Assembly (NCBI GenBank): GCA_025359065.1
Contig: JANYHM010000076.1
Span: 1 to 64,000, forward strand
DNA length: 64,000 nucleotides
Reading direction: 5' to 3'
From: Synechococcales cyanobacterium GL140_1_metabinner_5_sub
Lineage (GTDB): Bacteria > Cyanobacteriota > Cyanobacteriia > Cyanobacteriales > Chamaesiphonaceae
Shown: positions 1-64,000 of the stretch, piece after piece
Numbering within the stretch: position 1 is the first letter of the stretch
Layout: each line of letters begins with the position of its first letter
The notes under the pieces: model-generated
What the model saw: only the letters and a program-made list of their open reading frames with translations
What the model was told of the DNA's origin: nothing
Database searches by the model: none
Position numbers and translations under genes: made by a program

Positions 1-74
1 GGTGTGTTTCTATAAAGGATTGCCGCAATATCATTTACGCTTTGCTTTAGTCTTTCCTGATCTTCGGTATTCAT
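1..74 (-). CDS. N-terminus of a probable ISKra4-type transposase (runs off the left edge)
   Basis: An open frame starts at an ATG (72-74, minus strand) behind a GAGGTGG ribosome-binding stretch and runs off the window. It begins MNTEDQERLKQS and continues with an IAAILYRNT segment. From memory this opening resembles cyanobacterial ISKra4-family transposases, which start with a short helical segment ending in ILY-x-NT. Only 24 residues are visible, so the assignment is tentative. If right, an insertion sequence lies at the downstream end of the VirB-like operon and may have caused the rearrangement seen at 143-1025. Confidence 0.4.
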   Translation of the reverse strand, partial: MNTEDQERLKQSVNDIAAILYRNT

Positions 75-142
75 ATACCACCTCTGGTTTTACTACTGTT
101 TCTCTATTCTAATTTTTCTCTGTAGAAAGTCACACGCACCCC

Positions 143-293
143 CTACCGGAAACATAGACAGTGCCAAAAACACTGGGCCAATCAAAGCCGTAACTAACAT
201 CATCACCTCAATAATGTACAAGAACGCTCCTCTAAAACTCAAGATCACTGCTCTAAAAGGAGCAGTATCTTCAAAGTTATGGATGTTTCCAAT
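143..293 (-). pseudogene. 151-bp duplicated fragment of the VirB6/TrbL-like gene
   Basis: Bases 143-293 match 1351-1501 in the same orientation with 8 mismatches by direct comparison and no gaps. The matched part encodes residues about 255-305 of the VirB6/TrbL-like protein (first conserved membrane block). Homology stops abruptly at both ends, and no start codon or continuation is present. It is a non-functional fragment left by a duplication or rearrangement, probably connected with the element at the window edge. Confidence 0.85.
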
Positions 294-313
294 CTATGAA
301 ACAATTTTCTGCA

Positions 314-622
314 TTAATTTAGCCTCCTGCATCCAGCTTGAGCAACAGGATCAACAGGATCTGGCATTACACATATGATATATTTACCATTTTTGGTCAG
401 AGAAAACACATAAGTTTTCTCATCATAGCCACCAGGACTAAAAGTGTTACTATAAGCTACTCTGTGGGAAGAATTACCTATTAGTTTCCAACCACTGTCT
501 AGTAAACTACTTAAATTAATATCAACTACTTCCCATTTTGTGGGAAGAGAATGTGCAGCTCCTTGAAATAAAAAACTTGAAATAAAAGCAAAAAGTGTGA
601 TTTTCACTGTCTTTTTACGCAT
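314..622 (-). CDS. Small secreted protein, tandem copy 2
   Basis: This 102-residue protein has an N-terminal signal peptide: Lys/Arg at 2-4, a hydrophobic core to about residue 20, and a probable cut near AHS-LPTKW. The mature part has two cysteines (in IICVMP and AGCRRLN), which may form a disulfide. It is a close paralogue of the gene at 707-1015; the mature regions differ at only about 14 positions, while the signal peptides have diverged. Both lie at the 3' end of the VirB-like operon in the same orientation. A role as a small envelope component of the secretion apparatus is possible from position alone; the family is not recognised. Confidence 0.65.
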   Translation of the reverse strand: MRKKTVKITLFAFISSFLFQGAAHSLPTKWEVVDINLSSLLDSGWKLIGNSSHRVAYSNTFSPGGYDEKTYVFSLTKNGKYIICVMPDPVDPVAQAGCRRLN

Positions 623-706
623 AAAATCTCCTAGTGTAATTTGTGTGAACTATCTGATATGAAGCAATGTTGATTGTTATCTGGGTAGACAAATTGATCT
701 TTTAGA

Positions 707-1015
707 TTAATTGAGTCTTCTACACCCAGCTTGAGCGACAGGATCAATAGGATTAGGCATTACACATACTATGTGTTTCCCACTTTTTGTAAGAGAGAAT
801 ACATAAGTTTTTTCATCAAGCCCGCCAGGACTAAATGCGAGCTTAGAAGCTACCCTATGAGAAGAAATATCTATTAACTGCCAGCCACTGTCCAATAAAC
901 TACTTAAGTTAATATTAACTACTTCCCACTTTGTAGGAAGAGAGTAAGCAGTTCCTTGAAAAGTGAGATTCAACAGAAGAGCACAGAAAGTGATAGTTGC
1001 TGCTTTTTTATACAT
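707..1015 (-). CDS. Small secreted protein, tandem copy 1
   Basis: This is a 102-residue protein with a signal peptide (hydrophobic core about residues 8-22, probable cut near AYS-LPTKW) and a mature domain with two cysteines near the C-terminus. The start codon lies 9 bases after the stop codon of the VirB6/TrbL-like gene, so it is almost certainly cotranscribed with it. The mature domain is strongly conserved with the neighbouring copy at 314-622, especially the NLSSLLDSGW, FSPGG and DEKTYVFSLTK stretches. Function is unknown. By analogy of position it could be an outer-membrane or periplasmic partner of the VirB-like machine, but it lacks a lipobox and is not a VirB7-type lipoprotein. Confidence 0.7.
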   Translation of the reverse strand: MYKKAATITFCALLLNLTFQGTAYSLPTKWEVVNINLSSLLDSGWQLIDISSHRVASKLAFSPGGLDEKTYVFSLTKSGKHIVCVMPNPIDPVAQAGCRRLN

Positions 1016-1024
1016 AACAAACTC

Positions 1025-2266
1025 CTAGCGTCCTTCGCGTGACTTACTTGATGAGGTAGGATTCTCTGCTCCTCCTTTGAGATTATAGAATCCAAGACCG
1101 CTGTTGAAACCAAAGCCTTGACCTGATTGTGCCACGCTGCTTAAAGTAGCAAGACCAGAGCCAGAAGCGATACTCACTGCCAACACTGGAGCAAGCAAAC
1201 CAAGTACAACAGAAGTTACCATCATGTCTACGTTGTTTGGGCCAGCCAAAACGATCGCCATTGATGATAAACCAGAAATCAGACTAAAGCAAATCTTGCA
1301 GAAACCTAACGTCAGGTAAGAAACACCCCAGGTAACTAAAGGCTTAGTACCTACCGGAAACATAGACAGTGCCAAAAACACTGGCCCAATTAAAGCCGTA
1401 ACTAACATCATCACCTCAATAATGTACAAGAACGCTCCTCTAAAGCTCAAGATCACTGCTCTAAAAGGAGCAGTATCTGCAAAGCTGTGGATATTCCCAA
1501 TGTCTGTGATTTTATCTGTAAGGTTCCCGCCTTTTAGCTGATTCAGCTTACTCAAATCAAACCGATTCTTAGTATAGTTGTTAGTGTAATCTTTCCAATC
1601 ATTTATTTCTTTCTGCCATTGAGCCGCATCCGCGTTTACCTGACTTGGCCACAGCTTGGTACCAGCAAGACTAAAAGCTTTAGAAACTAAACCTTTGTTG
1701 GTCATACATTCTTCAAACTTCTGAAACTCCGTGACCGATTGGCACGCTGCAACCTGACCATCGGTAAACGAAATCAGCGTATCAAAAGTTTTTAGTATAT
1801 CGGTAGAAGATTTTAGGCTCATCTCCACATCAATTATTCTGTTGAGAGAAGCATTAAAGCCATTCATTGCGTCTCTGGCTCCCATGGTTAACTCTCTCAT
1901 GTTTTTACCGCCGTTAGATAGCATTATTACTAACAGTAACGGATACACCATCTCACTGGCAATTGGTTTGAGACCACCTTCCTGTAAGGCTGCATAAAGC
2001 CTAAAACACCAAAAACCCACCGCAAAAACCCCTATCAACAAACCCAAAAGGCACATTGTTCGGTACATAGCACCTTCCATCGATACTTTCCAGAGTTTAT
2101 TGAGCGCCGCTGGGATTTCGGTATCTTGAGCATCATTAGTCAACGTGAATATTATTTGATCTAACAAGCCCGCACCAGGATCTGTCGTTACAGGTGCCGC
2201 ATCTGATGGACCGAGCAAGGTAACACCTGGAATACTTTGTCCTAGTAACACTTGGGGCATGAACAT
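1025..2266 (-). CDS. VirB6/TrbL-like polytopic membrane protein of a type IV secretion-like system
   Basis: This 413-residue protein has a long N-terminal hydrophilic part, hydrophobic segments near residues 70-95 and 110-125, a soluble insert of about 125 residues, and a cluster of membrane segments from about 265 to 385. The cluster contains GPVFLALSMFP, followed by a segment rich in small residues. This pattern (central soluble loop, then packed C-terminal helices with a GPxFxxLxxFP-like motif) is typical of VirB6/TrbL inner-membrane channel proteins of conjugation and type IV secretion systems. It follows the VirB5-like gene by 43 bases. The family is too divergent for a firm subclass. 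Confidence 0.7.
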   Translation of the reverse strand: MFMPQVLLGQSIPGVTLLGPSDAAPVTTDPGAGLLDQIIFTLTNDAQDTEIPAALNKLWKVSMEGAMYRTMCLLGLLIGVFAVGFWCFRLYAALQEGGLKPIASEMVYPLLLVIMLSNGGKNMRELTMGARDAMNGFNASLNRIIDVEMSLKSSTDILKTFDTLISFTDGQVAACQSVTEFQKFEECMTNKGLVSKAFSLAGTKLWPSQVNADAAQWQKEINDWKDYTNNYTKNRFDLSKLNQLKGGNLTDKITDIGNIHSFADTAPFRAVILSFRGAFLYIIEVMMLVTALIGPVFLALSMFPVGTKPLVTWGVSYLTLGFCKICFSLISGLSSMAIVLAGPNNVDMMVTSVVLGLLAPVLAVSIASGSGLATLSSVAQSGQGFGFNSGLGFYNLKGGAENPTSSSKSREGR

Positions 2267-2309
2267 CGGAACTCTCCTTTAAAAATAATGTTTGAATGAA
2301 TAAGCTGGA

Positions 2310-3116
2310 CTACTGACCAATTCTGTATTTGCGGCTCATTTCCTGCATGTTAGCGATCATTCGTTCTTGTGCCCTCAAGATCCTCTCTTGAGTTTCACCC
2401 TGTATTCTGCCCTCAGTGTTAGCATTGGCCTGATTGGCCACCGCCAACTGGGTTTTAATCGCCTGCAAATTGTTATTCTGCAAAGCCAACAATCGCAGTT
2501 GTGCAGCATTAATCGCAGCCTGACTGCTATTTTGGTTAGCCAAAATCTTCAGCACATCCTGAGAAGAAGAAGCACTTTCAGCCTCATCAGCTTTTCCAGC
2601 AGAAGTACTGGCAGCCTCTGTAGATTCTTGTACCAAATTGCTGATCTCTTCTAGGTTCTTGCGATCGGCCTCTTGCGCCTCCTTGCTCAAAGTCATCTCA
2701 GCGGCTGTCGATGCTGATGCCCGTGCCGCTTGGCTTTGACTAGGTATTACCGATGGAGTTGCCGATGCTTTTTCTTTTGTATCGATCGCCTGCTGAGTCT
2801 CTGATGGAGCCAAAATATTTAACACCCCTTTGATCTTATTAATGTCAGCATTAGATATATTCGTAAACTGCTGAATCTGCGGCAGAAAAATCGTTGCAAT
2901 TTGATTGATCTCTCCTAAAATTTTGCTAATCGCCGGATTACTTTTAATACTGTACAGAAAAGAATCAGCCTGCTTCTTAACATCACTAATCGTCTTTAAA
3001 ATATCGATCGCCTTAGCCTGAGAGGCCGTACCGCCCAGAATTAACGTCGTGATTAAAGCTACTCCCAAAAGGCGCGACTTAGCTTTAGTAGATTTCTTTT
3101 TGGTGTTTTTTTTCAT
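2310..3116 (-). CDS. VirB5/TrbJ-like periplasmic protein
   Basis: This 268-residue protein has a signal peptide: a Lys-rich start, hydrophobic core LLGVALITTLILGG and a probable cut after SQAKA. The mature protein is rich in Ala, Gln, Ser and Glu and should be mostly helical. Near residues 205-235 it contains AAQLRLLALQ followed by a second Gln-rich helix, the kind of heptad seen in VirB5/TrbJ minor pilus proteins. The gene lies between the VirB4-like ATPase (36 bases upstream) and the VirB6-like gene, the normal position of virB5. Sequence similarity is low-complexity, so the call relies partly on order. Confidence 0.6.
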   Translation of the reverse strand: MKKNTKKKSTKAKSRLLGVALITTLILGGTASQAKAIDILKTISDVKKQADSFLYSIKSNPAISKILGEINQIATIFLPQIQQFTNISNADINKIKGVLNILAPSETQQAIDTKEKASATPSVIPSQSQAARASASTAAEMTLSKEAQEADRKNLEEISNLVQESTEAASTSAGKADEAESASSSQDVLKILANQNSSQAAINAAQLRLLALQNNNLQAIKTQLAVANQANANTEGRIQGETQERILRAQERMIANMQEMSRKYRIGQ

Positions 3117-3152
3117 AATTATTGCTCTAAATTATTTAATGTCTTTGCACTA

Positions 3153-6086
3153 TTAGATGGATTGATCAGGTGAATCGATCGAATCAGAATTTTTAACTAC
3201 AAAATCTTGGTCATCTCCACAATCATCCTCAACTGCAAAATCTTGGTCATCGACCAAATCATCGCTAATATCCAATGTCGTATCATCAGATAGCGATTCA
3301 TCCTTTGCTGGCACCACGCCCGCTGGTAAATTAAAAGGCCGACTCTCGCGCAGCGCAGAACATAACTCCTCAGAAAAAGCCATTAGACCCTTATAAGGAT
3401 CACCATAGTGAGCCATATAAGCCCGTCGAGCTGCCGCCTCATGGGGGTTATTGGCTACTACCGCCAACAAAATTGGTGGACTGTAGTAACGCACAAAAGT
3501 CTGAGTCCCCGCCTCATCTAACAGCCATTTAGAATACATTTCTTCTTTGGCTGGATAGAAATTTTTGCCCGCATTACGCGCCACAATATCCGGGTCGAGC
3601 TTCAAAATATTTACAAAACTCTCTTGAGCTACCGGCTGAATGCGACCAATTAAGCGCGTAGATAAGTTCTGGATAATCTTCGGCCCAGCCTTAGAAGTAG
3701 CTAGAGTATTGGGATCTTGAGCCGCTAATAGTACTCTAATACCAGCCTTTGCGCCGTTGGCAGTTAACCTAGCGATCAACTGACCAATTTCTTGCCACTC
3801 CAGCAAAATCGAAAATTCATCGATAAAAAAGATACTTTCGGGATAGCTTAAAGTTCTTCTTAATGCCGCTGAATAGGCCGCTAACGCCAAGATTGCCGCA
3901 TCATCACCATCGTTCAATCCGCGCAGGGCAAACACCAATAGCTTATTATCAGTATCAAAAGTCGAAGGCTGAGAAATGGCCTTACCCACCCGTGAATTAA
4001 TCCAGAACTGTAGCTGTCGCTTGATCTGGTTAATTGCCTGCTCGGTGTTATCGTCATCCAACACTTGGCTCGGTAAGCCTTCTAGACCGTGTGTTTCAAA
4101 AAACTCCAAAAAAGTTACTAAAGTTGGTGTGGCATTCCAAGCAGGGGTGTTTCTGCCCGATAACCTGGCTAACTCATAGCGCGACAAGATCTCTGGTCGC
4201 TCGAAAAATCGATCGAGCGCAGGTACCAACACCGATCGAATAGCCTGTTTGAGCATCCGATCGGCAGTAGTTTGTGCTTCCCCAGACCCAAACACCATAA
4301 TCATCAGCGCCGTCGCCAAAAACTCTTTGTAATCTACCATCCGCTCTGCCCGCTCCTTTTCAGAAAAAGACGACAGATCAGGAATTTCTAACAAATTATT
4401 AGCTTCTTTACCAATATCGAAATAGGCTCCGCCCACATAGTTAGTAAAATCTTTAAAAGTGGAGGCCGCATCCGAAGGCGGAAAATCCATGATAATAACC
4501 GGAATATCTTGCGCCAAAGCAGGCACCAACATCCCAGCGACCAACACCGACTTACCCGCACGCGTAGTGGCAAACAAGCCAATGTTGCGATGCTGTTTGT
4601 AAAGATCTAAATGTAGCGGTACCCCACCTTCATCAGTGACTAGTTCCAGACCCTCTTTATCTAACGGAATTGGCTGTACCAAAGACATAAACCCTGGAGC
4701 TTCACCGGTAAGATAAATCAGACGGCGATCGAAGGGAGCCGCCAGCATTTTTTCCCAAGTAGTGGGCAGAGTTTGTAGCCACATCTTCCAGGCATACTCA
4801 TTTTCGCGATCGACCCAGGCCGGACGGCGGAAGCAGTTTTGTAAATAGCGACAGGCCGAATCTAGATCATTTAAAGTAGAGCGATGTACTACCATCATCA
4901 CAGCTACCTGTAATGGTAAGGAACCCTCATATAGAGCCTCCTGAGCGGCGATCGACTTCCGTTGACGAATAGAAGCCCCCACATCAATGTTGGCATGTTT
5001 GGCCGAGTCGTTTTGAGCGGCGATCGACTGACGCATTACCCGGCTCATATTTTCTTTAATAATTGCATCATTTGCCCGTGTCAACTGGCAAAAACATTCG
5101 GTGTCATACACCGCATCCCGCGCAAAGATTTCCCACAGATAGCGCAGCTCAGATTCTTTATCGGCCCAGCCACCGGGCTTATCGATAAACACCACCGGCG
5201 CGGCATATTTACCTTTAATATGAATAAATGATCGATCGGCAAAAGGCACCCGGTCTTGACTCGGAAACAAATGGCTGGTCAAATGCACATCTGAATGCAC
5301 AACTTCTGAAATTTGTTCACCATCAAACACCGTAAGCTGAGGAATTTGCGGGGCTTCATCGGCATTAAAGCGCTCCCACAAAGCCGACCAAAGCTGCTGC
5401 TCGGTCATCGGCTCCACGGCTAAGCCCATTTTATTGGACAACAACTGCTCCCACTGAATAAAGCCATCAGTAAAAGCCCTGTTCATCATCTCTTCGTATT
5501 CAGCCCTCTGGATCGCTCCGGCGGTTCCGGCAAACTTAGTCCAGTAGCTTTCGCCATAGGCCAAGATCTTTTCGATCCAGTCATTGGCGTTAATTGAGGC
5601 AGCATCGATCGTATAGGTTACATAAAACCGTAGTGACTTTGGTTTTCGTAGTCCTCTTTTCGATAGCTGAGCCGTTCTTTTTTTCTCGGCTAACAGCAAA
5701 AATTGTAGACGAGGATTAGTAGTTTTCATCACCAGCTCCGAGAGCTGTCGCTGGCGAGATTCATCGCTCGAAAAAGAGCTAAAGTGAATAGTAAACTTCT
5801 CTCCCGGCAACAAATCTTTCAGGCCGCTCTCGATTCCATCAAAGATGGGATCTACTTGGCTTTCTCGCAGAGTGCTGTGTACACCCTTAGTTTCAAACCC
5901 AAAGACAAACTGAAAGCTCTCGGTTTTGTCGTTGCCCCGTCGCAACAAATAAGCCGCCGCTGCTCGGCCACGCATCTGAAATTTGACAATGGCCTCGCAG
6001 GGGATTTCGTTCTCAAAAGGCAAGAGCTTGAGTTTTTCTTTGCCATTATCTACGGTTTTTGGCTTTTGTTTGACGAGCAGTTTCAT
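3153..6086 (-). CDS. VirB4/TraC-like type IV secretion ATPase
   Basis: This 977-residue cytoplasmic ATPase would energise assembly and substrate transfer by the VirB-like machine. The C-terminal RecA-like domain carries a P-loop at residues 506-513 (ATTRAGKS, Lys512), with Ala where the consensus starts with Gly. It also has a Walker B block around FFIDEF (Asp756, Glu757), followed by an ARLTANGAKAG helix and the LLAAQDP segment typical of VirB4/TraC proteins. The N-terminal half (about 1-480) fits the CagE/TrbE-type N-domain. The acidic C-terminal tail contains near-repeats of DDQDF-V. Length is somewhat above the usual 800-900. No VirD4 coupling ATPase or relaxase is visible in the window. 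Confidence 0.8.
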   Translation of the reverse strand: MKLLVKQKPKTVDNGKEKLKLLPFENEIPCEAIVKFQMRGRAAAAYLLRRGNDKTESFQFVFGFETKGVHSTLRESQVDPIFDGIESGLKDLLPGEKFTIHFSSFSSDESRQRQLSELVMKTTNPRLQFLLLAEKKRTAQLSKRGLRKPKSLRFYVTYTIDAASINANDWIEKILAYGESYWTKFAGTAGAIQRAEYEEMMNRAFTDGFIQWEQLLSNKMGLAVEPMTEQQLWSALWERFNADEAPQIPQLTVFDGEQISEVVHSDVHLTSHLFPSQDRVPFADRSFIHIKGKYAAPVVFIDKPGGWADKESELRYLWEIFARDAVYDTECFCQLTRANDAIIKENMSRVMRQSIAAQNDSAKHANIDVGASIRQRKSIAAQEALYEGSLPLQVAVMMVVHRSTLNDLDSACRYLQNCFRRPAWVDRENEYAWKMWLQTLPTTWEKMLAAPFDRRLIYLTGEAPGFMSLVQPIPLDKEGLELVTDEGGVPLHLDLYKQHRNIGLFATTRAGKSVLVAGMLVPALAQDIPVIIMDFPPSDAASTFKDFTNYVGGAYFDIGKEANNLLEIPDLSSFSEKERAERMVDYKEFLATALMIMVFGSGEAQTTADRMLKQAIRSVLVPALDRFFERPEILSRYELARLSGRNTPAWNATPTLVTFLEFFETHGLEGLPSQVLDDDNTEQAINQIKRQLQFWINSRVGKAISQPSTFDTDNKLLVFALRGLNDGDDAAILALAAYSAALRRTLSYPESIFFIDEFSILLEWQEIGQLIARLTANGAKAGIRVLLAAQDPNTLATSKAGPKIIQNLSTRLIGRIQPVAQESFVNILKLDPDIVARNAGKNFYPAKEEMYSKWLLDEAGTQTFVRYYSPPILLAVVANNPHEAAARRAYMAHYGDPYKGLMAFSEELCSALRESRPFNLPAGVVPAKDESLSDDTTLDISDDLVDDQDFAVEDDCGDDQDFVVKNSDSIDSPDQSI

Positions 6087-6114
6087 AGTAAAAACTAATG
6101 TGGGTTAGGGAGCT

Positions 6115-6429
6115 TTATGGTTTGAGTCGATCGATGGTTTTGCTGGAGGCGATCGGTCGATAGCGTTCGTGGCCTCGGCTCCACCGTTGAGGTGGAGACA
6201 TGAATTTAGATAAAAATTTGTAGGGTTTTTGGCCAGCTAAAATTGTCCAACTCACACAGCCCCAGACAGTTAGCCCCACTGTCCATTGCCAATCTAAAAC
6301 AAAAACACTACGAGTAAAAATGATCACTGTTAACAAAATGCCACCCCAAGGTAACAATAAGTCAGCAGGAATTGGGCCAATGCTGGGACGAGATCCCAGC
6401 ATTTGATTAATTTGCCGGAACTTAGACAT
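6115..6429 (-). CDS. VirB3-like small membrane protein
   Basis: This 104-residue protein has two adjacent hydrophobic segments (about residues 25-45 and 48-65) separated by a short polar turn, then a basic, Pro-rich cytoplasmic tail (KPYKFLSKF onward). Size, topology and position directly between the VirB2-like and VirB4-like genes fit VirB3/TrbD inner-membrane proteins. The gap to the upstream gene is 3 bases and to the VirB4-like gene 28 bases, so it is in the operon. Sequence conservation in this family is low, so the call is by topology and order. Confidence 0.6.
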   Translation of the reverse strand: MSKFRQINQMLGSRPSIGPIPADLLLPWGGILLTVIIFTRSVFVLDWQWTVGLTVWGCVSWTILAGQKPYKFLSKFMSPPQRWSRGHERYRPIASSKTIDRLKP

Positions 6430-6432
6430 AGG

Positions 6433-7035
6433 TTAAGGTGTAGGTGTAGAAGTAGTTCCAGTAATTGCCCCTACTAAAACATCCCCCAGGGTACCAGCTA
6501 GTACTACAAAGAAAGGTGTTTTGGCTAAGTCTTTCCACTCTTCGCCTTGGCGTACAGCCTGAAATACTTGCACAATTCCAAACAGCACATACATCACAAA
6601 CAACATGCGTAGCGTGTTCATGACCAAATCCACAGCCTTAGTCACGCTGGCACCGGTACCTGCGAAGTTAGCTTTCACAAAGGTTTGAGCATTATTGAAA
6701 AACTGGGCATGAGAAGGCTCTACAAAAGCCAAGCCCAAGATAACGCCAGAAAACAATCCCAACACTACACCAGTAAACATCACAATATTTAGTTTGTGAG
6801 TCTGAAAAATATCTCGATACTGATGTTGGAGTTTCCAGATCATTACTGGGTTGGAGTAAATGCAGCTAGCAAATAGCATCAAGGCTAAAAAGCCTTTGCC
6901 ACCAAACAGACAAACGATCGCACCAATCAAATAAATTACTGACATCAAAGGGGTCTGAAGAATCTGCTGAATTTGGTTGGTGATACTGGCAACAGAGTAG
7001 TTGGCAACAGAGCGACGGGCAGGTGGTTTTAACAT
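6433..7035 (-). CDS. VirB2/TrbC-like pilin precursor, first gene of the operon
   Basis: This is a 200-residue membrane protein. Residues 30-60 contain a first hydrophobic hairpin. Residues 84-105 form a signal-like helix ending in EPSHA with a plausible leader-peptidase cut after Ala110. The remaining 90 residues (QFFNNAQ onward) contain a small-residue region, a hydrophobic helix, a charged loop (RQGEEWKD) and a second hydrophobic helix, which is the VirB2/TrbC pilin layout. The long hydrophobic extension before the pilin part is unusual. It is the promoter-proximal gene of the VirB-like operon; the upstream 0.7 kb has no convincing gene. Confidence 0.6.
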   Translation of the reverse strand: MLKPPARRSVANYSVASITNQIQQILQTPLMSVIYLIGAIVCLFGGKGFLALMLFASCIYSNPVMIWKLQHQYRDIFQTHKLNIVMFTGVVLGLFSGVILGLAFVEPSHAQFFNNAQTFVKANFAGTGASVTKAVDLVMNTLRMLFVMYVLFGIVQVFQAVRQGEEWKDLAKTPFFVVLAGTLGDVLVGAITGTTSTPTP

Positions 7036-7774
7036 TGTGTTTCAGGCGGTTAGATTAAGGAATTAAGCTGATAACTCATGATCGCTGTTGCAGATAAAAA
7101 ATACATAGTTGGAATATCTCAGTATTTAGCGATTCGTGAACCAGCATCACAATAATATCAACCCGCTTTTCTGGTTGGCTAGATGCCGAAGATTGGTTCA
7201 GGCATCTAGCTGAAATTATCCAATGTACAGACATTCTGGCTGTTTGCTAGATAATGAGTCGGCCAAACACTTTTCAGCCCCAACACCCCAATGCTATTTT
7301 TTAACGGAGAAATATTACAGAGTTTTGCTGCTTGGCTATGTGTCATATAGCTGATCAGTAATTGCACTGAGATAGATTGAATCTTTCATGCGATCAGGTC
7401 ATTTGATCGATCGACTTGTTTCTATGAACCACGGCATTTTGATAAATAGTCGCCAAAACACCTCTGGTCGTGCTAACTTGAATGCAGATTTTTGGTTTTC
7501 TTGACCATGCTTGGCATCAAACACCACATTCAAATTTTTGTTCTCCAGCACAGCGAGACTCGGCGACGAACCTAGAATCGCAGCGGATTTTGATTGCCCC
7601 CATTTCAAACAACCTGGGTAATTTCGAGACTGCGGTTCTTTTTGATTTTGTATCGATTTTACTTCCAACCGTTTAGTCTCCCCACATCAATTGGGTAGTA
7701 TGAGCCTAGATGGATCTGGTGAAGAGTAAAAGCGGCAAGAAATCTATCTACACCCCAACTTTAGGAGTAATACC
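7036..7774. other. Intergenic region between the VirB-like operon and argD
   Basis: About 740 bases separate two divergently transcribed units, and I see no credible gene. An open frame of 89 codons at 7399-7668 lacks a ribosome-binding site and has no protein-like pattern. The region should hold the promoters for the VirB-like operon (leftward) and argD (rightward), and it includes the inverted repeat at 7178-7210. An AGGAG at about 7763-7767 precedes the TTG start of argD. Confidence 0.6.
7178..7210. repeat. Perfect 10-bp inverted repeat in the promoter region
   Basis: GCTAGATGCC (7178-7187) and GGCATCTAGC (7201-7210) are exact reverse complements with a 13-base loop. Neither side is followed by a T-run, so a terminator is unlikely. 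It lies 143 bases upstream of the first VirB-like gene, where an operator for the secretion operon would be plausible. No regulator gene is visible beside it. Confidence 0.45.
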
Positions 7775-9043
7775 TTGATTTCTACATTAATTCAGCAGTT
7801 ATTTATGTCTCCAGAAAAATCTGCCGAGACACCTTTTGACCAGCAAGAGTTCGATCGGCAGGTAATGACCACCTATGGCCGGTTTGACCTAGCATTAGTC
7901 AAAGGCAGCGGCTGCCAAGTTTGGGACGACCAAGGCAAAGAATATCTAGATTTCGTGGCCGGAATTGCCACCTGTACCCTGGGTCATGCCCATCCGGCAA
8001 TGGTGATGGCTGCCACCCAGCAAATGCAGCAGCTTACCCATGTTTCTAACCTTTATTACATTCCCGTGCAGGGGGCACTAGCCAAATGGTTAGTAGAGCA
8101 TTCCTGCGCCGATCGGGTGTTTTTCTGTAACTCGGGTGCCGAAGCCAACGAGGGAGCTATTAAGCTAGCGCGCAAATATGGCCACACCCGGCTAGGGATC
8201 AGCGACCCAGTAATTATCACCGCTGAAGCTAGCTTCCATGGCCGGACAATGGCCACCATTACCGCCACCGGCCAGCCCAAATACCAAAAGAACTTCAGCC
8301 CCCTAGTCCCCGGATTCCACTACGTCCCATACAACGACCTGGAGGCCATGAAAGCTGCCCTAACCAAACTATCTGGCAGAGTCGCCGCCATTATGCTAGA
8401 GCCTTTACAGGGTGAAGGCGGCGTGAATCCTGGACAAAAAGAATACTTTCAACAAGTGCGGCAGCTCTGTGATCAAAATCGGATTCTTTTAATGCTAGAT
8501 GAAGTGCAAACTGGCATGGCCAGAACCGGGAAATATTGGGGCTATGAAAATCTGGGCATTGAACCAGATGTGTTTACCAGTGCTAAAGGTTTGGGCGGTG
8601 GAGTGCCGATCGGTGCCCTACTCTGTAAAGAATCTTGTAACGTCTTTCAACCCGGAGATCATGCTAGTACCTTTGGTGGCAACCCCTTGGCCTGTGCTGT
8701 GGCCTTGAGCGTTTGTCAAACCGTCGAATGCAAAAACCTGCTAGATAACGCGGCTACTCAGGGCGATCGGTTACGCGCTGGATTACAGGCTCTAGTAACA
8801 AAATATCCTGAACATCTGCTGGAAGTGCGGGGCTGGGGACTGATTGATGGTTTGGAGCTGCAAGCTGATAGTGCGATCGCTGCTGGTGACGTGGTGAAAG
8901 CAGCTATGGCTCAGGGCCTGCTTTTAGTGCCAGCCGGACCAAAAGTGGTGCGGTTTGTACCGCCTTTGATTGTGACCACAGAGGAAATCGATCGGGCCTT
9001 ACTACTAGTGGATACCGCTCTGACCATGCTTACTCAAAGCTAA
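7775..9043 (+). CDS. argD: Acetylornithine aminotransferase
   Basis: This 422-residue PLP-dependent class III aminotransferase should convert N-acetylglutamate semialdehyde to N-acetylornithine in arginine synthesis. Visible family features are the FVAGIATCTLGHAHP substrate region, FFCNSGAEANEGAIKLARK, SFHGRTMAT, LMLDEVQTGMARTGK and the PLP-binding lysine in TSAKGLGGGVPIGA. The TTG start at 7775 has an AGGAG 8 bases upstream and is preferred; an ATG at 7805 would drop the first ten residues without loss of the domain. It is followed by a hairpin and a kinase gene. The fold is shared with ornithine and GABA aminotransferases, but the motifs and length fit ArgD best. Confidence 0.92.
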   Translation: MISTLIQQLFMSPEKSAETPFDQQEFDRQVMTTYGRFDLALVKGSGCQVWDDQGKEYLDFVAGIATCTLGHAHPAMVMAATQQMQQLTHVSNLYYIPVQGALAKWLVEHSCADRVFFCNSGAEANEGAIKLARKYGHTRLGISDPVIITAEASFHGRTMATITATGQPKYQKNFSPLVPGFHYVPYNDLEAMKAALTKLSGRVAAIMLEPLQGEGGVNPGQKEYFQQVRQLCDQNRILLMLDEVQTGMARTGKYWGYENLGIEPDVFTSAKGLGGGVPIGALLCKESCNVFQPGDHASTFGGNPLACAVALSVCQTVECKNLLDNAATQGDRLRAGLQALVTKYPEHLLEVRGWGLIDGLELQADSAIAAGDVVKAAMAQGLLLVPAGPKVVRFVPPLIVTTEEIDRALLLVDTALTMLTQS

Positions 9044-9100
9044 CAATCTAGACCTCGTAACAGTTGTGTTAATCTGTATCTATCGGAAGCTTCGCATCCC

Positions 9101-9135
9101 TCAATGGATTGTTTACTATACAAATAATCCATTGA
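9101..9135. repeat. 10-bp inverted repeat between argD and the kinase gene
   Basis: TCAATGGATT (9101-9110) and AATCCATTGA (9126-9135) are exact reverse complements around a 15-base AT-rich loop. There is no T-run on either side. It ends 23 bases before the kinase start, so it may be an argD 3' stem, a weak terminator or an operator for the kinase. Confidence 0.45.
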
Positions 9136-9158
9136 TACCCAATAAACACTAACCCGCC

Positions 9159-10598
9159 ATGTCAGACTCTTCTCCTTTGCCCGTGGGGACGATCCTTGAA
9201 AACAACTACAAAATCATTAGCGAGTTAGGCCAAGGTGGCTTCGCCCGCACTTACTTAGCTGCTAACCTGCGGCGTTTTAATGAAAACTGTGTGCTGAAAC
9301 AGTTTGCGCCCCAAATGGGAGCTAATGTGGCGAAGGCCAGTGAGTTGTTTGAGCGAGAAGCGAACGTGATGTACAACCTTGATCACGACCAAATTCCCCG
9401 CTTTCGGGAGCAGTTCAAAGCCCGCACCACTGCTGGTGAGTTTTTGTTTATTGTCCAAGATTATGTAGATGGCGATAACTATTCTGAGATGATCGATCGG
9501 CGAGATAAGTTATTTTCAGAAAAAGAAGCCTGCGAATTTTTGCAGCGAATTTTGCCAGTACTGGACTATATCCATTCCTTAGATGTAATTCATCGTGATA
9601 TTTCCCCTGATAATATTATTTGTCGTAAAGCTGATGGTAAACCAGTTTTAATCGACTTTGGGGCGGTGCGCGAGGCCGCTGCTAAATATAGCCAGGCCTC
9701 GGCTACCGTAATTGGTAAAGTCGGCTATGCCCCCGAAGAACAAATGCGTCGTGGTCAGGTATCGCCCAGTAGTGATCTATATGCCTTAGCCGCCACTACT
9801 CTAACTTTGCTAACTGGCGAACAGCCAGAAAAACTATATAACACTCAACTAGCTACTTGGGACTGGGGCAGGCACGTTAAGCTGAGTGGAAGTATGAACA
9901 AACTTTTAAAAAAAATGTTGTCATACCGTCCAGATAAACGTTATCCTTCGGCAGCAGCAGTGATGGCGGCGCTGCCAAATGCTAAACATCTCAGTAAACA
10001 GTCAATGCCTACGGCAATAAGAGTCAGAAATAAGACTCAAAATAATCTGCTGTCTAAAATGAAGACTATGGTAGTCTCGCCCCGTGGTAGCAGCAAAGCG
10101 AAAATCACCCGACCACCAACTGCCGTCGCCACTGAATGGAAAAAGCCAGCTCGGGGAACATTCAAGTTTTTTACGGTGCTGTTTTTGGGTATTTGGGGAG
10201 CAACTGCTGGCTGGCAGTGGGGTGTAAGTCAATGGAAAGCAGCCAGCAATTCATTTGACCCCGGCAAAATAATTAATGACACTTTGGCTCAATCACCATT
10301 AAAGTCTTGGACAGATACTTTGCCGAAATCTTGGGGTTCGGTGCAATCAGCAACCGAGGCCGTTGCTAGTGTGTTAACCAACGGTGCTGTAGATGATCAG
10401 AAAATCTTAGATAAGCGAGTGGCTGTGCAGAAAAAATTGCGGGATACAGGAAAACCTACTGATAAATTTTATAAGAAAGTCGATCGGGCTTTTTATGAGA
10501 AGCACCCGGAGTTGAATAAACGAGAGCTGAGACCGATCGCTGAGGATAGTAAGCTGCGCTATGAATGGTGGTCTTTAGCCGATCAGATGTTGAATTAA
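9159..10598 (+). CDS. Membrane-anchored Ser/Thr protein kinase
   Basis: This is a 479-residue Hanks-type kinase. The domain covers about residues 15-275: the glycine loop GQGGFARTY, the catalytic loop HRDISPDN and the metal-binding DFGAVR followed by an activation segment ending in GYAPEEQ. Ser replaces the usual Lys in the catalytic-loop HRDxKxxN pattern, which some cyanobacterial kinases share. A hydrophobic segment near residues 333-352 should anchor the protein, leaving about 125 residues outside the cytoplasm with no recognised sensor domain. Substrates are unknown. It is monocistronic as far as can be seen. Confidence 0.88.
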   Translation: MSDSSPLPVGTILENNYKIISELGQGGFARTYLAANLRRFNENCVLKQFAPQMGANVAKASELFEREANVMYNLDHDQIPRFREQFKARTTAGEFLFIVQDYVDGDNYSEMIDRRDKLFSEKEACEFLQRILPVLDYIHSLDVIHRDISPDNIICRKADGKPVLIDFGAVREAAAKYSQASATVIGKVGYAPEEQMRRGQVSPSSDLYALAATTLTLLTGEQPEKLYNTQLATWDWGRHVKLSGSMNKLLKKMLSYRPDKRYPSAAAVMAALPNAKHLSKQSMPTAIRVRNKTQNNLLSKMKTMVVSPRGSSKAKITRPPTAVATEWKKPARGTFKFFTVLFLGIWGATAGWQWGVSQWKAASNSFDPGKIINDTLAQSPLKSWTDTLPKSWGSVQSATEAVASVLTNGAVDDQKILDKRVAVQKKLRDTGKPTDKFYKKVDRAFYEKHPELNKRELRPIAEDSKLRYEWWSLADQMLN

Positions 10599-10638
10599 CA
10601 GATCTTTGGAGAGTTGGGGGTAAGAGTGCAAATAAAAT

Positions 10639-11769
10639 TTATTGATGGGGTTGAGCATCGAGTATTTGGGTGAGAGCCATGGCTGTCCAGTTAACATCAG
10701 CTTCAGTGGTTTGGTGGCCGAGGGTGAGACGGATGCCGCTGGCGGCGGTGATTTCGCTGTATCCCATGGCTAATAAGACGGGGCTGGGGGCGGTTTTGCC
10801 GCTGTGGCAAGCGGAACCAGCGCCGATGCCGATGCCAGCAAGGTTCATGGCGCGCACGATCGACCTGCCAGAATATTTGGTGGTAAAGCTGAGGTGATGG
10901 GGTAAACGCTGGGTCGGATGACCGCTGAGCTGTAGATCTGGGCGTTGTTGGAGGAGATTTAGTAATCGATCGCGCAGTTTTTGCAGGCGAGGCATTTCTA
11001 CCGATAATTCAGATTTTGACAATTGTGCTGCTACCCCAAACCCAGCAATTTGGGCTGTAGCTTGGGTGCCCGATCGCAGTCCATTCTCCTGTCCCCCACC
11101 CCGCAACAAAGGCAAAAGCTGTAATTGGTCACTCACATACAACGCTCCTACCCCACCTCCGCCATAGAGCTTGTGGGCAGACATGGAGAGTAAATTAAGT
11201 CCTAAATTGGGGGCATCGATCGCCACTCTGCCCGCTGCTTGCACAGCATCGGTATGGAAAGGCACTTGGGCTTGCTGACAGATTGCGGCTAATTCGGCGA
11301 TCGGCTGGATTGTTCCTACTTCGCTCTGACCATAAATTATTGATACTAAAGCAGTGTTAGGCTGCAAAGCCATCACCAAATCTTGAGGATTAATCATGCC
11401 ATTAGAATCTACTGGCAACATGGTGATCTGCCACCCCTGTTTTTCTAGCCACAGCGCAGGCTGAGTGATGGCGGCATGTTCGACACTAGAAATAATCAGA
11501 TGCTGAGGTTGAGGATATTGCTGAGCAATCCCCATAATTGCCAAGTTATTAGCTTCAGTGCCACTGGCCATAAAAACTATATTGTGAGGCTGTGCCCCAA
11601 TTAAATCGGCAACTTGGGCACGGGCAGTCTCCAAAATTATCGATCCTCGTTCACCCCATTGGTGCAAGCTGCTAGGGTTGCCCCATTGCTCGGTCAAAAC
11701 TACCTGGATGGCAGAGATCGCTTCAATGCGAGTAGGGGTGGTGGCGCTGTAATCTAAATAAATCTGCAT
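10639..11769 (-). CDS. Cysteine desulfurase (NifS/IscS-like), copy 1
   Basis: This 376-residue PLP enzyme should remove sulfur from cysteine to supply Fe-S clusters or thio-modifications. Features are the N-terminal IYLDYSATTP, FMASGTEANNLAI, ISSVEHAA, the HTDAVQAAG aspartate region, the PLP lysine in LSMSAHKLYGGGGVG and the active-site cysteine loop GSACHSG near the C-terminus. The gene lies beside ispD on the same strand with a 43-base gap. A second desulfurase with different flanks lies 12 kb away (22128-23264), so the two may serve different acceptors. Confidence 0.9.
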   Translation of the reverse strand: MQIYLDYSATTPTRIEAISAIQVVLTEQWGNPSSLHQWGERGSIILETARAQVADLIGAQPHNIVFMASGTEANNLAIMGIAQQYPQPQHLIISSVEHAAITQPALWLEKQGWQITMLPVDSNGMINPQDLVMALQPNTALVSIIYGQSEVGTIQPIAELAAICQQAQVPFHTDAVQAAGRVAIDAPNLGLNLLSMSAHKLYGGGGVGALYVSDQLQLLPLLRGGGQENGLRSGTQATAQIAGFGVAAQLSKSELSVEMPRLQKLRDRLLNLLQQRPDLQLSGHPTQRLPHHLSFTTKYSGRSIVRAMNLAGIGIGAGSACHSGKTAPSPVLLAMGYSEITAASGIRLTLGHQTTEADVNWTAMALTQILDAQPHQ

Positions 11770-11812
11770 GTAGCACTAACCGGACATTCCCCTCATTATC
11801 TAGTTCTGGTAG

Positions 11813-12499
11813 CTAAACAGCAAATCTTTGACTCAGTAAAAATTCGGCGATCGGCAGATCCATTGGAGTGGTCACTTTTAAATTACTCTCTTCTCCCATC
11901 ACAATTTTCACCGGCAAGCCACAGCGTTCAAACAAAGCCGCATCATCTGTGACCTCCCAATCTAGCTCTCGACCCCGATCATGGCAGTCTTTTAAAAGCT
12001 GGGTACGAAACCCCTGGGGAGTTTGGGCGGCCCATAGATTAGCTCGATCGGGGGTATTCGTAACAGTCTTGTTGTGATCCACAATTTTGATGGTGTCTTT
12101 GACTGGCACCGCCGCCACCAGTCCATCACAATCTTGCAAAGCCGCTGCACAGCGATCGAACAAGTCTGGCTGAGCCAAGCAACGAGCACCGTCATGAATC
12201 AACACATGGCTAGCATTTAAAGGCAAAGCTTGTAGCCCGTTATATACCGATTCTTGGCGACTGGCTCCGCCGGTCACGATTTCGATATGCTTGCTGAGAT
12301 CGAGCTGGCTCAGCAAATTGGCAATAAAATCTTGATCGGCTGGCTGGGCAATGATCCCAATCCAATCGATCGAACTGGCAGCATCGGCTGCCAATAAAGT
12401 CCAGGCTAAAATCGGCTTGCCCAAAACAGTCAAGAACAACTTATTGCGATCGCTGCCCATTCTTTTGCCCATTCCGGCTGCTGGAATCAATAGATACAT
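11813..12499 (-). CDS. ispD: 2-C-methyl-D-erythritol 4-phosphate cytidylyltransferase
   Basis: This 228-residue enzyme of the MEP isoprenoid pathway would join CTP to methylerythritol 4-phosphate. The N-terminal nucleotide-binding motif PAAGMGKRMG, followed by NKLFLTVLGKPIL, is diagnostic. GGASRQESVYNGL, VLIHDGARC and the late AAQTPQGFR and EVTDDAALFE segments complete the family pattern, and the length is normal. The start codon is 1 base after the stop codon of the small gene at 12501-12914, so the two are cotranscribed. Confidence 0.93.
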   Translation of the reverse strand: MYLLIPAAGMGKRMGSDRNKLFLTVLGKPILAWTLLAADAASSIDWIGIIAQPADQDFIANLLSQLDLSKHIEIVTGGASRQESVYNGLQALPLNASHVLIHDGARCLAQPDLFDRCAAALQDCDGLVAAVPVKDTIKIVDHNKTVTNTPDRANLWAAQTPQGFRTQLLKDCHDRGRELDWEVTDDAALFERCGLPVKIVMGEESNLKVTTPMDLPIAEFLLSQRFAV

Positions 12500-12500
12500 G

Positions 12501-12914
12501 TTATTCAGTAGCCGCTGCGGCGTTCACCGTCATCAGCTTGACAGCAGGCTTGACCGGGCGTTTCTCTTCCTTTTTCTCGAAGACAACTTCGCAACTCCAA
12601 TCTACCTCAGACCAGCGATAGATTTGCTCTAAGCCTTCATCAGCCTGAAGATTGAGCAAACTGCTGCGATCGGTCTCTAAAAACTCGCCGGTATCCACGT
12701 CCATCAACACGGTGTTGAGGAGCTTGAAGTGCTGTTTGACTTTGACTTTGCGACCATCAGCAATGCTGTAGACTTTACTTTCGTAAAACTTCTGGACATA
12801 GCCGCCTTCTCGTGCCCATTGATTAGCACTACCAGTTTTCACCCACTGCTTGGTGCCGTTAGCAAAATAAACAACCACGAGTCTTGGTCGCTCTAAACTT
12901 TTCTGTTCGCCCAT
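12501..12914 (-). CDS. Conserved hypothetical protein cotranscribed with ispD
   Basis: This 137-residue soluble protein has no signal peptide or membrane segment. The first 100 residues look folded and mixed alpha/beta (VVVYFANGTKQWVKTG, then KVYSIADGRKVKVKQHFKLL), and the tail is Lys/Glu/Ala-rich and probably disordered. I recognise no family. The coding sequence is tightly coupled to ispD downstream, which suggests coexpression but does not indicate function. Confidence 0.7.
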   Translation of the reverse strand: MGEQKSLERPRLVVVYFANGTKQWVKTGSANQWAREGGYVQKFYESKVYSIADGRKVKVKQHFKLLNTVLMDVDTGEFLETDRSSLLNLQADEGLEQIYRWSEVDWSCEVVFEKKEEKRPVKPAVKLMTVNAAAATE

Positions 12915-13066
12915 GGAAATATCTCGGAAACTTGTTTCTATATTACCTCAACGTTTGCGAACCTACGCAAGCAGAATTACTTAACTATTTTGGGCTATTT
13001 TAGCTGCTAGTTGGCGGTACCTAATTGGTCTGGTAGAATTGGCGGAAGTCTTGAGGGTTTAAATCA

Positions 13067-14092
13067 GTGCTTGCAGCAGTTCTCCATGGTCGTGAAGACC
13101 TCCGCCTTACCGAAGTAGATGAACCGATCGCCGCAGCGGGGGAAGTAATTGTTAAGGTGGGTGCGGCAACCACTTGTGGCACAGATTTAAAGGTGTGGCG
13201 ACGGGGTGGCCATGCCAAAATGCTCAAGCCGCCAACGTTGTTTGGTCATGAGGGGGCGGGGGTGATTGCGGCGATCGGCGAAGGAATTACCGACTGGCAG
13301 GTGGGCGATCGGGTGGTGGCCAATAATTCGGCTCCCTGTGGTCAGTGTTTTTTCTGTGAGCGTCAAGAGTTTTCGCTTTGCCCTAATTTGACCTGGAATA
13401 ATGGCACTTTTGCGGAGTATCTAAAAATCCCCGCCCAAATTGTTAAACACAATATGTTGCACATTCCGATGGAGGTGCCGGACGAACTGGCGGCAATGAC
13501 GGAGCCTTTGGCCTGTGTGCTGCATGGGGTGGCTAGGAGTAATGCTAAGCCGATTGATCGGGTGGTAGTGATTGGAGATGGGGCGATCGGGTTAATGTTT
13601 GTGGCGGTGCTAGCGCAGCGCTGTGCAGAAGTCTGGCTGTTTGGTGGCAATGCCGATCGATTAAAGGTCGGTCAAAAGCTAGGAGCGAAGCGTGTTTGGA
13701 ATTATCACGAAATTACTGATATTCCTAGTACAGTCAAAGGTCTCACCAATGGCTGGGGGGCAGATATTGTGATCGAAGCTACGGGGGTGCCGACGGTGTG
13801 GGAAGCAGCGATCGCCTGTGGTCGTCCTGGTTCCACGATCAATTTATTCGGCGGTTGCCCAAAGGAAACAACGATTACGGTGCAAACTGAGCAGTTACAT
13901 TACAGTGAGCTGACGTTGAAAGGGGTGTTTCACAATACTCCCCAGTATGTGCGGGAGGCTTTAGATTTGATTGCTTTGGGTTCTGTAGAGTGGAATTTGT
14001 TGGTGAGCGATCGTCGTCCCCTAAAAGATCTTGGCCAAGTCTTTGATGATATGCTCCACCGTCGCGTCATTAAGGTAGCCATGCAGCCATAA
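13067..14092 (+). CDS. Zinc-dependent medium-chain alcohol dehydrogenase-like protein
   Basis: This is a 341-residue member of the medium-chain dehydrogenase family. It has the catalytic zinc region TTCGTDLKVW and GHEGAGVI, the structural zinc cysteine cluster (CGQCFFCERQEFSLC, four Cys), and a Rossmann segment at about 165-175 (VVIGDGAIGLM). The closest characterised relatives would be sorbitol/threonine dehydrogenase-like enzymes, but the substrate cannot be inferred. The start is GTG at 13067 with GAGGG about 18 bases upstream, so an alternative start just inside the gene is possible. It is convergent with recJ. Confidence 0.82.
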   Translation: MLAAVLHGREDLRLTEVDEPIAAAGEVIVKVGAATTCGTDLKVWRRGGHAKMLKPPTLFGHEGAGVIAAIGEGITDWQVGDRVVANNSAPCGQCFFCERQEFSLCPNLTWNNGTFAEYLKIPAQIVKHNMLHIPMEVPDELAAMTEPLACVLHGVARSNAKPIDRVVVIGDGAIGLMFVAVLAQRCAEVWLFGGNADRLKVGQKLGAKRVWNYHEITDIPSTVKGLTNGWGADIVIEATGVPTVWEAAIACGRPGSTINLFGGCPKETTITVQTEQLHYSELTLKGVFHNTPQYVREALDLIALGSVEWNLLVSDRRPLKDLGQVFDDMLHRRVIKVAMQP

Positions 14093-14094
14093 AG

Positions 14095-14113
14095 AACCCC
14101 CTCAGGTGGTTTT
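14095..14113. terminator. Possible short bidirectional terminator between convergent genes
   Basis: AACCCC and GTGGTTTT form an imperfect short stem in the 19-base gap between the dehydrogenase stop codon and the recJ stop codon, with a short T-run on the plus strand. The stem is weak, and the call rests mostly on its position between converging genes. Confidence 0.3.
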
Positions 14114-16100
14114 ACACGCCCACTTTAGCCATGGCTGTTTTGATTAATTGGAAAAAATATGGTTCCTTGACGTTAACTTCTTTCATTTCTTGGGCGGGGG
14201 TTGCTAATACTGCTGTTTTTTGGCCTTTGATGGCTGTCAAGGTATGACCGCTGTTATTCCAGATTTTTAGGGCTTGGCCATCGGGTGATAATTCGCACTG
14301 ATATTCTCGTTCCTGAAAGCTAAAGCTACAGGAGACCATTGCCATCGACTGACTTACTGCACGAGCACTCACCAATTCAATTTCGATGTTGCTCTGGCCA
14401 TTCCATTTGTTTTCGTGCAATTTGTAGGCAATATCCACTCGATCGGGCAAAGGATAATATTCTGCCCAACGCCAGCCAACTCCCTTAATGCCTTTAGGAA
14501 AACCAGGACTATTAATAGTTACTTTTAAATGACTTTCATCTTTACCGATAATTCGCTGCTCCGCAATTTGCACATTTGCTGACCAAAACACCGGCTCAGG
14601 ATTGCCCATACCGCAGGGTTGCACTGCATCAATTTGTTCATAAGTATATCGATCGATCTCACCCAACTCGGCCTGAACATCAACTTTCACCAAAGTTCTT
14701 AAATGCTCTGGCTCCAAACATTTATGGGCAAAAGTTCTCATTCGCTGCTGCAACTCTGGCAAATTGTCGCTATCCATCGAAAAACCACCGGCTGCGGGGT
14801 GTCCACCGTATTTCAGCAATAAATCATGGCAGAATTCTAACGATTCGAAGATGTTGAATTCTGGGATACTGCGGGCTGAACCACGAATATGTTGCTCATT
14901 TTCATAAGTGCCAATAAATACTGGCACTCCATAACGTTCGACTAAGCGCGAAGCTACAATACCAATTACTCCATGATGCCAGCCTTCGGCGACTACAACT
15001 AATACTCGATCGAGCAAGTATTGCCGCTCCATTGATTCCACTATGCCGATCGCTTCTTCTTCGATTTGGGCACAGAGTTCTTGCCGCTGGCGATTGGTGG
15101 CTTCGCATTCTTGAGCGCGTTCTTGGGCAACGTCAGGATCTGTAGTGGTTAGTAGTTCAATGACTGTTTGTGGATCGCCGATCCGACCGATCGCGTTGAT
15201 TCTGGGGCCGAGTTTAAAGCCAATATCTTCTGGCTTCATTTGCTTATTATCTCCAGCACCCGAGGCGGCGATCAGGGCTTGGACTCCCAAAATTTGGGAT
15301 TTGGCTAAGAGTTTGAGTCCTTGGCGTACCAAAGTACGGTTGATACCGGTAAGGGCTGCGAGATCGGCGATCGTCCCCAGAGTAAATAGCTCTAGCATTT
15401 GGGGAGCAAGGCTGGCGGTTCGATCGCTATCAATTCGTTCGATGAGTTCGATCGCTAGTAAATAAGCGACTCCGACTCCGGCAATGCTGTAGTAAACCGA
15501 GTCGGTGGGAATCAGTTTAGGGTTCAAGATGGCATGAGCTGGTGGCAGTTTAGGAGGCAGATCGTGGTGATCGGTGATGATTACTTTTAAGCCCAGGTTG
15601 ACGGCGTGTTCGATCGCGTCGTAAGCCGAGATGCCATTATCGACGGTCATTACTAACTCGATGCCGTCAGCATGGAATTTTTCTACAATTCTTTTATTAA
15701 TGCCGTAACCGTCGCTCATGCGGCTAGGAATTTCATATTGGACGTTGCCACCCAGCTCTTGTAATGCGCGAATCAACAGAGCAGTGCTGGTCATCCCATC
15801 AGCATCGTAGTCACCGCAGATGGCGATTTTGGAGCCTTGGGCGATCGCGGCCACCAGTAAATCTACGCTGGTTTTGAGGTCGCGGAAATCGATCAAGGGT
15901 GAGGGCAAGTCTTGGCCGCGCCCGTGAACGTAATGTTCTACTTGGGTAGCTGAAAAAATGCCCCGATTGATCAGGACTTGGGCGATGAGTAAGGAAGTGG
16001 GGCTGCCTGGGATGATTTCGACCGATCGAGCCAAATCCATGGCCGTGTCAAGGTCAGCAGGGGCAATTTGCCAGCGATGGGAGGGCAGGGTGACAGACAT
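14112..16100 (-). CDS. recJ: Single-stranded-DNA-specific exonuclease RecJ
   Basis: This 662-residue DHH-family 5'-3' exonuclease acts in recombination and mismatch repair. The N-terminal DHH core is clear: AICGDYDADGMTSTALL, VMTVDNGISAYDA and IITDHHDLPP near residues 95-185, with LNPKL and GVGVAYLLA following. The DHHA1 part holds KYGGHPAAGGFS, and an OB-like region follows (AVQPCGMGNPEPVF). An ATG at 16100 is preferred over the TTG at 16106. The gene begins only 9 bases after the stop codon of the PvuII-like endonuclease gene, so it probably shares that transcript. Confidence 0.93.
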   Translation of the reverse strand: MSVTLPSHRWQIAPADLDTAMDLARSVEIIPGSPTSLLIAQVLINRGIFSATQVEHYVHGRGQDLPSPLIDFRDLKTSVDLLVAAIAQGSKIAICGDYDADGMTSTALLIRALQELGGNVQYEIPSRMSDGYGINKRIVEKFHADGIELVMTVDNGISAYDAIEHAVNLGLKVIITDHHDLPPKLPPAHAILNPKLIPTDSVYYSIAGVGVAYLLAIELIERIDSDRTASLAPQMLELFTLGTIADLAALTGINRTLVRQGLKLLAKSQILGVQALIAASGAGDNKQMKPEDIGFKLGPRINAIGRIGDPQTVIELLTTTDPDVAQERAQECEATNRQRQELCAQIEEEAIGIVESMERQYLLDRVLVVVAEGWHHGVIGIVASRLVERYGVPVFIGTYENEQHIRGSARSIPEFNIFESLEFCHDLLLKYGGHPAAGGFSMDSDNLPELQQRMRTFAHKCLEPEHLRTLVKVDVQAELGEIDRYTYEQIDAVQPCGMGNPEPVFWSANVQIAEQRIIGKDESHLKVTINSPGFPKGIKGVGWRWAEYYPLPDRVDIAYKLHENKWNGQSNIEIELVSARAVSQSMAMVSCSFSFQEREYQCELSPDGQALKIWNNSGHTLTAIKGQKTAVLATPAQEMKEVNVKEPYFFQLIKTAMAKVGV

Positions 16101-16108
16101 GTTCAATC

Positions 16109-16600
16109 TTAGATATCACCAGCAGAATATAGCATTTCTCCATGCTCCATGACATACTTCAAGGGAATTTTAGGATTATTGATATCTTTACCACCACTGC
16201 TATGCCACTTCTCTTCCCATTTAGCATAGTAATATTCCAAATCTGTTGGAGCTAGCTTATAAATAGAAAGCAAACTAATTCCTCTATAAACAGCAAAAAC
16301 CCAGTCTACCCGACGATATTTTGCAATGATTTTAGGATTAATATGGTGGTGGGTAGAAAAACTCTTCGTTAAAGCTATATTCACAGACTTCAGCTCAAAT
16401 TCATTACCATCAGCATCTTTAGCGTCATTTCCCTCTCGACCTGGTAATACCTCTAAACCAGTTACCAACAGTACCTGAAGTATTTTCCCGCCATTATCCT
16501 GGAAAATATCATTAATGCCATGCCGTGATGCCAAATCTTGATATTGCTGAATATATGGAAAGAGGCTTTCAAGAATTGCCTTATCTGGATGAGAAATCAT
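16109..16600 (-). CDS. Type II restriction endonuclease, PvuII family
   Basis: This 163-residue protein aligns with R.PvuII (157 aa) along its whole length, as far as I recall that sequence. It keeps [13 protein letters not shown] (catalytic-site Asp35), LPGREGND (Asp59) and the EFELKS active-site pair Glu69/Lys71, all one residue later than in PvuII. It also keeps the DNA-contacting STHHHINP block and the KDINNPKIP...KYVMEHG C-terminus. The expected target is CAG^CTG, by homology only. The ATG overlaps the stop codon of the controller gene by 4 bases, the same C-then-R order as in the PvuII system. Confidence 0.92.
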
Positions 16601-16836
16601 TCTATTGTTTTTGTTAGTAAATCGGTAATCTCAACGTCTAAAGCTTTTGCCAACCGCTCCATGTTATCGATCGATATATTTCGTTCACAGCGTTCAACAG
16701 AACCTACATACGTGCGATGTAAACCCGCTAAATCAGCAAGCTCCTCTTGTGACAAATCCTGATCGTGTCGAATCTGTCGCAGCCTCTGACTAAATACCTT
16801 TCTGGCGTTACACAAAATATTTTTAGAAGTTGACAT
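16597..16836 (-). CDS. Restriction-modification controller protein (C protein, XRE-type HTH)
   Basis: This is a small helix-turn-helix regulator of 79 residues if the ATG at 16836 is used; a TTG at 16854 would add six residues. The HTH has the C-protein hallmark [18 protein letters not shown] followed by SVER-ERN, closely matching C.PvuII and other controllers. It should bind the C-boxes at 16860-16885, activate its own gene with the downstream endonuclease gene and repress at high level, so that methylation comes before restriction. It is divergent from the methyltransferase gene. Confidence 0.9.
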
Positions 16837-16859
16837 AGCCTCTATAATGAGCAAATGAT

Positions 16860-16885
16860 GACTATGGGTCTACAGACTATAAGTA
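16860..16885. promoter_or_regulatory. Paired C-boxes between the controller and methyltransferase genes
   Basis: Two near-symmetric operators lie in the 64-base gap between the divergent start codons. GACT-ATG-GGTC (16860-16870) and GACT-ATA-AGTA (16875-16885) are separated by four bases (TACA). They match the GACTnnnAGTC form recognised by PvuII-type controller dimers, with one half-site mismatch each. One pair serving both promoters is expected for this gene layout. Confidence 0.8.
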
Positions 16886-16900
16886 GCTTTTGGAGAAGAC

Positions 16901-17977
16901 ATGTCCCCGCAAAAAACAAAATTCCCAATAAACATGGAAAAAATGGGAAAATCTGCAACCTATCAAACTAGCTTAGGGGCAGCATTTTTGGGCGACTCTC
17001 TGCAACTTTTAGAAAAAATCCCTGACAATAGTATTAACTTAGTCTTTACCAGTCCTCCATTTGCGCTGCAACGAGAGAAGGAATATGGCAATCAAGAACA
17101 AAGTAATTACGTTGAATGGCTGGCACAATTCGCCAAAATTGTCTATCGAAAGTTAAAAGATGATGGGAGTTTTGTACTAGATATCGGAGGAGCGTATGAA
17201 AAGGGTAAACCTGTTAGGAGTCTGTATAATTTCCGAGTTCCTATCTATTTTTGTGATGAAATTGGATTTTTCTTAGCTGAAGATTTTTACTGGTTTAACC
17301 CATCAAAGTTACCTAGCCCAATTGAATGGGTGAATAAAAGAAAAATTAGAGCAAAGGATTCTGTGAATACTGTCTGGTGGTTTAGTAAGACGGAGTTTCC
17401 TAAGTCAGATGTGACCAAAGTTTTAACTGAATATAGTGCCAGGATGAAAAAGTTGCTAGAAGATCCTGAGAAATTCTATGATGCAAAAAAGCGCCCATCT
17501 GGACACGATATCAGTAAAGCATTTGCAAAAGATAATGGCGGAGCAATTCCTTCTAACCTTTTACAGATACCAAATACCGATTCAAACGGCCAGTATTTGC
17601 GAGGCTGTAAAAGTTTGGAACTGAAAGCACATCCAGCTCGTTTTCCTAGCAAGCTGCCAGAATTTTTTATCCGTTTTTTAACAGAACCAGGAGATCTGGT
17701 TGTTGATATTTTTGCTGGTTCTAACACTACCGGATTTGTAGCTGAGGCTGAAGGTCGCCACTGGTTAGCCTTTGAAAACGAATTACAATATCTAGCAACA
17801 TCTTCTTTTCGTTTTATGGACGAAGATTCTTCTGATAGTAATTTAAATATCGCTTATCAAAAAATCATGATGCAAGAGTCAATTGAGCTGCTCCCAAATA
17901 TTCGACAGTTAACATTACTTGAGCAAGCTAGCGTATATCAAGCTTCAGGACAAAGCTCCAAAAAAAGGGAAATCTAA
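16901..17977 (+). CDS. DNA methyltransferase, PvuII-type (beta-class, N4-cytosine)
   Basis: This 358-residue enzyme would methylate the site cut by the adjacent endonuclease. The catalytic motif IV TSPPFALQ lies near residue 52 and the AdoMet-binding motif I DIFAGSNTTG near residue 268, the permuted order of beta-class enzymes. TSPP is the signature of N4-cytosine methylation. Long stretches match M.PvuII from memory (EDFYWFNPSKLPSPIEWVNK, NTVWWFSKTE, KAHPARFPSKLPEFFIR). The ATG at 16901 has GGAG 10 bases upstream. An internal ATG at 16934 or 16946 would still leave the motifs intact. Confidence 0.92.
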   Translation: MSPQKTKFPINMEKMGKSATYQTSLGAAFLGDSLQLLEKIPDNSINLVFTSPPFALQREKEYGNQEQSNYVEWLAQFAKIVYRKLKDDGSFVLDIGGAYEKGKPVRSLYNFRVPIYFCDEIGFFLAEDFYWFNPSKLPSPIEWVNKRKIRAKDSVNTVWWFSKTEFPKSDVTKVLTEYSARMKKLLEDPEKFYDAKKRPSGHDISKAFAKDNGGAIPSNLLQIPNTDSNGQYLRGCKSLELKAHPARFPSKLPEFFIRFLTEPGDLVVDIFAGSNTTGFVAEAEGRHWLAFENELQYLATSSFRFMDEDSSDSNLNIAYQKIMMQESIELLPNIRQLTLLEQASVYQASGQSSKKREI

Positions 17978-17981
17978 AATC

Positions 17982-18860
17982 TTAGTCATCTTTGGGGGTA
18001 ATGAAGTCAGTGAGTGACTTTTTCCAGGTATTTAATCGATCAGCAGGTTCTTTATTTTCCTTTGTACCCGATCGACGATTTTCCCTCGGTTCATCATCAT
18101 CTTCACGATGATTTTGGCCTTTGACTCTATCAATCAACATCGCCGCCTGTTGCTTCGCCGTATTACCAATTCCACTGATTCGGGACTCAATGCCACTAGT
18201 GATTGCACTCATGCGATCATTAATCATTCGTCCCACAATTCTTTCTACCTCAGCCTCCGTCATGCCACTATAAGCCACCAAACTACTTTCAGTCTGTGGA
18301 GCTGTGGGAATCGGAGAACGAGTAGATTGATTAGCCAAAACAGAAGCCCCCATTTTACCCACATCCATCAGCTTCCAAGTCAACGGCACCGTCGGCAACA
18401 TTTTTACTAAAGCCGGTTGTAGTAGGTTGAAACTAGCTGCATCGTATTCTTTGGGCAAATCGAAACACAGATTTATGGAGCTGGTGCGATCGAACGGTAT
18501 TTTCTTTAAAGGATTCGGCACCAGCCAAGCATTATCGGGAGCAGCAGCCAAAGGTAATAGCCAATAGTTGCCTCGGGTCATCCGCTCAAAAGTCACTGGA
18601 CTATCGGCATGGTCATAGCTGGTGGCCGTGATGGTGACATCGATCGCATAAGCACTAAACAAATTTGGTACATCGTTGTAGATGGCAATAAACTTCTCAA
18701 CAGGAATGCTCAACCGCTCTACTTCGGCCATTACTGCCGGATCAAAGACTTCCTTGGTGCGCTGCAAATTCACCGGTAGCTCACCGCGCTGGAGAGATTC
18801 GATGAGTCGATCGAGATGTGCCTCGATTTCTTGAAGGTGCTGGGCGTTGTTGTTTGGCAT
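17982..18860 (-). CDS. Hypothetical protein with disordered, charged C-terminus
   Basis: This is a 292-residue protein from the ATG at 18860, which is preceded by GAGGG. The frame is open further upstream, but that part belongs to a different protein remnant. The N-terminus has a helical stretch (LQEIEAHLDRLIESLQRGELP), then a mixed region of about 140 residues. A central helix (MTEAEVERIVGRMIND) and a Lys/Glu/Arg-rich tail follow. No catalytic motif, signal peptide or membrane segment is apparent. It is convergent with the PvuII-like methyltransferase gene, with a 4-base gap. Confidence 0.65.
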   Translation of the reverse strand: MPNNNAQHLQEIEAHLDRLIESLQRGELPVNLQRTKEVFDPAVMAEVERLSIPVEKFIAIYNDVPNLFSAYAIDVTITATSYDHADSPVTFERMTRGNYWLLPLAAAPDNAWLVPNPLKKIPFDRTSSINLCFDLPKEYDAASFNLLQPALVKMLPTVPLTWKLMDVGKMGASVLANQSTRSPIPTAPQTESSLVAYSGMTEAEVERIVGRMINDRMSAITSGIESRISGIGNTAKQQAAMLIDRVKGQNHREDDDEPRENRRSGTKENKEPADRLNTWKKSLTDFITPKDD

Positions 18861-19046
18861 ATTCCCTCGGTGTTGACCAATTCTGATCATTCTACCTAAA
18901 AAGCCACATTCACAAAGGCTTCGTCGATCGAGAGTCATTTCATAGATCTGACCTTTCACATACTCGTGGCGAAATTCTTGTTGGCCTTCCCAATCTAAAT
19001 ATTCTGCCGGGGTCAATTGTGAATAATCATCTGTAACAGCTATCAT
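18861..19046 (-). pseudogene. Remnant of a Uma2 (DUF820) gene fused in frame upstream
   Basis: The frame upstream of the hypothetical gene starts MIAVTDDYSQLTPAEYLDWE and continues with FRHEYVKGQIYEMT. That is the conserved start of Uma2-type PD-(D/E)XK proteins (LTxEEYLxWE, then HEYxxGxIYxM). After about 37 residues the similarity ends and unrelated residues follow. The catalytic core of the family is absent, so this is a truncated remnant whose frame happens to run into the next gene. An intact Uma2 gene lies at 43293-43850. Confidence 0.65.
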
Positions 19047-19227
19047 GACCTTATCCCCGGATATTTACAGAAATGGAAAAATCTCTCCTCGTAAGCCTTT
19101 TTGCAAAAAGGGGTGGTGGGGTGCCAAGCTATTTGTGAGTGAGGGAATCTGAAGAATTTTGAAGACCCTTGGCGGCTCCGAGGGAGCTATGTCAACTTAA
19201 GTAAACCATCGTTTTAGGATGCTGACC

Positions 19228-20916
19228 ATGGATGAGCAAAGACAGCAGGCTTATATGGAGCTAGTTCAGGTGTTGTTACAGTGTGAGCAGGGTCAAGAAG
19301 AGGCGATGTTGGCGGCTCAGCCGGAACTAGTGGATGAGGGCTTGGTGCTGACAGCTTTGGCTTTTGCCCAGATGGTGGGTAAGCAGCAGGAAGAGGGGGC
19401 ACAGGTAGCGGCACAGTGGCTGATGGACTTTGCAGCGGATTTAGCTGAAAAATTGGGGATGTCGTTACCGTTGGTAGATGACGAGACGGAGGAAATGGGT
19501 CAAGAGGACTTAGACTTTCTGAATTTGCTGATGAAAGCCGAGATGGAAGATGTGCAGCAAGTGCCCCAGCTATTTGCTCAAAATCTTCAACGATTGCAGC
19601 CCAGTTTGGGAAGAATGATGATATGGCTAGTGGAACAAGGGTTAAAGCAGGGCGACTCAAAAACTGCAGAAGCTTGTGCAAGATTGATCGGGAATATCGT
19701 TATCAAGTTATCAGAGTTTCAATTGGGGAATCGTAGTCAGAACATAGAAATTGTGCTGGCAGGTTATGCAGCGGTGTTGATGGTATACACACAAGGAAAT
19801 AGCCCGGAAATTTGGGCTACCACTCAAAATAACATTGCTATTGCCTATAGCAACAGGATCAAAGGAGACATAGCAGAGAATCTGGAAAAAGCGATTACAG
19901 GGTATGAGGCAGCGTTGAAAGTAAGAACCCGAAAAGATTTTCCCATTCAATGGGCTAATACTCAAAATAACATGGCAAGTGCCTATAGCAACAGGATCAA
20001 AGGAGACGTAGCAGAGAATCTAGAAAAAGCGATCACAGGGTATGAGGCAGCGTTAAAAGTCCATACCCAAGAGGATCTCCCCATCGACTGGGCAGGCACT
20101 CAAAATAACATGGCCAATGTCTACGTTAACCGGATCAAAGGAGACAGAGCAGAGAATCTGGAAAAAGCGATCGCAGGGTACGATGCAGTGTTGAAAGTAT
20201 ATACCCGAGAGGATTTTCCCATTCAATGGGCAAGCACTCAAAATAACATGGCCAATGCTTATAGTGATCGTATCAAAGGAGACGAAACCGAGAACCTGAA
20301 AAAAGCGATTACAGGATATGATGAAGTGTTGAATGTAAGAACTCGAAAGGATTTCCCCATTCAATGGGCTATGACCCAGAGGGGCTATGCTAGTCTGTAT
20401 GAACAATTAGGACAGCCAGAGTTGTCACTGCGACATTACCATGATGCCCTAGAAGTGTTTACTGCCAATGAATTTCCGCGTGACTGGGCTATAATTCAAC
20501 TTGGCATAGCTCGCATTGCGATCAAGCATCAAGGCGACTATACCGTTGCTGTAAAAACCCTGGAAATATCTATTAGCCACTTACTAGCTCGCCGCAGCGA
20601 TATGACCTTGCTTGCTGAAACTATCTTCGAGTTAGCTCGCTCTCTACACTACATTGGTCAACTTGACGAAGCCAGAACGCATTTTAGAGATTGTATTCGA
20701 CTGTATAAAAGGTTAGATTCTCCTTTGCAAGAAGCTGCTGTCACTGCGGCTCTTGGCAACCTAGAAATGCAAATGGGCTACATTACAGATGCTCAAAAGC
20801 ATCTACAATCAGCTCTAGCTTATTATCAACGTGCCGATGATGATAAGGCCGGTGATCGCATCGCTTCCATCCAAAACTTACTTCAGCACCTACCCACCCC
20901 AGAGTCGATCGCATGA
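19228..20916 (+). CDS. TPR-repeat protein with four near-identical 46-residue repeats
   Basis: This is a soluble protein of 562 residues. The ATG at 19228 has AGGA about 9 bases upstream and is preferred over the ATG at 19219. Residues about 1-150 are acidic and helical. The middle contains four 46-residue repeats of the form NRIKGD-ENLEKAI-GY---L-V-T--DFPI-WA-TQNNMA, a cyanobacterial TPR variant. Less regular TPR helices follow to the end. It overlaps the next gene by 4 bases (ATGA), so a shared transcript and translational coupling with the P-loop NTPase are very likely. A scaffold or sensor role for the NTPase is an inference. Confidence 0.8.
   Translation: MDEQRQQAYMELVQVLLQCEQGQEEAMLAAQPELVDEGLVLTALAFAQMVGKQQEEGAQVAAQWLMDFAADLAEKLGMSLPLVDDETEEMGQEDLDFLNLLMKAEMEDVQQVPQLFAQNLQRLQPSLGRMMIWLVEQGLKQGDSKTAEACARLIGNIVIKLSEFQLGNRSQNIEIVLAGYAAVLMVYTQGNSPEIWATTQNNIAIAYSNRIKGDIAENLEKAITGYEAALKVRTRKDFPIQWANTQNNMASAYSNRIKGDVAENLEKAITGYEAALKVHTQEDLPIDWAGTQNNMANVYVNRIKGDRAENLEKAIAGYDAVLKVYTREDFPIQWASTQNNMANAYSDRIKGDETENLKKAITGYDEVLNVRTRKDFPIQWAMTQRGYASLYEQLGQPELSLRHYHDALEVFTANEFPRDWAIIQLGIARIAIKHQGDYTVAVKTLEISISHLLARRSDMTLLAETIFELARSLHYIGQLDEARTHFRDCIRLYKRLDSPLQEAAVTAALGNLEMQMGYITDAQKHLQSALAYYQRADDDKAGDRIASIQNLLQHLPTPESIA
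19844..20395 (+). repeat. Four 138-bp in-frame tandem repeats inside the TPR gene
   Basis: The anchor AGGATCAAAGGAGAC-like sequence recurs every 138 bases (about 19853, 19991, 20129 and 20267). Units are highly similar at DNA level, including AATCTGGAAAAAGCGAT. Such homogeneity suggests recent amplification or gene conversion, and unit number may vary between strains. Confidence 0.85.
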
Positions 20917-22148
20917 CATCCATACTAAAGAAACGCCAAGCATTCTTTAAAAGCTGTGGCTTGCGTGAAAACCCCTTTCGTACTGTACCTCCGGACGACT
21001 TCACCCAAGTAGCTAAAATCTTTCATGGTCGCCAAGAAATACTAGAAAAAGCCATTCTTAACCTCTACGAAGGCCGCAATATTATGGTTCGCGGTGGCTG
21101 GGGCATCGGTAAAACTGCCCTCATTAAAACTATGCTGGTACAGCTTCAGCAAGAAGTTGCCGAACTACAAGAAGAAATGCTGATTATATACATCGGCGGC
21201 ATTCCAGAAATGACTATTGCCACTTTCTATCGCACCCTGCTGTTAGGCATTACCCAACAACTTGCTGGTAACAGCACAGAAGCTAAAGCGATCGCCGACA
21301 GCTTAGGTGGTAGTAACATACAAGCCAATCGCAACAAACTAGAAGGCGGTGTAAATTTGTTTGTGATGACAGCCAAAGTCTCTCGCGAAGCAAATACTAT
21401 CGATTTGAAAGATAGCGCTGTCTATCAGCAGCTCCTATTCTGGCTCGACCAAGCCACCGAATCATATAGCCGAGTTGTGATTGCGATCGATGATTTAGAT
21501 AAAAGAGACTATCCGATCGTCCAACAAATCCTAGAAAATAGCCTCGATCTCTTTCGTCAAGGCTCCAAAAGAGCCTTCATCATGACCGGTCGTCGCCTCA
21601 CTGATATCCAAGATGCCACCACCCGTTCCCTCGGCATCTTCAGCGAAGACCTGCTGCTAGAACCCATGTCTAATGACGACCTGCGCCAAATTGCCATCAA
21701 CCACCTCAACTCTGCTCGCAACGATCCCAGCCCAGGCTGCCACCCTTTTACTGATGCAGTTCTTGATCGCATTGTGGAATACGCCCAAGGCATCCCCCGC
21801 CAACTCAATATTATCTGCGATAAACTTCTATCTGCCGCCATCCAACAAGAATATTTCACAATCGATGAGCCAGCCCTCCAAGCCCTCTGGCCTAACATCC
21901 AAGAACAAATCGTCCAACAGCTTACCCCCCAACTCCGCCACCTGCTTTACAACATCTACCAACTAGGTGGCATTGACGAAGATCTGTCTAACAACGACCT
22001 CGATCAACTAGGAGCCATAACCTTTAACGAACTTCTCCCTTCCCTCAACGACCTCCAAAGCCTAGACCTCCTCGTCCCAAAGACAAGCAATCAAAAAACA
22101 CGATTACTCCCCTCCAAAATCGTCCCATCACCGCCCCCAGCGCAGTAA
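20913..22148 (+). CDS. P-loop NTPase (AAA/STAND-like) paired with the TPR protein
   Basis: This is a 411-residue soluble ATPase. After an N-terminal FRTVPPDDF segment, the P-loop GGWGIGKTAL lies near residue 65 and Walker B VVIAIDDLDK near residue 192, followed by an arginine-rich sensor region (FIMTGRRLTD). A DnaA/Orc-like lid (HPFTDAVLDRIVEYAQGIPRQLNIICDKLL) and a possible winged helix at the C-terminus follow. The overall plan resembles ExeA/Orc-like or STAND NTPases. The gene overlaps the TPR gene upstream by 4 bases and the convergent desulfurase gene by 21 bases at its 3' end. Its function is unknown; a switch controlled by the TPR partner is plausible. Confidence 0.75.
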   Translation: MTSILKKRQAFFKSCGLRENPFRTVPPDDFTQVAKIFHGRQEILEKAILNLYEGRNIMVRGGWGIGKTALIKTMLVQLQQEVAELQEEMLIIYIGGIPEMTIATFYRTLLLGITQQLAGNSTEAKAIADSLGGSNIQANRNKLEGGVNLFVMTAKVSREANTIDLKDSAVYQQLLFWLDQATESYSRVVIAIDDLDKRDYPIVQQILENSLDLFRQGSKRAFIMTGRRLTDIQDATTRSLGIFSEDLLLEPMSNDDLRQIAINHLNSARNDPSPGCHPFTDAVLDRIVEYAQGIPRQLNIICDKLLSAAIQQEYFTIDEPALQALWPNIQEQIVQQLTPQLRHLLYNIYQLGGIDEDLSNNDLDQLGAITFNELLPSLNDLQSLDLLVPKTSNQKTRLLPSKIVPSPPPAQ

Positions 22149-23264
22149 CCTGACGGCCTTGATTGTTGCCTCCGCCACTTGATCGATCTGTACTTGCGTA
22201 GTTCCCCGTCCCAAACCAAAACGCAAATTAGCCTCAGTTTTACTCCGCCCCAAAGCCGCTAACACATGGGATGGCTGACCACTGGCACAAGCTGAACCAG
22301 AAGACAGCGCCACTAAAGGTTGCAGCGCCAGCAACAAGCCACTGGTCTGCACCCCGGCAAAACTAACATTTAGGTTATGAGGCAACCGCTGCTGCAAATC
22401 ACCATTGAGCTGCACATCGGATAATTCTTGCAGATGCTGCCACAAAGAATTTCGCAAAGTTCTCAATCGCAAAGATTCCTGAACACGCATCGCCATCCCC
22501 AGCTCGATCGCCTCCCCCAAGCCCACAATTAATGGCGTAGCCAAAGTACCCGCTCGCTTTTCTTTTCCGCCCCCAAGCTGCTGAGCAGCCAGAGCCTGCC
22601 CTGATCGCACATACAAAGCCCCAATTCCTTTTGGCCCATAAAGCTTATGAGCCGTCAGCGACAGCAAATCTACCCCACAGTCATCTACATTCATAGGTTC
22701 ATAGCCGATCGCCTGTACCGCATCGGTATGAAAAGGAATGCGATGTTGCCGACAAATTTGCCCAATCTCTGCCAGCGGCTGAATCACCCCAATCTCATTA
22801 TTCGCCGCCATCACCGACACCAAAATCGTATCCGGGCGAATCGCCGCAGCCAAATCTGCGATCATCATCAAACCCCGATCATCCACCGGCAAATAGGTCA
22901 CACTAAAGCCCAGCTTTTCCAAATAACCACAGGGCGCTAATACAGCCGAATGTTCAGTTCTCACAGTGATAATGTGCCGACCTCGCTGTAAGCTAGCTTC
23001 AGCGACTCCCTTGATCGCCAAATTATTTGATTCAGTCGCACCACTGGTAAAAATTATCTCCTCTGGTCGGGTTCCGATCGCCAATGCAACTTGTGCCCTA
23101 GCTCGATCAATCGCCGCCATTGCCGTCCAACCATAAAAATGATTGCTGGCCGGATTTCCGAAATATTCCGTGAAAAAAGGAACCATGGCTGCTAGCACCC
23201 GCTCATCCACAGGAGTAGTAGCTTGGTGATCTAAATAAATAGGTTTGTGCTTAAATATCTCCAT
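22128..23264 (-). CDS. Cysteine desulfurase (NifS/IscS-like), copy 2
   Basis: This is a 378-residue PLP enzyme from the ATG at 23264; a GTG at 23276 is also possible. It has IYLDHQATTPVD, FTSGATESNNLAIKG, VRTEHSAVL, HTDAVQAIGY, the PLP lysine in LTAHKLYGPKGIGALY and the active-site loop GSACASG. It has the same fold as the gene at 10639-11769 but is clearly diverged from it. Its closer match to the standard IscS/NifS patterns suggests that this copy is the general sulfur donor. No iscU or nifU gene is adjacent. Confidence 0.9.
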   Translation of the reverse strand: MEIFKHKPIYLDHQATTPVDERVLAAMVPFFTEYFGNPASNHFYGWTAMAAIDRARAQVALAIGTRPEEIIFTSGATESNNLAIKGVAEASLQRGRHIITVRTEHSAVLAPCGYLEKLGFSVTYLPVDDRGLMMIADLAAAIRPDTILVSVMAANNEIGVIQPLAEIGQICRQHRIPFHTDAVQAIGYEPMNVDDCGVDLLSLTAHKLYGPKGIGALYVRSGQALAAQQLGGGKEKRAGTLATPLIVGLGEAIELGMAMRVQESLRLRTLRNSLWQHLQELSDVQLNGDLQQRLPHNLNVSFAGVQTSGLLLALQPLVALSSGSACASGQPSHVLAALGRSKTEANLRFGLGRGTTQVQIDQVAEATIKAVRLLRWGR

Positions 23265-23319
23265 AGAGCAAATCACAAATGGTTATGTATAATTTTGCAG
23301 CGCCTCAGGGAATAATCCA

Positions 23320-23910
23320 TTGGTGATATTATCAACAATTTTCCTGCGTCTTGGGTTCGCCGCCACTATATTACCCACTGTGCCCCAAATATTGGTGATT
23401 TGGCTGCTGTTATCGGGGTACTGCTCGATCGCCATTCCTACCAGTCTGCATTGGGGCTTAGCTAGCTTGGAAACCATTCAAGTTTGGTATAATCTGCAAC
23501 TCTACGCCTATGGCTTGAGACTGCGGAACAATCGACGTGCCATTATTTTGATGGTGGGCTTGTTGCTGTGGCTATCGATCGAAGAAATTTTGCTGCGAGT
23601 GGCTGTTATCCCTAGCAGGTGGGAACAGATGCCTACTCGGTATTGGTGGTCAATGGTGCTGTTGAGCTGGCTGCTTGCGATTTTAAAATATCCCTGGATA
23701 TATGGACATCTCAATAGTTTGTTCCGCAAGCCCGGTCTGTGGTTTCTGGGTGCTTTGCTAGAACTATGTTGCACCTTAACTTACCTTTTTACCAACTCTC
23801 TGTGGTTGACCTTGTGGTTCCATTGGACGATCGCGGCTCTGTGGCTATTACCGTTTGGTGGTAAGTATTTGCTATGGTGCCATAAAAAAAATCCCCTCAG
23901 AAAATTTTGA
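23320..23910 (+). CDS. CPBP-type (CAAX protease/bacteriocin-processing) membrane protein
   Basis: This 196-residue membrane protein has about five hydrophobic segments. The family motif is present as IEEILLR near residue 88 (the EExxxR glutamate pair), and WFHWTIAALW near residue 168 supplies the histidine motif. The third metal-binding position is not clear, so a full active site cannot be confirmed. CPBP proteins are intramembrane proteases or scaffolds; the target here is unknown. The gene's 3' end forms the hairpin of the terminator for the opposite gene. Confidence 0.65.
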   Translation: MVILSTIFLRLGFAATILPTVPQILVIWLLLSGYCSIAIPTSLHWGLASLETIQVWYNLQLYAYGLRLRNNRRAIILMVGLLLWLSIEEILLRVAVIPSRWEQMPTRYWWSMVLLSWLLAILKYPWIYGHLNSLFRKPGLWFLGALLELCCTLTYLFTNSLWLTLWFHWTIAALWLLPFGGKYLLWCHKKNPLRKF

Positions 23911-23915
23911 AGGGA
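23884..23915 (-). terminator. Rho-independent terminator of the AAA ATPase gene
   Basis: On the minus strand, CCCTTCA and CTGAGGGG pair around an AT-rich loop and are followed by eight Ts (23891-23884). It lies 15 bases beyond the stop codon of the AAA gene. It overlaps the 3' end of the convergent CPBP gene, so the last codons of that gene double as terminator stem. Confidence 0.75.
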
Positions 23916-23929
23916 ATTAAGCAAAAATA

Positions 23930-25120
23930 TTAAACAAACTTATGTGTGAACTCGCAGGTGTAATCTACCCGGCCTTTCCGTAGCAGCGCTGGATCCATTC
24001 GTTCGGTGGTGTTGCAAGTCATGAGCACCGCCAGTTTTTGCTTCATCTGAATGCCATTTTCATCGATCACGCTCTGATACAGTGTGCCGTCCAACAAACT
24101 GAGGATATGCTCGGTTTTGTTATTGTCTTGCGCTGATTCTAGCGATCGATTTTTGGCCAAATTGTCGGCCTCATTAATGATCAGACAGATTTTTTCTAGA
24201 TAGGTGGGCGGTACAAAGTTTTCTACCGCGTCGTGATCCAGAATAAAAATGGTGTAGCCCAATGGCATCATCACTTCCTTGGCAAAAGCTTGTGCCCAGG
24301 CGGTCTTACCCGTACCGGGTTGACCACTGACCAACACCGCAATTTGATCTTGGTCAAACACGGCTTGCTGCACTTCGTCAGTAAACGCTTTGATCTCGGG
24401 GGTAAAAGAATTCAGCGTATACTGGCTATTTACCTGTCCGACTCGGCTTTTATAACCGCTCAAAATAACCGCCAAGTTATAGGTGGCTTTGCTTACTAAC
24501 GGACTGAGGTCGTTAGCATAGAGGTTATACTCGCGCTTGCCCCGCTCGTAGGTTTGAATTTGCAGCCACACATCTTGCTCTTCCCAGTAAGCCGAGACCT
24601 GACCAAGGACTTCTAATCTTTCCCAGGTGGTAAATCGATCAGGCGGATAAAAGAAGTAGCGATCCCAGTAGTACTGCACAATCAAGCTGGGCTTGCCCAG
24701 AATTTCTAGGCTGCGCATGATTGTGATTTCTTCTAGCCGGTTGAGCACATAGTCGATCGGGATACTGTCACGGCTGACCATTTGCACTACCGGAGTGCTT
24801 ACCGACAGGGTTTCTCTGTGGCGATGGTCTGGAGCAGCGGGTTCTGGGGTAATAAAGTTCCAAAACTCATTAACTTCGTAGTGAATATGGTCAGAGAATA
24901 AATTAAAAAAGTTGGCGATCGGCGAATATTCTCGTCTGCCGGTAGCATCGGCAACATCACTAAGCAAGTCTAGGGTTTTTTTAGCGAGGTTAATTGGGTC
25001 GTTCCAGACCACATTCCACAAAAACCCCAGATCTAAATCCCGCGAAAGTGGTCGCCAGCCAGAAGCAAGCAGTCCTTTGTTTTGGGCACCGTCTTTGCCC
25101 TGCCGATAATTATCTGTCAT
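23930..25120 (-). CDS. AAA-family ATPase
   Basis: This is a 396-residue protein. Residues 1-240 have no recognised domain but include aromatic-rich helical stretches. The AAA module starts near 245, with the P-loop SGQPGTGKT (Lys272), a Walker B-like CLIINEADN (Asn where Asp is usual before the Glu) and a sensor-1 region VLMTCNTTERMD. The arginine finger segment LLRKGRVD is followed by a short end. The organisation resembles BCS1/FtsH-like AAA proteins, but the N-domain is different and there is no membrane segment or protease domain. The substrate is unknown. Confidence 0.75.
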   Translation of the reverse strand: MTDNYRQGKDGAQNKGLLASGWRPLSRDLDLGFLWNVVWNDPINLAKKTLDLLSDVADATGRREYSPIANFFNLFSDHIHYEVNEFWNFITPEPAAPDHRHRETLSVSTPVVQMVSRDSIPIDYVLNRLEEITIMRSLEILGKPSLIVQYYWDRYFFYPPDRFTTWERLEVLGQVSAYWEEQDVWLQIQTYERGKREYNLYANDLSPLVSKATYNLAVILSGYKSRVGQVNSQYTLNSFTPEIKAFTDEVQQAVFDQDQIAVLVSGQPGTGKTAWAQAFAKEVMMPLGYTIFILDHDAVENFVPPTYLEKICLIINEADNLAKNRSLESAQDNNKTEHILSLLDGTLYQSVIDENGIQMKQKLAVLMTCNTTERMDPALLRKGRVDYTCEFTHKFV

Positions 25121-25163
25121 GAGATATGGGGTTGGGTTTTGGTGATTGCTGTCTCTTGAATAT

Positions 25164-25416
25164 TTAGACTGATGTATCGCCAGCCAAGATCCGCCTCCCA
25201 GCTACAGTTATCCGTCCCTCAGACAGGGGTTTACCGTAAAGAAGGTGCACGTCTATGCTAAACGATCCCTACGAGGGTTGTAGGGTGATCAAAAAGGGGC
25301 AATTGGAAGAAAGTCTGTATTTTTAGCCAGATGTTTGGCTCGATCGCGCATCATGTAGGCAGTATGCTTCTACCCAAATCTAAAGAATCGAGTAAAGATT
25401 ATGAACTTACCAGACC
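25164..25416. repeat. Segmental duplication, copy A
   Basis: This 253-bp block matches 28637-28887 (copy B) with about a dozen substitutions and one 2-bp indel. It starts at TTAGACTGATGTATC in both copies and ends after CCAGACC. It spans a small soluble ORF (frameshifted here) and the beginning of a single-pass membrane peptide gene (intact here). Confidence 0.9.
25172..25326 (+). pseudogene. Frameshifted copy of the 50-residue small ORF
   Basis: The ORF starts MYRQPRSASQLQLSV like the intact copy at 28645-28797. Two extra bases (TA inside CTATGCTAAACG) shift the frame and produce a stop after residue 29. The remaining codons (DPYEGCRVIKKGQLEESLYF) are still preserved out of frame, so the damage is recent. 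Restart from an internal ATG (25255) could give a 23-residue peptide. Confidence 0.6.
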
Positions 25417-25496
25417 TGATGACCCTCGGACTTTTGTTACTTCCAGGGCTGCTACTATCGGTAATTGTGATGGTGACTTTTGCTGCCGGTGGTTAA
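25401..25496 (+). CDS. 31-residue single-pass membrane peptide
   Basis: The frame MNLPDLMTLGLLLLPG, followed by LLLSVIVMVTFAAGG, is one hydrophobic helix with a short polar start, the size and style of small photosystem, cytochrome b6f or NDH-1 subunits. I cannot match it to a named subunit. It follows the frameshifted small ORF of copy A. The duplicated copy at 28872 keeps only the first few codons. Confidence 0.5.
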   Translation: MNLPDLMTLGLLLLPGLLLSVIVMVTFAAGG

Positions 25497-25526
25497 ACGA
25501 CTTGTTGCCCAATCCGCCTGTAACAG

Positions 25527-25856
25527 TCAGTCGCCCCAAAAGCTTTCTGTTAAGGTTTCTTCTAGCTCCATCCGCTGTTCCATTTGGCGCAGAAAGTAGC
25601 CAGTCATCATTGCCGAACCCAATAAATGTGCCAAATGCTCCCGATCAGTGGTGATTTGCACGTTGAATCGATCGGCTGGCAACATACCCAGCAGCCCCTG
25701 AACGTTGTGGGAGATCACATCTTTTACTTGGGGACTAGCTGTTTTGGCCACATGGGACAATACGTCTGGGGATTGGGTTTGAAGATACTTGAGTAATTGG
25801 TTGCTTTGCACTTCATCCGAGGTCTTCGGTTCGAGGAAATCTGAGTTAGATGTCAT
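25527..25856 (-). CDS. DUF760 family protein
   Basis: This 109-residue soluble protein fits the DUF760 family common to cyanobacteria and plastids. It has an N-terminal helix LLKYLQTQSPDVLSHVA, then SPQVKDVISHNVQGLLGMLP, FNVQITTDREHLAHLL and a GYFLRQMEQRMELE helix. No catalytic residues are evident, and the function of the family is not established. It is convergent with the small membrane peptide gene. Confidence 0.8.
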   Translation of the reverse strand: MTSNSDFLEPKTSDEVQSNQLLKYLQTQSPDVLSHVAKTASPQVKDVISHNVQGLLGMLPADRFNVQITTDREHLAHLLGSAMMTGYFLRQMEQRMELEETLTESFWGD

Positions 25857-25957
25857 CGTTCACTCCACACTGTGGTTTAATTCTTTGCGATTATTTTTTT
25901 AATGCTTTCACCACTGTAGTCGATTTCAGTGGATATTAACAAAACTTTTCTTGGCGA

Positions 25958-26506
25958 TCAACTTTCGACTAATTCTGCATCCGCTTCTGACGGCAGCTCT
26001 GGCCCTAAAAATTCAGCTTTGGCGTTGCCCATGTAAGGCTGAAGCTCTTCGCTTAATTCATAGGTTTGGCGAAATTTATCAGTCACTTGTACTAAAGACG
26101 ATCGATTACCCACCTGACGCTTTTTGCGAACTAATCCCAGATCAACCAATTCTTGAATGTGCTGATAGGCGCTGCCACCACGCATTTCTACTAGTTCGGA
26201 CTGGACGATCGGGCCTTTGAGGGCGATCGCTGCCAAAGTGCGTAAGGCACCGGTGCCGATTTCGGAGGGAATTATTTTGTCGCGGAGGCTTTTAAAAGAT
26301 TCTTTTAGCTGGAGAGCATAATGACCACCGCTAGATTCTACAACTTCTAGGGCGCTGTCACGGTGAGCATAATCACCCATTAATTCAATAATGCCATCGG
26401 CAACGGTATCGGTGTTGCAGCCCAAAAATTCGGCAAGGTTTTCCAGGCTGAGGGCTTGCCCCTTGAGATATAAGATGGCCTCAATTTCGTTAGCCAGAGT
26501 TTGCAT
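25958..26506 (-). CDS. scpB: Segregation and condensation protein ScpB
   Basis: This 182-residue protein of paired winged-helix domains would work with ScpA and SMC in chromosome condensation. Recognisable features are the N-terminal EIEAILYLKGQALSLENLAEFLG, the domain joint EVVESSGGHYALQL and the second domain LRTLAAIALKGPIVQSELVEMRGGSAYQHIQELVDLGLVRKK. Length is normal. scpA is not in the window. The gene is divergent from the DUF72 gene. Confidence 0.88.
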   Translation of the reverse strand: MQTLANEIEAILYLKGQALSLENLAEFLGCNTDTVADGIIELMGDYAHRDSALEVVESSGGHYALQLKESFKSLRDKIIPSEIGTGALRTLAAIALKGPIVQSELVEMRGGSAYQHIQELVDLGLVRKKRQVGNRSSLVQVTDKFRQTYELSEELQPYMGNAKAEFLGPELPSEADAELVES

Positions 26507-26603
26507 AGCGGCCTGCGGATCAATTTGAGGGCAATTTTACCATCGATCTGAGAAGACTCGTTGCGTTACTGTGGAAGCGAAGAGCTTAGATAGATTGAAC
26601 TAG

Positions 26604-27467
26604 ATGTCGAATTTATATGTGGGTTGTGCGGTATGGTCTTTTCCTGGCTGGCAGGGAGACATTTTTCCGGCAGGTACTCGATCGAAGAAGTATTTGAGTT
26701 TTTACAGTCGCTATTTTCCGGCAGTGGAAGGAAATACTACTTTTTATGCGGTGCCCGAAGAAAAGGTGATCGATCGCTGGATAGCCGAGACTCCTGATGG
26801 TTTTCGGTTTTGCCTAAAGCTGCCCCGCGATTTTACCCACAGCGGTTTGCTATTGCCCCAGTTGTATAAGTCGATCGATTTTCTAGACTTAGTGAGCAAG
26901 CTAGAAGACAAGCTGGCGTTGGTGTTTATCCAGTTGCCACCCAAGTATAATCCCGACTATTGGGATGATTTGGCAGAGTATTTGACTGGGTTGGCCGATA
27001 TTGGGGTGCCCTTGGCGCTGGAAGTGCGCAATCTAGAATGGTTTGAGCGCCAGAATATGGCAGATTTGAATGAGCTGTTGGCGCAGCTTGGCATTGACCT
27101 GGTGATTTTGGATACTCAGCCGATTTATCAGACTCCCTCTGACCCAGATTTTCCGTTTATTTGCAAAAAGCCCAATGTGCCGCTGATTACAGAAATCACT
27201 GGCAACAAGGTGCTAATTCGCTATGTTTCTCATCCTCGATCGGCGATTAATGAACCGTTTATGAGGGCTTGGGCAGAGCGTTTACAGCCGCTGTTGTTGG
27301 CGGGCAAGGAGATTTATTTGTTTGTGCATTGCCCAATGGAAGATCTTTCTCCGACTAATGCTCGTCTTTTTCAGAAGATTTTGCGGGAGCAGCAAATTGA
27401 GGTGCATGATTTGCCTTGGCAGGAGGCTGCACCTGAAGCAGTGAGTCAGTTGGCTTTAGATCTTTAG
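26604..27467 (+). CDS. DUF72 family protein (TIM-barrel-like)
   Basis: This is a 287-residue protein of the widespread DUF72 family. It has the N-terminal VGCAVWSFPGWQGDIFP, FYSRYFPAVEGNTTFYAVP, FCLKLPRDFTHS, LALVFIQLPPKY, LALEVRNLEW and the C-terminal LFVHCPMEDLSPTNARLF segments. The biochemical role of the family is unsettled. It is the last ordinary chromosomal gene before the cassette array. Confidence 0.85.
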   Translation: MSNLYVGCAVWSFPGWQGDIFPAGTRSKKYLSFYSRYFPAVEGNTTFYAVPEEKVIDRWIAETPDGFRFCLKLPRDFTHSGLLLPQLYKSIDFLDLVSKLEDKLALVFIQLPPKYNPDYWDDLAEYLTGLADIGVPLALEVRNLEWFERQNMADLNELLAQLGIDLVILDTQPIYQTPSDPDFPFICKKPNVPLITEITGNKVLIRYVSHPRSAINEPFMRAWAERLQPLLLAGKEIYLFVHCPMEDLSPTNARLFQKILREQQIEVHDLPWQEAAPEAVSQLALDL

Positions 27468-27600
27468 CTTTCTATAACCAGCGCAGCACTTCAGAATACG
27501 GTACGGAACTTTAGTATTTGGGAATCCACTGAATGTTACGAAATATTAGGGAATTATTTCTAGTTTGAGCAAGGACTTTAAAATTGAAAATACTTCAGCC

Positions 27601-27683
27601 TAAACACCCAATTCAGGGTGTTATGTGGATGAATGTCGGGCTAACCCCCCAATTCTCTAGGGTATATGTGGACAAATGTCGGC
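27601..27683. repeat. Two imperfect ~42-bp direct repeats just before the cassette array
   Basis: 27601-27641 and 27642-27683 share TAA-C-CCCAATTC, AGGGT-T-TGTGGA and AATGTCGGC. The first unit contains a perfect AACACCC/GGGTGTT hairpin. They lie about 50 bases before the first cassette junction (27735). The 309 bases 27468-27775 contain no gene other than these repeats and the junction. Confidence 0.6.
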
Positions 27684-27734
27684 ATATGCGCCTGATTTTA
27701 GGGAGTTATACTGAACCCGTCAGTATATCCAATT

Positions 27735-27741
27735 GTTAGGC
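27735..27741 (+). other. Cassette junction, right box GTTAGGC
   Basis: GTTAGGC fits GTTRRRY, with the expected crossover between G and TT. A TATACTGA/TCAGTATA hairpin lies just upstream (about 27707-27727), but no convincing left box pairs with it. It may be a degenerate attC, or an attI-like entry point at the proximal edge of the array. Confidence 0.45.
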
Positions 27742-27775
27742 ATCTAATTTGTAGTCTGAAAAGCCAGGTATTTGA

Positions 27776-28561
27776 ATGATGCGTGTGCTATATCCTGAGC
27801 ATCCACTAAATAAGACACAAGCAGATGAGCCATATCACGAAGAATTTACTGTGGTAAGCAGTTCTGAATATCAATGCTCACTCTTTGATTATGATGCATT
27901 AGCATTCGACGAATTCAAGCCGCATCCTAGAATTCAGTTTGGTGAACGAGTGCTTTATCGTGGCTGGATGCTCAACTCGCCAAGATATGAAACCCTGATT
28001 AATCAGATTGAACGTAAAGGCGGAATACCGATAACTTCTCATAACGACTATCTTCGATGTCATCATTTACCAGGGTGGTATCAGCAGTGCTCAAACTTCA
28101 CAGCAGAAACATATTTTTTTGCGGCTGATGAAGAACTTGAAATAAAATTAGAAGACCTTGGGTGGGAGCGATATTTTGTGAAAGACTTTGTAAAGTCCAA
28201 TACAGCCGAACTAGGTTCGGTCGCAAATTCGCCATCGGAAGTCCGCAATATTATTGAACAAATTGCTACTTATCGAGGTGAAATTGAAGGTGGCATTGCA
28301 ATACGACGTTTTGAAAGCTATCGTTCTAGTACAGAACATCGATACTTTGTAGTAAATGGGATACCCTACTCATCTGACGGAGCAATCCCTAAACTGGTAC
28401 AAGATATAGCTTGCATTATCGATGCACCATTTTACTCTGTCGATGTGGTAGAAAATTTAGCAGGGGAACTGCGGCTTGTTGAGTTGGGAGATGGGCAGGT
28501 GTCAGATAAGAAGAATTGGTCAGTATCAAAAATGGTGGAGGTTGTTACCGCAAATGCCTAA
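27776..28561 (+). CDS. ATP-grasp domain protein (R2K/DUF4343-like), gene cassette
   Basis: This is a 261-residue protein. The ATP-grasp features are RYFVKDFVKSN near residue 140 (nucleotide-binding lysine), GGIAIRRFE and a C-terminal metal-binding segment LRLVELGDGQVSD. The layout resembles R2K-clade ATP-grasp ligases (DUF4343), which are common in mobile gene cassettes and whose substrates are mostly unknown. Its stop codon lies in the left box of the attC-like site at 28556. The start is the first of two adjacent ATGs (27776, 27779), 35 bases after the cassette junction. Confidence 0.7.
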   Translation: MMRVLYPEHPLNKTQADEPYHEEFTVVSSSEYQCSLFDYDALAFDEFKPHPRIQFGERVLYRGWMLNSPRYETLINQIERKGGIPITSHNDYLRCHHLPGWYQQCSNFTAETYFFAADEELEIKLEDLGWERYFVKDFVKSNTAELGSVANSPSEVRNIIEQIATYRGEIEGGIAIRRFESYRSSTEHRYFVVNGIPYSSDGAIPKLVQDIACIIDAPFYSVDVVENLAGELRLVELGDGQVSDKKNWSVSKMVEVVTANA

Positions 28562-28642
28562 CCAGGGTGTGCAGCGGATGGCCTCAACACTCTGGTAATG
28601 ACTCGAAAATACTTGCCACCGCTGACACCCAAGCCGTTAGAC
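28556..28642 (+). other. attC-like recombination site B
   Basis: The left box GCCTAAC (28556-28562) and right box GTTAGAC (28636-28642) flank paired arms. GGGTGT pairs with ACACCC, CAGCGG with CCGCTG and TGGC with GCCA, with single unpaired G28571 and A28578 on the left arm only. One-sided extra-helical bases are the strand-selection feature of integron attC sites. Size is 87 bp. Confidence 0.82.
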
Positions 28643-28887
28643 TGATGTATCACCAGCCAAGATCCGCCTCCCAGCTACAGTTATCCGTCCCTCAGACAGG
28701 GGTTTACCGTAAAGAAGGTCGCATCCTATGCAACGATCCCTACGAGGGTTGTAGGGTAATCAAAGAAGGGCAATTGGAAGAAAGTCTGTATTTTTAGCCA
28801 GATGTTTGGCTCGATCGCGCATCATGTAGGCAGTACGCCTCTACCCAAATCTAAAGAATCGAGTAAAGATTATGAGCTTACCAGACC
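28637..28887. repeat. Segmental duplication, copy B, starting at the cassette crossover point
   Basis: This 251-bp block matches copy A (25164-25416). The match begins with TTAGAC, exactly the bases after the G of the attC right box GTTAGAC, where an integron integrase would cut. Homology ends after CCAGACC. Confidence 0.9.
28645..28797 (+). CDS. Small 50-residue protein in the duplicated block
   Basis: The ORF runs from MYHQPRSASQLQLSV to GQLEESLYF, ends with TAG and contains two cysteines. The matching ORF of copy A is frameshifted, so this is the only intact copy in the window. It is conserved between copies over its full length, with mostly silent or conservative changes, which supports coding. 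I recognise no family, and it has no signal peptide or membrane helix. Confidence 0.5.
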   Translation: MYHQPRSASQLQLSVPQTGVYRKEGRILCNDPYEGCRVIKEGQLEESLYF

Positions 28888-28910
28888 AGTGGTTTAGAGG
28901 GAGTCGGTAA
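28872..28910 (+). pseudogene. Truncated copy of the 31-residue membrane peptide gene
   Basis: The copy starts MSLPD as in copy A (MNLPD), but homology ends after the fifth codon and the frame runs into unrelated residues and a stop. The hydrophobic helix is lost. Confidence 0.6.
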
Positions 28911-28971
28911 AAAGCTCAGAATTAGGGTGTACTATATTTGTTTAAAAGCTGAGTACATTGCAGATAGACCA

Positions 28972-29496
28972 ATGGATGAAGTTGTTATCGTAGAGTACGA
29001 TCCACGCTGGCCAAATATGTTTGAAGAAGAAGAAGCGCGAATTGCCGAGGTTTTGAGTAGAGCTCTGGTCGTTTGCATTGAACATATTGGCAGTACGGCA
29101 GTATCAGGGTTGGCAGCCAAGCCAATCATTGATCTATTGGTGAGCGTTCATTCTCTCGTTGAGGCAAAGCAAGTTGCTGTTTCTCCGTTAAAGGAATTGG
29201 GTTATGCCTATTGGCTTAATAATCCTGATCCCCAGCGAATGTTTTTTGTCAAAGGTTTACCGCCAAACAGTCCGCGCACTCATCACATCCACATCATTGA
29301 ATCAGATAGTATATTGCGGGAACGGCTGTTGTTCCGAGATTACCTCCGAGAACACCCAGATGAAGCCTTTCGCTATGCCCAGTTGAAGCGACATCTTGCT
29401 CAACAGTTTTTAACTGACCGAGAAGCTTATACGAGTGGTAAGACAGAGTATATACAGTCCATTATGCAGAAAGTGCGACAGGAGCCGGCCAGCTAA
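28972..29496 (+). CDS. GrpB family protein, gene cassette
   Basis: This is a 174-residue GrpB/UPF0157-type nucleotidyltransferase-like protein. It has VVIVEYDPRWPNMFEEEEARI, the HIGSTAVSGLAAKPIIDLLVSV motif (the GSTAVPGLxAKPxIDI signature), RMFFVKG and RTHHIHI. The ATG at 28972 is chosen because family proteins start just before this EYDPRW block; 15 further codons are open upstream. The stop codon lies within the left box of the attC-like site at 29491. Activity is not established; some relatives are fused to dephospho-CoA kinase. Confidence 0.85.
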   Translation: MDEVVIVEYDPRWPNMFEEEEARIAEVLSRALVVCIEHIGSTAVSGLAAKPIIDLLVSVHSLVEAKQVAVSPLKELGYAYWLNNPDPQRMFFVKGLPPNSPRTHHIHIIESDSILRERLLFRDYLREHPDEAFRYAQLKRHLAQQFLTDREAYTSGKTEYIQSIMQKVRQEPAS

Positions 29497-29583
29497 CAAG
29501 GGCTTGCGACGGAACGGGGTGTTAAGCTAGGGTTGTGATTCAAAGTGCAAGTTCGTCCGCTGAAGCCCAAAAGAATGTTGTCT
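29491..29583 (+). other. attC-like recombination site C (degenerate right box)
   Basis: The left box AGCTAAC is followed by the arm GGGCTTGCGACGGAAC, which pairs with GTTCGTCCGCTGAAGCCC through blocks GGGCTT/AAGCCC, GCG/CGC and GAAC/GTTC with bulges. The right box would be GTTGTCT (29577), which departs from GTTRRRY, and the spacer is longer than in the other sites. It is probably an old or inactive attC. Confidence 0.6.
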
Positions 29584-29708
29584 ACAGTTTCTTTCTGAAA
29601 GCATATGCTTGATGAACACAATTGTCCCCCAATCCCTCGCTCAATTCATGCGACCAACTCTAGGTGATAAAATTACTTCCATTCGAGACGTAAATAGCTC
29701 TGATACTG

Positions 29709-29960
29709 ATGAATGACTCTGAACTGCAAATCCAAGCTCAAGAGATTTTGGATACTATTGCTTTCATGCCCTTTGAACAATGCCAACCTCTAACCCATGG
29801 ATTTGAAAGTATTCCAGCCCGTCCAGGCATATACGCAATCAGGCATAGAACCAATGAGCTACTTTATATCGGTAAAACCAAAAGTTTACTCAGATATAAT
29901 GTTTACTGCTGCTTAACCGGAACGTTAGGTTGCTCCAATTATCGTTCAAGGCAACTATGA
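29709..29960 (+). pseudogene. Truncated GIY-YIG nuclease-domain gene, cut at a cassette junction
   Basis: The first 65 residues include RPGIYAIRHRTNELLYIGKTKSLL, the start of a GIY-YIG domain with its GIY and YIG strands. The catalytic Arg and Glu regions that should follow are missing. The frame runs into the collapsed recombination site at 29911-29930 and ends by chance at 29960. A deletion at the junction removed the rest of the gene. Confidence 0.7.
29911..29930 (+). other. Collapsed attC-like junction
   Basis: GCTTAAC (left box form) is followed after only six bases (CGGAAC) by GTTAGGT (right box form). The paired arms of a normal site are absent. The CGGAACGTTA word recurs at the end of the truncated glycosyltransferase (31031-31040). 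Confidence 0.55.
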
Positions 29961-29998
29961 AAAATCTAAATCCTGGCAAATTACAATCAAATTTTAAG

Positions 29999-30502
29999 AT
30001 GAAGTACTTACCCTCAATCATTATTGGATTTTCAACTTTGCTGTTAACTCTGCCTGCATATGCTTGCAGTTGTGCTCCAAGTAAAAGCTCATTTGTGCAG
30101 TTGACCCAACGCTCTGAATTAGTCATGAGGGGAAAGGTTGTAGAGTATTACTGGAACAAAGGAGATACTGAACACAAAACAACACCACTTGCCATGATGG
30201 TTGAAGTCAAGGAAGTTTATAAAGGGGCAACAAAACTAAGCAAAATCACTGTGTGGGGAGATAATGGGGCACAGTGCCGACCCTATGTAACCCAGTTTCC
30301 AATTGGAACGGAGTGGGTTTTGGCGCTCTCAAAGGATAATGAGACAAAGGAGGGAGAGTTAGCTATTTCAGTATGTGGGAAGTATTGGTTGCAAGTAAAA
30401 GGTAGCCATGTGGTGGGAAAAATAAGAGATGGAAGTTCCAGCGCAAAACCGGAAGTTATCAGCCTGCCCAATTTCCGTAAGCTGTTGAGAGCCGCAGCCT
30501 AA
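29999..30502 (+). CDS. Secreted Cys-rich (CSCAPS, TIMP/NTR-like) protein, gene cassette
   Basis: This is a 167-residue exported protein: signal peptide MKYLPSIIIGFSTLLLTLP with a probable cut after AYA, giving a mature start CSCAPS. This is the start of bacterial proteins resembling the netrin/TIMP module, here with further cysteines in AQCRPYV and VCGKYW and the conserved VMRGKVVEYYW strand. Function is unknown. The ATG at 29999 is chosen because it gives a proper signal peptide; the frame is open from 29930. The TAA stop lies in the left box of attC D, as expected for a cassette. Confidence 0.75.
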   Translation: MKYLPSIIIGFSTLLLTLPAYACSCAPSKSSFVQLTQRSELVMRGKVVEYYWNKGDTEHKTTPLAMMVEVKEVYKGATKLSKITVWGDNGAQCRPYVTQFPIGTEWVLALSKDNETKEGELAISVCGKYWLQVKGSHVVGKIRDGSSSAKPEVISLPNFRKLLRAAA

Positions 30503-30576
30503 CAAGCGCGATGCACCGGAACTTTAAACGGCTAGTAGCTAAAGTTCTCTGAATCCGGTGATCGCGAACGTTGGGC
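30497..30576 (+). other. attC-like recombination site D (best preserved)
   Basis: The left box GCCTAAC (30497-30503) and right box GTTGGGC (30570-30576) flank arms CGCGATGCACCGGA and TCCGGTGATCGCG, which pair perfectly apart from one extra G on the left arm. A further AACTTT/AAAGTT pairing lies inside. All attC hallmarks are present in 80 bp. Confidence 0.88.
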
Positions 30577-30687
30577 TGCTACGATTATTGGTGAAGACGA
30601 TAGTTCGATTTTGTCAGTGAGGCGATTCAAAATGTTTGAGATAGAGCAGTTCTGTCGATGGAAGTGCGATAACCGAGAGGCAAAATC

Positions 30688-31053
30688 GTGAGTCGAATTG
30701 TTGTCACCACAATTGGAAGCCTGGGCGATCTGCATCCTAAGATTGCGATCGCGCTCGAACTTCGCCAGCGCGGACATTCGGTTATTTTTGCAACTCACAA
30801 AGGATATCAACCTAAAATAGAAGCCTTGGGATTTGAGTTTCATGAAATGCGCCCAGATGGGCCAGCAGATCCTGCGGAACTTGCCCGTATGACCGACTCG
30901 AAAACTGGATCGAAATATGCCCTTTGCAACTGGCTATTACCTAGCTTGCGTGATACCTACACCGACTTGCTGGATACAGCAAAAGATGCAGATTTTATGC
31001 TGGCTGGGGAAATCGTCTATGCCGCTCGATCGGAACGTTATGCTGACTCGTAA
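30688..31053 (+). pseudogene. Truncated MGT-type glycosyltransferase, gene cassette
   Basis: Starting from GTG, the product begins IVVTTIGSLGDLHPKIAIALELRQRGHSV, the N-terminal Rossmann start of UDP-glycosyltransferases of the MGT/GT1 type. GYQPKIEALGFEFHEM follows. Such enzymes have about 400 residues, but here the frame ends after 121, directly after the junction word CGGAACGTTATGC. The C-terminal nucleotide-sugar-binding domain is missing, so the product cannot be an active enzyme. Confidence 0.8.
31031..31043 (+). other. attC right-half remnant, distal end of array
   Basis: CGGAACGTTATGC ends in GTTATGC, a right-box form known from Vibrio-type cassette sites. No paired left arm is present. 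It marks the point where the glycosyltransferase gene was cut. Confidence 0.5.
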
Positions 31054-31195
31054 TGGAGGATCTCCCGAAGTAGATTCAGGAGTAGACTCGCAAAGCATAT
31101 CGGCAATTTAAATTCGACAATGCATGAAAACAATCAGTTATTTCTGACGCTGCGAGGTGTTTGGGAAAGAAACTGATTGGATTATCAGCGGTCTA

Positions 31196-31588
31196 TTAGA
31201 GTTCTGACCATATATTCCGCACCGGATAATTGCTAAATACGGAATCAGCACTCATTAGCACTAAATTCTGGTTAATTGATTGTGAGATAATGAGCCGATC
31301 GAAGGGGTCAGTATGGTGAAAGGGCAGTGTTTGCTGAACGTTGAGATCACCGAACAATATCGGTAGTATTTGAATGTTCAGTCGATCCAAGATTCTTTCT
31401 AATTCATGAAAATCAACGCCCAGATCGAGCTTGCCTTTACCAATTTTGATGGCGATTTCCCGAAGACTGGCAATACTTACAGAGAGAGCATTATCAGTCG
31501 ATTCTAGCAAATTTGTCATCTCTGGTTTCAGGTTAGGATTTCCAGCAATGTACCAAATCAAAATATGAGTATCGATGAGCAGATTCAT
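31196..31588 (-). CDS. PIN-domain toxin (VapC-like)
   Basis: This 130-residue PIN nuclease starts MNLLIDTHILIWYIAG with the first catalytic Asp. VSIASLREIAIKIGKGKL (conserved Glu in SLREI) follows, and HTDPFDRLIISQS carries the later acidic residues. The pattern matches the Sll0205-like PIN subfamily common in cyanobacteria. The start codon lies 3 bases after the antitoxin stop codon, so the pair is a toxin-antitoxin operon. It is oriented opposite to the cassettes and lies outside the array. Confidence 0.85.
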   Translation of the reverse strand: MNLLIDTHILIWYIAGNPNLKPEMTNLLESTDNALSVSIASLREIAIKIGKGKLDLGVDFHELERILDRLNIQILPILFGDLNVQQTLPFHHTDPFDRLIISQSINQNLVLMSADSVFSNYPVRNIWSEL

Positions 31589-31591
31589 AAA

Positions 31592-31831
31592 TTACTGGTA
31601 GTCAGCGAATTCTTCTAAGGGTTCATCAAAGTCATCAGTAATAGTGACCTTGCCTTTGAGAATGCCAAAACCATTGCGTTTTGGACTTGCAGTGTGATTT
31701 CCAATCTGGGCAGCTACGCCAACACGTCGAGAAGCCAGATACTCAACATAATGCAATGCCTCGACTTGAAGCTGCTCGGGAAGCTGCAAGAGGAGTGAAT
31801 TAATACTCGCGACTGCGTTGGTTTGCGACAT
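31592..31831 (-). CDS. Antitoxin of the PIN toxin (DUF2281-like)
   Basis: This is a 79-residue protein with an N-terminal helical segment SLLLQLPEQLQVEALHYVEYLASRR, as in DUF2281-type antitoxins. A disordered tail ends in an acidic segment (DDFDEPLEEFADYQ) suited to bind and block the toxin. It is the first gene of a two-gene operon. Confidence 0.75.
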   Translation of the reverse strand: MSQTNAVASINSLLLQLPEQLQVEALHYVEYLASRRVGVAAQIGNHTASPKRNGFGILKGKVTITDDFDEPLEEFADYQ

Positions 31832-31971
31832 GCTGCCTGCCTTTTCGTCTATGGGTTCCTATTTTAGCCTAGATTTGGGTGGGGTAGCTACTGACAGAAA
31901 CTGTGCTTGGATTGGAGTCCTTGGGCGAAGTAAAAAATGCAGTGAATTTTCTTTGTAGCATTGATATTGTT

Positions 31972-32030
31972 GTGATTTCAGACCACAACATGTTTTATTC
32001 TCAACAAACGTTGTTATTTTAAACTGCCGT
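31972..32030 (-). pseudogene. Start-region remnant of a paralogue of the adjacent protease-like gene
   Basis: The block matches the promoter and first codons of the next gene (about 32605-32661). Both share TTTCAGACCACA-CAT and a diverged upstream part. Reading minus, it gives ATG and the residues LWSEI, then similarity is lost. It is probably what remains of a tandem duplicate. Confidence 0.45.
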
Positions 32031-32625
32031 CGTTTCGACTGCGGAAAATAATTTCCTCATCAGCTTGTTTGAATTCAATATCAAACATGTCAAAAACAGT
32101 TTCCCTACCCAAAAGATTATCTGTGGCTAGATCTGACTGTAACCAAGCTAGCCTGACATTGAAAGTTTGACCTTCGATCGACATCTCTACAGTGCGAATT
32201 AAGTAAGTGACTTCACCTCCAACTCCAGTTGCTAATTCACCCAATTCACCCAATGATTTCGTGAATCCCAAATCCAGCCCTACTTGGTAGTTTATTAAAC
32301 TCATGTCAGCGCCAGAATCTACAACCATTTCTAGTGGCTTTGAGTTGATGAGGACTGGATATTTGGGCATCCATTCATGCTTTTTGAAATGTCTGAATCT
32401 TAGGGCATAAAATTTCAGCTTTTCTGTGAATTCATATTCATGGATACGATCGATTATATATTCAGAGATAGCTGGATCGATTTGAGATTTCATTGCCCAA
32501 TAATCCTGATGATGGGCAATAACTCCATCAGCAGTAAATGCAATCCATTCTCCTCTGTACTGTTTGAGAATATGAGGATTTTCTTTGTGCCACTGATGAA
32601 TTTTTTTGATTTCAGACCACAGCAT
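32014..32625 (-). CDS. Retropepsin-like aspartyl protease domain protein
   Basis: This is a 203-residue soluble protein. The second half has the single-domain aspartyl protease pattern: YPVLINSKPLEMVVDSGADMSLINYQVGLDLGF (catalytic DSGA), a strand-turn segment VGGEVTYLIRTVEMSIEGQTF and a late NLLGRETVFDMFDIEF (the LGR flap end). Such clan AA domains usually act as dimers. The N-terminal 90 residues (MLWSEIKKIHQWHKENP onward) are unrecognised and might sense or bind a partner. A remnant of a second copy precedes it. Confidence 0.75.
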   Translation of the reverse strand: MLWSEIKKIHQWHKENPHILKQYRGEWIAFTADGVIAHHQDYWAMKSQIDPAISEYIIDRIHEYEFTEKLKFYALRFRHFKKHEWMPKYPVLINSKPLEMVVDSGADMSLINYQVGLDLGFTKSLGELGELATGVGGEVTYLIRTVEMSIEGQTFNVRLAWLQSDLATDNLLGRETVFDMFDIEFKQADEEIIFRSRNDGSLK

Positions 32626-32652
32626 ACTTTAGCCTCAATAAATGTCGTTAGT

Positions 32653-34428
32653 TTAAATATCAACACTATTTACCATAGATAATTCTAGAGCTTCTTCATC
32701 TTGAGAATTTCTAAACTGCTGGGCATAGAACCGTGCATAGCGACCATTCATTCTCAACAACTCATCATGAGTCCCAGACTCAATCAGTTGACCTTTTTCC
32801 AGCACCAAAATTCGGTGTGCTCGGCGCACCGTCGCCAAACGGTGGGCAATAATAAACACCGTTCGATCGACCATAATTCTTTCCAGCGCCTCCTGCACTA
32901 AAAACTCCGACTCCGAATCTAGCGCCGAAGTCGCCTCATCTAACACCAAAATGCGCGGATTCAAAAACACCGCGCGGGCGATCGCAATCCGTTGACGCTG
33001 ACCCCCAGAAAAATTCGTGCCTCTCTCACCCACCCAAGTCGAATAACCCTGGCTAAGCTGGGCAATGAACTGGTGAGCATTGGCAATCTTTGCGGCCTCC
33101 TCCACCGCTGCCATATCAAAATCCGTCTGACCAAAAGCAATGTTTTGTGCCACCGTACCCGAAAACAACATAGTTTCTTGAGGCACCGTGCCAATTTGCT
33201 GCCGCAGACTAGCCAATGTCACATCGCGAATATCTATGCCATCGATCGAAATCGCGCCACCCTGCACATCATAAAAACGGCTGAGCAAACTAACTATCGT
33301 ACTTTTTCCTGCCCCAGAAGTACCCACCAAGGCAATCATTTCTCCCGGAGCTACGTTTAGGTCTAAATTGCTCAACACCGGCTGCTCGGGGTTATAACCA
33401 AAAGTCACATCGTGATAATTTACTCGACCAGTGATCAGTGGCAGCACTATTGCATTGGTTTTTTCTTGAATTAGGGGTTGTTCTGCCAAAAGTTCTAGGA
33501 TTCGATCAATCGAAGCCTGACCCTGCTTAAAATCATTGAAGTTGTTGGTAGTGTTATTAATTGGGTCAATCAATAAAGCGATATTGGTCAAATAAGAAAT
33601 AAATTTTGATACAGTCAACTGCCCTAAGCTAATTTGCCAGCTTGCCAGCACAAATACAAATAAAATACTGCTGACCTGCAAAAAACTGACGACTGGATAC
33701 TGAATTGCTCTGGCGCGCTCGGTATTATATCTGGCTCGTCGATTATCTTCTGAGCCCTCTCCAAACTGCTGTATGTTAAATTTTTCTGCGGAAAAAGCTT
33801 GGATCAATTTAATTCCAGTGAAGTTTTCTGTCACCATCGAAGCCAGATCAGCAGCCTTATTTTGACTAGTGCGCGACTCTCTTTGTAATTTTTGCCCGAA
33901 CCAAGTGACCACCCAAGCAATGATTGGTACCAGTAAAAACACGGTAATTGTAAGTTGCCAGCTCAGAAAGATCATGTAGCCTAAAACTACTACTAGCTGC
34001 AAGACTGACGGAATAAACTGCTGGAAAATTTTGAGCGTGATATCGGCCATCCGATCGACATCGCCAGTCAGCCGAAAAGCCAAGTCACCCACTGGTGTTC
34101 TAGAGAAAAAATCATTGCCCAGCTTTAACAAATGAGCATATACCTGGTTCCGAATGTCTGACCCGATCGCAAATGACACCTTAGACATTGAGGTATTTTG
34201 GCCGTAATGAGCAATCCCCTGAAAAACAAAAGCGCCACAGCCCATTAAAGCAACCTGAATCAGCTTGGGCATATCATTGCCAATGTTGGTGCCAATCTGA
34301 CCGGCTAAGTACCCTAAAACTGGCCAAACAGAAGTATAGAGCAGCGTCCAAAACAAACCGAGTAAGAGCGTCGATAAATGAGGACGCAGATATTTAGTGA
34401 GCTGCCAGTAAGAAGATTTTTGCTTCAT
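32653..34428 (-). CDS. ABC exporter, fused membrane and ATPase half-transporter
   Basis: This 591-residue protein has an N-terminal six-helix domain (about 1-315) and a C-terminal ATPase. The ATPase has Walker [10 protein letters not shown], the Q-loop PQETMLFSG, signature [14 protein letters not shown], Walker [13 protein letters not shown] and the switch histidine in IIAHRLATV. It would act as a homodimer, exporting a lipid, peptide or drug; MsbA/BmrA-like multidrug exporters have the same form. The substrate cannot be told. Its stop codon region follows the DUF445 gene with a 4-base overlap at the start, so the two are cotranscribed. Confidence 0.9.
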
Positions 34429-35666
34429 GGATGGGTGTTTTGCCAGTATAAAATGCCAGATTGTAAGAGACCAACTGCAAAGCCCAGCACACCCCCGAGG
34501 GTAACAATGCCCTGTAGCTCCGTTTTGACGATACCCTGAATTGCCCCCTCTAGATCTTCAGGTGAAGTGGCTTTTACCCGATCGATGATCACCTGATCGA
34601 TGCTCAAAATCGGGATGACTTGGGCAACAATCTTTTCTAGATCTTTCTCTAAATAGCGATCAATTACCACTGCCAGCTCACTACCCACTGTAGATAGAGA
34701 CGAAGACACCACTGCCGAACTGCGCAAGCGCCCGATCGCCAAGGTGGCTACTGCATCCCAATCGATCGTATCGGTTAGACCCGTAATGAGGTCAATGCCC
34801 TGGGTTTTGATGTAATCGCGCACGCTGTCGGCGACGGTAGTGCGCAACTGTTTGATGGTGATCATCGGCAGGTTCTGCAAAGAAACGTTTTGAAACCACT
34901 CCTGCAAGATTTTGCGAATTCCTAGGGCTGTGACGAGTTCCACGATAATTTTGTTCGCAGCATCTCGCTCATCTAAACAAAAAGTGCGCAATCGCAGGAG
35001 GGTATTGCGCACCCCAAACAAGTTTGCCACCACCCAATAGGTACCGCTGCTTTTTTCGCGGATGCTGTCGTCAATTACCTGAATATTTCGATCGGTCAAA
35101 AAATCTATTAAGGCTGACCTTAGAACTTCCGGCGGTAACACTCCATCTACTAACCAGTCAGTTAACTGTTTGGATTGGTCACTGCTAAGCTGAAAATCTA
35201 GCAGTACCCGATCGAAGATCCGCTCAATCTGTCCCTGCAAAAACTGGGGTCGCCGACTCCAAATTTTTAACAAGCGCGGCAAAGATTCCCCCGCTAAGTC
35301 GCGCAAAATCTTGGCCAGGACTTTGGCTGTCTTTTGTTCTTTGTCATCTTGGAGTTGGTCTAAGCCCAGTTGCAGCAGCCATTCTACTGCTGCTTGCACC
35401 CGTTCTACTTGTAAAAGTCGCTTAGCCAGCCTTTGCAGCTCGGCGGGGGTGAGCAATGAACCCATGATGGTATCTGAAACTCGCTTGGCCATGCGTTCTT
35501 GATTGCGCGGAATTAGCCCTGGAGTAAAGGGGAGCTGATATTTGCCGACATAGACAGCGCGGTAAGGGCGAAAGAGCATCTGGATCGCTACGTCGTTGGT
35601 GAAGTAACCAATGATGGTGCCGACTACCGGTGGTGCGATGTATAGCCAAAGTTGAAACAGGGTCAC
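34425..35666 (-). CDS. DUF445 family membrane protein
   Basis: This is a 413-residue protein with hydrophobic segments at both ends (about 8-25 and 385-405) and a long helical soluble middle, the plan of DUF445/YheB-type proteins. [22 protein letters not shown] with [20 protein letters not shown] is the family signature. The end [10 protein letters not shown]-like segment [16 protein letters not shown] returns to the membrane. Function is unknown. It overlaps the ABC exporter by 4 bases and is divergent from ureD. Confidence 0.85.
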
Positions 35667-35810
35667 AAAAAGCCACCAGATTATTCTTACGCAAAGCCGA
35701 TGTGAACTGATCGCGGCTTTCTTCCCAAATTATCGCACAGCCGCACAAATTGCCCAATGCCTTAGAGCACGCTAGGATAGCTGGGGTCTCGAAACTAGGT
35801 TGTTACTGCC

Positions 35811-36632
35811 ATGATTCCCCCAGAGCACTGGCAAGGTCACATTGATCTGCTTTTTCAGCTTGAACAAGAAAACACCATTCTCCGGCGGAGCTATGCCCGT
35901 GCGCCGCTGAAGATTCAACGCCCTTTTTATCCAGAACCAAATATTTGTCATACGGTTTTACTGCATAGTGCTGGTGGCATGGTGGGCGGCGATCGACTTT
36001 CCTACCAAATTGATCTGGCTCCTACTAGCCAAGCGCTGATTACCACTGCGGCTGCTGCCAAAATTTATCGCAGCAGTGGCGCTGTTGCTCAACAGCAAAT
36101 TAATATCAACCTTGGTGCTAATGCCTATTTAGAATGGTTGCCTCAAAACACAATTATTTTTAATGAAGCCCAATATCAACAAAATCTACGGGTTAATTTG
36201 GCTGCGGGGGCGATTTTTTGTGCTTGGGATATCGTGCGTTTGGGGCGCAGTGCTCGCCAAGAAAACTTCACCCAGGGCAGTTGGCAAAATGCTCTGGAAG
36301 TTTGGCAAGAAGGTAAGCCCCTGTGGATCGATCGACAGCGCATCACTGGCGATCAGTGGCAGAGCTTACAGGCTAGCGCTGGTCAGCCTTTGCTGGGAGT
36401 TTTGGTCTGGTTAGGTGGTAGAGTAGACGCTAAGGCTGTGGCTCAAGCAAGGCTGCTGGCTCCGGCAGCGCTACGAGACTGGGGTGTGACAGCGGTAGCT
36501 GCTGGCTTGGTTTGTCGTTATCGCGGGAGCGATCGGCAAGCTGTACAAGAATGGTTTATTGCGGTCTGGGATTTGCTGCGTCGGCAATATCGAGATCGAT
36601 CGGCCTGTATCCCTCGGGTCTGGCAGCTTTGA
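35811..36632 (+). CDS. ureD: Urease accessory protein UreD
   Basis: This 273-residue scaffold protein helps load nickel into urease together with UreF and UreG. Family features are LHSAGGMVGGDRLSYQIDL near residue 45, ALITTAAAAKIYRS, YLEWLPQNTIIFNEA and AWDIVRLGR. It is separated from ureABC by two kinase genes and an HD gene, and from ureEFG by 13 kb, so the urease genes are scattered. It starts at an ATG 144 bases from the divergent DUF445 gene. Confidence 0.93.
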   Translation: MIPPEHWQGHIDLLFQLEQENTILRRSYARAPLKIQRPFYPEPNICHTVLLHSAGGMVGGDRLSYQIDLAPTSQALITTAAAAKIYRSSGAVAQQQININLGANAYLEWLPQNTIIFNEAQYQQNLRVNLAAGAIFCAWDIVRLGRSARQENFTQGSWQNALEVWQEGKPLWIDRQRITGDQWQSLQASAGQPLLGVLVWLGGRVDAKAVAQARLLAPAALRDWGVTAVAAGLVCRYRGSDRQAVQEWFIAVWDLLRRQYRDRSACIPRVWQL

Positions 36633-36709
36633 GCTTTGGTGAGATCTTTTGGGTAGCCTGATCTTGATAAAGATAATTAATAGCTGCTGACGATTATTGC
36701 TGGAGAGAT

Positions 36710-38428
36710 ATGGAAGTTATCAATACATCGATTGGGGCATCGATCGGTAGTGATCTGGCTGGTCGGTATGAACTGATGGAGCTGTTGGGCACCGGTGGTA
36801 GCGGCAGTACCTACCGGGCAATTCGTTCCAGTGATGAAGCAGCATTTGCCATTAAAATGCTTTCTCTGCGACATTTGCAAGATTGGAAACAGTTGGAACT
36901 GTTTGAGCGAGAAGCCGAGATTCTGGCTCAGCTCAATCATCCCCAAATTCCCCAGTATTTAGAATATTTCCATATCGATACCCCCAGTAATCGGGCTTTT
37001 TACCTGGTGCAACAGTTGGTTCCCGGCAAGTCGCTGGCGGCATGGGTTGAATCGGGCTGGCACGCCACTGAAGCAGAAATTAAAGATGTTGCTCAGCAGC
37101 TTTTGGCGATTCTGCAATACCTTCATCAGCAATCACCACCAATTATTCATCGTGATATTAAACCGCACAACATTATTCGCAATCATGATGGTCAGGTGTT
37201 TTTGGTAGATTTTGGCTCAGTGCAGCATGTTTATCAAAATACGATTATGAGGGGCAGCACGGTTGCTGGTACTTATGGCTATATGGCACCAGAGCAATTT
37301 AGAGGCTCTGCCTTACCGGCTAGTGATTTGTATGGTTTGGGTGCAACTATTTTGTATTTGTTGACCCATCGATCGCCTGCCGATTTGCCTCAAGAGCGTT
37401 TAAAGCCCAGCTTTCGCCAACATGTCAATATTTCTCAGCATTTTGCCGATTGGCTAGATGCAATGGTGGAGCCAGCTATTGAGCAGCGGTTTCCTACGGC
37501 AAAAATTGCTGCTCATAAGCTACAAAATGAAAATTCTTTGCCCTTTAAACCCAAGCCAGTTGTCCCCAGATCAAAATCTGTATGGCTTGCCACAACAATA
37601 GTAAGCCTCTCGTTAGTAGCTACTTGTTTGTCGCTTGCTCATCGCAATACTTTCCTGACGCTCATTGGTAAGCAGCCTCGCAACCTCTGTTCTAACCGCA
37701 TAGATCTTCAGGTTCTGGATGACTATTTGAAACAGGGCGGCAGCGCTAATGCTCAGATGCCAGCCAGTAGTATTGCAGGTGATCCGATATTGCCTTTGTT
37801 GCACTGTGCAATTCTCACCGAGAACTCTGCGGCGGTTGCCAAGCTGCTGCAAAGTGGTGCTGACCCTAATATTTACATGACTCCTAAAGAATCAAAGCTT
37901 AAGCATAGCTCTACGCTGCATCAGGCAATTTATGCCTCCAGAAATCCAAGTATTACTACAATGTTGCTCGATCGAGGAGCAAACCCTAACCTTGGTGATG
38001 CTTATAACAACACACCGCTACATCTTTTGATTCTCAGAGGTTATCACGAGAATCAACACAACTACTTGTTGATGAAACTATTGATCGATCGAGGAACCAA
38101 TCTCAATGCTGCCAACAAAAATGGTGATACTCCGCTGCATCAGCTAGCGAATCAAGCTAGTACAATGCGCTCTAATAAATGTTTTGTCGAGAATCCGGTA
38201 TTAAGCACTAATGTTTTTGAACTGTTGGCCAGTAAAAGCACCGCAATTAGTAATAAAGACGGTGACACGGCACTACATATTTTGGCTAGGGCTAGCTCTT
38301 TGGTTTATGCGAAACGACTGATTGAACTAGGCTGGAATCCAGCACAGACCAATAAAAAACAAGAGACAGCAGCACAATTAATTAGGCTGACTGAAAAAAA
38401 TAATCAAAAATGCCAATTCAAGAAATAA
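36710..38428 (+). CDS. Ser/Thr protein kinase with a membrane anchor and ankyrin repeats
   Basis: This is a 572-residue protein. The kinase domain (about 20-270) has GTGGSGSTY, AIKML, HRDIKPHN, DFGSVQ and GYMAPEQ. A hydrophobic segment at about 287-307 is followed by ankyrin repeats from about 345 to 560: ILPLLHCAILTENSAAVAKLLQSGADPN, TLHQAI, TPLHLLILRGY and DTALHILARAS. The anchor between kinase and repeats suggests that the ankyrin part is outside the cytoplasm and senses or binds an envelope partner. The next gene is another kinase, 13 bases downstream, so the two are an operon. The position inside the urease gene region is notable but not explained. Confidence 0.88.
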   Translation: MEVINTSIGASIGSDLAGRYELMELLGTGGSGSTYRAIRSSDEAAFAIKMLSLRHLQDWKQLELFEREAEILAQLNHPQIPQYLEYFHIDTPSNRAFYLVQQLVPGKSLAAWVESGWHATEAEIKDVAQQLLAILQYLHQQSPPIIHRDIKPHNIIRNHDGQVFLVDFGSVQHVYQNTIMRGSTVAGTYGYMAPEQFRGSALPASDLYGLGATILYLLTHRSPADLPQERLKPSFRQHVNISQHFADWLDAMVEPAIEQRFPTAKIAAHKLQNENSLPFKPKPVVPRSKSVWLATTIVSLSLVATCLSLAHRNTFLTLIGKQPRNLCSNRIDLQVLDDYLKQGGSANAQMPASSIAGDPILPLLHCAILTENSAAVAKLLQSGADPNIYMTPKESKLKHSSTLHQAIYASRNPSITTMLLDRGANPNLGDAYNNTPLHLLILRGYHENQHNYLLMKLLIDRGTNLNAANKNGDTPLHQLANQASTMRSNKCFVENPVLSTNVFELLASKSTAISNKDGDTALHILARASSLVYAKRLIELGWNPAQTNKKQETAAQLIRLTEKNNQKCQFKK

Positions 38429-38441
38429 ACTGCTCAAGAAA

Positions 38442-39821
38442 ATGAGAGAAATAATGAGAAATACTACTTTGAATAAAGTGAGCACAGAAATTTTAAATCA
38501 GCGCTATCAAATCATCGATTTATTGGGTGAAGGTGGCTGTGGCAAAACTTATCGAGCCTTCGATCAGCAGACCCAACATGAAGTTGCCATCAAAATCCTT
38601 CATATCGACGGGATGCCAGATTGGAAAACGTTAGAATTGTTTGAGCGAGAAGTGAAAATTCTCTCACAGCTCAATCACCGGGCTATTCCACGCTACTTAG
38701 ATTTTTTTCGGGCGACGATCGCGGGCAATGAAGCTCTGTGTTTAGTCCAAGAACTCGCCCCTGGTCGAACTCTGAGTAGCTGGATTGCCAGTGGCCATAT
38801 ATTTGGTGAAATTGAGCTGCAACAAATCGCTGAGCAGATTCTCGAAATTTTGATCTATTTACAAGATTTTACGCCCCCAATTATTCACCGCGATATTAAG
38901 CCGCAAAATATTTTGCTCACTGGGACGAGAGAAGTTTATTTAGTAGATTTTGGGGCGGTGCGAGATACCTACAACCTAACTATTGCTGGCAGTAGTACGA
39001 TCGTGGGCACTTATGGCTATATGGCTCCAGAGCAGACACGCGGTCAGGCGGTGTTAGCTACCGATCTCTATGGTTTGGGGACGACATTATTGTATCTAGG
39101 CTCCGGAGCAGATCCTGCTGATCTGCCAGTCAAACAAATGAAGATCGATTTTCGATCGCGCTTAAAATTCTCACCACAGTTTACGGCTTGGTTAGAAAAG
39201 CTACTAGAACCATTCCCTGAAGATCGCTATATCAATGCCAGCACTGCTTTAGATTGTTTGCATCACAACGAAAAAATAGCCGATTATCGTCCCAATAATG
39301 CCCTAGCCCAAATTTTTCAGGAGGGGGAAACGTTGACCATTATCATTCCACAAATTCTTTTGAGTACCAAAAGTAGTAAGCGAACATTCTTTGTGACTAT
39401 CGCATTTTTGTTGGTGCTACTTGCCCTCTTTGTTGTTAAGCTGGAAACCTTATCACCGGACACTTCTGCGTTTATGTTTGCGCTTTCATTATGGAATTAC
39501 ATGGTGTTTTTAATTTGGCCATTTTATTCTATATTTACATATTATTTTTCTGTGATGTTTCGACATGAAATTATCATCGATAGTCATAGCCTAACCCATG
39601 TCGCAGAAAAATCTGGCAAACGGTTTGTGCGCAAAGCAATCGTATTGGATACGATTAAGAGTATTAGCAGTTCACCAGCAGGTTTGTTATTTATGAGTCA
39701 TTGTGTAGATATTAAAGGCGAGATTTCTGGTGAGCATCTTAGCCATTGTTTTGGTAGGTACTTAAATTTCCCAGAACAGCGTTGGATAGCCGCCAGAATC
39801 AACCAATTTCGTTGTCATTAA
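38442..39821 (+). CDS. Ser/Thr protein kinase with two C-terminal membrane segments
   Basis: This is a 459-residue protein. The kinase domain (about 20-285) has GEGGCGKTY, AIKIL, HRDIKPQN, DFGAVRD and GYMAPEQ. It is clearly a paralogue of the preceding kinase (shared GMPDWKTLELFEREVKIL-type block). Two hydrophobic segments near 320-340 and 350-380 are followed by a short basic cytoplasmic tail, so unlike its neighbour it has no repeat domain. A second ATG at 38454 is possible. Its pairing with the ankyrin kinase suggests cross-phosphorylation, which is inference. Confidence 0.87.
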   Translation: MREIMRNTTLNKVSTEILNQRYQIIDLLGEGGCGKTYRAFDQQTQHEVAIKILHIDGMPDWKTLELFEREVKILSQLNHRAIPRYLDFFRATIAGNEALCLVQELAPGRTLSSWIASGHIFGEIELQQIAEQILEILIYLQDFTPPIIHRDIKPQNILLTGTREVYLVDFGAVRDTYNLTIAGSSTIVGTYGYMAPEQTRGQAVLATDLYGLGTTLLYLGSGADPADLPVKQMKIDFRSRLKFSPQFTAWLEKLLEPFPEDRYINASTALDCLHHNEKIADYRPNNALAQIFQEGETLTIIIPQILLSTKSSKRTFFVTIAFLLVLLALFVVKLETLSPDTSAFMFALSLWNYMVFLIWPFYSIFTYYFSVMFRHEIIIDSHSLTHVAEKSGKRFVRKAIVLDTIKSISSSPAGLLFMSHCVDIKGEISGEHLSHCFGRYLNFPEQRWIAARINQFRCH

Positions 39822-39959
39822 CGAGAATACCAATAGATTTTAAGTAGTATCAAGCGATAATTGTTAAATATCTACTGATCGAATCCTCTGTAAAAATTGG
39901 AAAGCAATGGTCTTAAACTGAACATTTTGAACTAGAGTGGTTTAAAACAAGAGGATGTC

Positions 39960-40598
39960 ATGGGGCTGTTAGAATCTTGGCAGAGAGGATGGTCTGAATT
40001 AGGTGGCGCTGGTACTGAACCTGAGCTATTTCAACTTATTTGTAGCCATTATTCTGCATCAAATCGAAAATATCATACTCTTCAGCATTTGAATGAATGC
40101 TTAGATCTCTTGGAATCGGTTATGAACTTAGCTACTCATCCTGCTGAGGTTGAAATCGCACTATGGTTTCATGATGCCGTTTACGATCCTGCTAGTCAAG
40201 ATAATGAAGCCCAAAGTGCGCAATGGGCGAGAGCAGAGTTAATTAGAGCTGGTGTATCTTCAGAAAAGATCGATCGCATCCACAGTCTAATCATGGCCAC
40301 CTGTCATACAGCCTTGCCCCAGACAATCGATGAGCGTTTATTGGTAGACATCGACCTGGCAATTTTAGCAGCGCCTCCAGAGCGCTTTGCTGAGTATGAG
40401 CAGCAGATTCGTGCTGAATATCACTTTGTGCCAGAGCCAATATTTAGCCAGAAACGGCAGGAAATATTACAGGGATTTTTAGATCGATCCTCCCCCGGAA
40501 TCTACAGCACCAAATATTTCCAGGACACATTAGAGCTGCGGGCGCGTGATAACCTGAGCCGATCGATTAATTCTCACCAGATCTCTCGGCAACCATAG
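39960..40598 (+). CDS. HD-domain predicted metal-dependent phosphohydrolase
   Basis: This is a 212-residue protein of the HD superfamily. The metal-binding pattern is YHTLQHLNECLDLLE (first His), ALWFHDAVYDP (HD pair), IMATCHTA (distal His region) and LVDIDLAILA (last Asp). It resembles conserved bacterial proteins of about 200 residues usually called predicted HD phosphohydrolases. It lies just upstream of ureA, with 89 bases between them. The substrate is unknown. Confidence 0.85.
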   Translation: MGLLESWQRGWSELGGAGTEPELFQLICSHYSASNRKYHTLQHLNECLDLLESVMNLATHPAEVEIALWFHDAVYDPASQDNEAQSAQWARAELIRAGVSSEKIDRIHSLIMATCHTALPQTIDERLLVDIDLAILAAPPERFAEYEQQIRAEYHFVPEPIFSQKRQEILQGFLDRSSPGIYSTKYFQDTLELRARDNLSRSINSHQISRQP

Positions 40599-40687
40599 CA
40601 ATTGTCGAAACTCAAAGATAAATTGCAAAATCTGCCTTTTTGAGCAAAATCCTCTAAAATGTGCCCAGTTGCTTACCCTTGCCAGCC

Positions 40688-40990
40688 ATGCAGTTAACCC
40701 CCCAAGAAAAAGACAAGCTGCTGATTTTTACTGCCGCCTTAGTCGCCGAACGCCGCAAAGCACGGGGACTAAAGCTTAATCATCCAGAGTCGATCGCCTA
40801 TATCACCGCCGCCATTTTAGAAGGAGCCAGAGACGGCCAAACCGTCGCGGAACTAATGACTTATGGCACCACCTTGTTGCAGCGTAGTGATGTCATGGAG
40901 GGCATCCCTGAAATGATTCATGATATTCAGGTAGAAGCCACCTTTCCTGATGGTACCAAACTTGTAACCGTCCATTCACCCATTAGGTAA
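40688..40990 (+). CDS. ureA: Urease gamma subunit
   Basis: This is a 100-residue protein starting [12 protein letters not shown]; the family normally begins exactly here, so the ATG at 40688 is chosen although the frame is open further upstream. [31 protein letters not shown] and [21 protein letters not shown] are diagnostic. It is the first structural gene of ureABC, followed by ureB after 6 bases. Urea hydrolysis releases ammonium for assimilation. Confidence 0.96.
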
Positions 40991-40996
40991 ACAACT

Positions 40997-41332
40997 ATGA
41001 TCCCTGGCGAACTGATTATTCCAGATGGCGACATTGAACTTAATAGCGGTCGAACAGTCACCACTTTGTTAGTGGCTAATAGCGGCGATCGACCGATTCA
41101 AGTTGGCTCTCACTTTCATTTCTTTGAAGTTAATCAGGCTCTGTTGTTCGATCGAGCTGCTGCCCGAGGTATGCGCCTAGATATTCCGGCAGGTACCGCC
41201 GTCCGCTTTGAACCAGGTGATGAACGCAGCGTTAACCTGATTCCCTTGGCTGGCAGCCGTCAGATCTATGGTTTTAATGGTTTGATTAATGGTGCTCTCG
41301 ATTCTACTTCGCAGACACTGCGTGAACGATAG
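40997..41332 (+). CDS. ureB: Urease beta subunit
   Basis: This is a 111-residue structural subunit with [52 protein letters not shown] and [10 protein letters not shown], all typical. Length is normal for the separate beta subunit of bacteria. It lies 71 bases before ureC in the same transcript. Confidence 0.96.
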
Positions 41333-41403
41333 ACCTGCATCAAACTCTAAAGTAGTGATGATTTTTTAGCTTTCTCCATTCCTTAATTCCCTCAAACTCT
41401 CCT

Positions 41404-43128
41404 ATGCCCTACTCAATGAATCGCCGTGCTTATGCCGATACCTATGGCCCGACAGTAGGCGATCGGGTGCGGTTAGCAGATACCGAACTAATTATTGAAG
41501 TCGAACAAGACCTTACCAGCTACGGCGAAGAAGTCAAATTTGGCGGTGGCAAAGTAATTCGTGACGGCATGGGTCAATCACCGATCACCAATCAAAATGG
41601 AGCAGTAGATACCGTTATTACTAACGCTCTGATTTTGGACTGGTGGGGAATCGTCAAAGCCGACGTGGGCATAGTCGATGGCAAAATCGCCAAAATTGGT
41701 AAAGCAGGCAATCCTTATATTCAAGATGGTGTAGATATTATTATTGGCCCTGGTACCGAAGTAATTGCTGGAGAAGGTCAGATTTTGACAGCAGGCGGTA
41801 TTGATACCCATATTCACTTTATCTGCCCCCAACAAATCGAAGTGGCGATCGCCTCGGGAATTACTACGATGATTGGTGGTGGTACTGGCCCCGCCGCTGG
41901 CACAAGTGCTACTACCTGCACACCAGGGCCTTGGCACATGTATCGAATGCTGCAAGCCGCTGAAGCTTTCCCGATGAATATTGGCTTTTTGGGCAAAGGC
42001 AACAGCAGTCAGCCAGAGGCACTAGTAGAACAAGTGCAGGCCGGAGCGATCGGCCTCAAGCTCCATGAAGACTGGGGCACTACCCCAGCTACGATTGATA
42101 ATTGCCTAAATGTAGCTGATGAATATGATGTGCAAGTCGCAATTCATAGTGATACTTTAAACGAAGCTGGCTTTGTAGAAGAGACGATCGCCGCTTTTAA
42201 AAACCGGGTCATCCATACCTATCATACCGAAGGCGCTGGCGGTGGCCATGCGCCCGATATTATTCGAGTTTGTGGAGAAAGCAACGTGCTGCCTTCTTCG
42301 ACGAATCCGACTCGTCCCTACACCTTAAATACCCTAGATGAACATTTAGATATGCTGATGGTTTGTCACCATCTCGACCCGAATATTCCTGAAGACGTAT
42401 CTTTTGCCGAATCACGAATTCGCCGTGAGACGATCGCTGCCGAAGATATTTTGCACGATTTAGGGGCTTTTAGTATGATTTCTTCCGATTCTCAGGCGAT
42501 GGGGCGCATCGGAGAAGTAATTATTCGTACTTGGCAAACCGCCCACAAAATGAAGACACAGCGGGGCTGGTTGCCTGGGAGTGGTCAGGTAGAAAATAGT
42601 GATCGCAATGATAATTTGCGGGCTAAACGCTATATTGCAAAATACACAATCAATCCAGCGATTACCCATGGAATTGCTAGCTATGTGGGTTCGATCGAAG
42701 CTGGAAAAATAGCTGATCTCTGTCTCTGGCGACCAGCTTTTTTTGGGGTAAAACCAGAAATGGTCATTAAAGGCGGGGCAATTGCCTGGGCACAAATGGG
42801 TGATGCCAATGCCAGTATTCCTACGCCGCAACCAGTTCACATGAGGCCAATGTTTGGTAGCTATGGCCGAGCAGTGGGTGCTACGGCGATGACTTTTGTA
42901 TCTCAGGTGGCTCACGACCAGGGCATCGGCGATCGATTGGGATTACAAAAACAAATTATGCCAGTCAAAAATACCCGCCAACTTTCTAAGCGAGATATGA
43001 AACTCAACGATTTGCTGCCACGCATTGAAGTTGATCCTGAAACCTATGAAGTCCGCGCTGACGGAGAGTTGCTGACTTGCGAGCCAGCAAAGGTATTGCC
43101 TATGGCTCAGCGATATTTTCTGTTTTAA
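41404..43128 (+). CDS. ureC: Urease alpha (catalytic) subunit
   Basis: This is a 574-residue catalytic subunit. Nickel and active-site motifs are in place: GIDTHIHFI (two His), [12 protein letters not shown] (the Lys carboxylated to bridge the two Ni), [25 protein letters not shown], the catalytic flap [14 protein letters not shown] and the SSDSQAMGR aspartate. The sequence is full length with no break. An ATG four codons downstream is an alternative start. It is followed by a Uma2 gene after 164 bases with no evident function. Confidence 0.97.
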
Positions 43129-43292
43129 GGATCTGGATTAATACTAAAATCTTGTGGTGTTTTTGATAGTGCGATACTTTTTGGGGACTGCGAATTGTTG
43201 GTGATTTCGGCTTAATATGGAGTTGATTGAAAACGCTGTACCGATTTTGGGCAATGTTGCAAGTTAACCCATGCAAATGTAGAGTGAATAGA

Positions 43293-43850
43293 ATGCAAAT
43301 ACTACGTGAAGCATTGACATTAGAAGAGTTTCTGGATTTACCTGAAACCAAACCTGCTAGTGAATATATTGATGGTCAAATTATTCAGAAACCAATGCCC
43401 AAAGGAAAACACAGCGCAATCCAAGGAGAATTTGTTCCTGCTATTAACAGTGTAGTGAAGACTCAGCGCATTGCTCGGGCGTTTCCTGAGCTGCGCTGCA
43501 CCTTTGGAGATCGATCCATTGTTCCTGATATCGCAGTTTTTAGCTGGCAGCGAATTCCACGTGACGAAAACGGTGAAATTGCTAATGTGTTTGTTATTGC
43601 TCCAGATTGGACAATTGAAATACTCTCGCCAGATCAAGGCCAGACGAAGGTTACAAAAAATATTTTGCATTGTTTAAAACATGGCACTCTCATGGGCTGG
43701 TTAATCGATCCTGCGGAGAAAACCGTCTTTGTATATCGACCTAAGCAGGAAACAGAGGTGTTTGATGAACCTAATCAAGTCCTACCAATACCATCACTAG
43801 TTGGTGAGCTACATCTTACTGTTCAGGAGCTTTTTAATTGGCTAATTTAA
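43293..43850 (+). CDS. Uma2 (DUF820) family PD-(D/E)XK-like protein
   Basis: This is a 185-residue protein from the ATG at 43293, which fits the family start LTLEEFLDLPETKPASEYIDGQI. The putative nuclease core is SIVPDIAVFSW (Asp), then WTIEILSPDQGQTKVTKNI with the catalytic Glu and an S-P-D/Q loop, and a final HCLKHGTLMGWLIDP. Uma2 proteins are highly multiplied in cyanobacteria, and their role is unknown. It is convergent with the urea transporter operon. Confidence 0.85.
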   Translation: MQILREALTLEEFLDLPETKPASEYIDGQIIQKPMPKGKHSAIQGEFVPAINSVVKTQRIARAFPELRCTFGDRSIVPDIAVFSWQRIPRDENGEIANVFVIAPDWTIEILSPDQGQTKVTKNILHCLKHGTLMGWLIDPAEKTVFVYRPKQETEVFDEPNQVLPIPSLVGELHLTVQELFNWLI

Positions 43851-43869
43851 GCTGCTCTCACTGGTCAAG

Positions 43870-44571
43870 CTAAACAGCTAAGAATTTCTGCACCACATCT
43901 TTACTTAGTTCATCAGTAGAACCAGAAGCCACAATGCCGCCCTTTTGCATGGCATAGTACCAATCGGCCTGTCGTACAAAATGCAAATGCTGTTCTACCA
44001 ACAGCACCGAAATCCCTGTTTCGCGCACAATCTTTTTCACCGCCGCCTCAATTTCTAAAATAATTGAGGGCTGAATGCCTTCGGTGGGTTCATCTAACAC
44101 CAACAAACGCGGATTTCCCATCAGAGCACGGGCGATCGAAAGCTGCTGCTGTTGTCCACCACTCAAGTCTCCTCCCATCCTGCTCAGCATTTGCTGCAAT
44201 ACCGGGAATAGATCAAATATTTCTGCTGGAATTCTGTCGGTCTTTTTTCTACCCCCAGCCCGTGCTTCCATCCCCAGCAGCAAATTCTCCTCTACAGTCA
44301 GCCGCGCAATAATCTCTCGCCCTTGAGGCACATAGGCAATCCCCGACTTAACTCGTCGATCGGTAGGCATTTTACTCAAAGAACCACCCTCAAAATAAAT
44401 CTCTCCACTGCGTTGTGGCAACAAGCCCATAATAGTTTTGAGCAGTGTAGTTTTACCCACACCATTGCGACCAATCAAACAAACCATTTTGCCCGGAGCC
44501 ACATGCAAATCTACATCTCGCAGAATATGGCTTTCACCATAGTACACATTCAAATTTTGGATGCTGAGCAT
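43870..44571 (-). CDS. urtE: Urea ABC transporter ATPase UrtE
   Basis: This is a 233-residue branched-chain-type ATPase, the second nucleotide-binding subunit of the urea importer. It has Walker A GRNGVGKTTLLKTIMG, signature LSGGQQQQLSIARAL, Walker B LLVLDEPTEGIQPS and the switch His in LLVEQHLHF. The ATG at 44571 (MLSIQNLNVYYG) gives the usual family start; a longer frame reaches 44655 and would overlap urtD by 35 bases. It is the last gene of urtABCDE. Confidence 0.93.
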   Translation of the reverse strand: MLSIQNLNVYYGESHILRDVDLHVAPGKMVCLIGRNGVGKTTLLKTIMGLLPQRSGEIYFEGGSLSKMPTDRRVKSGIAYVPQGREIIARLTVEENLLLGMEARAGGRKKTDRIPAEIFDLFPVLQQMLSRMGGDLSGGQQQQLSIARALMGNPRLLVLDEPTEGIQPSIILEIEAAVKKIVRETGISVLLVEQHLHFVRQADWYYAMQKGGIVASGSTDELSKDVVQKFLAV

Positions 44572-44620
44572 CGGCTCTGGAGCCTCTGAAGTTTGGTGTT
44601 TAACAGAATATGATGCTGAA

Positions 44621-45388
44621 TTAATGTTGTTCCTCGCTACCCAAGTAAACGGCAATTACCTGGGGATCTTTTTGGACTTCGGCCATGGAGCCTTCACAGA
44701 GAACATGGCCTTCATGGAGCACCGTGACCCGATTTTGCTGAGAACCAAGGCCAGCAGAGAGTTGCCGCACAAATTCCATATCGTGTTCAATCACAATAAT
44801 GGAGTGGTCGGCAGACAAATTCAACAATAGTTGACCGACTTCTTCTGTTTCCTCATCGGTCAAACCCGCCACTGGCTCATCGACCAATAATAATTCTGGT
44901 GACTGTGCCACCAACATACCAATCTCTAGTCGCTGTTTTTCACCATGAGAAAGCAGCTCTGCCGTAATATCGGCCTTGGGTTCTAGCCCCACTACTCCCA
45001 ATAAATCTGCGACCTGCCGCTGACTTGTCGGTGATTTTTTGCCCAGCAAAGTACCAAACAGACTTTTGTGAGGATTCACCGCTAACTCAATATTTTGGCG
45101 TACTGTCAGTTTTTGATAGATGCGTGGAGTCTGAAACTTGCGCCCAATTCCCATCCGACTAATTTGGTCTTCCGATAAATTGCGTAAGTTGCGATCTTTG
45201 AACTGCACAAATCCACGAGTGGGCTTTACTTTCCCGGTAATAACATCCAAAAAAGTAGTCTTCCCGGCTCCATTTGGCCCAATAACTACTCTTAACTCTC
45301 CTCGATCGAGGCTGAAGTTCAGATCATTTAAAGCTTTAAAGCCATCAAAGCTAACGGTAAGCTCTTGAATGTTTAAAATTCTGTCCAT
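44621..45388 (-). CDS. urtD: Urea ABC transporter ATPase UrtD
   Basis: This is a 255-residue ATPase of the LivG type with Walker A GPNGAGKTTFLDVITGK, the LivG-like FQTPRIYQKLTVRQNIELA block, signature LSHGEKQRLEIGML, Walker B LLLVDEPVAGLTDEE and switch His IVIEHDMEFV. The start codon follows the urtC stop codon by 2 bases. It forms the ATPase heterodimer with UrtE. Confidence 0.94.
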   Translation of the reverse strand: MDRILNIQELTVSFDGFKALNDLNFSLDRGELRVVIGPNGAGKTTFLDVITGKVKPTRGFVQFKDRNLRNLSEDQISRMGIGRKFQTPRIYQKLTVRQNIELAVNPHKSLFGTLLGKKSPTSQRQVADLLGVVGLEPKADITAELLSHGEKQRLEIGMLVAQSPELLLVDEPVAGLTDEETEEVGQLLLNLSADHSIIVIEHDMEFVRQLSAGLGSQQNRVTVLHEGHVLCEGSMAEVQKDPQVIAVYLGSEEQH

Positions 45389-45390
45389 AA

Positions 45391-46536
45391 CTACTTACCT
45401 GAGGGGTGTATTTTTTCACTTTGCAGATTTTCATCTAGGTCTACTTGAGGGAAAGTAGCCGATCTACTTTTCCCCCGTTGCTGGATTTCTTGCCCAGTCC
45501 GCCGCAGCCAACCGACCAGACCATCAGGCACCGCAGCCACTACTACTAAAAACATGGCACCCTGAAAAAATAGCCAAAAGGCCGGAAACTGCTCACTTAA
45601 AATACTCTTACCAAAATTCACCAACAAAGCGCCAATAATTGCTCCTACCAATGTGCCTCGACCGCCAACCGCCACCCAAATAATCATCTCGATCGAGAAG
45701 GAAATATCCATGGCATTGGGAGTAATAATTCCTGACTGCACGGTAAACAGCGCACCAGCAATACCCGCTAAAGCCGCCGAAACCGCCAGCACAAAAACCT
45801 TAAAACCAGTGGGGTCATAACCCGAAAACCTTACCCGAGGCTCATCGTCACGAATGGCCATCAACAACCGACCAAACCGGCCATTAGTCAACCAGCGACA
45901 GATGCCATAGGCACCGACTAAACCAAATAAGCTGCACAAATAAAACAGCCACTGCACTTCGATCGAACTCACTACTTTACCGAAAAACATCGCGCTGTCG
46001 GTCTTCAGGCCGTTGGTGCCATTAATCCACTTTTGCTGACTATTAAATAAGTTATAAAAAACGATCAGCGCAGCCTGAGTCAGAATCGAGAAATACACTC
46101 CCCGAATCCGATTACGAAATACAAAATAACCGACGATCGCCGCCACCAATGACGGAATTAAAATCACCGCCAGTAAGGTAAAAGGCAAAGAGGCAAAAGG
46201 CTGCCAAAACCAAGGCAGCTCAGTAACTCCATTTAAACTAAAAAATTCTGGTAGCTTCCCGGCAGGCAACTGCAACAGCAAAAACATCGCAAAAGCGTAA
46301 CCACCAAGAGCAAAGAAAATCCCATGTCCCAGGCTAAGCATTCCAGTGTAGCCCCAAATCAGATCGATACCTAAAGCCGCAATTCCTAACGCCATAAAGC
46401 GTCCCAGCAATCCGACCCGAAACCCTTGACCGATCGCATACAGCAGTTGGGGAATAACGGTGGCTAACAGTAGCGCTAACCCCGCGACAATTATTATTTC
46501 TCGCCAGATAGGCTGGCGGATGATTTTAGTGAACAT
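45391..46536 (-). CDS. urtC: Urea ABC transporter permease UrtC
   Basis: This is a 381-residue LivM-type permease with about ten membrane segments. LGIDLIWGYTGMLSLGHGIFFALGGYA near residue 55 is the LivM-type signature, GYFVFRNRIRGVYFSILTQA follows and VGGRGTLVGAIIGALLVNF is the EAA-like coupling loop. The length exceeds amino-acid LivM by the periplasmic insert common in UrtC. It is separated from urtB by 89 bases. Confidence 0.93.
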   Translation of the reverse strand: MFTKIIRQPIWREIIIVAGLALLLATVIPQLLYAIGQGFRVGLLGRFMALGIAALGIDLIWGYTGMLSLGHGIFFALGGYAFAMFLLLQLPAGKLPEFFSLNGVTELPWFWQPFASLPFTLLAVILIPSLVAAIVGYFVFRNRIRGVYFSILTQAALIVFYNLFNSQQKWINGTNGLKTDSAMFFGKVVSSIEVQWLFYLCSLFGLVGAYGICRWLTNGRFGRLLMAIRDDEPRVRFSGYDPTGFKVFVLAVSAALAGIAGALFTVQSGIITPNAMDISFSIEMIIWVAVGGRGTLVGAIIGALLVNFGKSILSEQFPAFWLFFQGAMFLVVVAAVPDGLVGWLRRTGQEIQQRGKSRSATFPQVDLDENLQSEKIHPSGK

Positions 46537-46625
46537 GCTTTACTCCTGAGTGCTATATATTCTCCGCGATCGAGGGATTCCTAATTCTCGACAAACCAAT
46601 TTCCGCCAGATTAATTTTCATCAGA

Positions 46626-47774
46626 TTAATTGTCAACAGTGCGACCTTTCTGCGGAAATAACCCTGCTGGACGAGCTTGGAGAAAAACAAAAATTCCCGC
46701 AAACACCATCACCTTGGCCATGCTGGAATTTGAGAAAAAGGTAAAGAAATTAGCCAGTGGTGGTGCCCAGCCCAACAGCGGAGCGAAGCTATCAGAACCA
46801 ATAAGGTAGCTAGTTGTACCTAAAACTAGAGCCGCCACGATCGATCCCACCAATTTACCGACCCCGCCAACTACAACTACCATAAAAGTATCAATAATGT
46901 AGTTGGTACCAGTATTTGGCCCCACAGAACCCAAAAGGCTCACCGCCACCCCAGCAATTCCGGCTAAGCCAGAACCCAAGGCAAAAGTGAGAGCATCTAC
47001 TCGATCGGTAGAAATCCCCAAACAGGCGCTCATTTCGCGGTTTTGAGTGACGGCGCGAATGCGCAAACCCCACATTGATTTATTTAGGAACCAATAAACT
47101 CCGGCAACACAGCCAGCGGTCAGTACCATAATAAAAATTCTGGTGGCAGGCAACTGATCATCCCCAATCGGCAGCCCGCCTAGTAACCAAGATGGAGCAG
47201 TGACATCTACATTCTGTGCCCCAAACCACGGCTGAGTAATTGCCAGCTTAAACATATCGCCCAGCACATTACAAATTACTAATGAGGCGATGCTGGCGAT
47301 CGTGGTCAGCAGCAATTTTTTCCAGTCAAATTTAGCTGCTTTGCCGTTAGCAAGTAACCGATTTCCAGCATAGTAAAGACTGCCAAAGATACCGATCCCA
47401 ATGATAAATTGCCAGCTCACACTGCGCACAAACTGCTGCAAAATAAGGCTCACACCCCAGGTAGCCAACAGTGTCTCTAATGGCCGACCATAGAGATGCC
47501 TTACTACCGTGCGCTCTAAAAAAAATCCCAGCAAGCCTGCAACTAAAAAGGCGGCGATAATTGCCGGGAAAATATACAAATCTGCGAGTGGAGTGCCTTT
47601 GCAAACATTTTGCACCAAAAAAGTGGTGTATGCTCCGATCATCATTAGCTCTCCATGAGCCATGTTGATTACACCCATCAAACCGAAAACGATCGCTAAC
47701 CCCAAAGCTGCGATCAACAAAACTGAGCCAACACTAATGCCGCCAAATAAGCTGGTAATTAAACCTGATAACAA
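46626..47774 (-). CDS. urtB: Urea ABC transporter permease UrtB
   Basis: This is a 382-residue LivH-type permease. LGLAIVFGLMGVINMAHGELMMIGAY (family signature), NKSMWGLRIRAVTQNREMSACLGI with the coupling helix, and VVGGVGKLVGSIVAALVLGT are characteristic. It should have about nine membrane helices. It is preceded by a strong hairpin separating it from urtA. Confidence 0.93.
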   Translation of the reverse strand: MLSGLITSLFGGISVGSVLLIAALGLAIVFGLMGVINMAHGELMMIGAYTTFLVQNVCKGTPLADLYIFPAIIAAFLVAGLLGFFLERTVVRHLYGRPLETLLATWGVSLILQQFVRSVSWQFIIGIGIFGSLYYAGNRLLANGKAAKFDWKKLLLTTIASIASLVICNVLGDMFKLAITQPWFGAQNVDVTAPSWLLGGLPIGDDQLPATRIFIMVLTAGCVAGVYWFLNKSMWGLRIRAVTQNREMSACLGISTDRVDALTFALGSGLAGIAGVAVSLLGSVGPNTGTNYIIDTFMVVVVGGVGKLVGSIVAALVLGTTSYLIGSDSFAPLLGWAPPLANFFTFFSNSSMAKVMVFAGIFVFLQARPAGLFPQKGRTVDN

Positions 47775-47816
47775 GATTTTTGTCTCCTGAGTAAAATTAA
47801 GTCTTAATCAAGACCA

Positions 47817-47842
47817 AGTGAGGGTGCCATAACACCCTCACT
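47817..47842 (-). promoter_or_regulatory. Perfect 10-bp stem-loop between urtA and urtB
   Basis: AGTGAGGGTG and CACCCTCACT pair perfectly around a 6-base loop, 9 bases beyond the urtA stop codon. There is no T-run, so full termination is unlikely. It probably stabilises the urtA message or allows partial readthrough, giving more binding protein than permease, a common arrangement in ABC importer operons. Confidence 0.65.
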
Positions 47843-47851
47843 GTATTAAAT

Positions 47852-49183
47852 TTAGGCTTTTTTAAATTTACCGCCCTTTGCTGGATCGCTCCAGTCACAA
47901 GAAAAGCCCTTTGTTTCGGCCACATATTGGTTCCAGGGTTCTGGCTCCACCGCAGCAGGCGTAGAGTTAACGATCTCGAACAGACCATCTTCGCGCACTT
48001 TGCCAATGCGGACTATTTTAGAAATGTGGTGATTAGCATTCATCACAACCTTACCGTTAGGAGCCTCAAAAGTTTGACCGATCGCTGCTGCCCGCACTTT
48101 TTCTAAGTCTTCATAGGTCTTGGCTTTTTCTACTGCCTGTTTCCATAGATAAACCATGGTGTAAGCTGCTTCCATCGGGTCATTAACTACTCGTTTAGGC
48201 CCAAACTTAGCTTTGAAAGCCTCCGCAAACTTCTTACTGGCCGGAGTGTCAACGGTTTGGAAGTAGTTCCAGGCTGCAAAATGACCTTTCAGATATTTTG
48301 CACCGATCGCCTGCACTTCTTCTTCGGCAACACTTACCGACATCGAAGGATATTTATCTGGCCCCATGCCTGCACCTTGAAGCTGTTTAAAGAAAGCTAC
48401 ATTGGTATCACCATTGAGGGAGTTATAAATAATGCCACCTTGGGGTAAGGCTTTTTTGATTTTGGCAATCACTGAGCTTACTTCGTTGTTGCCCAGGGGA
48501 ATATATTCTTCGCCTACTACCTTGCCACCTTTGGCTGCCAACTGTGCCTTAATAATGGAGTTAGCTGTTTTAGGAAACACATAGTCTGAACCAACCAAGA
48601 AAAAGGGTTTGCCAGGATAGGTTTTGAGTAGCCATTCTACCGAAGGCTCAATTTGTTGGTTAGGAGCCGCACCAGTATAAAAGACGTGTTGAGAACACTC
48701 TTGACCCTCATACTGTACGGGATACCACAGCATGTGTTTTTTGGTTTCAAAGGTTTCTAGTACCGCTTTACGACTAGAAGATGTCCAGCAGCCAAATACG
48801 GTAGCTACTTTGTCTTGATCGATCAGTTTTTTAGCTTTTTCGTTGAAAGTTGGCCAGTCTGATTTACCATCTTCCAAAATTGGGATAATTTGTTTGCCCA
48901 ATACGCCACCAGCTTTGTTGATTTCTTCGATCGCTAGCTGTTCTGCATCTACCACGCTCTTTTCCGAGATAGCCATGGTGCCACTCATGGAGTGCAATAG
49001 ACCAACTTTAATTCCATTTCCAGTAGGGGCAGCCGGCGAAGCTCCTGGAGCCGAGGCGGGAGATGGACTGCCCGAGGCGCTGGGAGCGCTAGGGGCATTT
49101 GGAGCACAGGCTTTGAGTAAGACACTTCCCGCTGCTGTAGAACCAAGAATTAATATTTCACGCCGACGAAACTTGCGAGCCAT
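47852..49183 (-). CDS. urtA: Urea ABC transporter substrate-binding protein UrtA
   Basis: This is a 443-residue binding protein from the ATG at 49183; a GTG at 49192 is also possible. The leader has RRR followed by a hydrophobic stretch and the lipobox LLKAC, so it is a lipoprotein, possibly exported by the Tat route. A Pro/Ala/Ser linker precedes the type 1 periplasmic-binding fold: IKVGLLHSMSGTMAISEKSVVDAEQLAIEEIN, FGCWTSSSRKAVLETFE, YPVQYEGQE and FFLVGSDYVFPKTAN. These match the cyanobacterial urea-binding family. It is the first gene of the operon and is read from the NtcA-type promoter at 49302-49343. Confidence 0.95.
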   Translation of the reverse strand: MARKFRRREILILGSTAAGSVLLKACAPNAPSAPSASGSPSPASAPGASPAAPTGNGIKVGLLHSMSGTMAISEKSVVDAEQLAIEEINKAGGVLGKQIIPILEDGKSDWPTFNEKAKKLIDQDKVATVFGCWTSSSRKAVLETFETKKHMLWYPVQYEGQECSQHVFYTGAAPNQQIEPSVEWLLKTYPGKPFFLVGSDYVFPKTANSIIKAQLAAKGGKVVGEEYIPLGNNEVSSVIAKIKKALPQGGIIYNSLNGDTNVAFFKQLQGAGMGPDKYPSMSVSVAEEEVQAIGAKYLKGHFAAWNYFQTVDTPASKKFAEAFKAKFGPKRVVNDPMEAAYTMVYLWKQAVEKAKTYEDLEKVRAAAIGQTFEAPNGKVVMNANHHISKIVRIGKVREDGLFEIVNSTPAAVEPEPWNQYVAETKGFSCDWSDPAKGGKFKKA

Positions 49184-49301
49184 GAGCGGCACTCACTCCA
49201 TATATTTTGCGTTGATTTTTGCATTAAGACCAGGCAATTACAACTATCTAAGCCGTGAAACCAAGAAGTGAAGCGGCATGATGTCTTGAATGATGTTCGG
49301 G

Positions 49302-49343
49302 ATTCTACTTAAATGAATTCCACAACAATGTATAACAGGATAC
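49302..49343 (-). promoter_or_regulatory. NtcA-activated promoter of urtABCDE
   Basis: The sequence GTATCCTGTTATAC (minus strand, 49343-49330) is a perfect GTA-N8-TAC NtcA site. It sits in a longer palindrome (CAATGTAT on one side, its mirror ATACATTG on the other). Exactly 22 bases downstream is TAGAAT (49307-49302), a TAN3T -10 box, the canonical class II spacing. The predicted start of transcription is near 49295, leaving a leader of about 110 bases before urtA. NtcA would induce the operon under nitrogen limitation. Confidence 0.85.
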
Positions 49344-49373
49344 ATTGTATTGTTAATTTTTATTTAAAGGTTA

Positions 49374-49982
49374 TTATTGCGACAGTAACGCTTGATGGTT
49401 TATGAAGTCTAGAACTTCTACTAATCCTTCACCGATCTTTAAATTAGTAAAAACATAGGGCTTGCCAACACGCATTTTCTTAGCATCTCGATCCATCACA
49501 GCTAAGTCTGCACCGACATATTCTGCCAAGTCGATCTTATTAATTACCAGCAAATCTGACTTGGTAATGCCGGGGCCGCCCTTGCGAGGGATTTTATCGC
49601 CGCCCGCTACATCAATCACATAAATAGTGGCATCAACCAGCTCTGGACTGAAGGTAGCCGCCAAATTATCGCCACCACTCTCCACAAAAATCAGATCTAA
49701 ATCTGGAAACTGCTGTTCTAGTTCTTCGATCGCCGCAATATTCATCGAAGCATCTTCCCGAATCGCCGTATGGGGACAACCGCCGGTTTCGACCCCGCGA
49801 ATGCGTTCTTGAGATAGCGCCTGGGCACGCACCAAAAACTGGGCATCTTCTTGGGTATAAATATCGTTGGTAACTACGGCTAGCTGATAGCGATCGCGCA
49901 AATTTTTACAGAGTGCTTCCACTAAAGCCGTTTTACCAGAGCCAACTGGACCAGCCACACCAATACGAAAGGGAGAAGTCAT
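49374..49982 (-). CDS. ureG: Urease accessory GTPase UreG
   Basis: This is a 202-residue SIMIBI-class GTPase that delivers nickel. It has the P-loop [17 protein letters not shown], the metal-binding [17 protein letters not shown] (Cys-Pro-His), [23 protein letters not shown] and the guanine-specificity [17 protein letters not shown]. It is the last gene of ureEFG, 3 bases after ureF. The NtcA site of the urt operon lies directly beyond its end. Confidence 0.96.
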
Positions 49983-49985
49983 AAT

Positions 49986-50660
49986 TTAACTGCGAAATAA
50001 GCGACTATATTGAGTTTCATGGGTCATACTAGCAATTGCTAAGCCCCAGCTACAACTAAAAAGCTGATCATCGGGCAAAACTAAAGATCGATCGACGCTA
50101 ATCGTAATCGGTGCAGCCAATTGCAGCAGCAATTTTTGGCCAGCAGTTTGCCCGAGCGGAATTAGTTTAACTCCGGCACTCACTAGGTTGCTTGCCCAAC
50201 TGTGCAAATATCCGAGTAAGGCAGTGCGTTCATCAATCTCAGCCAATTCAGCAGCTAGAGCAAAGACGATCGCCAGATTCCAGTTTTCCTGCATACTCCA
50301 ACCAGACCAATCTCGATCGGGATAGAGATTTTGTAGGAGTTTGAGCAGCGATCGACCCATTTGCCAATTTTGCTGCTGAAGTTCGACAGTCTCACGGGTA
50401 GCCGAGAGCCAATGATTCCAGTAAATCACGGTTGGCTGATTTCCTTGCTGTATAGCTCGCTGTGCCCGAATTAAAATTGCGGCTTCCATACCGATCGAGC
50501 CAGTAGCCAACGATTCTGTCAGCCAGATTTGCAGATCAGCAGCAGACCGGATCAGCTCTCGATCAACCAAGGTCTCTAATCCTTCAGAATAGCTATAGGC
50601 TCCTACCGGCAGCGCAGGGCTGGTAAGTTGTAAGAGCTTTAAGAGAGCGGTGGCATCCAT
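49986..50660 (-). CDS. ureF: Urease accessory protein UreF
   Basis: This is a 224-residue all-helical protein that controls UreG GTPase activity in the UreD-UreF-UreG complex. It has LLQLTSPALPVGAYSYSEGLETLV at the start (family signature), ATGSIGMEAAILIRAQRA, and SWASNLVSAGVKLIPLGQTAGQ with the conserved C-terminal region. The start codon overlaps the ureE stop codon by one base. Confidence 0.95.
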   Translation of the reverse strand: MDATALLKLLQLTSPALPVGAYSYSEGLETLVDRELIRSAADLQIWLTESLATGSIGMEAAILIRAQRAIQQGNQPTVIYWNHWLSATRETVELQQQNWQMGRSLLKLLQNLYPDRDWSGWSMQENWNLAIVFALAAELAEIDERTALLGYLHSWASNLVSAGVKLIPLGQTAGQKLLLQLAAPITISVDRSLVLPDDQLFSCSWGLAIASMTHETQYSRLFRS

Positions 50661-51112
50661 CAGTGGTGATGGTGCTGAGCAGATTCATAGGCTCCAGCCT
50701 GAGGCTGAAAAGGTCGATCGGTCTCTGTTACGATCAAACCACGCTGTAGCAACATATCTCGCAGTACTGCATCGGGCAACAAATACAAATAATCGTCAGT
50801 AATTTCTAATGGCACATGGCGATTGCCCAGGTGATAGGCTGCTTGCAGCAAATCTAGAGGGTGCTGGGCACTGACCACCATTACTTGCTCTGGCTTGGCC
50901 AAAATCTCGATCACCAATGATTCATCGGCAGCTTGTAGTCGATCGCCTTGGCGCAGGCTTGTTCCGCGCTTGAGTTGTAAATAAACTTCTTGACCACCAT
51001 CGGTGATAAAAGGATGACGCGATTTGCTGCGTTCTTCGGCAGTGAGAGAAAGCCGATCGGTTGCCAATAGCTGGCTGTGGTGATGGAGTTGGGTAGTAAG
51101 GAGAACTGGCAT
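50660..51112 (-). CDS. ureE: Urease accessory metallochaperone UreE
   Basis: This is a 150-residue nickel chaperone from the ATG at 51112 (MPVLLTTQLHHHS), chosen because the family begins here; the frame is open a further 15 codons. HPFITDGGQEVYLQLKRGTSLRQGDRL, VMVVSAQHPLDLLQAAYHLGNRHVPLEI (nickel-binding His) and a short His tail are visible. It is the first ure gene of the ureEFG unit and lies directly downstream of the frameshifted solute-binding gene. Confidence 0.93.
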   Translation of the reverse strand: MPVLLTTQLHHHSQLLATDRLSLTAEERSKSRHPFITDGGQEVYLQLKRGTSLRQGDRLQAADESLVIEILAKPEQVMVVSAQHPLDLLQAAYHLGNRHVPLEITDDYLYLLPDAVLRDMLLQRGLIVTETDRPFQPQAGAYESAQHHHH

Positions 51113-51160
51113 AGTCAGCAGTATTCTGGGAGACTTCTGGATATCATAGCGGACCAAAGC

Positions 51161-52190
51161 TTATTTTTTGCTGGAGTAGGCGGTGATGAATCGATCGTCT
51201 AATAGTTTGCTGATATCTACGTCAGTTTTAATCAACTTGCTCTCTAATAAAAATTTCTTCGTTTCTAGAGCAGATTTCGATAAGAACGTAATATCATGGC
51301 CACTTTTAAATGCTTCAATATTTTCAGCAAGGCTAGAAATTTTAGTACCGTCTTTATAGTTTTGATATTCAGCTAATGATACTCCAGCTCGTTTAGCCAT
51401 TATTTGATCTGTTTCTTTGAAGTTATTACCACTGGTCATATAGTCCAAGGTGGCAAACCAGCTATTCACAAATGCTTGTACTTGCTCTGGATTAGCAAGT
51501 ACAAACTTGCGGTTGAAGACCAAGTGGTCAGAAATTGAGCCGGGAAAGTTTTTGGAACTAAACAACTCCTTACTGCCAGGTCGTTTGAGCGCTGTGGTGG
51601 TAAAAGGAGCAAAAACTGATATAGCATCTAGCTCCCCAGCAACAAAAGCTGCCGCAGCCTTACTGGTTTCCATCGGAATAAATTGGATATCTTTGCTTGA
51701 CATGCCTGCTTTCTGCAAAGCCTGCACCAACATAAAGTGATCAACAGTGCCTTCTTCGGCGGCAACTTTTTTGCCTTTGAGTTCAGTGATTGATTTAATT
51801 TGATTTGAGACAATAATCTTGTCATTACCAGTAGAGTTATCATTGGTCAGCACTATTACTAGGTCTGCCCCACTATCGATCGCGCTAATCGTGTCGGCCA
51901 AAGTCTGACAATTAGCATCTATTTTACCGGTAGCTAAGGCTTTGATCGATTCCGCATAACTATCAAACCATTGTAGATCAACATTAATATTGTTACTTTG
52001 AAAAATGCTCTTATCTTGGGCTACCTGCCATGGCAACCAACCTGGCCACGCACTAAAGCCTAATTTGGCACGGCCTAGAGATTTAGCTACGGCCTGTGTT
52101 TCAACGCTGGGATTTTTTTTTGCATCCGGCGGTAGCTGATAAGCTCAGGGCAAACAATAAAGATGAAGAAATCATCGATCGTCTTTTCAT
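51161..52190 (-). pseudogene. NMT1/SsuA-type solute-binding lipoprotein gene with a 1-base frameshift in an A-run
   Basis: The intact part (51161-52036) encodes an NMT1/TauA/SsuA-like periplasmic-binding fold: QSNNINVDLQWFDSYAESIKALATGKID and VAAEEGTVDHFMLVQAL. Reading back to an ATG at 52190 gives a lipoprotein leader (MKRRSMISSSLLFALSLSAT, then AGC lipobox) in another frame. The two frames meet at nine As (52113-52121, minus strand); eight would give one continuous ORF of about 342 codons with GFSAWPGWLPWQVAQDK. So the gene is inactivated, phase-variable or affected by a sequence error. Its neighbours are ureEFG. Relatives bind nitrate, taurine, sulfonates or guanidine. No permease is adjacent. 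Confidence 0.8.
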
Positions 52191-52225
52191 ATCAAAATCC
52201 TCTGACGAGAGTAGAGCACAATTTT

Positions 52226-52310
52226 GAGGATTATTCTCTGCTCTCCGTCGCCCGGTGATAGACAAGCAGTTTTGCTGACACCCTGTCGGCTATCGCTTTT
52301 AAACATCCTC
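52226..52310 (-). ncRNA. Structured leader RNA candidate upstream of the solute-binding gene
   Basis: On the minus strand, GAGGAT (52310-52305) and ATCCTC (52231-52226) close an 85-base element. Inside, GATAG/CTATC, a GACA-GGG-TGTC hairpin and AGCA-AAAC-TGCT stack in a compact arrangement, and GGGTG can alternatively pair with CACC. It ends 35 bases before the lipoprotein start codon. A riboswitch or attenuator is possible. I compared it from memory with TPP, cobalamin and guanidine-I consensus motifs and found no clear match. Confidence 0.4.
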
Positions 52311-52670
52311 TTAAATAAATAATGCCCAAACTTAGGTGTCGATCGACAGTCCGGACTATCCCACAGTATCAATTCTTGTAGCTCACTGAGGTTGTTTGAG
52401 CCTCTCTTGTTGTTTTAGAAAAAACAAAGGGCACTCTAGGCGTATAACAAAACTTGAACATCCCTATTTTGGGAAGTCACGGGGTGCATGAATAAATCCA
52501 GCTCTTTTTCTTCAGCAGTGCAAACTGCCCAGCCTCTGCCGTGCGGAATAGTGACCTGTCGCGATCAGCATTTTGTCGTATTACCCCAAGAAAATTCTAG
52601 GAAGAAAAATGTAAATATTTATTGATAATTAATTGCCAAAAGAAAATACTATCAGAGAAATTTTAAATCT
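52311..52670. other. Intergenic region without a recognised gene
   Basis: 360 bases between the structured leader and the next gene. A GAGG/CCTC stem occurs near 52388-52404. I see no tRNA, no reading frame with a ribosome-binding site and no NtcA-type GTA-N8-TAC site here. Confidence 0.5.
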
Positions 52671-53153
52671 ATGCTTACTCAAGAGAAACCGCCAACTAAC
52701 AACATGGATACATTTGCTGAATACCTTAACCCTACGACATTTGAAGATGTATTCAAACTTTGGTCAAAGTATGAAGATACTGCGATACATTTTAACGATC
52801 TTCTTATTAGGCTGAGAATACAGATACTTGGAGGTGTAAGTATTAGTGGAACATTAGCAACTACTATCATCAAGGAGAATAATATCTATTCACTTAGATA
52901 TATATTTCTGTCCCTTCTAATAATTTGGATAGCAGTATGGATATTAGATATATGCTATTACAGCCGTCTTCTATCAGGTGCAGTAGATGCAACGATCGAA
53001 ATCGAGAAAAAATTTCCAAGTTTTCAACTGAGTACAAAAATCAAGAAGTCAGTAAATAAAAGCTGGAATAAGATAGATGGAGTGCAAAGCTTTTATTTAA
53101 TTATATTTACTGTCCTACTTGTATCATCTGTAATACTTTTTTGGCCTGCTTGA
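52671..53153 (+). CDS. Hypothetical membrane protein
   Basis: This is a 160-residue protein with hydrophobic segments near 50-65, 75-98 and 138-157, and a charged helical loop between the second and third (VDATIEIEKKFPSFQLSTKIKK). The layout (helix pair, soluble loop, C-terminal helix) recalls small effector membrane proteins, but no family motif is clear. An ATG at 52707 is an alternative start. The base composition is AT-richer than in neighbouring housekeeping genes. No partner gene is obvious. Confidence 0.6.
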   Translation: MLTQEKPPTNNMDTFAEYLNPTTFEDVFKLWSKYEDTAIHFNDLLIRLRIQILGGVSISGTLATTIIKENNIYSLRYIFLSLLIIWIAVWILDICYYSRLLSGAVDATIEIEKKFPSFQLSTKIKKSVNKSWNKIDGVQSFYLIIFTVLLVSSVILFWPA

Positions 53154-53290
53154 AGAATTCAAAATTGATAGCAACTATGATTTGTATATACTTGTAGCTT
53201 TTACTTGGGTAGAAAGTCAAAATCATTGAGAAGCTTAAGATTTTTTAGGGAAAAGTATAAGTACGTCAATTCAAATCTGGAGTGGATATT

Positions 53291-53662
53291 ATGAAACGAG
53301 ATATGGAGTTAATTAGAGAGTTAATGATGGCGATTGAATCCAGAGAAGATGCTTCTGAATGCTGGGCTGAAGATCTAGAAATTGCAGGTGATTGGAATAT
53401 CGCTCAAATCAAATATCACTTGCAACTATTGGTTGACGCTAAATTCCTGGAGGCAACTATTAAGCATGACAATGGCCCTAATACTTACATTTTGATAGTC
53501 AGAATGCTATGGGAGGGTCATGAATTTCTAGATAATGCTCGTAATGAATCCATCTGGAAAGAGGCTCGGAAAACTATAGCTGAGAAAGGTGGAAGTGTTG
53601 CCGTTGGAGTCCTTACTCAGTTGCTTTCGAGTATAGCTAAACAGCAGATGGGATTAAGTTAA
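53291..53662 (+). CDS. DUF2513 family protein
   Basis: This 123-residue protein begins MKRDMELIRELMMAIESRED and continues IKYHLQLLVDAKFLEA and LLWEGHEFLDN-like residues (MLWEGHEFLDNARN), the DUF2513 pattern: a winged-helix-like fold often found in phage and accessory regions. The ATG at 53291 has GGAG 10 bases upstream. It is probably a small regulator of mobile origin; its target is unknown. Confidence 0.8.
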   Translation: MKRDMELIRELMMAIESREDASECWAEDLEIAGDWNIAQIKYHLQLLVDAKFLEATIKHDNGPNTYILIVRMLWEGHEFLDNARNESIWKEARKTIAEKGGSVAVGVLTQLLSSIAKQQMGLS

Positions 53663-53730
53663 CTGTAGGGTAGGCGATCTTGGAGTCGGAAACCAGCGAG
53701 AGATGCTAGCTGCGAATAGAGTGGGCGATC

Positions 53731-53893
53731 CCCCCAGCCCCCTTTACAAAGGGGGAGCCGGAATGGTTGAGTATTGGTGGTGATCATTTGCTACTAACAA
53801 ACAGTGAACTTGTAGATTTCAAAGAATTACCAGGGAACCATGAGTTCATAGCATTCAACTCCAGTTCCCCCTTTCCAAAGGGGGTTAGGGGGA
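53731..53893. repeat. Pair of C-run/G-run inverted repeats upstream of the DUF559 gene
   Basis: Two palindromes of the form CCCCCTTTnnAAAGGGGG occur at about 53738-53755 and 53866-53883, about 110 bases apart. Each is flanked by further C- or G-runs (CCCCCCAG, TTAGGGGGAT). Repeats of this kind are dispersed in many cyanobacterial genomes. The next gene begins within 20 bases of the second copy, and its first codons (AAATCCCCC) continue the pattern. Confidence 0.75.
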
Positions 53894-53909
53894 TTCCATT
53901 CCATCAACC

Positions 53910-54281
53910 ATGCCCTTAAGTAAATCCCCCTTCTACCTCCCCTACAATCCTAAATTGGTTGATCGAGCCAAGCAGATGCGGCGTAACCCTACGCCTGCCG
54001 AAAAAAAACTCTGGGAAGAATACCTGAAAACCTTTCCCCATCGAGTGCTGCGCCAAAGACCTATCGACCACTTCATTGTAGACTTTTACTGCGCTGCTCT
54101 TCGCCTAGTCATTGAAGTGGATGGTTCTGTGCATTTTTCTGAAGCCGCCCAAGCCCACGATGCCGAAAGATTGATCGAACTCGAAAAATATGGGCTACAA
54201 ATTATCAGATTCACCAACGATGAAGTCATCAATAATTTTGAGAATGTCTGTAACCAGATTGCCGAATTACTAAATCGCTAA
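53910..54281 (+). CDS. DUF559 (Vsr-like) endonuclease domain protein
   Basis: This is a 123-residue single-domain protein. It has AKQMRRNPTPAEKKLWEEYL, RQRPIDHFIVDFYCAALRLVIEVDGSVHF (catalytic Asp and the IEVDG core) and ERLIELEKYGLQIIRFTNDEVINNFENV. This matches DUF559 proteins, which share the Vsr-type nuclease fold. They are abundant in cyanobacteria and often associated with repeats, as here. Cleavage activity or target is not established. Confidence 0.85.
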   Translation: MPLSKSPFYLPYNPKLVDRAKQMRRNPTPAEKKLWEEYLKTFPHRVLRQRPIDHFIVDFYCAALRLVIEVDGSVHFSEAAQAHDAERLIELEKYGLQIIRFTNDEVINNFENVCNQIAELLNR

Positions 54282-54317
54282 AAAATTAGCCATAGTCAAA
54301 AATACATCTAGGTATAA

Positions 54318-54953
54318 CTATGGTGCTAGTCGATCGATCACCCACTCACCCTCTTGTAGCCGATAACGGAGCCGATCGTGCAACCGACTCGGTCGCCCCT
54401 GCCAAAATTCGATTTCGTTAGGCACCACTCTAAAACCACCCCAATGGTCTGGACGAGGAATTTCGCGCCCTTGATATTCCAATTCCAAAGCCGCCATCCG
54501 TGCTTCTAAAACTTCCCGGCTAGCAATTACCTCACTCTGGGTCGAAGCCCAAGCACCCAATCGACTACCCAAAGGCCGACTCTGAAAATAAGTATCCGCC
54601 TCTAGAGCCGTGGCTTTTTCTACCTGACCAACTACTCGTACCTGTCGCTCTAAATCTCCCCACAAAAACACCAAAGCAGCATAAGGGTTGGCTGCTAGCT
54701 CTTGGCCTTTCTGGCTGCGGTAGTTGGTATAAAAAACAAACCCTCTGGGATCAAAGCCTTTCAGCAACACAATCCGAGCATTTGGTTTGCCGTCTGCCAC
54801 GGTGGCCAGGGTCATGGCGTTTGGTTCCAACAAATCTGCTGCCAATGCTTGATTAAACCATAGCTCAAACTGTTGGAAGGGATTGGGATCTCCTTGTTCT
54901 AAGCCAGCTTGGGTGTAATCTTTCCGCAAATCGGCAATGGATGGAATAGTCAT
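54318..54953 (-). CDS. pdxH: Pyridoxamine 5'-phosphate oxidase
   Basis: This 211-residue FMN enzyme forms pyridoxal phosphate. It has [99 protein letters not shown] and the C-terminal [20 protein letters not shown] motif. It is full length. It follows the alpha/beta hydrolase gene by 4 bases on the same strand, so the two share a transcript. Confidence 0.95.
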
Positions 54954-54957
54954 GGTT

Positions 54958-55851
54958 TTAAAACTTCGTTAACCAATTTAGGATAGCCGGATTCACCACT
55001 TCTGGGTACTCATCGTGAGGACAATGGCCACCACCAGGAATGGTAAACAGTTCTACTGATTTGCCCTGATCTTTTAGCTTGCGGAAGGTTTCAATGCCTT
55101 TTACCGGAGTCCAGGGATCTTGATCGCCCCAAATTACTAGTAACGGACAGTTGATTGATTTCAATAAATCTCTTGGCTCTGTTCCTGGCGCTGCACTAAT
55201 TACGGCTGCAAAAACTTTCTGTGCCCCCAGGTCACAGGAGGGTTGATATAGCAGTTCTACCAAGTCATCTGTAATTGCTTCTTTACGAAAATAAACCTGA
55301 CCTAGACTCTTGCGGATATTTTTTTTGCTGCGAATTCGATCGAAGATCAATGGCCCAAAAGCTGGAGAACGAACAATGTTCATAAAAATGGTCATAATCT
55401 GTCGCACAAACCAGTTCAAGTCAGTCGGGCGATGAGTCAGGCCACCAGCACAGTTGATCAGTACGGCTCCGGCACAAAGATCGGGGCGGTTTGCTAAGGT
55501 GGTGAGAGTGATCAGACCGCCGATCGAGTTGCCGACCAAAAAGGTTGGCTCTTGAATGTGGGTATCGATAAAATCGGCGATCATCTCGGCCCAGAGTTCC
55601 ATGCCGTATTCGATCGGTGCTTTCGTCGAAGCCCCGAACCCCAGTAAATCTAGGGCGTAGACCCGATATCCCCCATCAGCAATTTCATTGATGTTTTTGC
55701 GCCAGTGGCCGATCGATGCTCCAAAGCCATGAATGAGTAGCACTGGCTGCCCAGCGCCTTTGACTGTATAGACAATATCGTAGCCGCGCCATTTCCAGGT
55801 TTGTCGATCGATTTGATCAATGGCGGCAAGGGTTTCGAGGATGGCTGGCAT
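54958..55851 (-). CDS. Alpha/beta hydrolase
   Basis: This is a 297-residue alpha/beta-hydrolase fold enzyme. It has the oxyanion strand [16 protein letters not shown], the nucleophile elbow VGNSIGG (Ser near 108), acid residue in [12 protein letters not shown] and catalytic His in [14 protein letters not shown]. It resembles the cyanobacterial/plastid hydrolases often annotated as haloperoxidase-like or pheophytinase-like, but the substrate cannot be fixed. It is the first gene of a unit with pdxH. Confidence 0.88.
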
Positions 55852-56045
55852 TTTATAAACTTTTGTGAAGGAGTTTTGCTGTATTTTAACGTGAAAGACT
55901 TTCAGAAAGGGAGGGGAGTGCTAATTTTTTGGTAGAGTTAAAGTCGCCGATTCAAATCTGAAGTGCAACTTACGAATAGGAGATGAGGGAGTGAGGACAT
56001 TTAATTAGTAAATACAATGACAATTATTTCCATCCACGTAAACTG

Positions 56046-57329
56046 ATGCTGCCTGAATTTTATACCGTTGCCCAAGTAGCTGATATTCTGAGTATTTCTA
56101 AAGAGACTCTTCATAAATGGAATCGCAGCGGTGTTCTAGTGCCAGCTCATTGCTTACAAAACAACGTTGTTTATCATCGCTCTCAGCTAGAGCATTTTGA
56201 GCAGGCTAAGCTGCTATTTATGAGCAACTGGGAGGCTGAAATGAAGAGCAAGCCTGATCGTAACTATACTTCGCTAGAGCTTTTTGCTGGAGCCGGTGGT
56301 TTAGCGATCGGCATGGAAAAAGCCGGATTCGACTCCATGCTACTGAATGAAATAGACAAAGATGCTTGTAAAACTTTGCGAACTAATCGGCCACAGTGGA
56401 ATGTTGTAGAAGGTGATGTTTCTCAGGTGAATTTTTCAGCTTATCAAGACAAAGTAGACATTCTAGCTGGTGGCTTTCCCTGTCAAGCCTTTTCCTATGC
56501 TGGTAAAAAGCTGGGGTTTGAAGATACTAGAGGAACTTTATTTTTTGAATTTGCGAGAGCAGTTCAAGAAACTAACCCTAAAGTGATTTTGGCAGAAAAT
56601 GTGCGCGGCATTCTCAAGCATGATCATGGAAAGACCATCGAAACAATCACCAGTATTATTGACGAACTTGGATATACGTTAGTATCACCACGAGTACTAA
56701 AAGCAATTTTTTATCAGGTTCCCCAGAAACGCGAACGACTAATTATTGTTGGGATCAGAAAAGATCTTGCCCCGCAGGTAGAATTCTGCTGGCCATCGCC
56801 ATACTCTAGAATTATGACTATGAAAGATGCTTTAAAAGCTGGTGAATTATTTGCCACAGACGTTCCTGCTTCTCCAGGGCAAACATATCCCAAACGGAAA
56901 GCCGAAATACTTTCTTTAATACCACAAGGTGGCTATTGGCGAGATTTGCCTGATGAACTACAGCAAGAGTACATGCAGAAAAGCTACTTTCTGGGGGGTG
57001 GAAAAACAGGGATGGCCAGAAGGTTAGCCTGGGATGAACCAAGTCTTACTCTTACCTGTGCACCAGCACAAAAACAAACCGAGCGCTGTCATCCTGAAGA
57101 AACCAGACCTTTGACCGTCAGGGAATACGCTCGTGTGCAAACTTTTCCTGATGATTGGAGTTTTTCTGGATCCTTGACAGCTCAATATAAACAGATTGGC
57201 AATGCCGTTCCGGTTAATTTAGCTTATGCGATTAGTCGTTCATTGATTGAATTATTGAATGACATTGAAAAACTAGAGCTAGGCAATAAAAACATCAAAA
57301 AAACCAAAGATTTGGCAATTGCTGTTTAG
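56046..57329 (+). CDS. DNA (cytosine-5) methyltransferase with an N-terminal MerR-like helix-turn-helix
   Basis: This is a 427-residue protein. Residues 1-55 (FYTVAQVADILSISKETLHKWNRSGVLVP...YHRSQLEHF) form an excisionase/MerR-type helix-turn-helix. The catalytic part starts near 78: motif I LELFAGAGGLAIGMEKAGF, motif IV GGFPCQAFSYAGK (nucleophile Cys), motif VI ENVRG, motif VIII QKRERLIIVG, and motif X GNAVPVNLAYAI near the end. The target-recognition region between VIII and IX is short. No typical endonuclease gene is attached, although a PD-(D/E)XK-like gene follows after 0.2 kb. The N-terminal domain may regulate its own promoter. Confidence 0.88.
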   Translation: MLPEFYTVAQVADILSISKETLHKWNRSGVLVPAHCLQNNVVYHRSQLEHFEQAKLLFMSNWEAEMKSKPDRNYTSLELFAGAGGLAIGMEKAGFDSMLLNEIDKDACKTLRTNRPQWNVVEGDVSQVNFSAYQDKVDILAGGFPCQAFSYAGKKLGFEDTRGTLFFEFARAVQETNPKVILAENVRGILKHDHGKTIETITSIIDELGYTLVSPRVLKAIFYQVPQKRERLIIVGIRKDLAPQVEFCWPSPYSRIMTMKDALKAGELFATDVPASPGQTYPKRKAEILSLIPQGGYWRDLPDELQQEYMQKSYFLGGGKTGMARRLAWDEPSLTLTCAPAQKQTERCHPEETRPLTVREYARVQTFPDDWSFSGSLTAQYKQIGNAVPVNLAYAISRSLIELLNDIEKLELGNKNIKKTKDLAIAV

Positions 57330-57532
57330 AATATTTATGAGAAGTAATGCTGGTCGGCAGATCTGTCACGGTCTTGGGTTCGATTGACCTTAAAATCTGG
57401 AGTTTGAAATGAACAGCAGATGCTCAAGCCTGAATAATCACTGGGCTTAATGCAATTACTTAATCTGATCAGATAAGCTGTATCGAAAAACCGACTACAA
57501 TCACCTTAAATGATAGTTTATCAAAGATTCTG

Positions 57533-58150
57533 ATGAGTAACATTCTAGCGATCGATCAATCTTATACTTTCAGCAAATTATTTGAGCTAAAAATTGAAGC
57601 TGATGACCTAGCAAATGAGCTAGGCTATAGCTTACAGCGCACCCGCTTATCCTTACCTAGCTACACTGGCGACTTACCAGAAATACCAATGCTCAAGGAA
57701 AGCATCGAATCCTTGATGCCCTACGTCAGCCTCACCAGCGAAACCTCCCGGCGAGAGGTAATGATCTCCCAGGTGATCTTTGCCGTGGTGCGCCATACCA
57801 AGGCTCAGCTTAAAATTGAGTATCCAATCCGAGTCAGCGATCAATTACAGGGCATCCTCGATTATCTGCTGCGCGGCTCGACAGAATTATTGGTTATCGA
57901 AGCCAAACGAGAAGATCTGGACTATGGTTTTAGCCAGCTAGTCGCCGAAATGATTGCTCTCGATCAATGGCCGCGCACCCCAGAACAGCCCCAAATTATT
58001 GGCGCTATTACCACCGGGCAAATCTGGCAATTTGGTCGCCTCGATCGAGCCACCAAACATATCGATCAAGGTCTTGATCTCTATCGTGTTACCGACGATC
58101 TAGAAGATTTGCTACGCATTCTTATTCAGGCTCTCAGTCCTTTGACCTAA
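57533..58150 (+). CDS. PD-(D/E)XK-like protein (HsdR N-terminal type)
   Basis: This is a 205-residue soluble protein. Its centre reads LQGILDYLLRGSTELLVIEAKREDLDYGFSQLVAEM, giving the D...(I/V)EAK core of PD-(D/E)XK nucleases as in the N-terminal domain of type I restriction subunit HsdR and the related DUF4268-type proteins. IIGAITTGQIWQFG near residue 165 is another mark of this family. No helicase domain is present. It could be an orphan or the restriction partner of the cytosine methyltransferase upstream; the 203-base gap and different family make that uncertain. Confidence 0.65.
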   Translation: MSNILAIDQSYTFSKLFELKIEADDLANELGYSLQRTRLSLPSYTGDLPEIPMLKESIESLMPYVSLTSETSRREVMISQVIFAVVRHTKAQLKIEYPIRVSDQLQGILDYLLRGSTELLVIEAKREDLDYGFSQLVAEMIALDQWPRTPEQPQIIGAITTGQIWQFGRLDRATKHIDQGLDLYRVTDDLEDLLRILIQALSPLT

Positions 58151-58311
58151 GTATAGTTGTTATCCCAAGAAAAATTCTCCTGCTACTGATTTTGGCGGGG
58201 ATGGTACAACGATGATTATTTTCCGGTGGATCTTCTTGTAGGGAAGGTATATGCTCCGGCGAGCCATCGGTTACACTGTTGTCAGGGAACTTTAATGTCA
58301 GGAGTATGGCA

Positions 58312-58997
58312 ATGGCAGAACCGATTACTACTGCTTTGATTGTGGGTTTGGCGGCGCAGAAGTTTGCGGAGGGGGCAGCGGGTAAAACGGCTGAGAAGCT
58401 AGTGGAGCAGTTGTGGAATGCGATCGCCAACCGTTTTGCAGGGCGCAAGAAGACGGCGGAAAATTTGGCAGCGATTCTCTCCGAGACGCTTTCGCGAACG
58501 CCGCAGCCCAGGGTAACAATCCAGAGGCGTTAGAGAAGGTGGAGACTGTTTTAGCGGCGGAATTTGTGGAGGATGAAGATTTTCGATCGGAGTTAGCGGC
58601 GATCGTGGCCAAGATCCAGCAAGCAGAGCCAGAGCGTATGCAGCAAATGCTGGTGAGCATTAAAATCAGCAAGGGCATCAAGGCCAAAGATTTAAGCCAA
58701 GAGGGCGCAGTGAATCAAAAAATGTTGGTAGATGTGGAAGCAGAGAGTTTGGAATTTGACAACTTGACCCAACAGCAGGATCAATTACTGGAAAATGCTT
58801 TGCAACTACCCCATAACCAACAGCAAAGGCTACTGCAATTGTTGCAAAATCATCACCATGAAAATCGTCGGACAGAAATAGCCACAGATGCTCAGCAGAC
58901 ATTGACTGACTTCCGAGCCGGCAAATTCCGGAGCCAATCAGCCGCAGAGGTTATCACAACCCTGCGTCAGTCTTTGCACGAGACAGAAGAAGCATGA
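58312..58997 (+). pseudogene. Helical repeat-interrupted hypothetical gene (frameshift near 58477)
   Basis: The frame starting at 58312 (GGAG 7 bases upstream) reads MAEPITTALIVGLAAQKFAEG to ENLAAI. After a repeat-like insertion of about 26 bases (58476-58502), a different frame continues AQGNNPEALEKVETVLAAEFVEDEDF to the stop codon at 58997. The join would make a single 220-residue helical, Gln/Glu-rich protein of a type I recall from cyanobacteria (MAEPITTALI start). The C-terminal part overlaps the RelE-like gene by 4 bases. Either the gene is broken or the second half is translated alone. Confidence 0.7.
58476..58502. repeat. Short interspersed repeat inserted in the coding region
   Basis: TCTCTCCGAGACGCTTTCGC, followed by GAACGCC, contains a TTCGCGAA palindrome and resembles GAGACGCT-CGCGAACG words that I recall as dispersed repeats in filamentous cyanobacteria. 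Its presence exactly where the reading frame breaks suggests insertion. Confidence 0.5.
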
Positions 58998-59212
58998 GGG
59001 CATTGGTTTTAACGCCCAAATTCCAACGGGCATTTCGCAAATTTGCCAAGCGAAATGCTGACCTTCAGCAACGCATTGAAGATACGCTGCAACAAATGGA
59101 AGCAGATGTATTTGCTCCAAGCTTAGGTACCCACAAACTGAGCGGGAAGCTGGATGGTTTTCAGTCTTGTTCTTGTGGGTATGATTGTCGTATGGTTTTC
59201 TCTATTGAATGA
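58994..59212 (+). CDS. RelE/YafQ-like toxin, C-terminally short
   Basis: This is a 72-residue protein starting LTPKFQRAFRKFAKRNADLQQRIEDTLQQME, then LGTHKLSGKLDGFQSCSCGYDCRMVFSIE. This is the core of RelE-superfamily mRNA interferases of the cyanobacterial type, which normally continue with a last strand LLLDIGTHDEVY after the FSIE segment. Here a TGA follows directly, so the final strand is missing. The start overlaps the stop codon of the preceding frame by 4 bases, where an antitoxin would be expected, but the preceding protein is not a recognised antitoxin. Confidence 0.6.
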   Translation: MRALVLTPKFQRAFRKFAKRNADLQQRIEDTLQQMEADVFAPSLGTHKLSGKLDGFQSCSCGYDCRMVFSIE

Positions 59213-59232
59213 ACAGGATACAGAAGCCAATA

Positions 59233-59575
59233 ATGAGTGGCATTGAACGTGAGATCTTGCTTGATCGTCGGCACATCGCCAAGCACTTATCTGGAACGCC
59301 CCAGAGCGAACGGCTGCTGCAAAGAGGCCGAGCAGCTCATATGTTCAACGACGAAGCTACCCTGCCTGCTGCGAGTAGCCCAAGCTATCATAGAGGCTGG
59401 CACATACACAGGCTTTGCCAGAGGTTATCATCGCTACGGACTGCTATTCTCTGACGCGATTGGTCTTCGCATTAGCCCAGACGGTTCAACCATTCCCTTA
59501 TTCTATGGCGAGGTAAAAATTGATGCAGACAACCAATACCATCCCCTTCCCCGCACCCGACCCAGTGAAGAATAA
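59233..59575 (+). pseudogene. Frameshifted conserved hypothetical gene (CTGC duplication)
   Basis: The first frame gives MSGIEREILLDRRHIAKHLS to AAHMFNDEATL. The second frame then gives LLRVAQAIIEAGTYTGFARGYHRYGLLFSDAIGLRI and IPLFYGEVKI. Together they form one plausible protein of about 113 residues, of a kind common in cyanobacteria beside small unknown ORFs. The frames part at CTGCCTGC (59362-59369), a tandem 4-base duplication. The change could be real or a base-calling error. Confidence 0.65.
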
Positions 59576-59804
59576 CTGGAACTTCCTAGAAGTCTGGGTA
59601 GATCCCATGCAGTTTCCTCCCTACCTCCTCTTGTTACTAGGTGATGAATCTGGTATCTGCCATATTTTCGATCCCGCAGAGCAGTATAAGTTAGTAACAA
59701 GCTGTGAAACCTACGATCGAGCACAGCTTTGGCTACTAGAGGATGAATATGAGCTATTAGAAGGTAGACTGTCCGACATAGAAGTTCATAACAGGCATAG
59801 TTAG
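59523..59804 (+). CDS. Hypothetical protein, partner of the preceding broken gene
   Basis: This is a 93-residue soluble protein from the ATG at 59523. It overlaps the end of the preceding gene by 53 bases. It has IPFPAPDPVKNNWNFLEVWV, FPPYLLLLLGDESGICHIFDP and TYDRAQLWLLEDEYELLEGRLS. It looks like a small immunity- or cofactor-type protein that travels with the preceding family in cyanobacterial genomes, but this is from memory and unproven. No motif indicates function. Confidence 0.55.
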   Translation: MQTTNTIPFPAPDPVKNNWNFLEVWVDPMQFPPYLLLLLGDESGICHIFDPAEQYKLVTSCETYDRAQLWLLEDEYELLEGRLSDIEVHNRHS

Positions 59805-59903
59805 AAACAGCCCGCTCAGAGTAAACGGTAAAATTGTGCTGACAAAACCCTTGGAAAAGTAATGGAGCTGGAGGCTCCCTCCAACTAAGAAAGAAAGAAA
59901 GTT

Positions 59904-60578
59904 CTACCCATCTTTGCCCTCGAAATTGTCTCGATCGATGCCGACCATCCAATTCATTACTGCTAGCAATTGTTCGATCGGCGACAACGAGTACTCGTTT
60001 GGATCAAAAAGAATCAGATTTTCTCGTAACTGCAAAAAGTGCCACAGGGATCCACTTGTTACAATGCCATAGATGAAGTCAATTGGCTTTTCTCTGCTTT
60101 CATTGAACTTTCGGGCAGCAAACATTTCAGCGATACATACTGCGACACTTTGCTCGAAGGTTTCCTTCGAGTCTTGAGTGGCAGGTTGACCCCAACCATC
60201 TTCTAGAACCCCTTTTTTGGCCTCTACCAACGCTAAAATAGGCGCACTTAGTTTGACCTGATCGGGAGATTTACTAATTAGAAAATCGCAAACTCCATTC
60301 AGTCCAAGTTCTTTGTCTACATTAAATTCCTTCCCAGAAAAAATACTAATTTCATCATTGGCTAACCGCTTGAGTTCCATCAGAATGGGGGCAATGATGA
60401 ATTCAGAACGCGCTTTTTCGGAACCTGCAACTCTGGCGACGGGTAACATTCTCGACAAGGTTTCTGTTAGCCAGTCACTGGGAAATATTGGCTTTAGCTC
60501 AGGAATAAAATGATTAGATCTGAAAACCAATCCAAATTTATCCTCAGCTTCCTCAACAGTAAAATTGTTGTACGGCAT
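59904..60578 (-). CDS. PD-(D/E)XK-like protein (HsdR N-terminal type)
   Basis: This is a 224-residue soluble protein. LGLNGVCDFLISK (Asp) and APILALVEAKKGVL (Glu and Lys in EAK) form the PD-(D/E)XK core, and FIYGIVTSGSLWHFLQL repeats the G-x(I/V)T(S/T)G-x-W pattern also seen in the gene at 57533. These two proteins are thus distant relatives at either end of the accessory block. It is intact and transcribed opposite to its neighbours. No methyltransferase or helicase is attached. Confidence 0.65.
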   Translation of the reverse strand: MPYNNFTVEEAEDKFGLVFRSNHFIPELKPIFPSDWLTETLSRMLPVARVAGSEKARSEFIIAPILMELKRLANDEISIFSGKEFNVDKELGLNGVCDFLISKSPDQVKLSAPILALVEAKKGVLEDGWGQPATQDSKETFEQSVAVCIAEMFAARKFNESREKPIDFIYGIVTSGSLWHFLQLRENLILFDPNEYSLSPIEQLLAVMNWMVGIDRDNFEGKDG

Positions 60579-60681
60579 GATCTGACCCTCAAAATGAATT
60601 GGACGATGTTACTAAAAAGCAGCGATCGAATTGTAATAATTAGATTGCTGCTTTTCATCTTAGTCCTGTCACCCAAAACAT

Positions 60682-61698
60682 TTACTTGGTGTTTGGTGTT
60701 GCCAAAGCCGAGGGTACTGGCACCGGGGCAATCGGCATCACCGTGGGTTCAGCAGTGCTAGGAGCTGCACCGGGACTGGGCGAAACTGGCGAAGTCCCCA
60801 AAAGTGGAGTCTTTAGTGAAGGTGGAGCAGTAGACTTGGCCAAAGTTTGAATTTGGTCTTTGTACTGTGCCGGAGCGATTTCAGTAGCTTGATCGAGCAA
60901 AGCCTGGGCTTCACTCACACTACCAATTTTCTTGAAAACCAGCGCCTTCGCCAACAAAGGCCGAAAATCTTGGCTGTCAGCTTGAGTTAGCCCATCGTAA
61001 ATAGGAAACGCTTCCGCGTATCGCTGCTGACTGACGTAGATCTGTGCCAACAATAGCTTCAGGCCACCCAAATCTGCAGTTTTGCCCGGAGGGATTGGAG
61101 TTTTGATTGCTTCTTGAACTAAGCCGATCGCCGCCTCAGGCTTCTGAGCATCTACAAACAAACTAGCTAAGCTTTGCAATGCTGGAATATGGTGGGGATT
61201 ATTGGCCAACGCCTTGCGGTAATTTAATGCTGCTGTCTCTCGATCGCCTAAATAATGGTGAGACTGACCAGCTAACACCCCGTACTCTGGCACATCTGGA
61301 TTCAATGCCGCCAATCTTTCTAGAGAGCTAATCGAACCTTTAATATCAGCCAACTGCAACTTAGAATTAGCAATGGTTTTGAGGGCTTCTTGATTATCGG
61401 GCTGTCCAAACAAAACTTTTTCGGCTGCAAAAGTGCGATCGCGCAACAGGGTCATCTGATCGCTAGGGAGGTTCACTCCCTTCCCAATACCGCTATTATT
61501 CCACCAGGCAATTCCTAACGGCGACAGCACGGCTCCAAAGGTAGTAAGAACCGAACCCCAAATCACCAAATTAAGAACGGTGGATTTCTTCGATCGCTTA
61601 GGTAGCTGCAAACCGGTTGTTAAAGCTGTGGTGGTTTGACCAGTAGAAAATGCGGTAGACATTACTGGGGAGCGTTGAGATGCTGTTTTTTTAGGCAC
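60682..61698 (-). CDS. TPR-repeat membrane-anchored protein
   Basis: This is a 338-residue protein. A basic N-terminus precedes a single hydrophobic segment (about 40-62), then TPR helices from about 90 to 280 (EKVLFGQPDNQEALKTIANSKLQ, HYLGDRETAALNYRKALANNPHHIPALQSLASL, ALVFKKIGSVSEAQALLDQATEI) and a Pro/Ser/Ala-rich tail. It is likely anchored in the inner or thylakoid membrane with the repeats exposed. Its partner is unknown. It is divergent from the ExbB gene. Confidence 0.8.
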   Translation of the reverse strand: MPKKTASQRSPVMSTAFSTGQTTTALTTGLQLPKRSKKSTVLNLVIWGSVLTTFGAVLSPLGIAWWNNSGIGKGVNLPSDQMTLLRDRTFAAEKVLFGQPDNQEALKTIANSKLQLADIKGSISSLERLAALNPDVPEYGVLAGQSHHYLGDRETAALNYRKALANNPHHIPALQSLASLFVDAQKPEAAIGLVQEAIKTPIPPGKTADLGGLKLLLAQIYVSQQRYAEAFPIYDGLTQADSQDFRPLLAKALVFKKIGSVSEAQALLDQATEIAPAQYKDQIQTLAKSTAPPSLKTPLLGTSPVSPSPGAAPSTAEPTVMPIAPVPVPSALATPNTK

Positions 61699-61906
61699 TG
61701 TTTTTTAAATAGTGTAGTTTGAAGGCAGTGGAGCTGAAGTAACTTTATGATTCCTCGATCCTGCCACAGATCGATCGCCTTTGGTGCAAGTTGAACAGTC
61801 GCATTTGGCACAAATCTGCGGGCAAAACGTCCGAGGCTTGCTATGATGAACTTTGCAAAATCTAGTGCGAAATCTAGAAATATCTAGAATACTGCGGAGA
61901 AAGATT

Positions 61907-62599
61907 GTGACCATCGCCGAACTCTTTGAGAAAGGTGGAGTGGCCATGTGGCCCCTGGCTTTATTGTCAGTGCTGGCCTTGGGCACCATTTTAGAACGCA
62001 TTTGGTTCTGGCTGGGTTTACTCAGCCGGGAAAAAGAAACGGTCGATCGAGTGCTAGATGCCAGCAACACTGGCAACTGGGATCGGGCGGTGCAAGTTGC
62101 CCGTGAAGCGCGCCATCGTCCGATCGGCAGGTTTCTATACGCGCCGCTGCGCCGCAAAAATCCTGACCCAGAGACTTTTAAGCTGGCGTTAGAAGCCTCG
62201 GCAGAAGAAGAACTCCACGCCATGCGCCGGGGTGAAAAGATTTTACAGGCCGCGATCGCCCTGGCACCCCTTTTGGGTTTGCTGGGGACAGTATTGGGTC
62301 TGATTCGATCGCTCAATGGCATCAAGCTCACCGATCTCGCTAGTGGCAGTGGTACTGGCGTTACGTTAGGAATTAGTGAATCACTGATTAGCACGGCCAC
62401 TGGGATGATTGTGGCGATTACCAGCGTGGCTTTTTACTGGATATTTCAGGGTTTGTTGATTAAACAGGTAAATATTTTTCGTCGATCGGGTAATGAATTG
62501 GAATTGCTTTATCGAGAGCGCTATCATCGCACTGGTCGGAGCAGTCTTCCTATTCGAGAAGAGGCTGCTAAACCCCACGAAGAAACGGAGTTGCTGTGA
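61907..62599 (+). CDS. ExbB/TolQ-type proton channel subunit
   Basis: This is a 230-residue membrane protein; the GTG at 61907 has GGAG 7 bases upstream and gives the usual family start. Three membrane segments are visible: WPLALLSVLALGTILERIWF, AIALAPLLGLLGTVLGLIRS (family signature with the conserved Pro/Gly and Thr) and ISTATGMIVAITSVAFYWIF. With ExbD it would use proton flow to energise TonB-dependent outer-membrane uptake or a related machine. The stop codon overlaps the start of the ExbD gene by 4 bases. Confidence 0.9.
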   Translation: MTIAELFEKGGVAMWPLALLSVLALGTILERIWFWLGLLSREKETVDRVLDASNTGNWDRAVQVAREARHRPIGRFLYAPLRRKNPDPETFKLALEASAEEELHAMRRGEKILQAAIALAPLLGLLGTVLGLIRSLNGIKLTDLASGSGTGVTLGISESLISTATGMIVAITSVAFYWIFQGLLIKQVNIFRRSGNELELLYRERYHRTGRSSLPIREEAAKPHEETELL

Positions 62600-63144
62600 A
62601 AATTAACCTAGACAACAACAACGAAGCTCCTCGGGTAGAAGTTGTACCGCTGATCGATATTATTTTTTGTATTTTGACCTTCTTTTTGCTTTCTGGTTTG
62701 CAAATGGCTCGTCAGCAGGCGATTAATGTGGATTTACCCAAGGCCAAATCAGCCGAGAGTCAAACTCGCCAAATGATGATTGTCAGCCTAGATCAAGAAG
62801 GCCAAGTATTTGTAGAGCAACAGCGCTACCCCCAAGTAGAAGCCCTCTATCAGGCCACCAAAGCATATCGCGCCAATACTCCTAATGGCTCGATCGTGCT
62901 GTATGCCTCTAAGCAGGTACGCTATGAAAGGGTTATGGAAATTTTAGATTTGCTGCGATTAGCTGGTGGTGACAACGTGGCGCTAGCCACTACTAATATT
63001 GAGGCTACTCCAGCACCGGTAATTAACTTGCCTCCTGGATATGCACCTGCTCCGCCTCAAACTCAGCAAGCTCCTAGCCCTTCTGTGTTGCCACTGCCTC
63101 CTACTGCGCCTACACCGCGATCCAAGAATCCAGAATTACGTTGA
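62596..63144 (+). CDS. ExbD/TolR-type protein
   Basis: This is a 182-residue protein starting at GTG. It has a short cytoplasmic start, one membrane helix VVPLIDIIFCILTFFLLSGLQM with the conserved proton-carrying Asp near residue 20, and a periplasmic domain with PKAKSAESQTRQMMIVSLDQEGQVF and VLYASKQVRYERVMEILDLLRLAGG. The C-terminal 50 residues are Pro/Ala-rich and longer than usual. It is cotranscribed with ExbB; no tonB is adjacent. Confidence 0.9.
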   Translation: MKINLDNNNEAPRVEVVPLIDIIFCILTFFLLSGLQMARQQAINVDLPKAKSAESQTRQMMIVSLDQEGQVFVEQQRYPQVEALYQATKAYRANTPNGSIVLYASKQVRYERVMEILDLLRLAGGDNVALATTNIEATPAPVINLPPGYAPAPPQTQQAPSPSVLPLPPTAPTPRSKNPELR

Positions 63145-63250
63145 TTTCCAGCTGGCACTGCCCACGACTAACGATCAATAAGGATCTGTGGCTTGAAGAT
63201 CTCGGTGTCATCGATCGGCTATTGAAATCCCAGATGAGCGCCAGAAAATG

Positions 63251-63283
63251 AATCCCTATATCTAGAGAAGTACAGGGATTTTT
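63251..63283 (+). terminator. Rho-independent terminator after exbB-exbD
   Basis: AATCCCT (63251-63257) and AGGGATT (63274-63280) pair perfectly, and the stem runs into TTTTT on the plus strand. It lies about 105 bases beyond the ExbD stop codon and could also act for the convergent phosphatase gene. Confidence 0.7.
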
Positions 63284-63309
63284 GATTGGCACCAAAACTT
63301 TTGGATATT

Positions 63310-64000
63310 TTATGCTTGCTCAGTAACTGATTCTTCTAGCGGCTCGTCTTTAAATGAATCTGCTCCACTAATTTCAGGAGCCGACTCAATTACCTGATCT
63401 GGCAGATCGCCGCCTTGGACTATTCCTAAAATCACCGTAATATTGTCGCTGCCGCCATTGGTTTTAGCAGTTTCAATTAAAGCTTGAGGCAACTCACTAG
63501 TTGGTACCGTCTTCATCAAGCTAGCAATTTCTTGATCCGAAACTTCCTCAGTCAAACCATCACTGCACAACAAAATCAAATCATGCTGACGCACATCGAT
63601 CGTCTGGATTGATTCTGGACGCAAATCTAAATCTCGGCGACCCAAACAGTGAGAGAGCACATGACGCAGGTGGTGAGTGCGGGCTTCTTCTGCCGTGAGC
63701 TGCTGCATTTTCATGGCTCTAGCCACCCAAGTATCATCTTCGGTGATTTGGGTCAGTACACCATCTCGAAAGCGGTACAGGCGAGAATCGCCCACATTGG
63801 CAGCCCAAACTCTAGTTTCTTCAAACAACAGCATGACTGCGGTGGTGCCCATATCCGATCGAGCGGGGTTTAGCTGTTGGTCTGCCACGATCGCCTCGTT
63901 GGCAGCCAGCATGGATTTTTCTAATAAAATGGTTGGTTCGCTGCTATCTTGCCAATTTTGGTTCATGTAGTCAACGATCGTCTCAATAGCAATCCGACTA
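63310..64000 (-). CDS. PP2C-type protein phosphatase, start beyond the window
   Basis: The frame stays open to the right edge, so the start is outside the window. Visible parts: SRIAIETIVDYMNQNW (helix after the first metal-binding GGHxxGE region, which lies off the window), GTTAVMLLFEETRVWAANVGDSRLYRFRDGVL (GDSR core), DDTWVARAM, LSHCLGRRDL, LILLCSDGLTEEVSD (metal-binding SDGLxExVSD) and GGSDNITVILG (metal-binding GSDN). A C-terminal acidic tail follows. It would reverse Ser/Thr phosphorylation; three Hanks-type kinases are encoded in this window. Confidence 0.9.
   Translation of the reverse strand, partial: SRIAIETIVDYMNQNWQDSSEPTILLEKSMLAANEAIVADQQLNPARSDMGTTAVMLLFEETRVWAANVGDSRLYRFRDGVLTQITEDDTWVARAMKMQQLTAEEARTHHLRHVLSHCLGRRDLDLRPESIQTIDVRQHDLILLCSDGLTEEVSDQEIASLMKTVPTSELPQALIETAKTNGGSDNITVILGIVQGGDLPDQVIESAPEISGADSFKDEPLEESVTEQA

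Follow-up and report, generated by a model that had tools for sequence, protein, structure and literature searches.

The window analysed here comprises 64,000 nucleotides (positions 1-64,000 of the 110-kb contig C82) from the draft genome of a cyanobacterium of the Chamaesiphonaceae (3.92 Mb, 121 contigs, 99.84% complete). Near its middle lies a run of small co-oriented genes. Read from left to right, it consists of an attI-like site, cassette A, cassette B, a truncated GIY-YIG unit, a cassette for a secreted Cys-rich protein, and a glycosyltransferase fragment. These features, together with a second integron on the same contig, are as follows.

27516..27745, + strand: attI-like site at the head of the array; crossover between G27735 and T27736; 156 bits with attI model R2
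27736..28636, + strand: cassette A, intact; begins TTAGGC; GTTAGGC exactly complements its own left box GCCTAAC
27776..28561, + strand: ATP-grasp (R2K clade family 3) gene, 261 aa; Pfam PF14243, 7.5e-13
28556..28642, + strand: attC site 1, complete (GCCTAAC ... GTTAGAC); motif-arm scan, fold and covariance model
28637..28887, + strand: first part of cassette B, a copy of about 250 bp of the host chromosome (25164-25416); homology
28972..29496, + strand: GrpB-family gene, 174 aa; Pfam PF04229, 1.3e-52
29491..29522, + strand: left half of the GrpB attC (AGCTAAC...), without right half; sequence
29709..29960, + strand: truncated GIY-YIG gene, 83-aa frame; intact homologue in genome G386 is 123 aa
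29908..29930, + strand: attC right half, right box GTTAGGT at 29924-29930, joined to the truncated GIY-YIG gene; sequence and repeat
29957..30502, + strand: secreted Cys-rich protein gene; TIMP-like stretch scoring below the Pfam cut-off
30497..30576, + strand: attC site 2, complete (GCCTAAC ... GTTGGGC); motif-arm scan, fold and covariance model
30688..31053, + strand: glycosyltransferase family 28, N-terminal fragment; Pfam PF03033, 3.5e-10
31031..31043, + strand: degenerate attC right end CGGAACGTTATGC, box at 31037-31043; sequence and repeat; right limit of the array
C82:83662-87704: second integron, beyond the window; truncated intI, attI, four attC sites

An initial annotation, made from the letters alone, had described this run as genes separated by full attC sites. 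Two sites are indeed complete, while the GrpB attC and the ends at 29930 and 31043 are only partial. The TAA stops of the ATP-grasp (28559-28561), GrpB (29494-29496) and secreted-protein (30500-30502) genes fall within the left boxes, as had been stated. These three genes also stand as cargo, whereas the GIY-YIG gene listed with them is truncated and the glycosyltransferase is a fragment, joined to the degenerate right box. Two units combine a gene, an attC site and a complementary start. Cassette A passes the strictest sequence criterion (its TTAGGC plus the preceding G complement its own left box at 7/7 positions), and the secreted-protein cassette at 29925-30570 matches at 6/7. The remaining units are incomplete. 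Attachment sites of this kind recur elsewhere in the genome: attC site 1 is 92.5% identical to the attC of another cassette (C115:9887-9973), and the left half of the GrpB attC resembles that of the site at C82:86346-86437. An Rfam scan of window positions 22000-36000 gave no match at E ≤ 1, and promoter-like sites at the array were no more frequent than expected by chance.

The attC sites were identified by scanning the 110-kb contig for RYYYAAC...GTTRRRY pairs with pairing arms. This returned four sites: one pair in the window array and another near 85 kb. With relaxed settings, two further sites appeared, near 84 kb and near 86 kb. The window sites had arm scores of 26 (28556-28642) and 23 (30497-30576); first-order Markov controls gave about 0.1 matches per contig at arm scores of at least 21. 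Folding the bottom strand of both complete sites produced the attC hairpin with extrahelical bases (z of -2.8 and -5.0). A covariance model (R3) of fifteen attC sites, all from other genomes and none from this one, matched 28556-28642 with 45.9 bits (E = 7e-9) and 30497-30576 with 54.6 bits (E = 5e-11). Across the contig it otherwise matched only the four sites of the second integron. The initial annotation had proposed exactly such a search as its test, to be failed if no attC appeared at these two places; both sites were found. A second model (R1), built from all twenty-one cyanobacterial attC sites, had matches in 29 of 146 cyanobacterial genomes (this one included); the remaining 117 gave no match at E 1e-5, and the model is thus not promiscuous. 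In the alignment of the twenty-one sites, 13 of 18 pairs show compensated changes, though we do not take these counts as proof because the candidates were selected partly by pairing. No terminator-like sites were seen at the attC positions.

Cassette B begins with host sequence. The homology between 28637-28887 and the host DNA starts exactly at TTAGAC, which is the crossover, and the copy carries a deletion at a CCAGACC repeat. In the sister species (G386), the source sequence (25164-25416) is conserved and in its native position. This host-derived start may be a trace left when a cassette formed from host DNA, and so may show one way in which new cassettes arise. The initial annotation had also proposed comparing related strains, where a fixed gene order without cassette gain or loss would speak against it; at the level of the sister species, the left-flank gene (DUF72) is present but the array beside it is missing. 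There the left flank is on C152 and the right flank (an ABC transporter) on C124, which places the array at a synteny break; with the flanks on separate contigs, no clean empty site can be demonstrated. The same genome, of the same genus and the nearest relative among the genomes compared, carries the intact 123-aa GIY-YIG homologue on contig C153 as a cassette bounded by attC sites, in another location and with other neighbours than in the window array. This different place and company fit movement of the cassette between arrays. A further cassette protein in the C153 array, whose attC sites are near-identical, has a TIR effector domain (PADLOC, E = 2.5e-48). In the window, a PIN-domain toxin-like gene and a small upstream partner (31196-31831, minus strand) lie between the array and its right flank, and a 58-bp direct repeat (81%; 31966-32023 and 32600-32657) lies near both ends of an aspartyl-protease-like gene.

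In both congeners, the sequence that separates intI from the first cassette can be aligned with the roughly 200 bases preceding cassette A. Because the attI model R2 contained the window copy among its sequences, we built an independent profile from only the intI-adjacent attI regions of other genera. It matches 27586-27744 (E = 2.5e-16). Elsewhere in this genome it also matches four orphan sites and the one adjacent to intI, and shuffled sequence gave nothing comparable. Among twenty cyanobacterial intI loci, R2 directly adjoins intI in thirteen. Judged by this homology, the left edge of the array is an attI site, not a bare right box. Many copies of the attI-like sequence are present; it has a quasi-palindromic form and can be matched on either strand.

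The search for integron integrases turned up just one in this genome, a stump of 101 N-terminal residues (C82:87399-87704) that covers positions 1-83 of TIGR02249 (E = 2.5e-29). It belongs to the second integron, about 56 kb from the window array, where it faces an attI and oppositely running cassettes whose four attC sites reach down to 83.66 kb. From the translations, the cargo of this integron includes a response-regulator-like protein, a BrnT/BrnA-like pair, and paired 102-aa and aspartyl-protease-like genes that are present twice. Beside the window array, HMM search detected no intI, and base-level comparison showed no intI remnant at the window attI. The claim that no integrase lies nearby therefore holds for the array itself, but the same contig carries a truncated intI with attI and four attC sites at 83.6-87.7 kb; that stump was the single match in the genome-wide search that had been suggested. 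Elsewhere in the group, the intI copy of G386 has an in-frame stop and a frameshift, and another family member (G393) has an intact gene. Across 386 sampled cyanobacterial genomes, twenty-two have an intI above the curated cut-off.

Sites of both kinds are dispersed in this genome: ten contigs carry a total of nineteen attC sites (E 1e-3), and the attI-like sites number about eight. Because several arrays stop at contig ends, and some of these ends share identical 140-bp repeats, the number of separate arrays is uncertain. Thirteen genomes together hold forty-six attI-like sites, twenty-three of them with attC inside 3.5 kb. At twenty of these the attC is downstream on the same strand. At three it was called upstream on the opposite strand; if the strand of the quasi-palindromic site was miscalled in these cases, their geometry is identical. 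There is no discordant case. The other twenty-three copies have no attC inside 3.5 kb, and many of them are weak or at contig ends. The nearly closed genome G388 (three contigs, with a 6.28-Mb chromosome) has twenty-six attC sites, eight attI-like sites and, at E 1e-12, no match to intI; an artefact of assembly therefore does not account for the pattern. In a single-contig cyanobacterial genome (G014), ten attC sites are likewise spread over many separate locations, and intI gives no match at E 1e-40; going by this genome, scattered attC sites without integrase may be common among Cyanobacteria.

Three orphan attI sites of this genome (on C42, C55 and C83) retain remnants of the intI 5' end. 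These are of differing lengths (about 15-30 codons) and were unmatched by any of 500 shuffles; HMM search beside the orphan sites returned known intI copies only. The remnants establish intI loss for these sister copies, and by analogy with them the window array has probably lost its intI as well. The C55 site adjoins a ribosomal-protein gene cluster, and behind the attI is a protein of 1736 aa with a match to the Avs4 anti-phage family (E = 1e-174). Several attI copies start near the same place, and we considered whether the attI unit might be a mobile element with a fixed left end. This idea was dropped because C55 and C83 run on into intI remnants and because a pair of copies in G388 shares 1.4 kb that includes part of a histidine kinase gene.

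Comparison of attI copies in pairs places the end of their similarity at the crossover. In six pairs, similarity holds up to the GTTA at this point and is at background level beyond it. The window array is 82.8% identical to C115 over 203 bp up to the crossover and 79% identical to C164 of G386, and the intI-adjacent attI regions of the two congeners are 82% identical up to the same point. Three further pairs are G386 C146b and C46 (94.3% over 369 bp up to the crossover), G386 C153 and C181 (97.6% over 615 bp plus 87 bp), and G388 C3 and C1a (85.7% over 1396 bp, including the histidine kinase fragment). That all six should end there by chance is, in our judgement, very unlikely. In the last three pairs (two from G386, one from G388) the shared upstream sequence contains no intI, and the cassettes differ from the crossover on; duplication would therefore have followed intI loss, with the change of cassettes later still. 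The simplest reading of these intI-less pairs would be that a site-specific enzyme acted on them from elsewhere.

Taken together, the window array is likely to be a relic headed by attI and without an integrase of its own, one of several in a dispersed, multi-attI system of the Chamaesiphonaceae in which cassettes were presumably exchanged in trans. According to this explanation, it began as an attI followed by captured gene cassettes, and has since lost its own intI, while several attC sites were halved and two genes truncated. Copies of attI would have spread via segmental duplication or rearrangement, losing the adjacent intI, and the cassettes at the orphan sites would have been inserted and excised by an integrase made elsewhere in the cell, its source probably the locus whose intI is now the 101-residue stump. 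Today the array would not be self-mobile, and cassette A (27736-28636) and the cassette at 29925-30570 would keep sites usable by an integrase supplied in trans. Since there is no intact integrase and attC sites are halved and genes truncated, the array is most likely decaying; its remaining genes may still be expressed.

The strongest competitor to exchange in trans is that the orphan arrays are complete integrons that lost intI in place, with no later exchange and with identity breaks that predate the loss. Remnants of different lengths at C42, C55 and C83 do show loss in place, as do the frameshifted or truncated intI genes of the congeners. The intI-less duplicates (G386 C153/C181 and C146b/C46, G388 C3/C1a) speak against it, since they carry different cassettes from the crossover on, and we consider loss in place as the whole story unlikely. 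Quite improbable, in our view, is that cassettes were inserted off target by an integrase elsewhere, at an ordinary attG-like secondary site where no integron platform ever stood. Such insertion is one published route to CALINs (clusters of attC sites without integrase; PMC8618304), IntI1 is known to use attG sites (PMC12901181), and the window array has no adjoining intI remnant. However, an attI of 150-200 bp, homologous to the intI-adjacent attI of other genera, sits exactly at the cassette boundary, and the independent attI profile already largely refutes this route.

Two other possibilities concern the sites themselves. The attI-like sequence could be a dispersed palindromic repeat family that lies beside arrays by chance and is no recombination site; it is quasi-palindromic with matches on both strands, it has many copies, and half of the forty-six lack attC inside 3.5 kb. 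But it adjoins intI in thirteen of twenty loci, keeps a strict orientation to attC, and loses similarity at the G|TTRRRY crossover, which leaves this idea very improbable. Genomes commonly contain hairpins whose short ends are conserved, and the attC-like structures might be terminators or other hairpins in a gene cluster unrelated to integrons. We give this hardly any credence: over 110 kb the out-of-sample model picks out the six expected sites and no others, 117 of 146 cyanobacterial genomes give no match to the attC model at E 1e-5, no terminator-like site was seen at the attC positions, and the boxes are consistent with where the stops and the cassette boundaries lie. Provided that the models are specific, the out-of-sample search and the 146-genome survey have already refuted it.

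The relic, attI-headed reading can be carried further. There is perhaps an even chance that in the Chamaesiphonaceae one integrase served scattered orphan attI docking sites, chromosomal and plasmid, exchanging cassettes among them in trans, with the window array as a satellite. If so, the duplicated intI-less attI pairs that diverge past the crossover are a record of such activity. If orphan attI sites do fill in trans, one integrase can furnish many loci, and the way integron capacity is counted per genome would change.

The initial annotation had linked the array to CALINs, which it described as little studied in cyanobacteria. Integrons and CALINs of this phylum are already published, as is a covariance model of cyanobacterial attC sites (PMC8352920, PMC9668308, PMC8618304), which removes the novelty for the phylum. 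The array does qualify as a CALIN (PMC9024848, PMC8618304): it is small and degraded, has at least two attC sites close together, and has no integrase in the cluster or adjoining it. It differs from known ones in that a recognisable attI, overlooked at first, stands at its head, and in being one of many such arrays in the genome. Neither is it a complete integron, as no intact intI adjoins the attI here and that of the second integron is truncated. Several routes to CALINs have been proposed, loss of intI being one published hypothesis (PMC8618304); among the intI genes catalogued early on, one third were pseudogenes (PMC2426708). In IntegronFinder, detection of attI is limited to class 1 (PMC9024848). 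A cross-family cyanobacterial attI profile makes the origin of CALINs testable: unlike tools based on attC alone, it can tell attI-headed relics apart from off-target insertions. Our literature search, which reached few subscription papers, turned up no description of dispersed attI-headed arrays and nothing on Chamaesiphon integrons. The cyanobacterial integrons used for attC modelling (PMC8352920) come from the same phylum, and their attC sites were modelled by taxon; in the text consulted, attI and the dispersal of arrays are not described. The sedentary chromosomal integrons of Xanthomonas (PMC12444791) share an ancestral platform, repeated inactivation of intI, off-locus CALINs and decaying arrays, but the platform there is at a single locus (ilvD), whereas the present genome has about eight attI-like sites in scattered positions. 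In the Delta-attI gene cassettes of class 1 and 2 integrons (PMC12901181), attI is likewise found away from its intI-adjacent place and is still used by IntI; the partial attI there replaces attC downstream of a gene, whereas here attI lies upstream of whole arrays.
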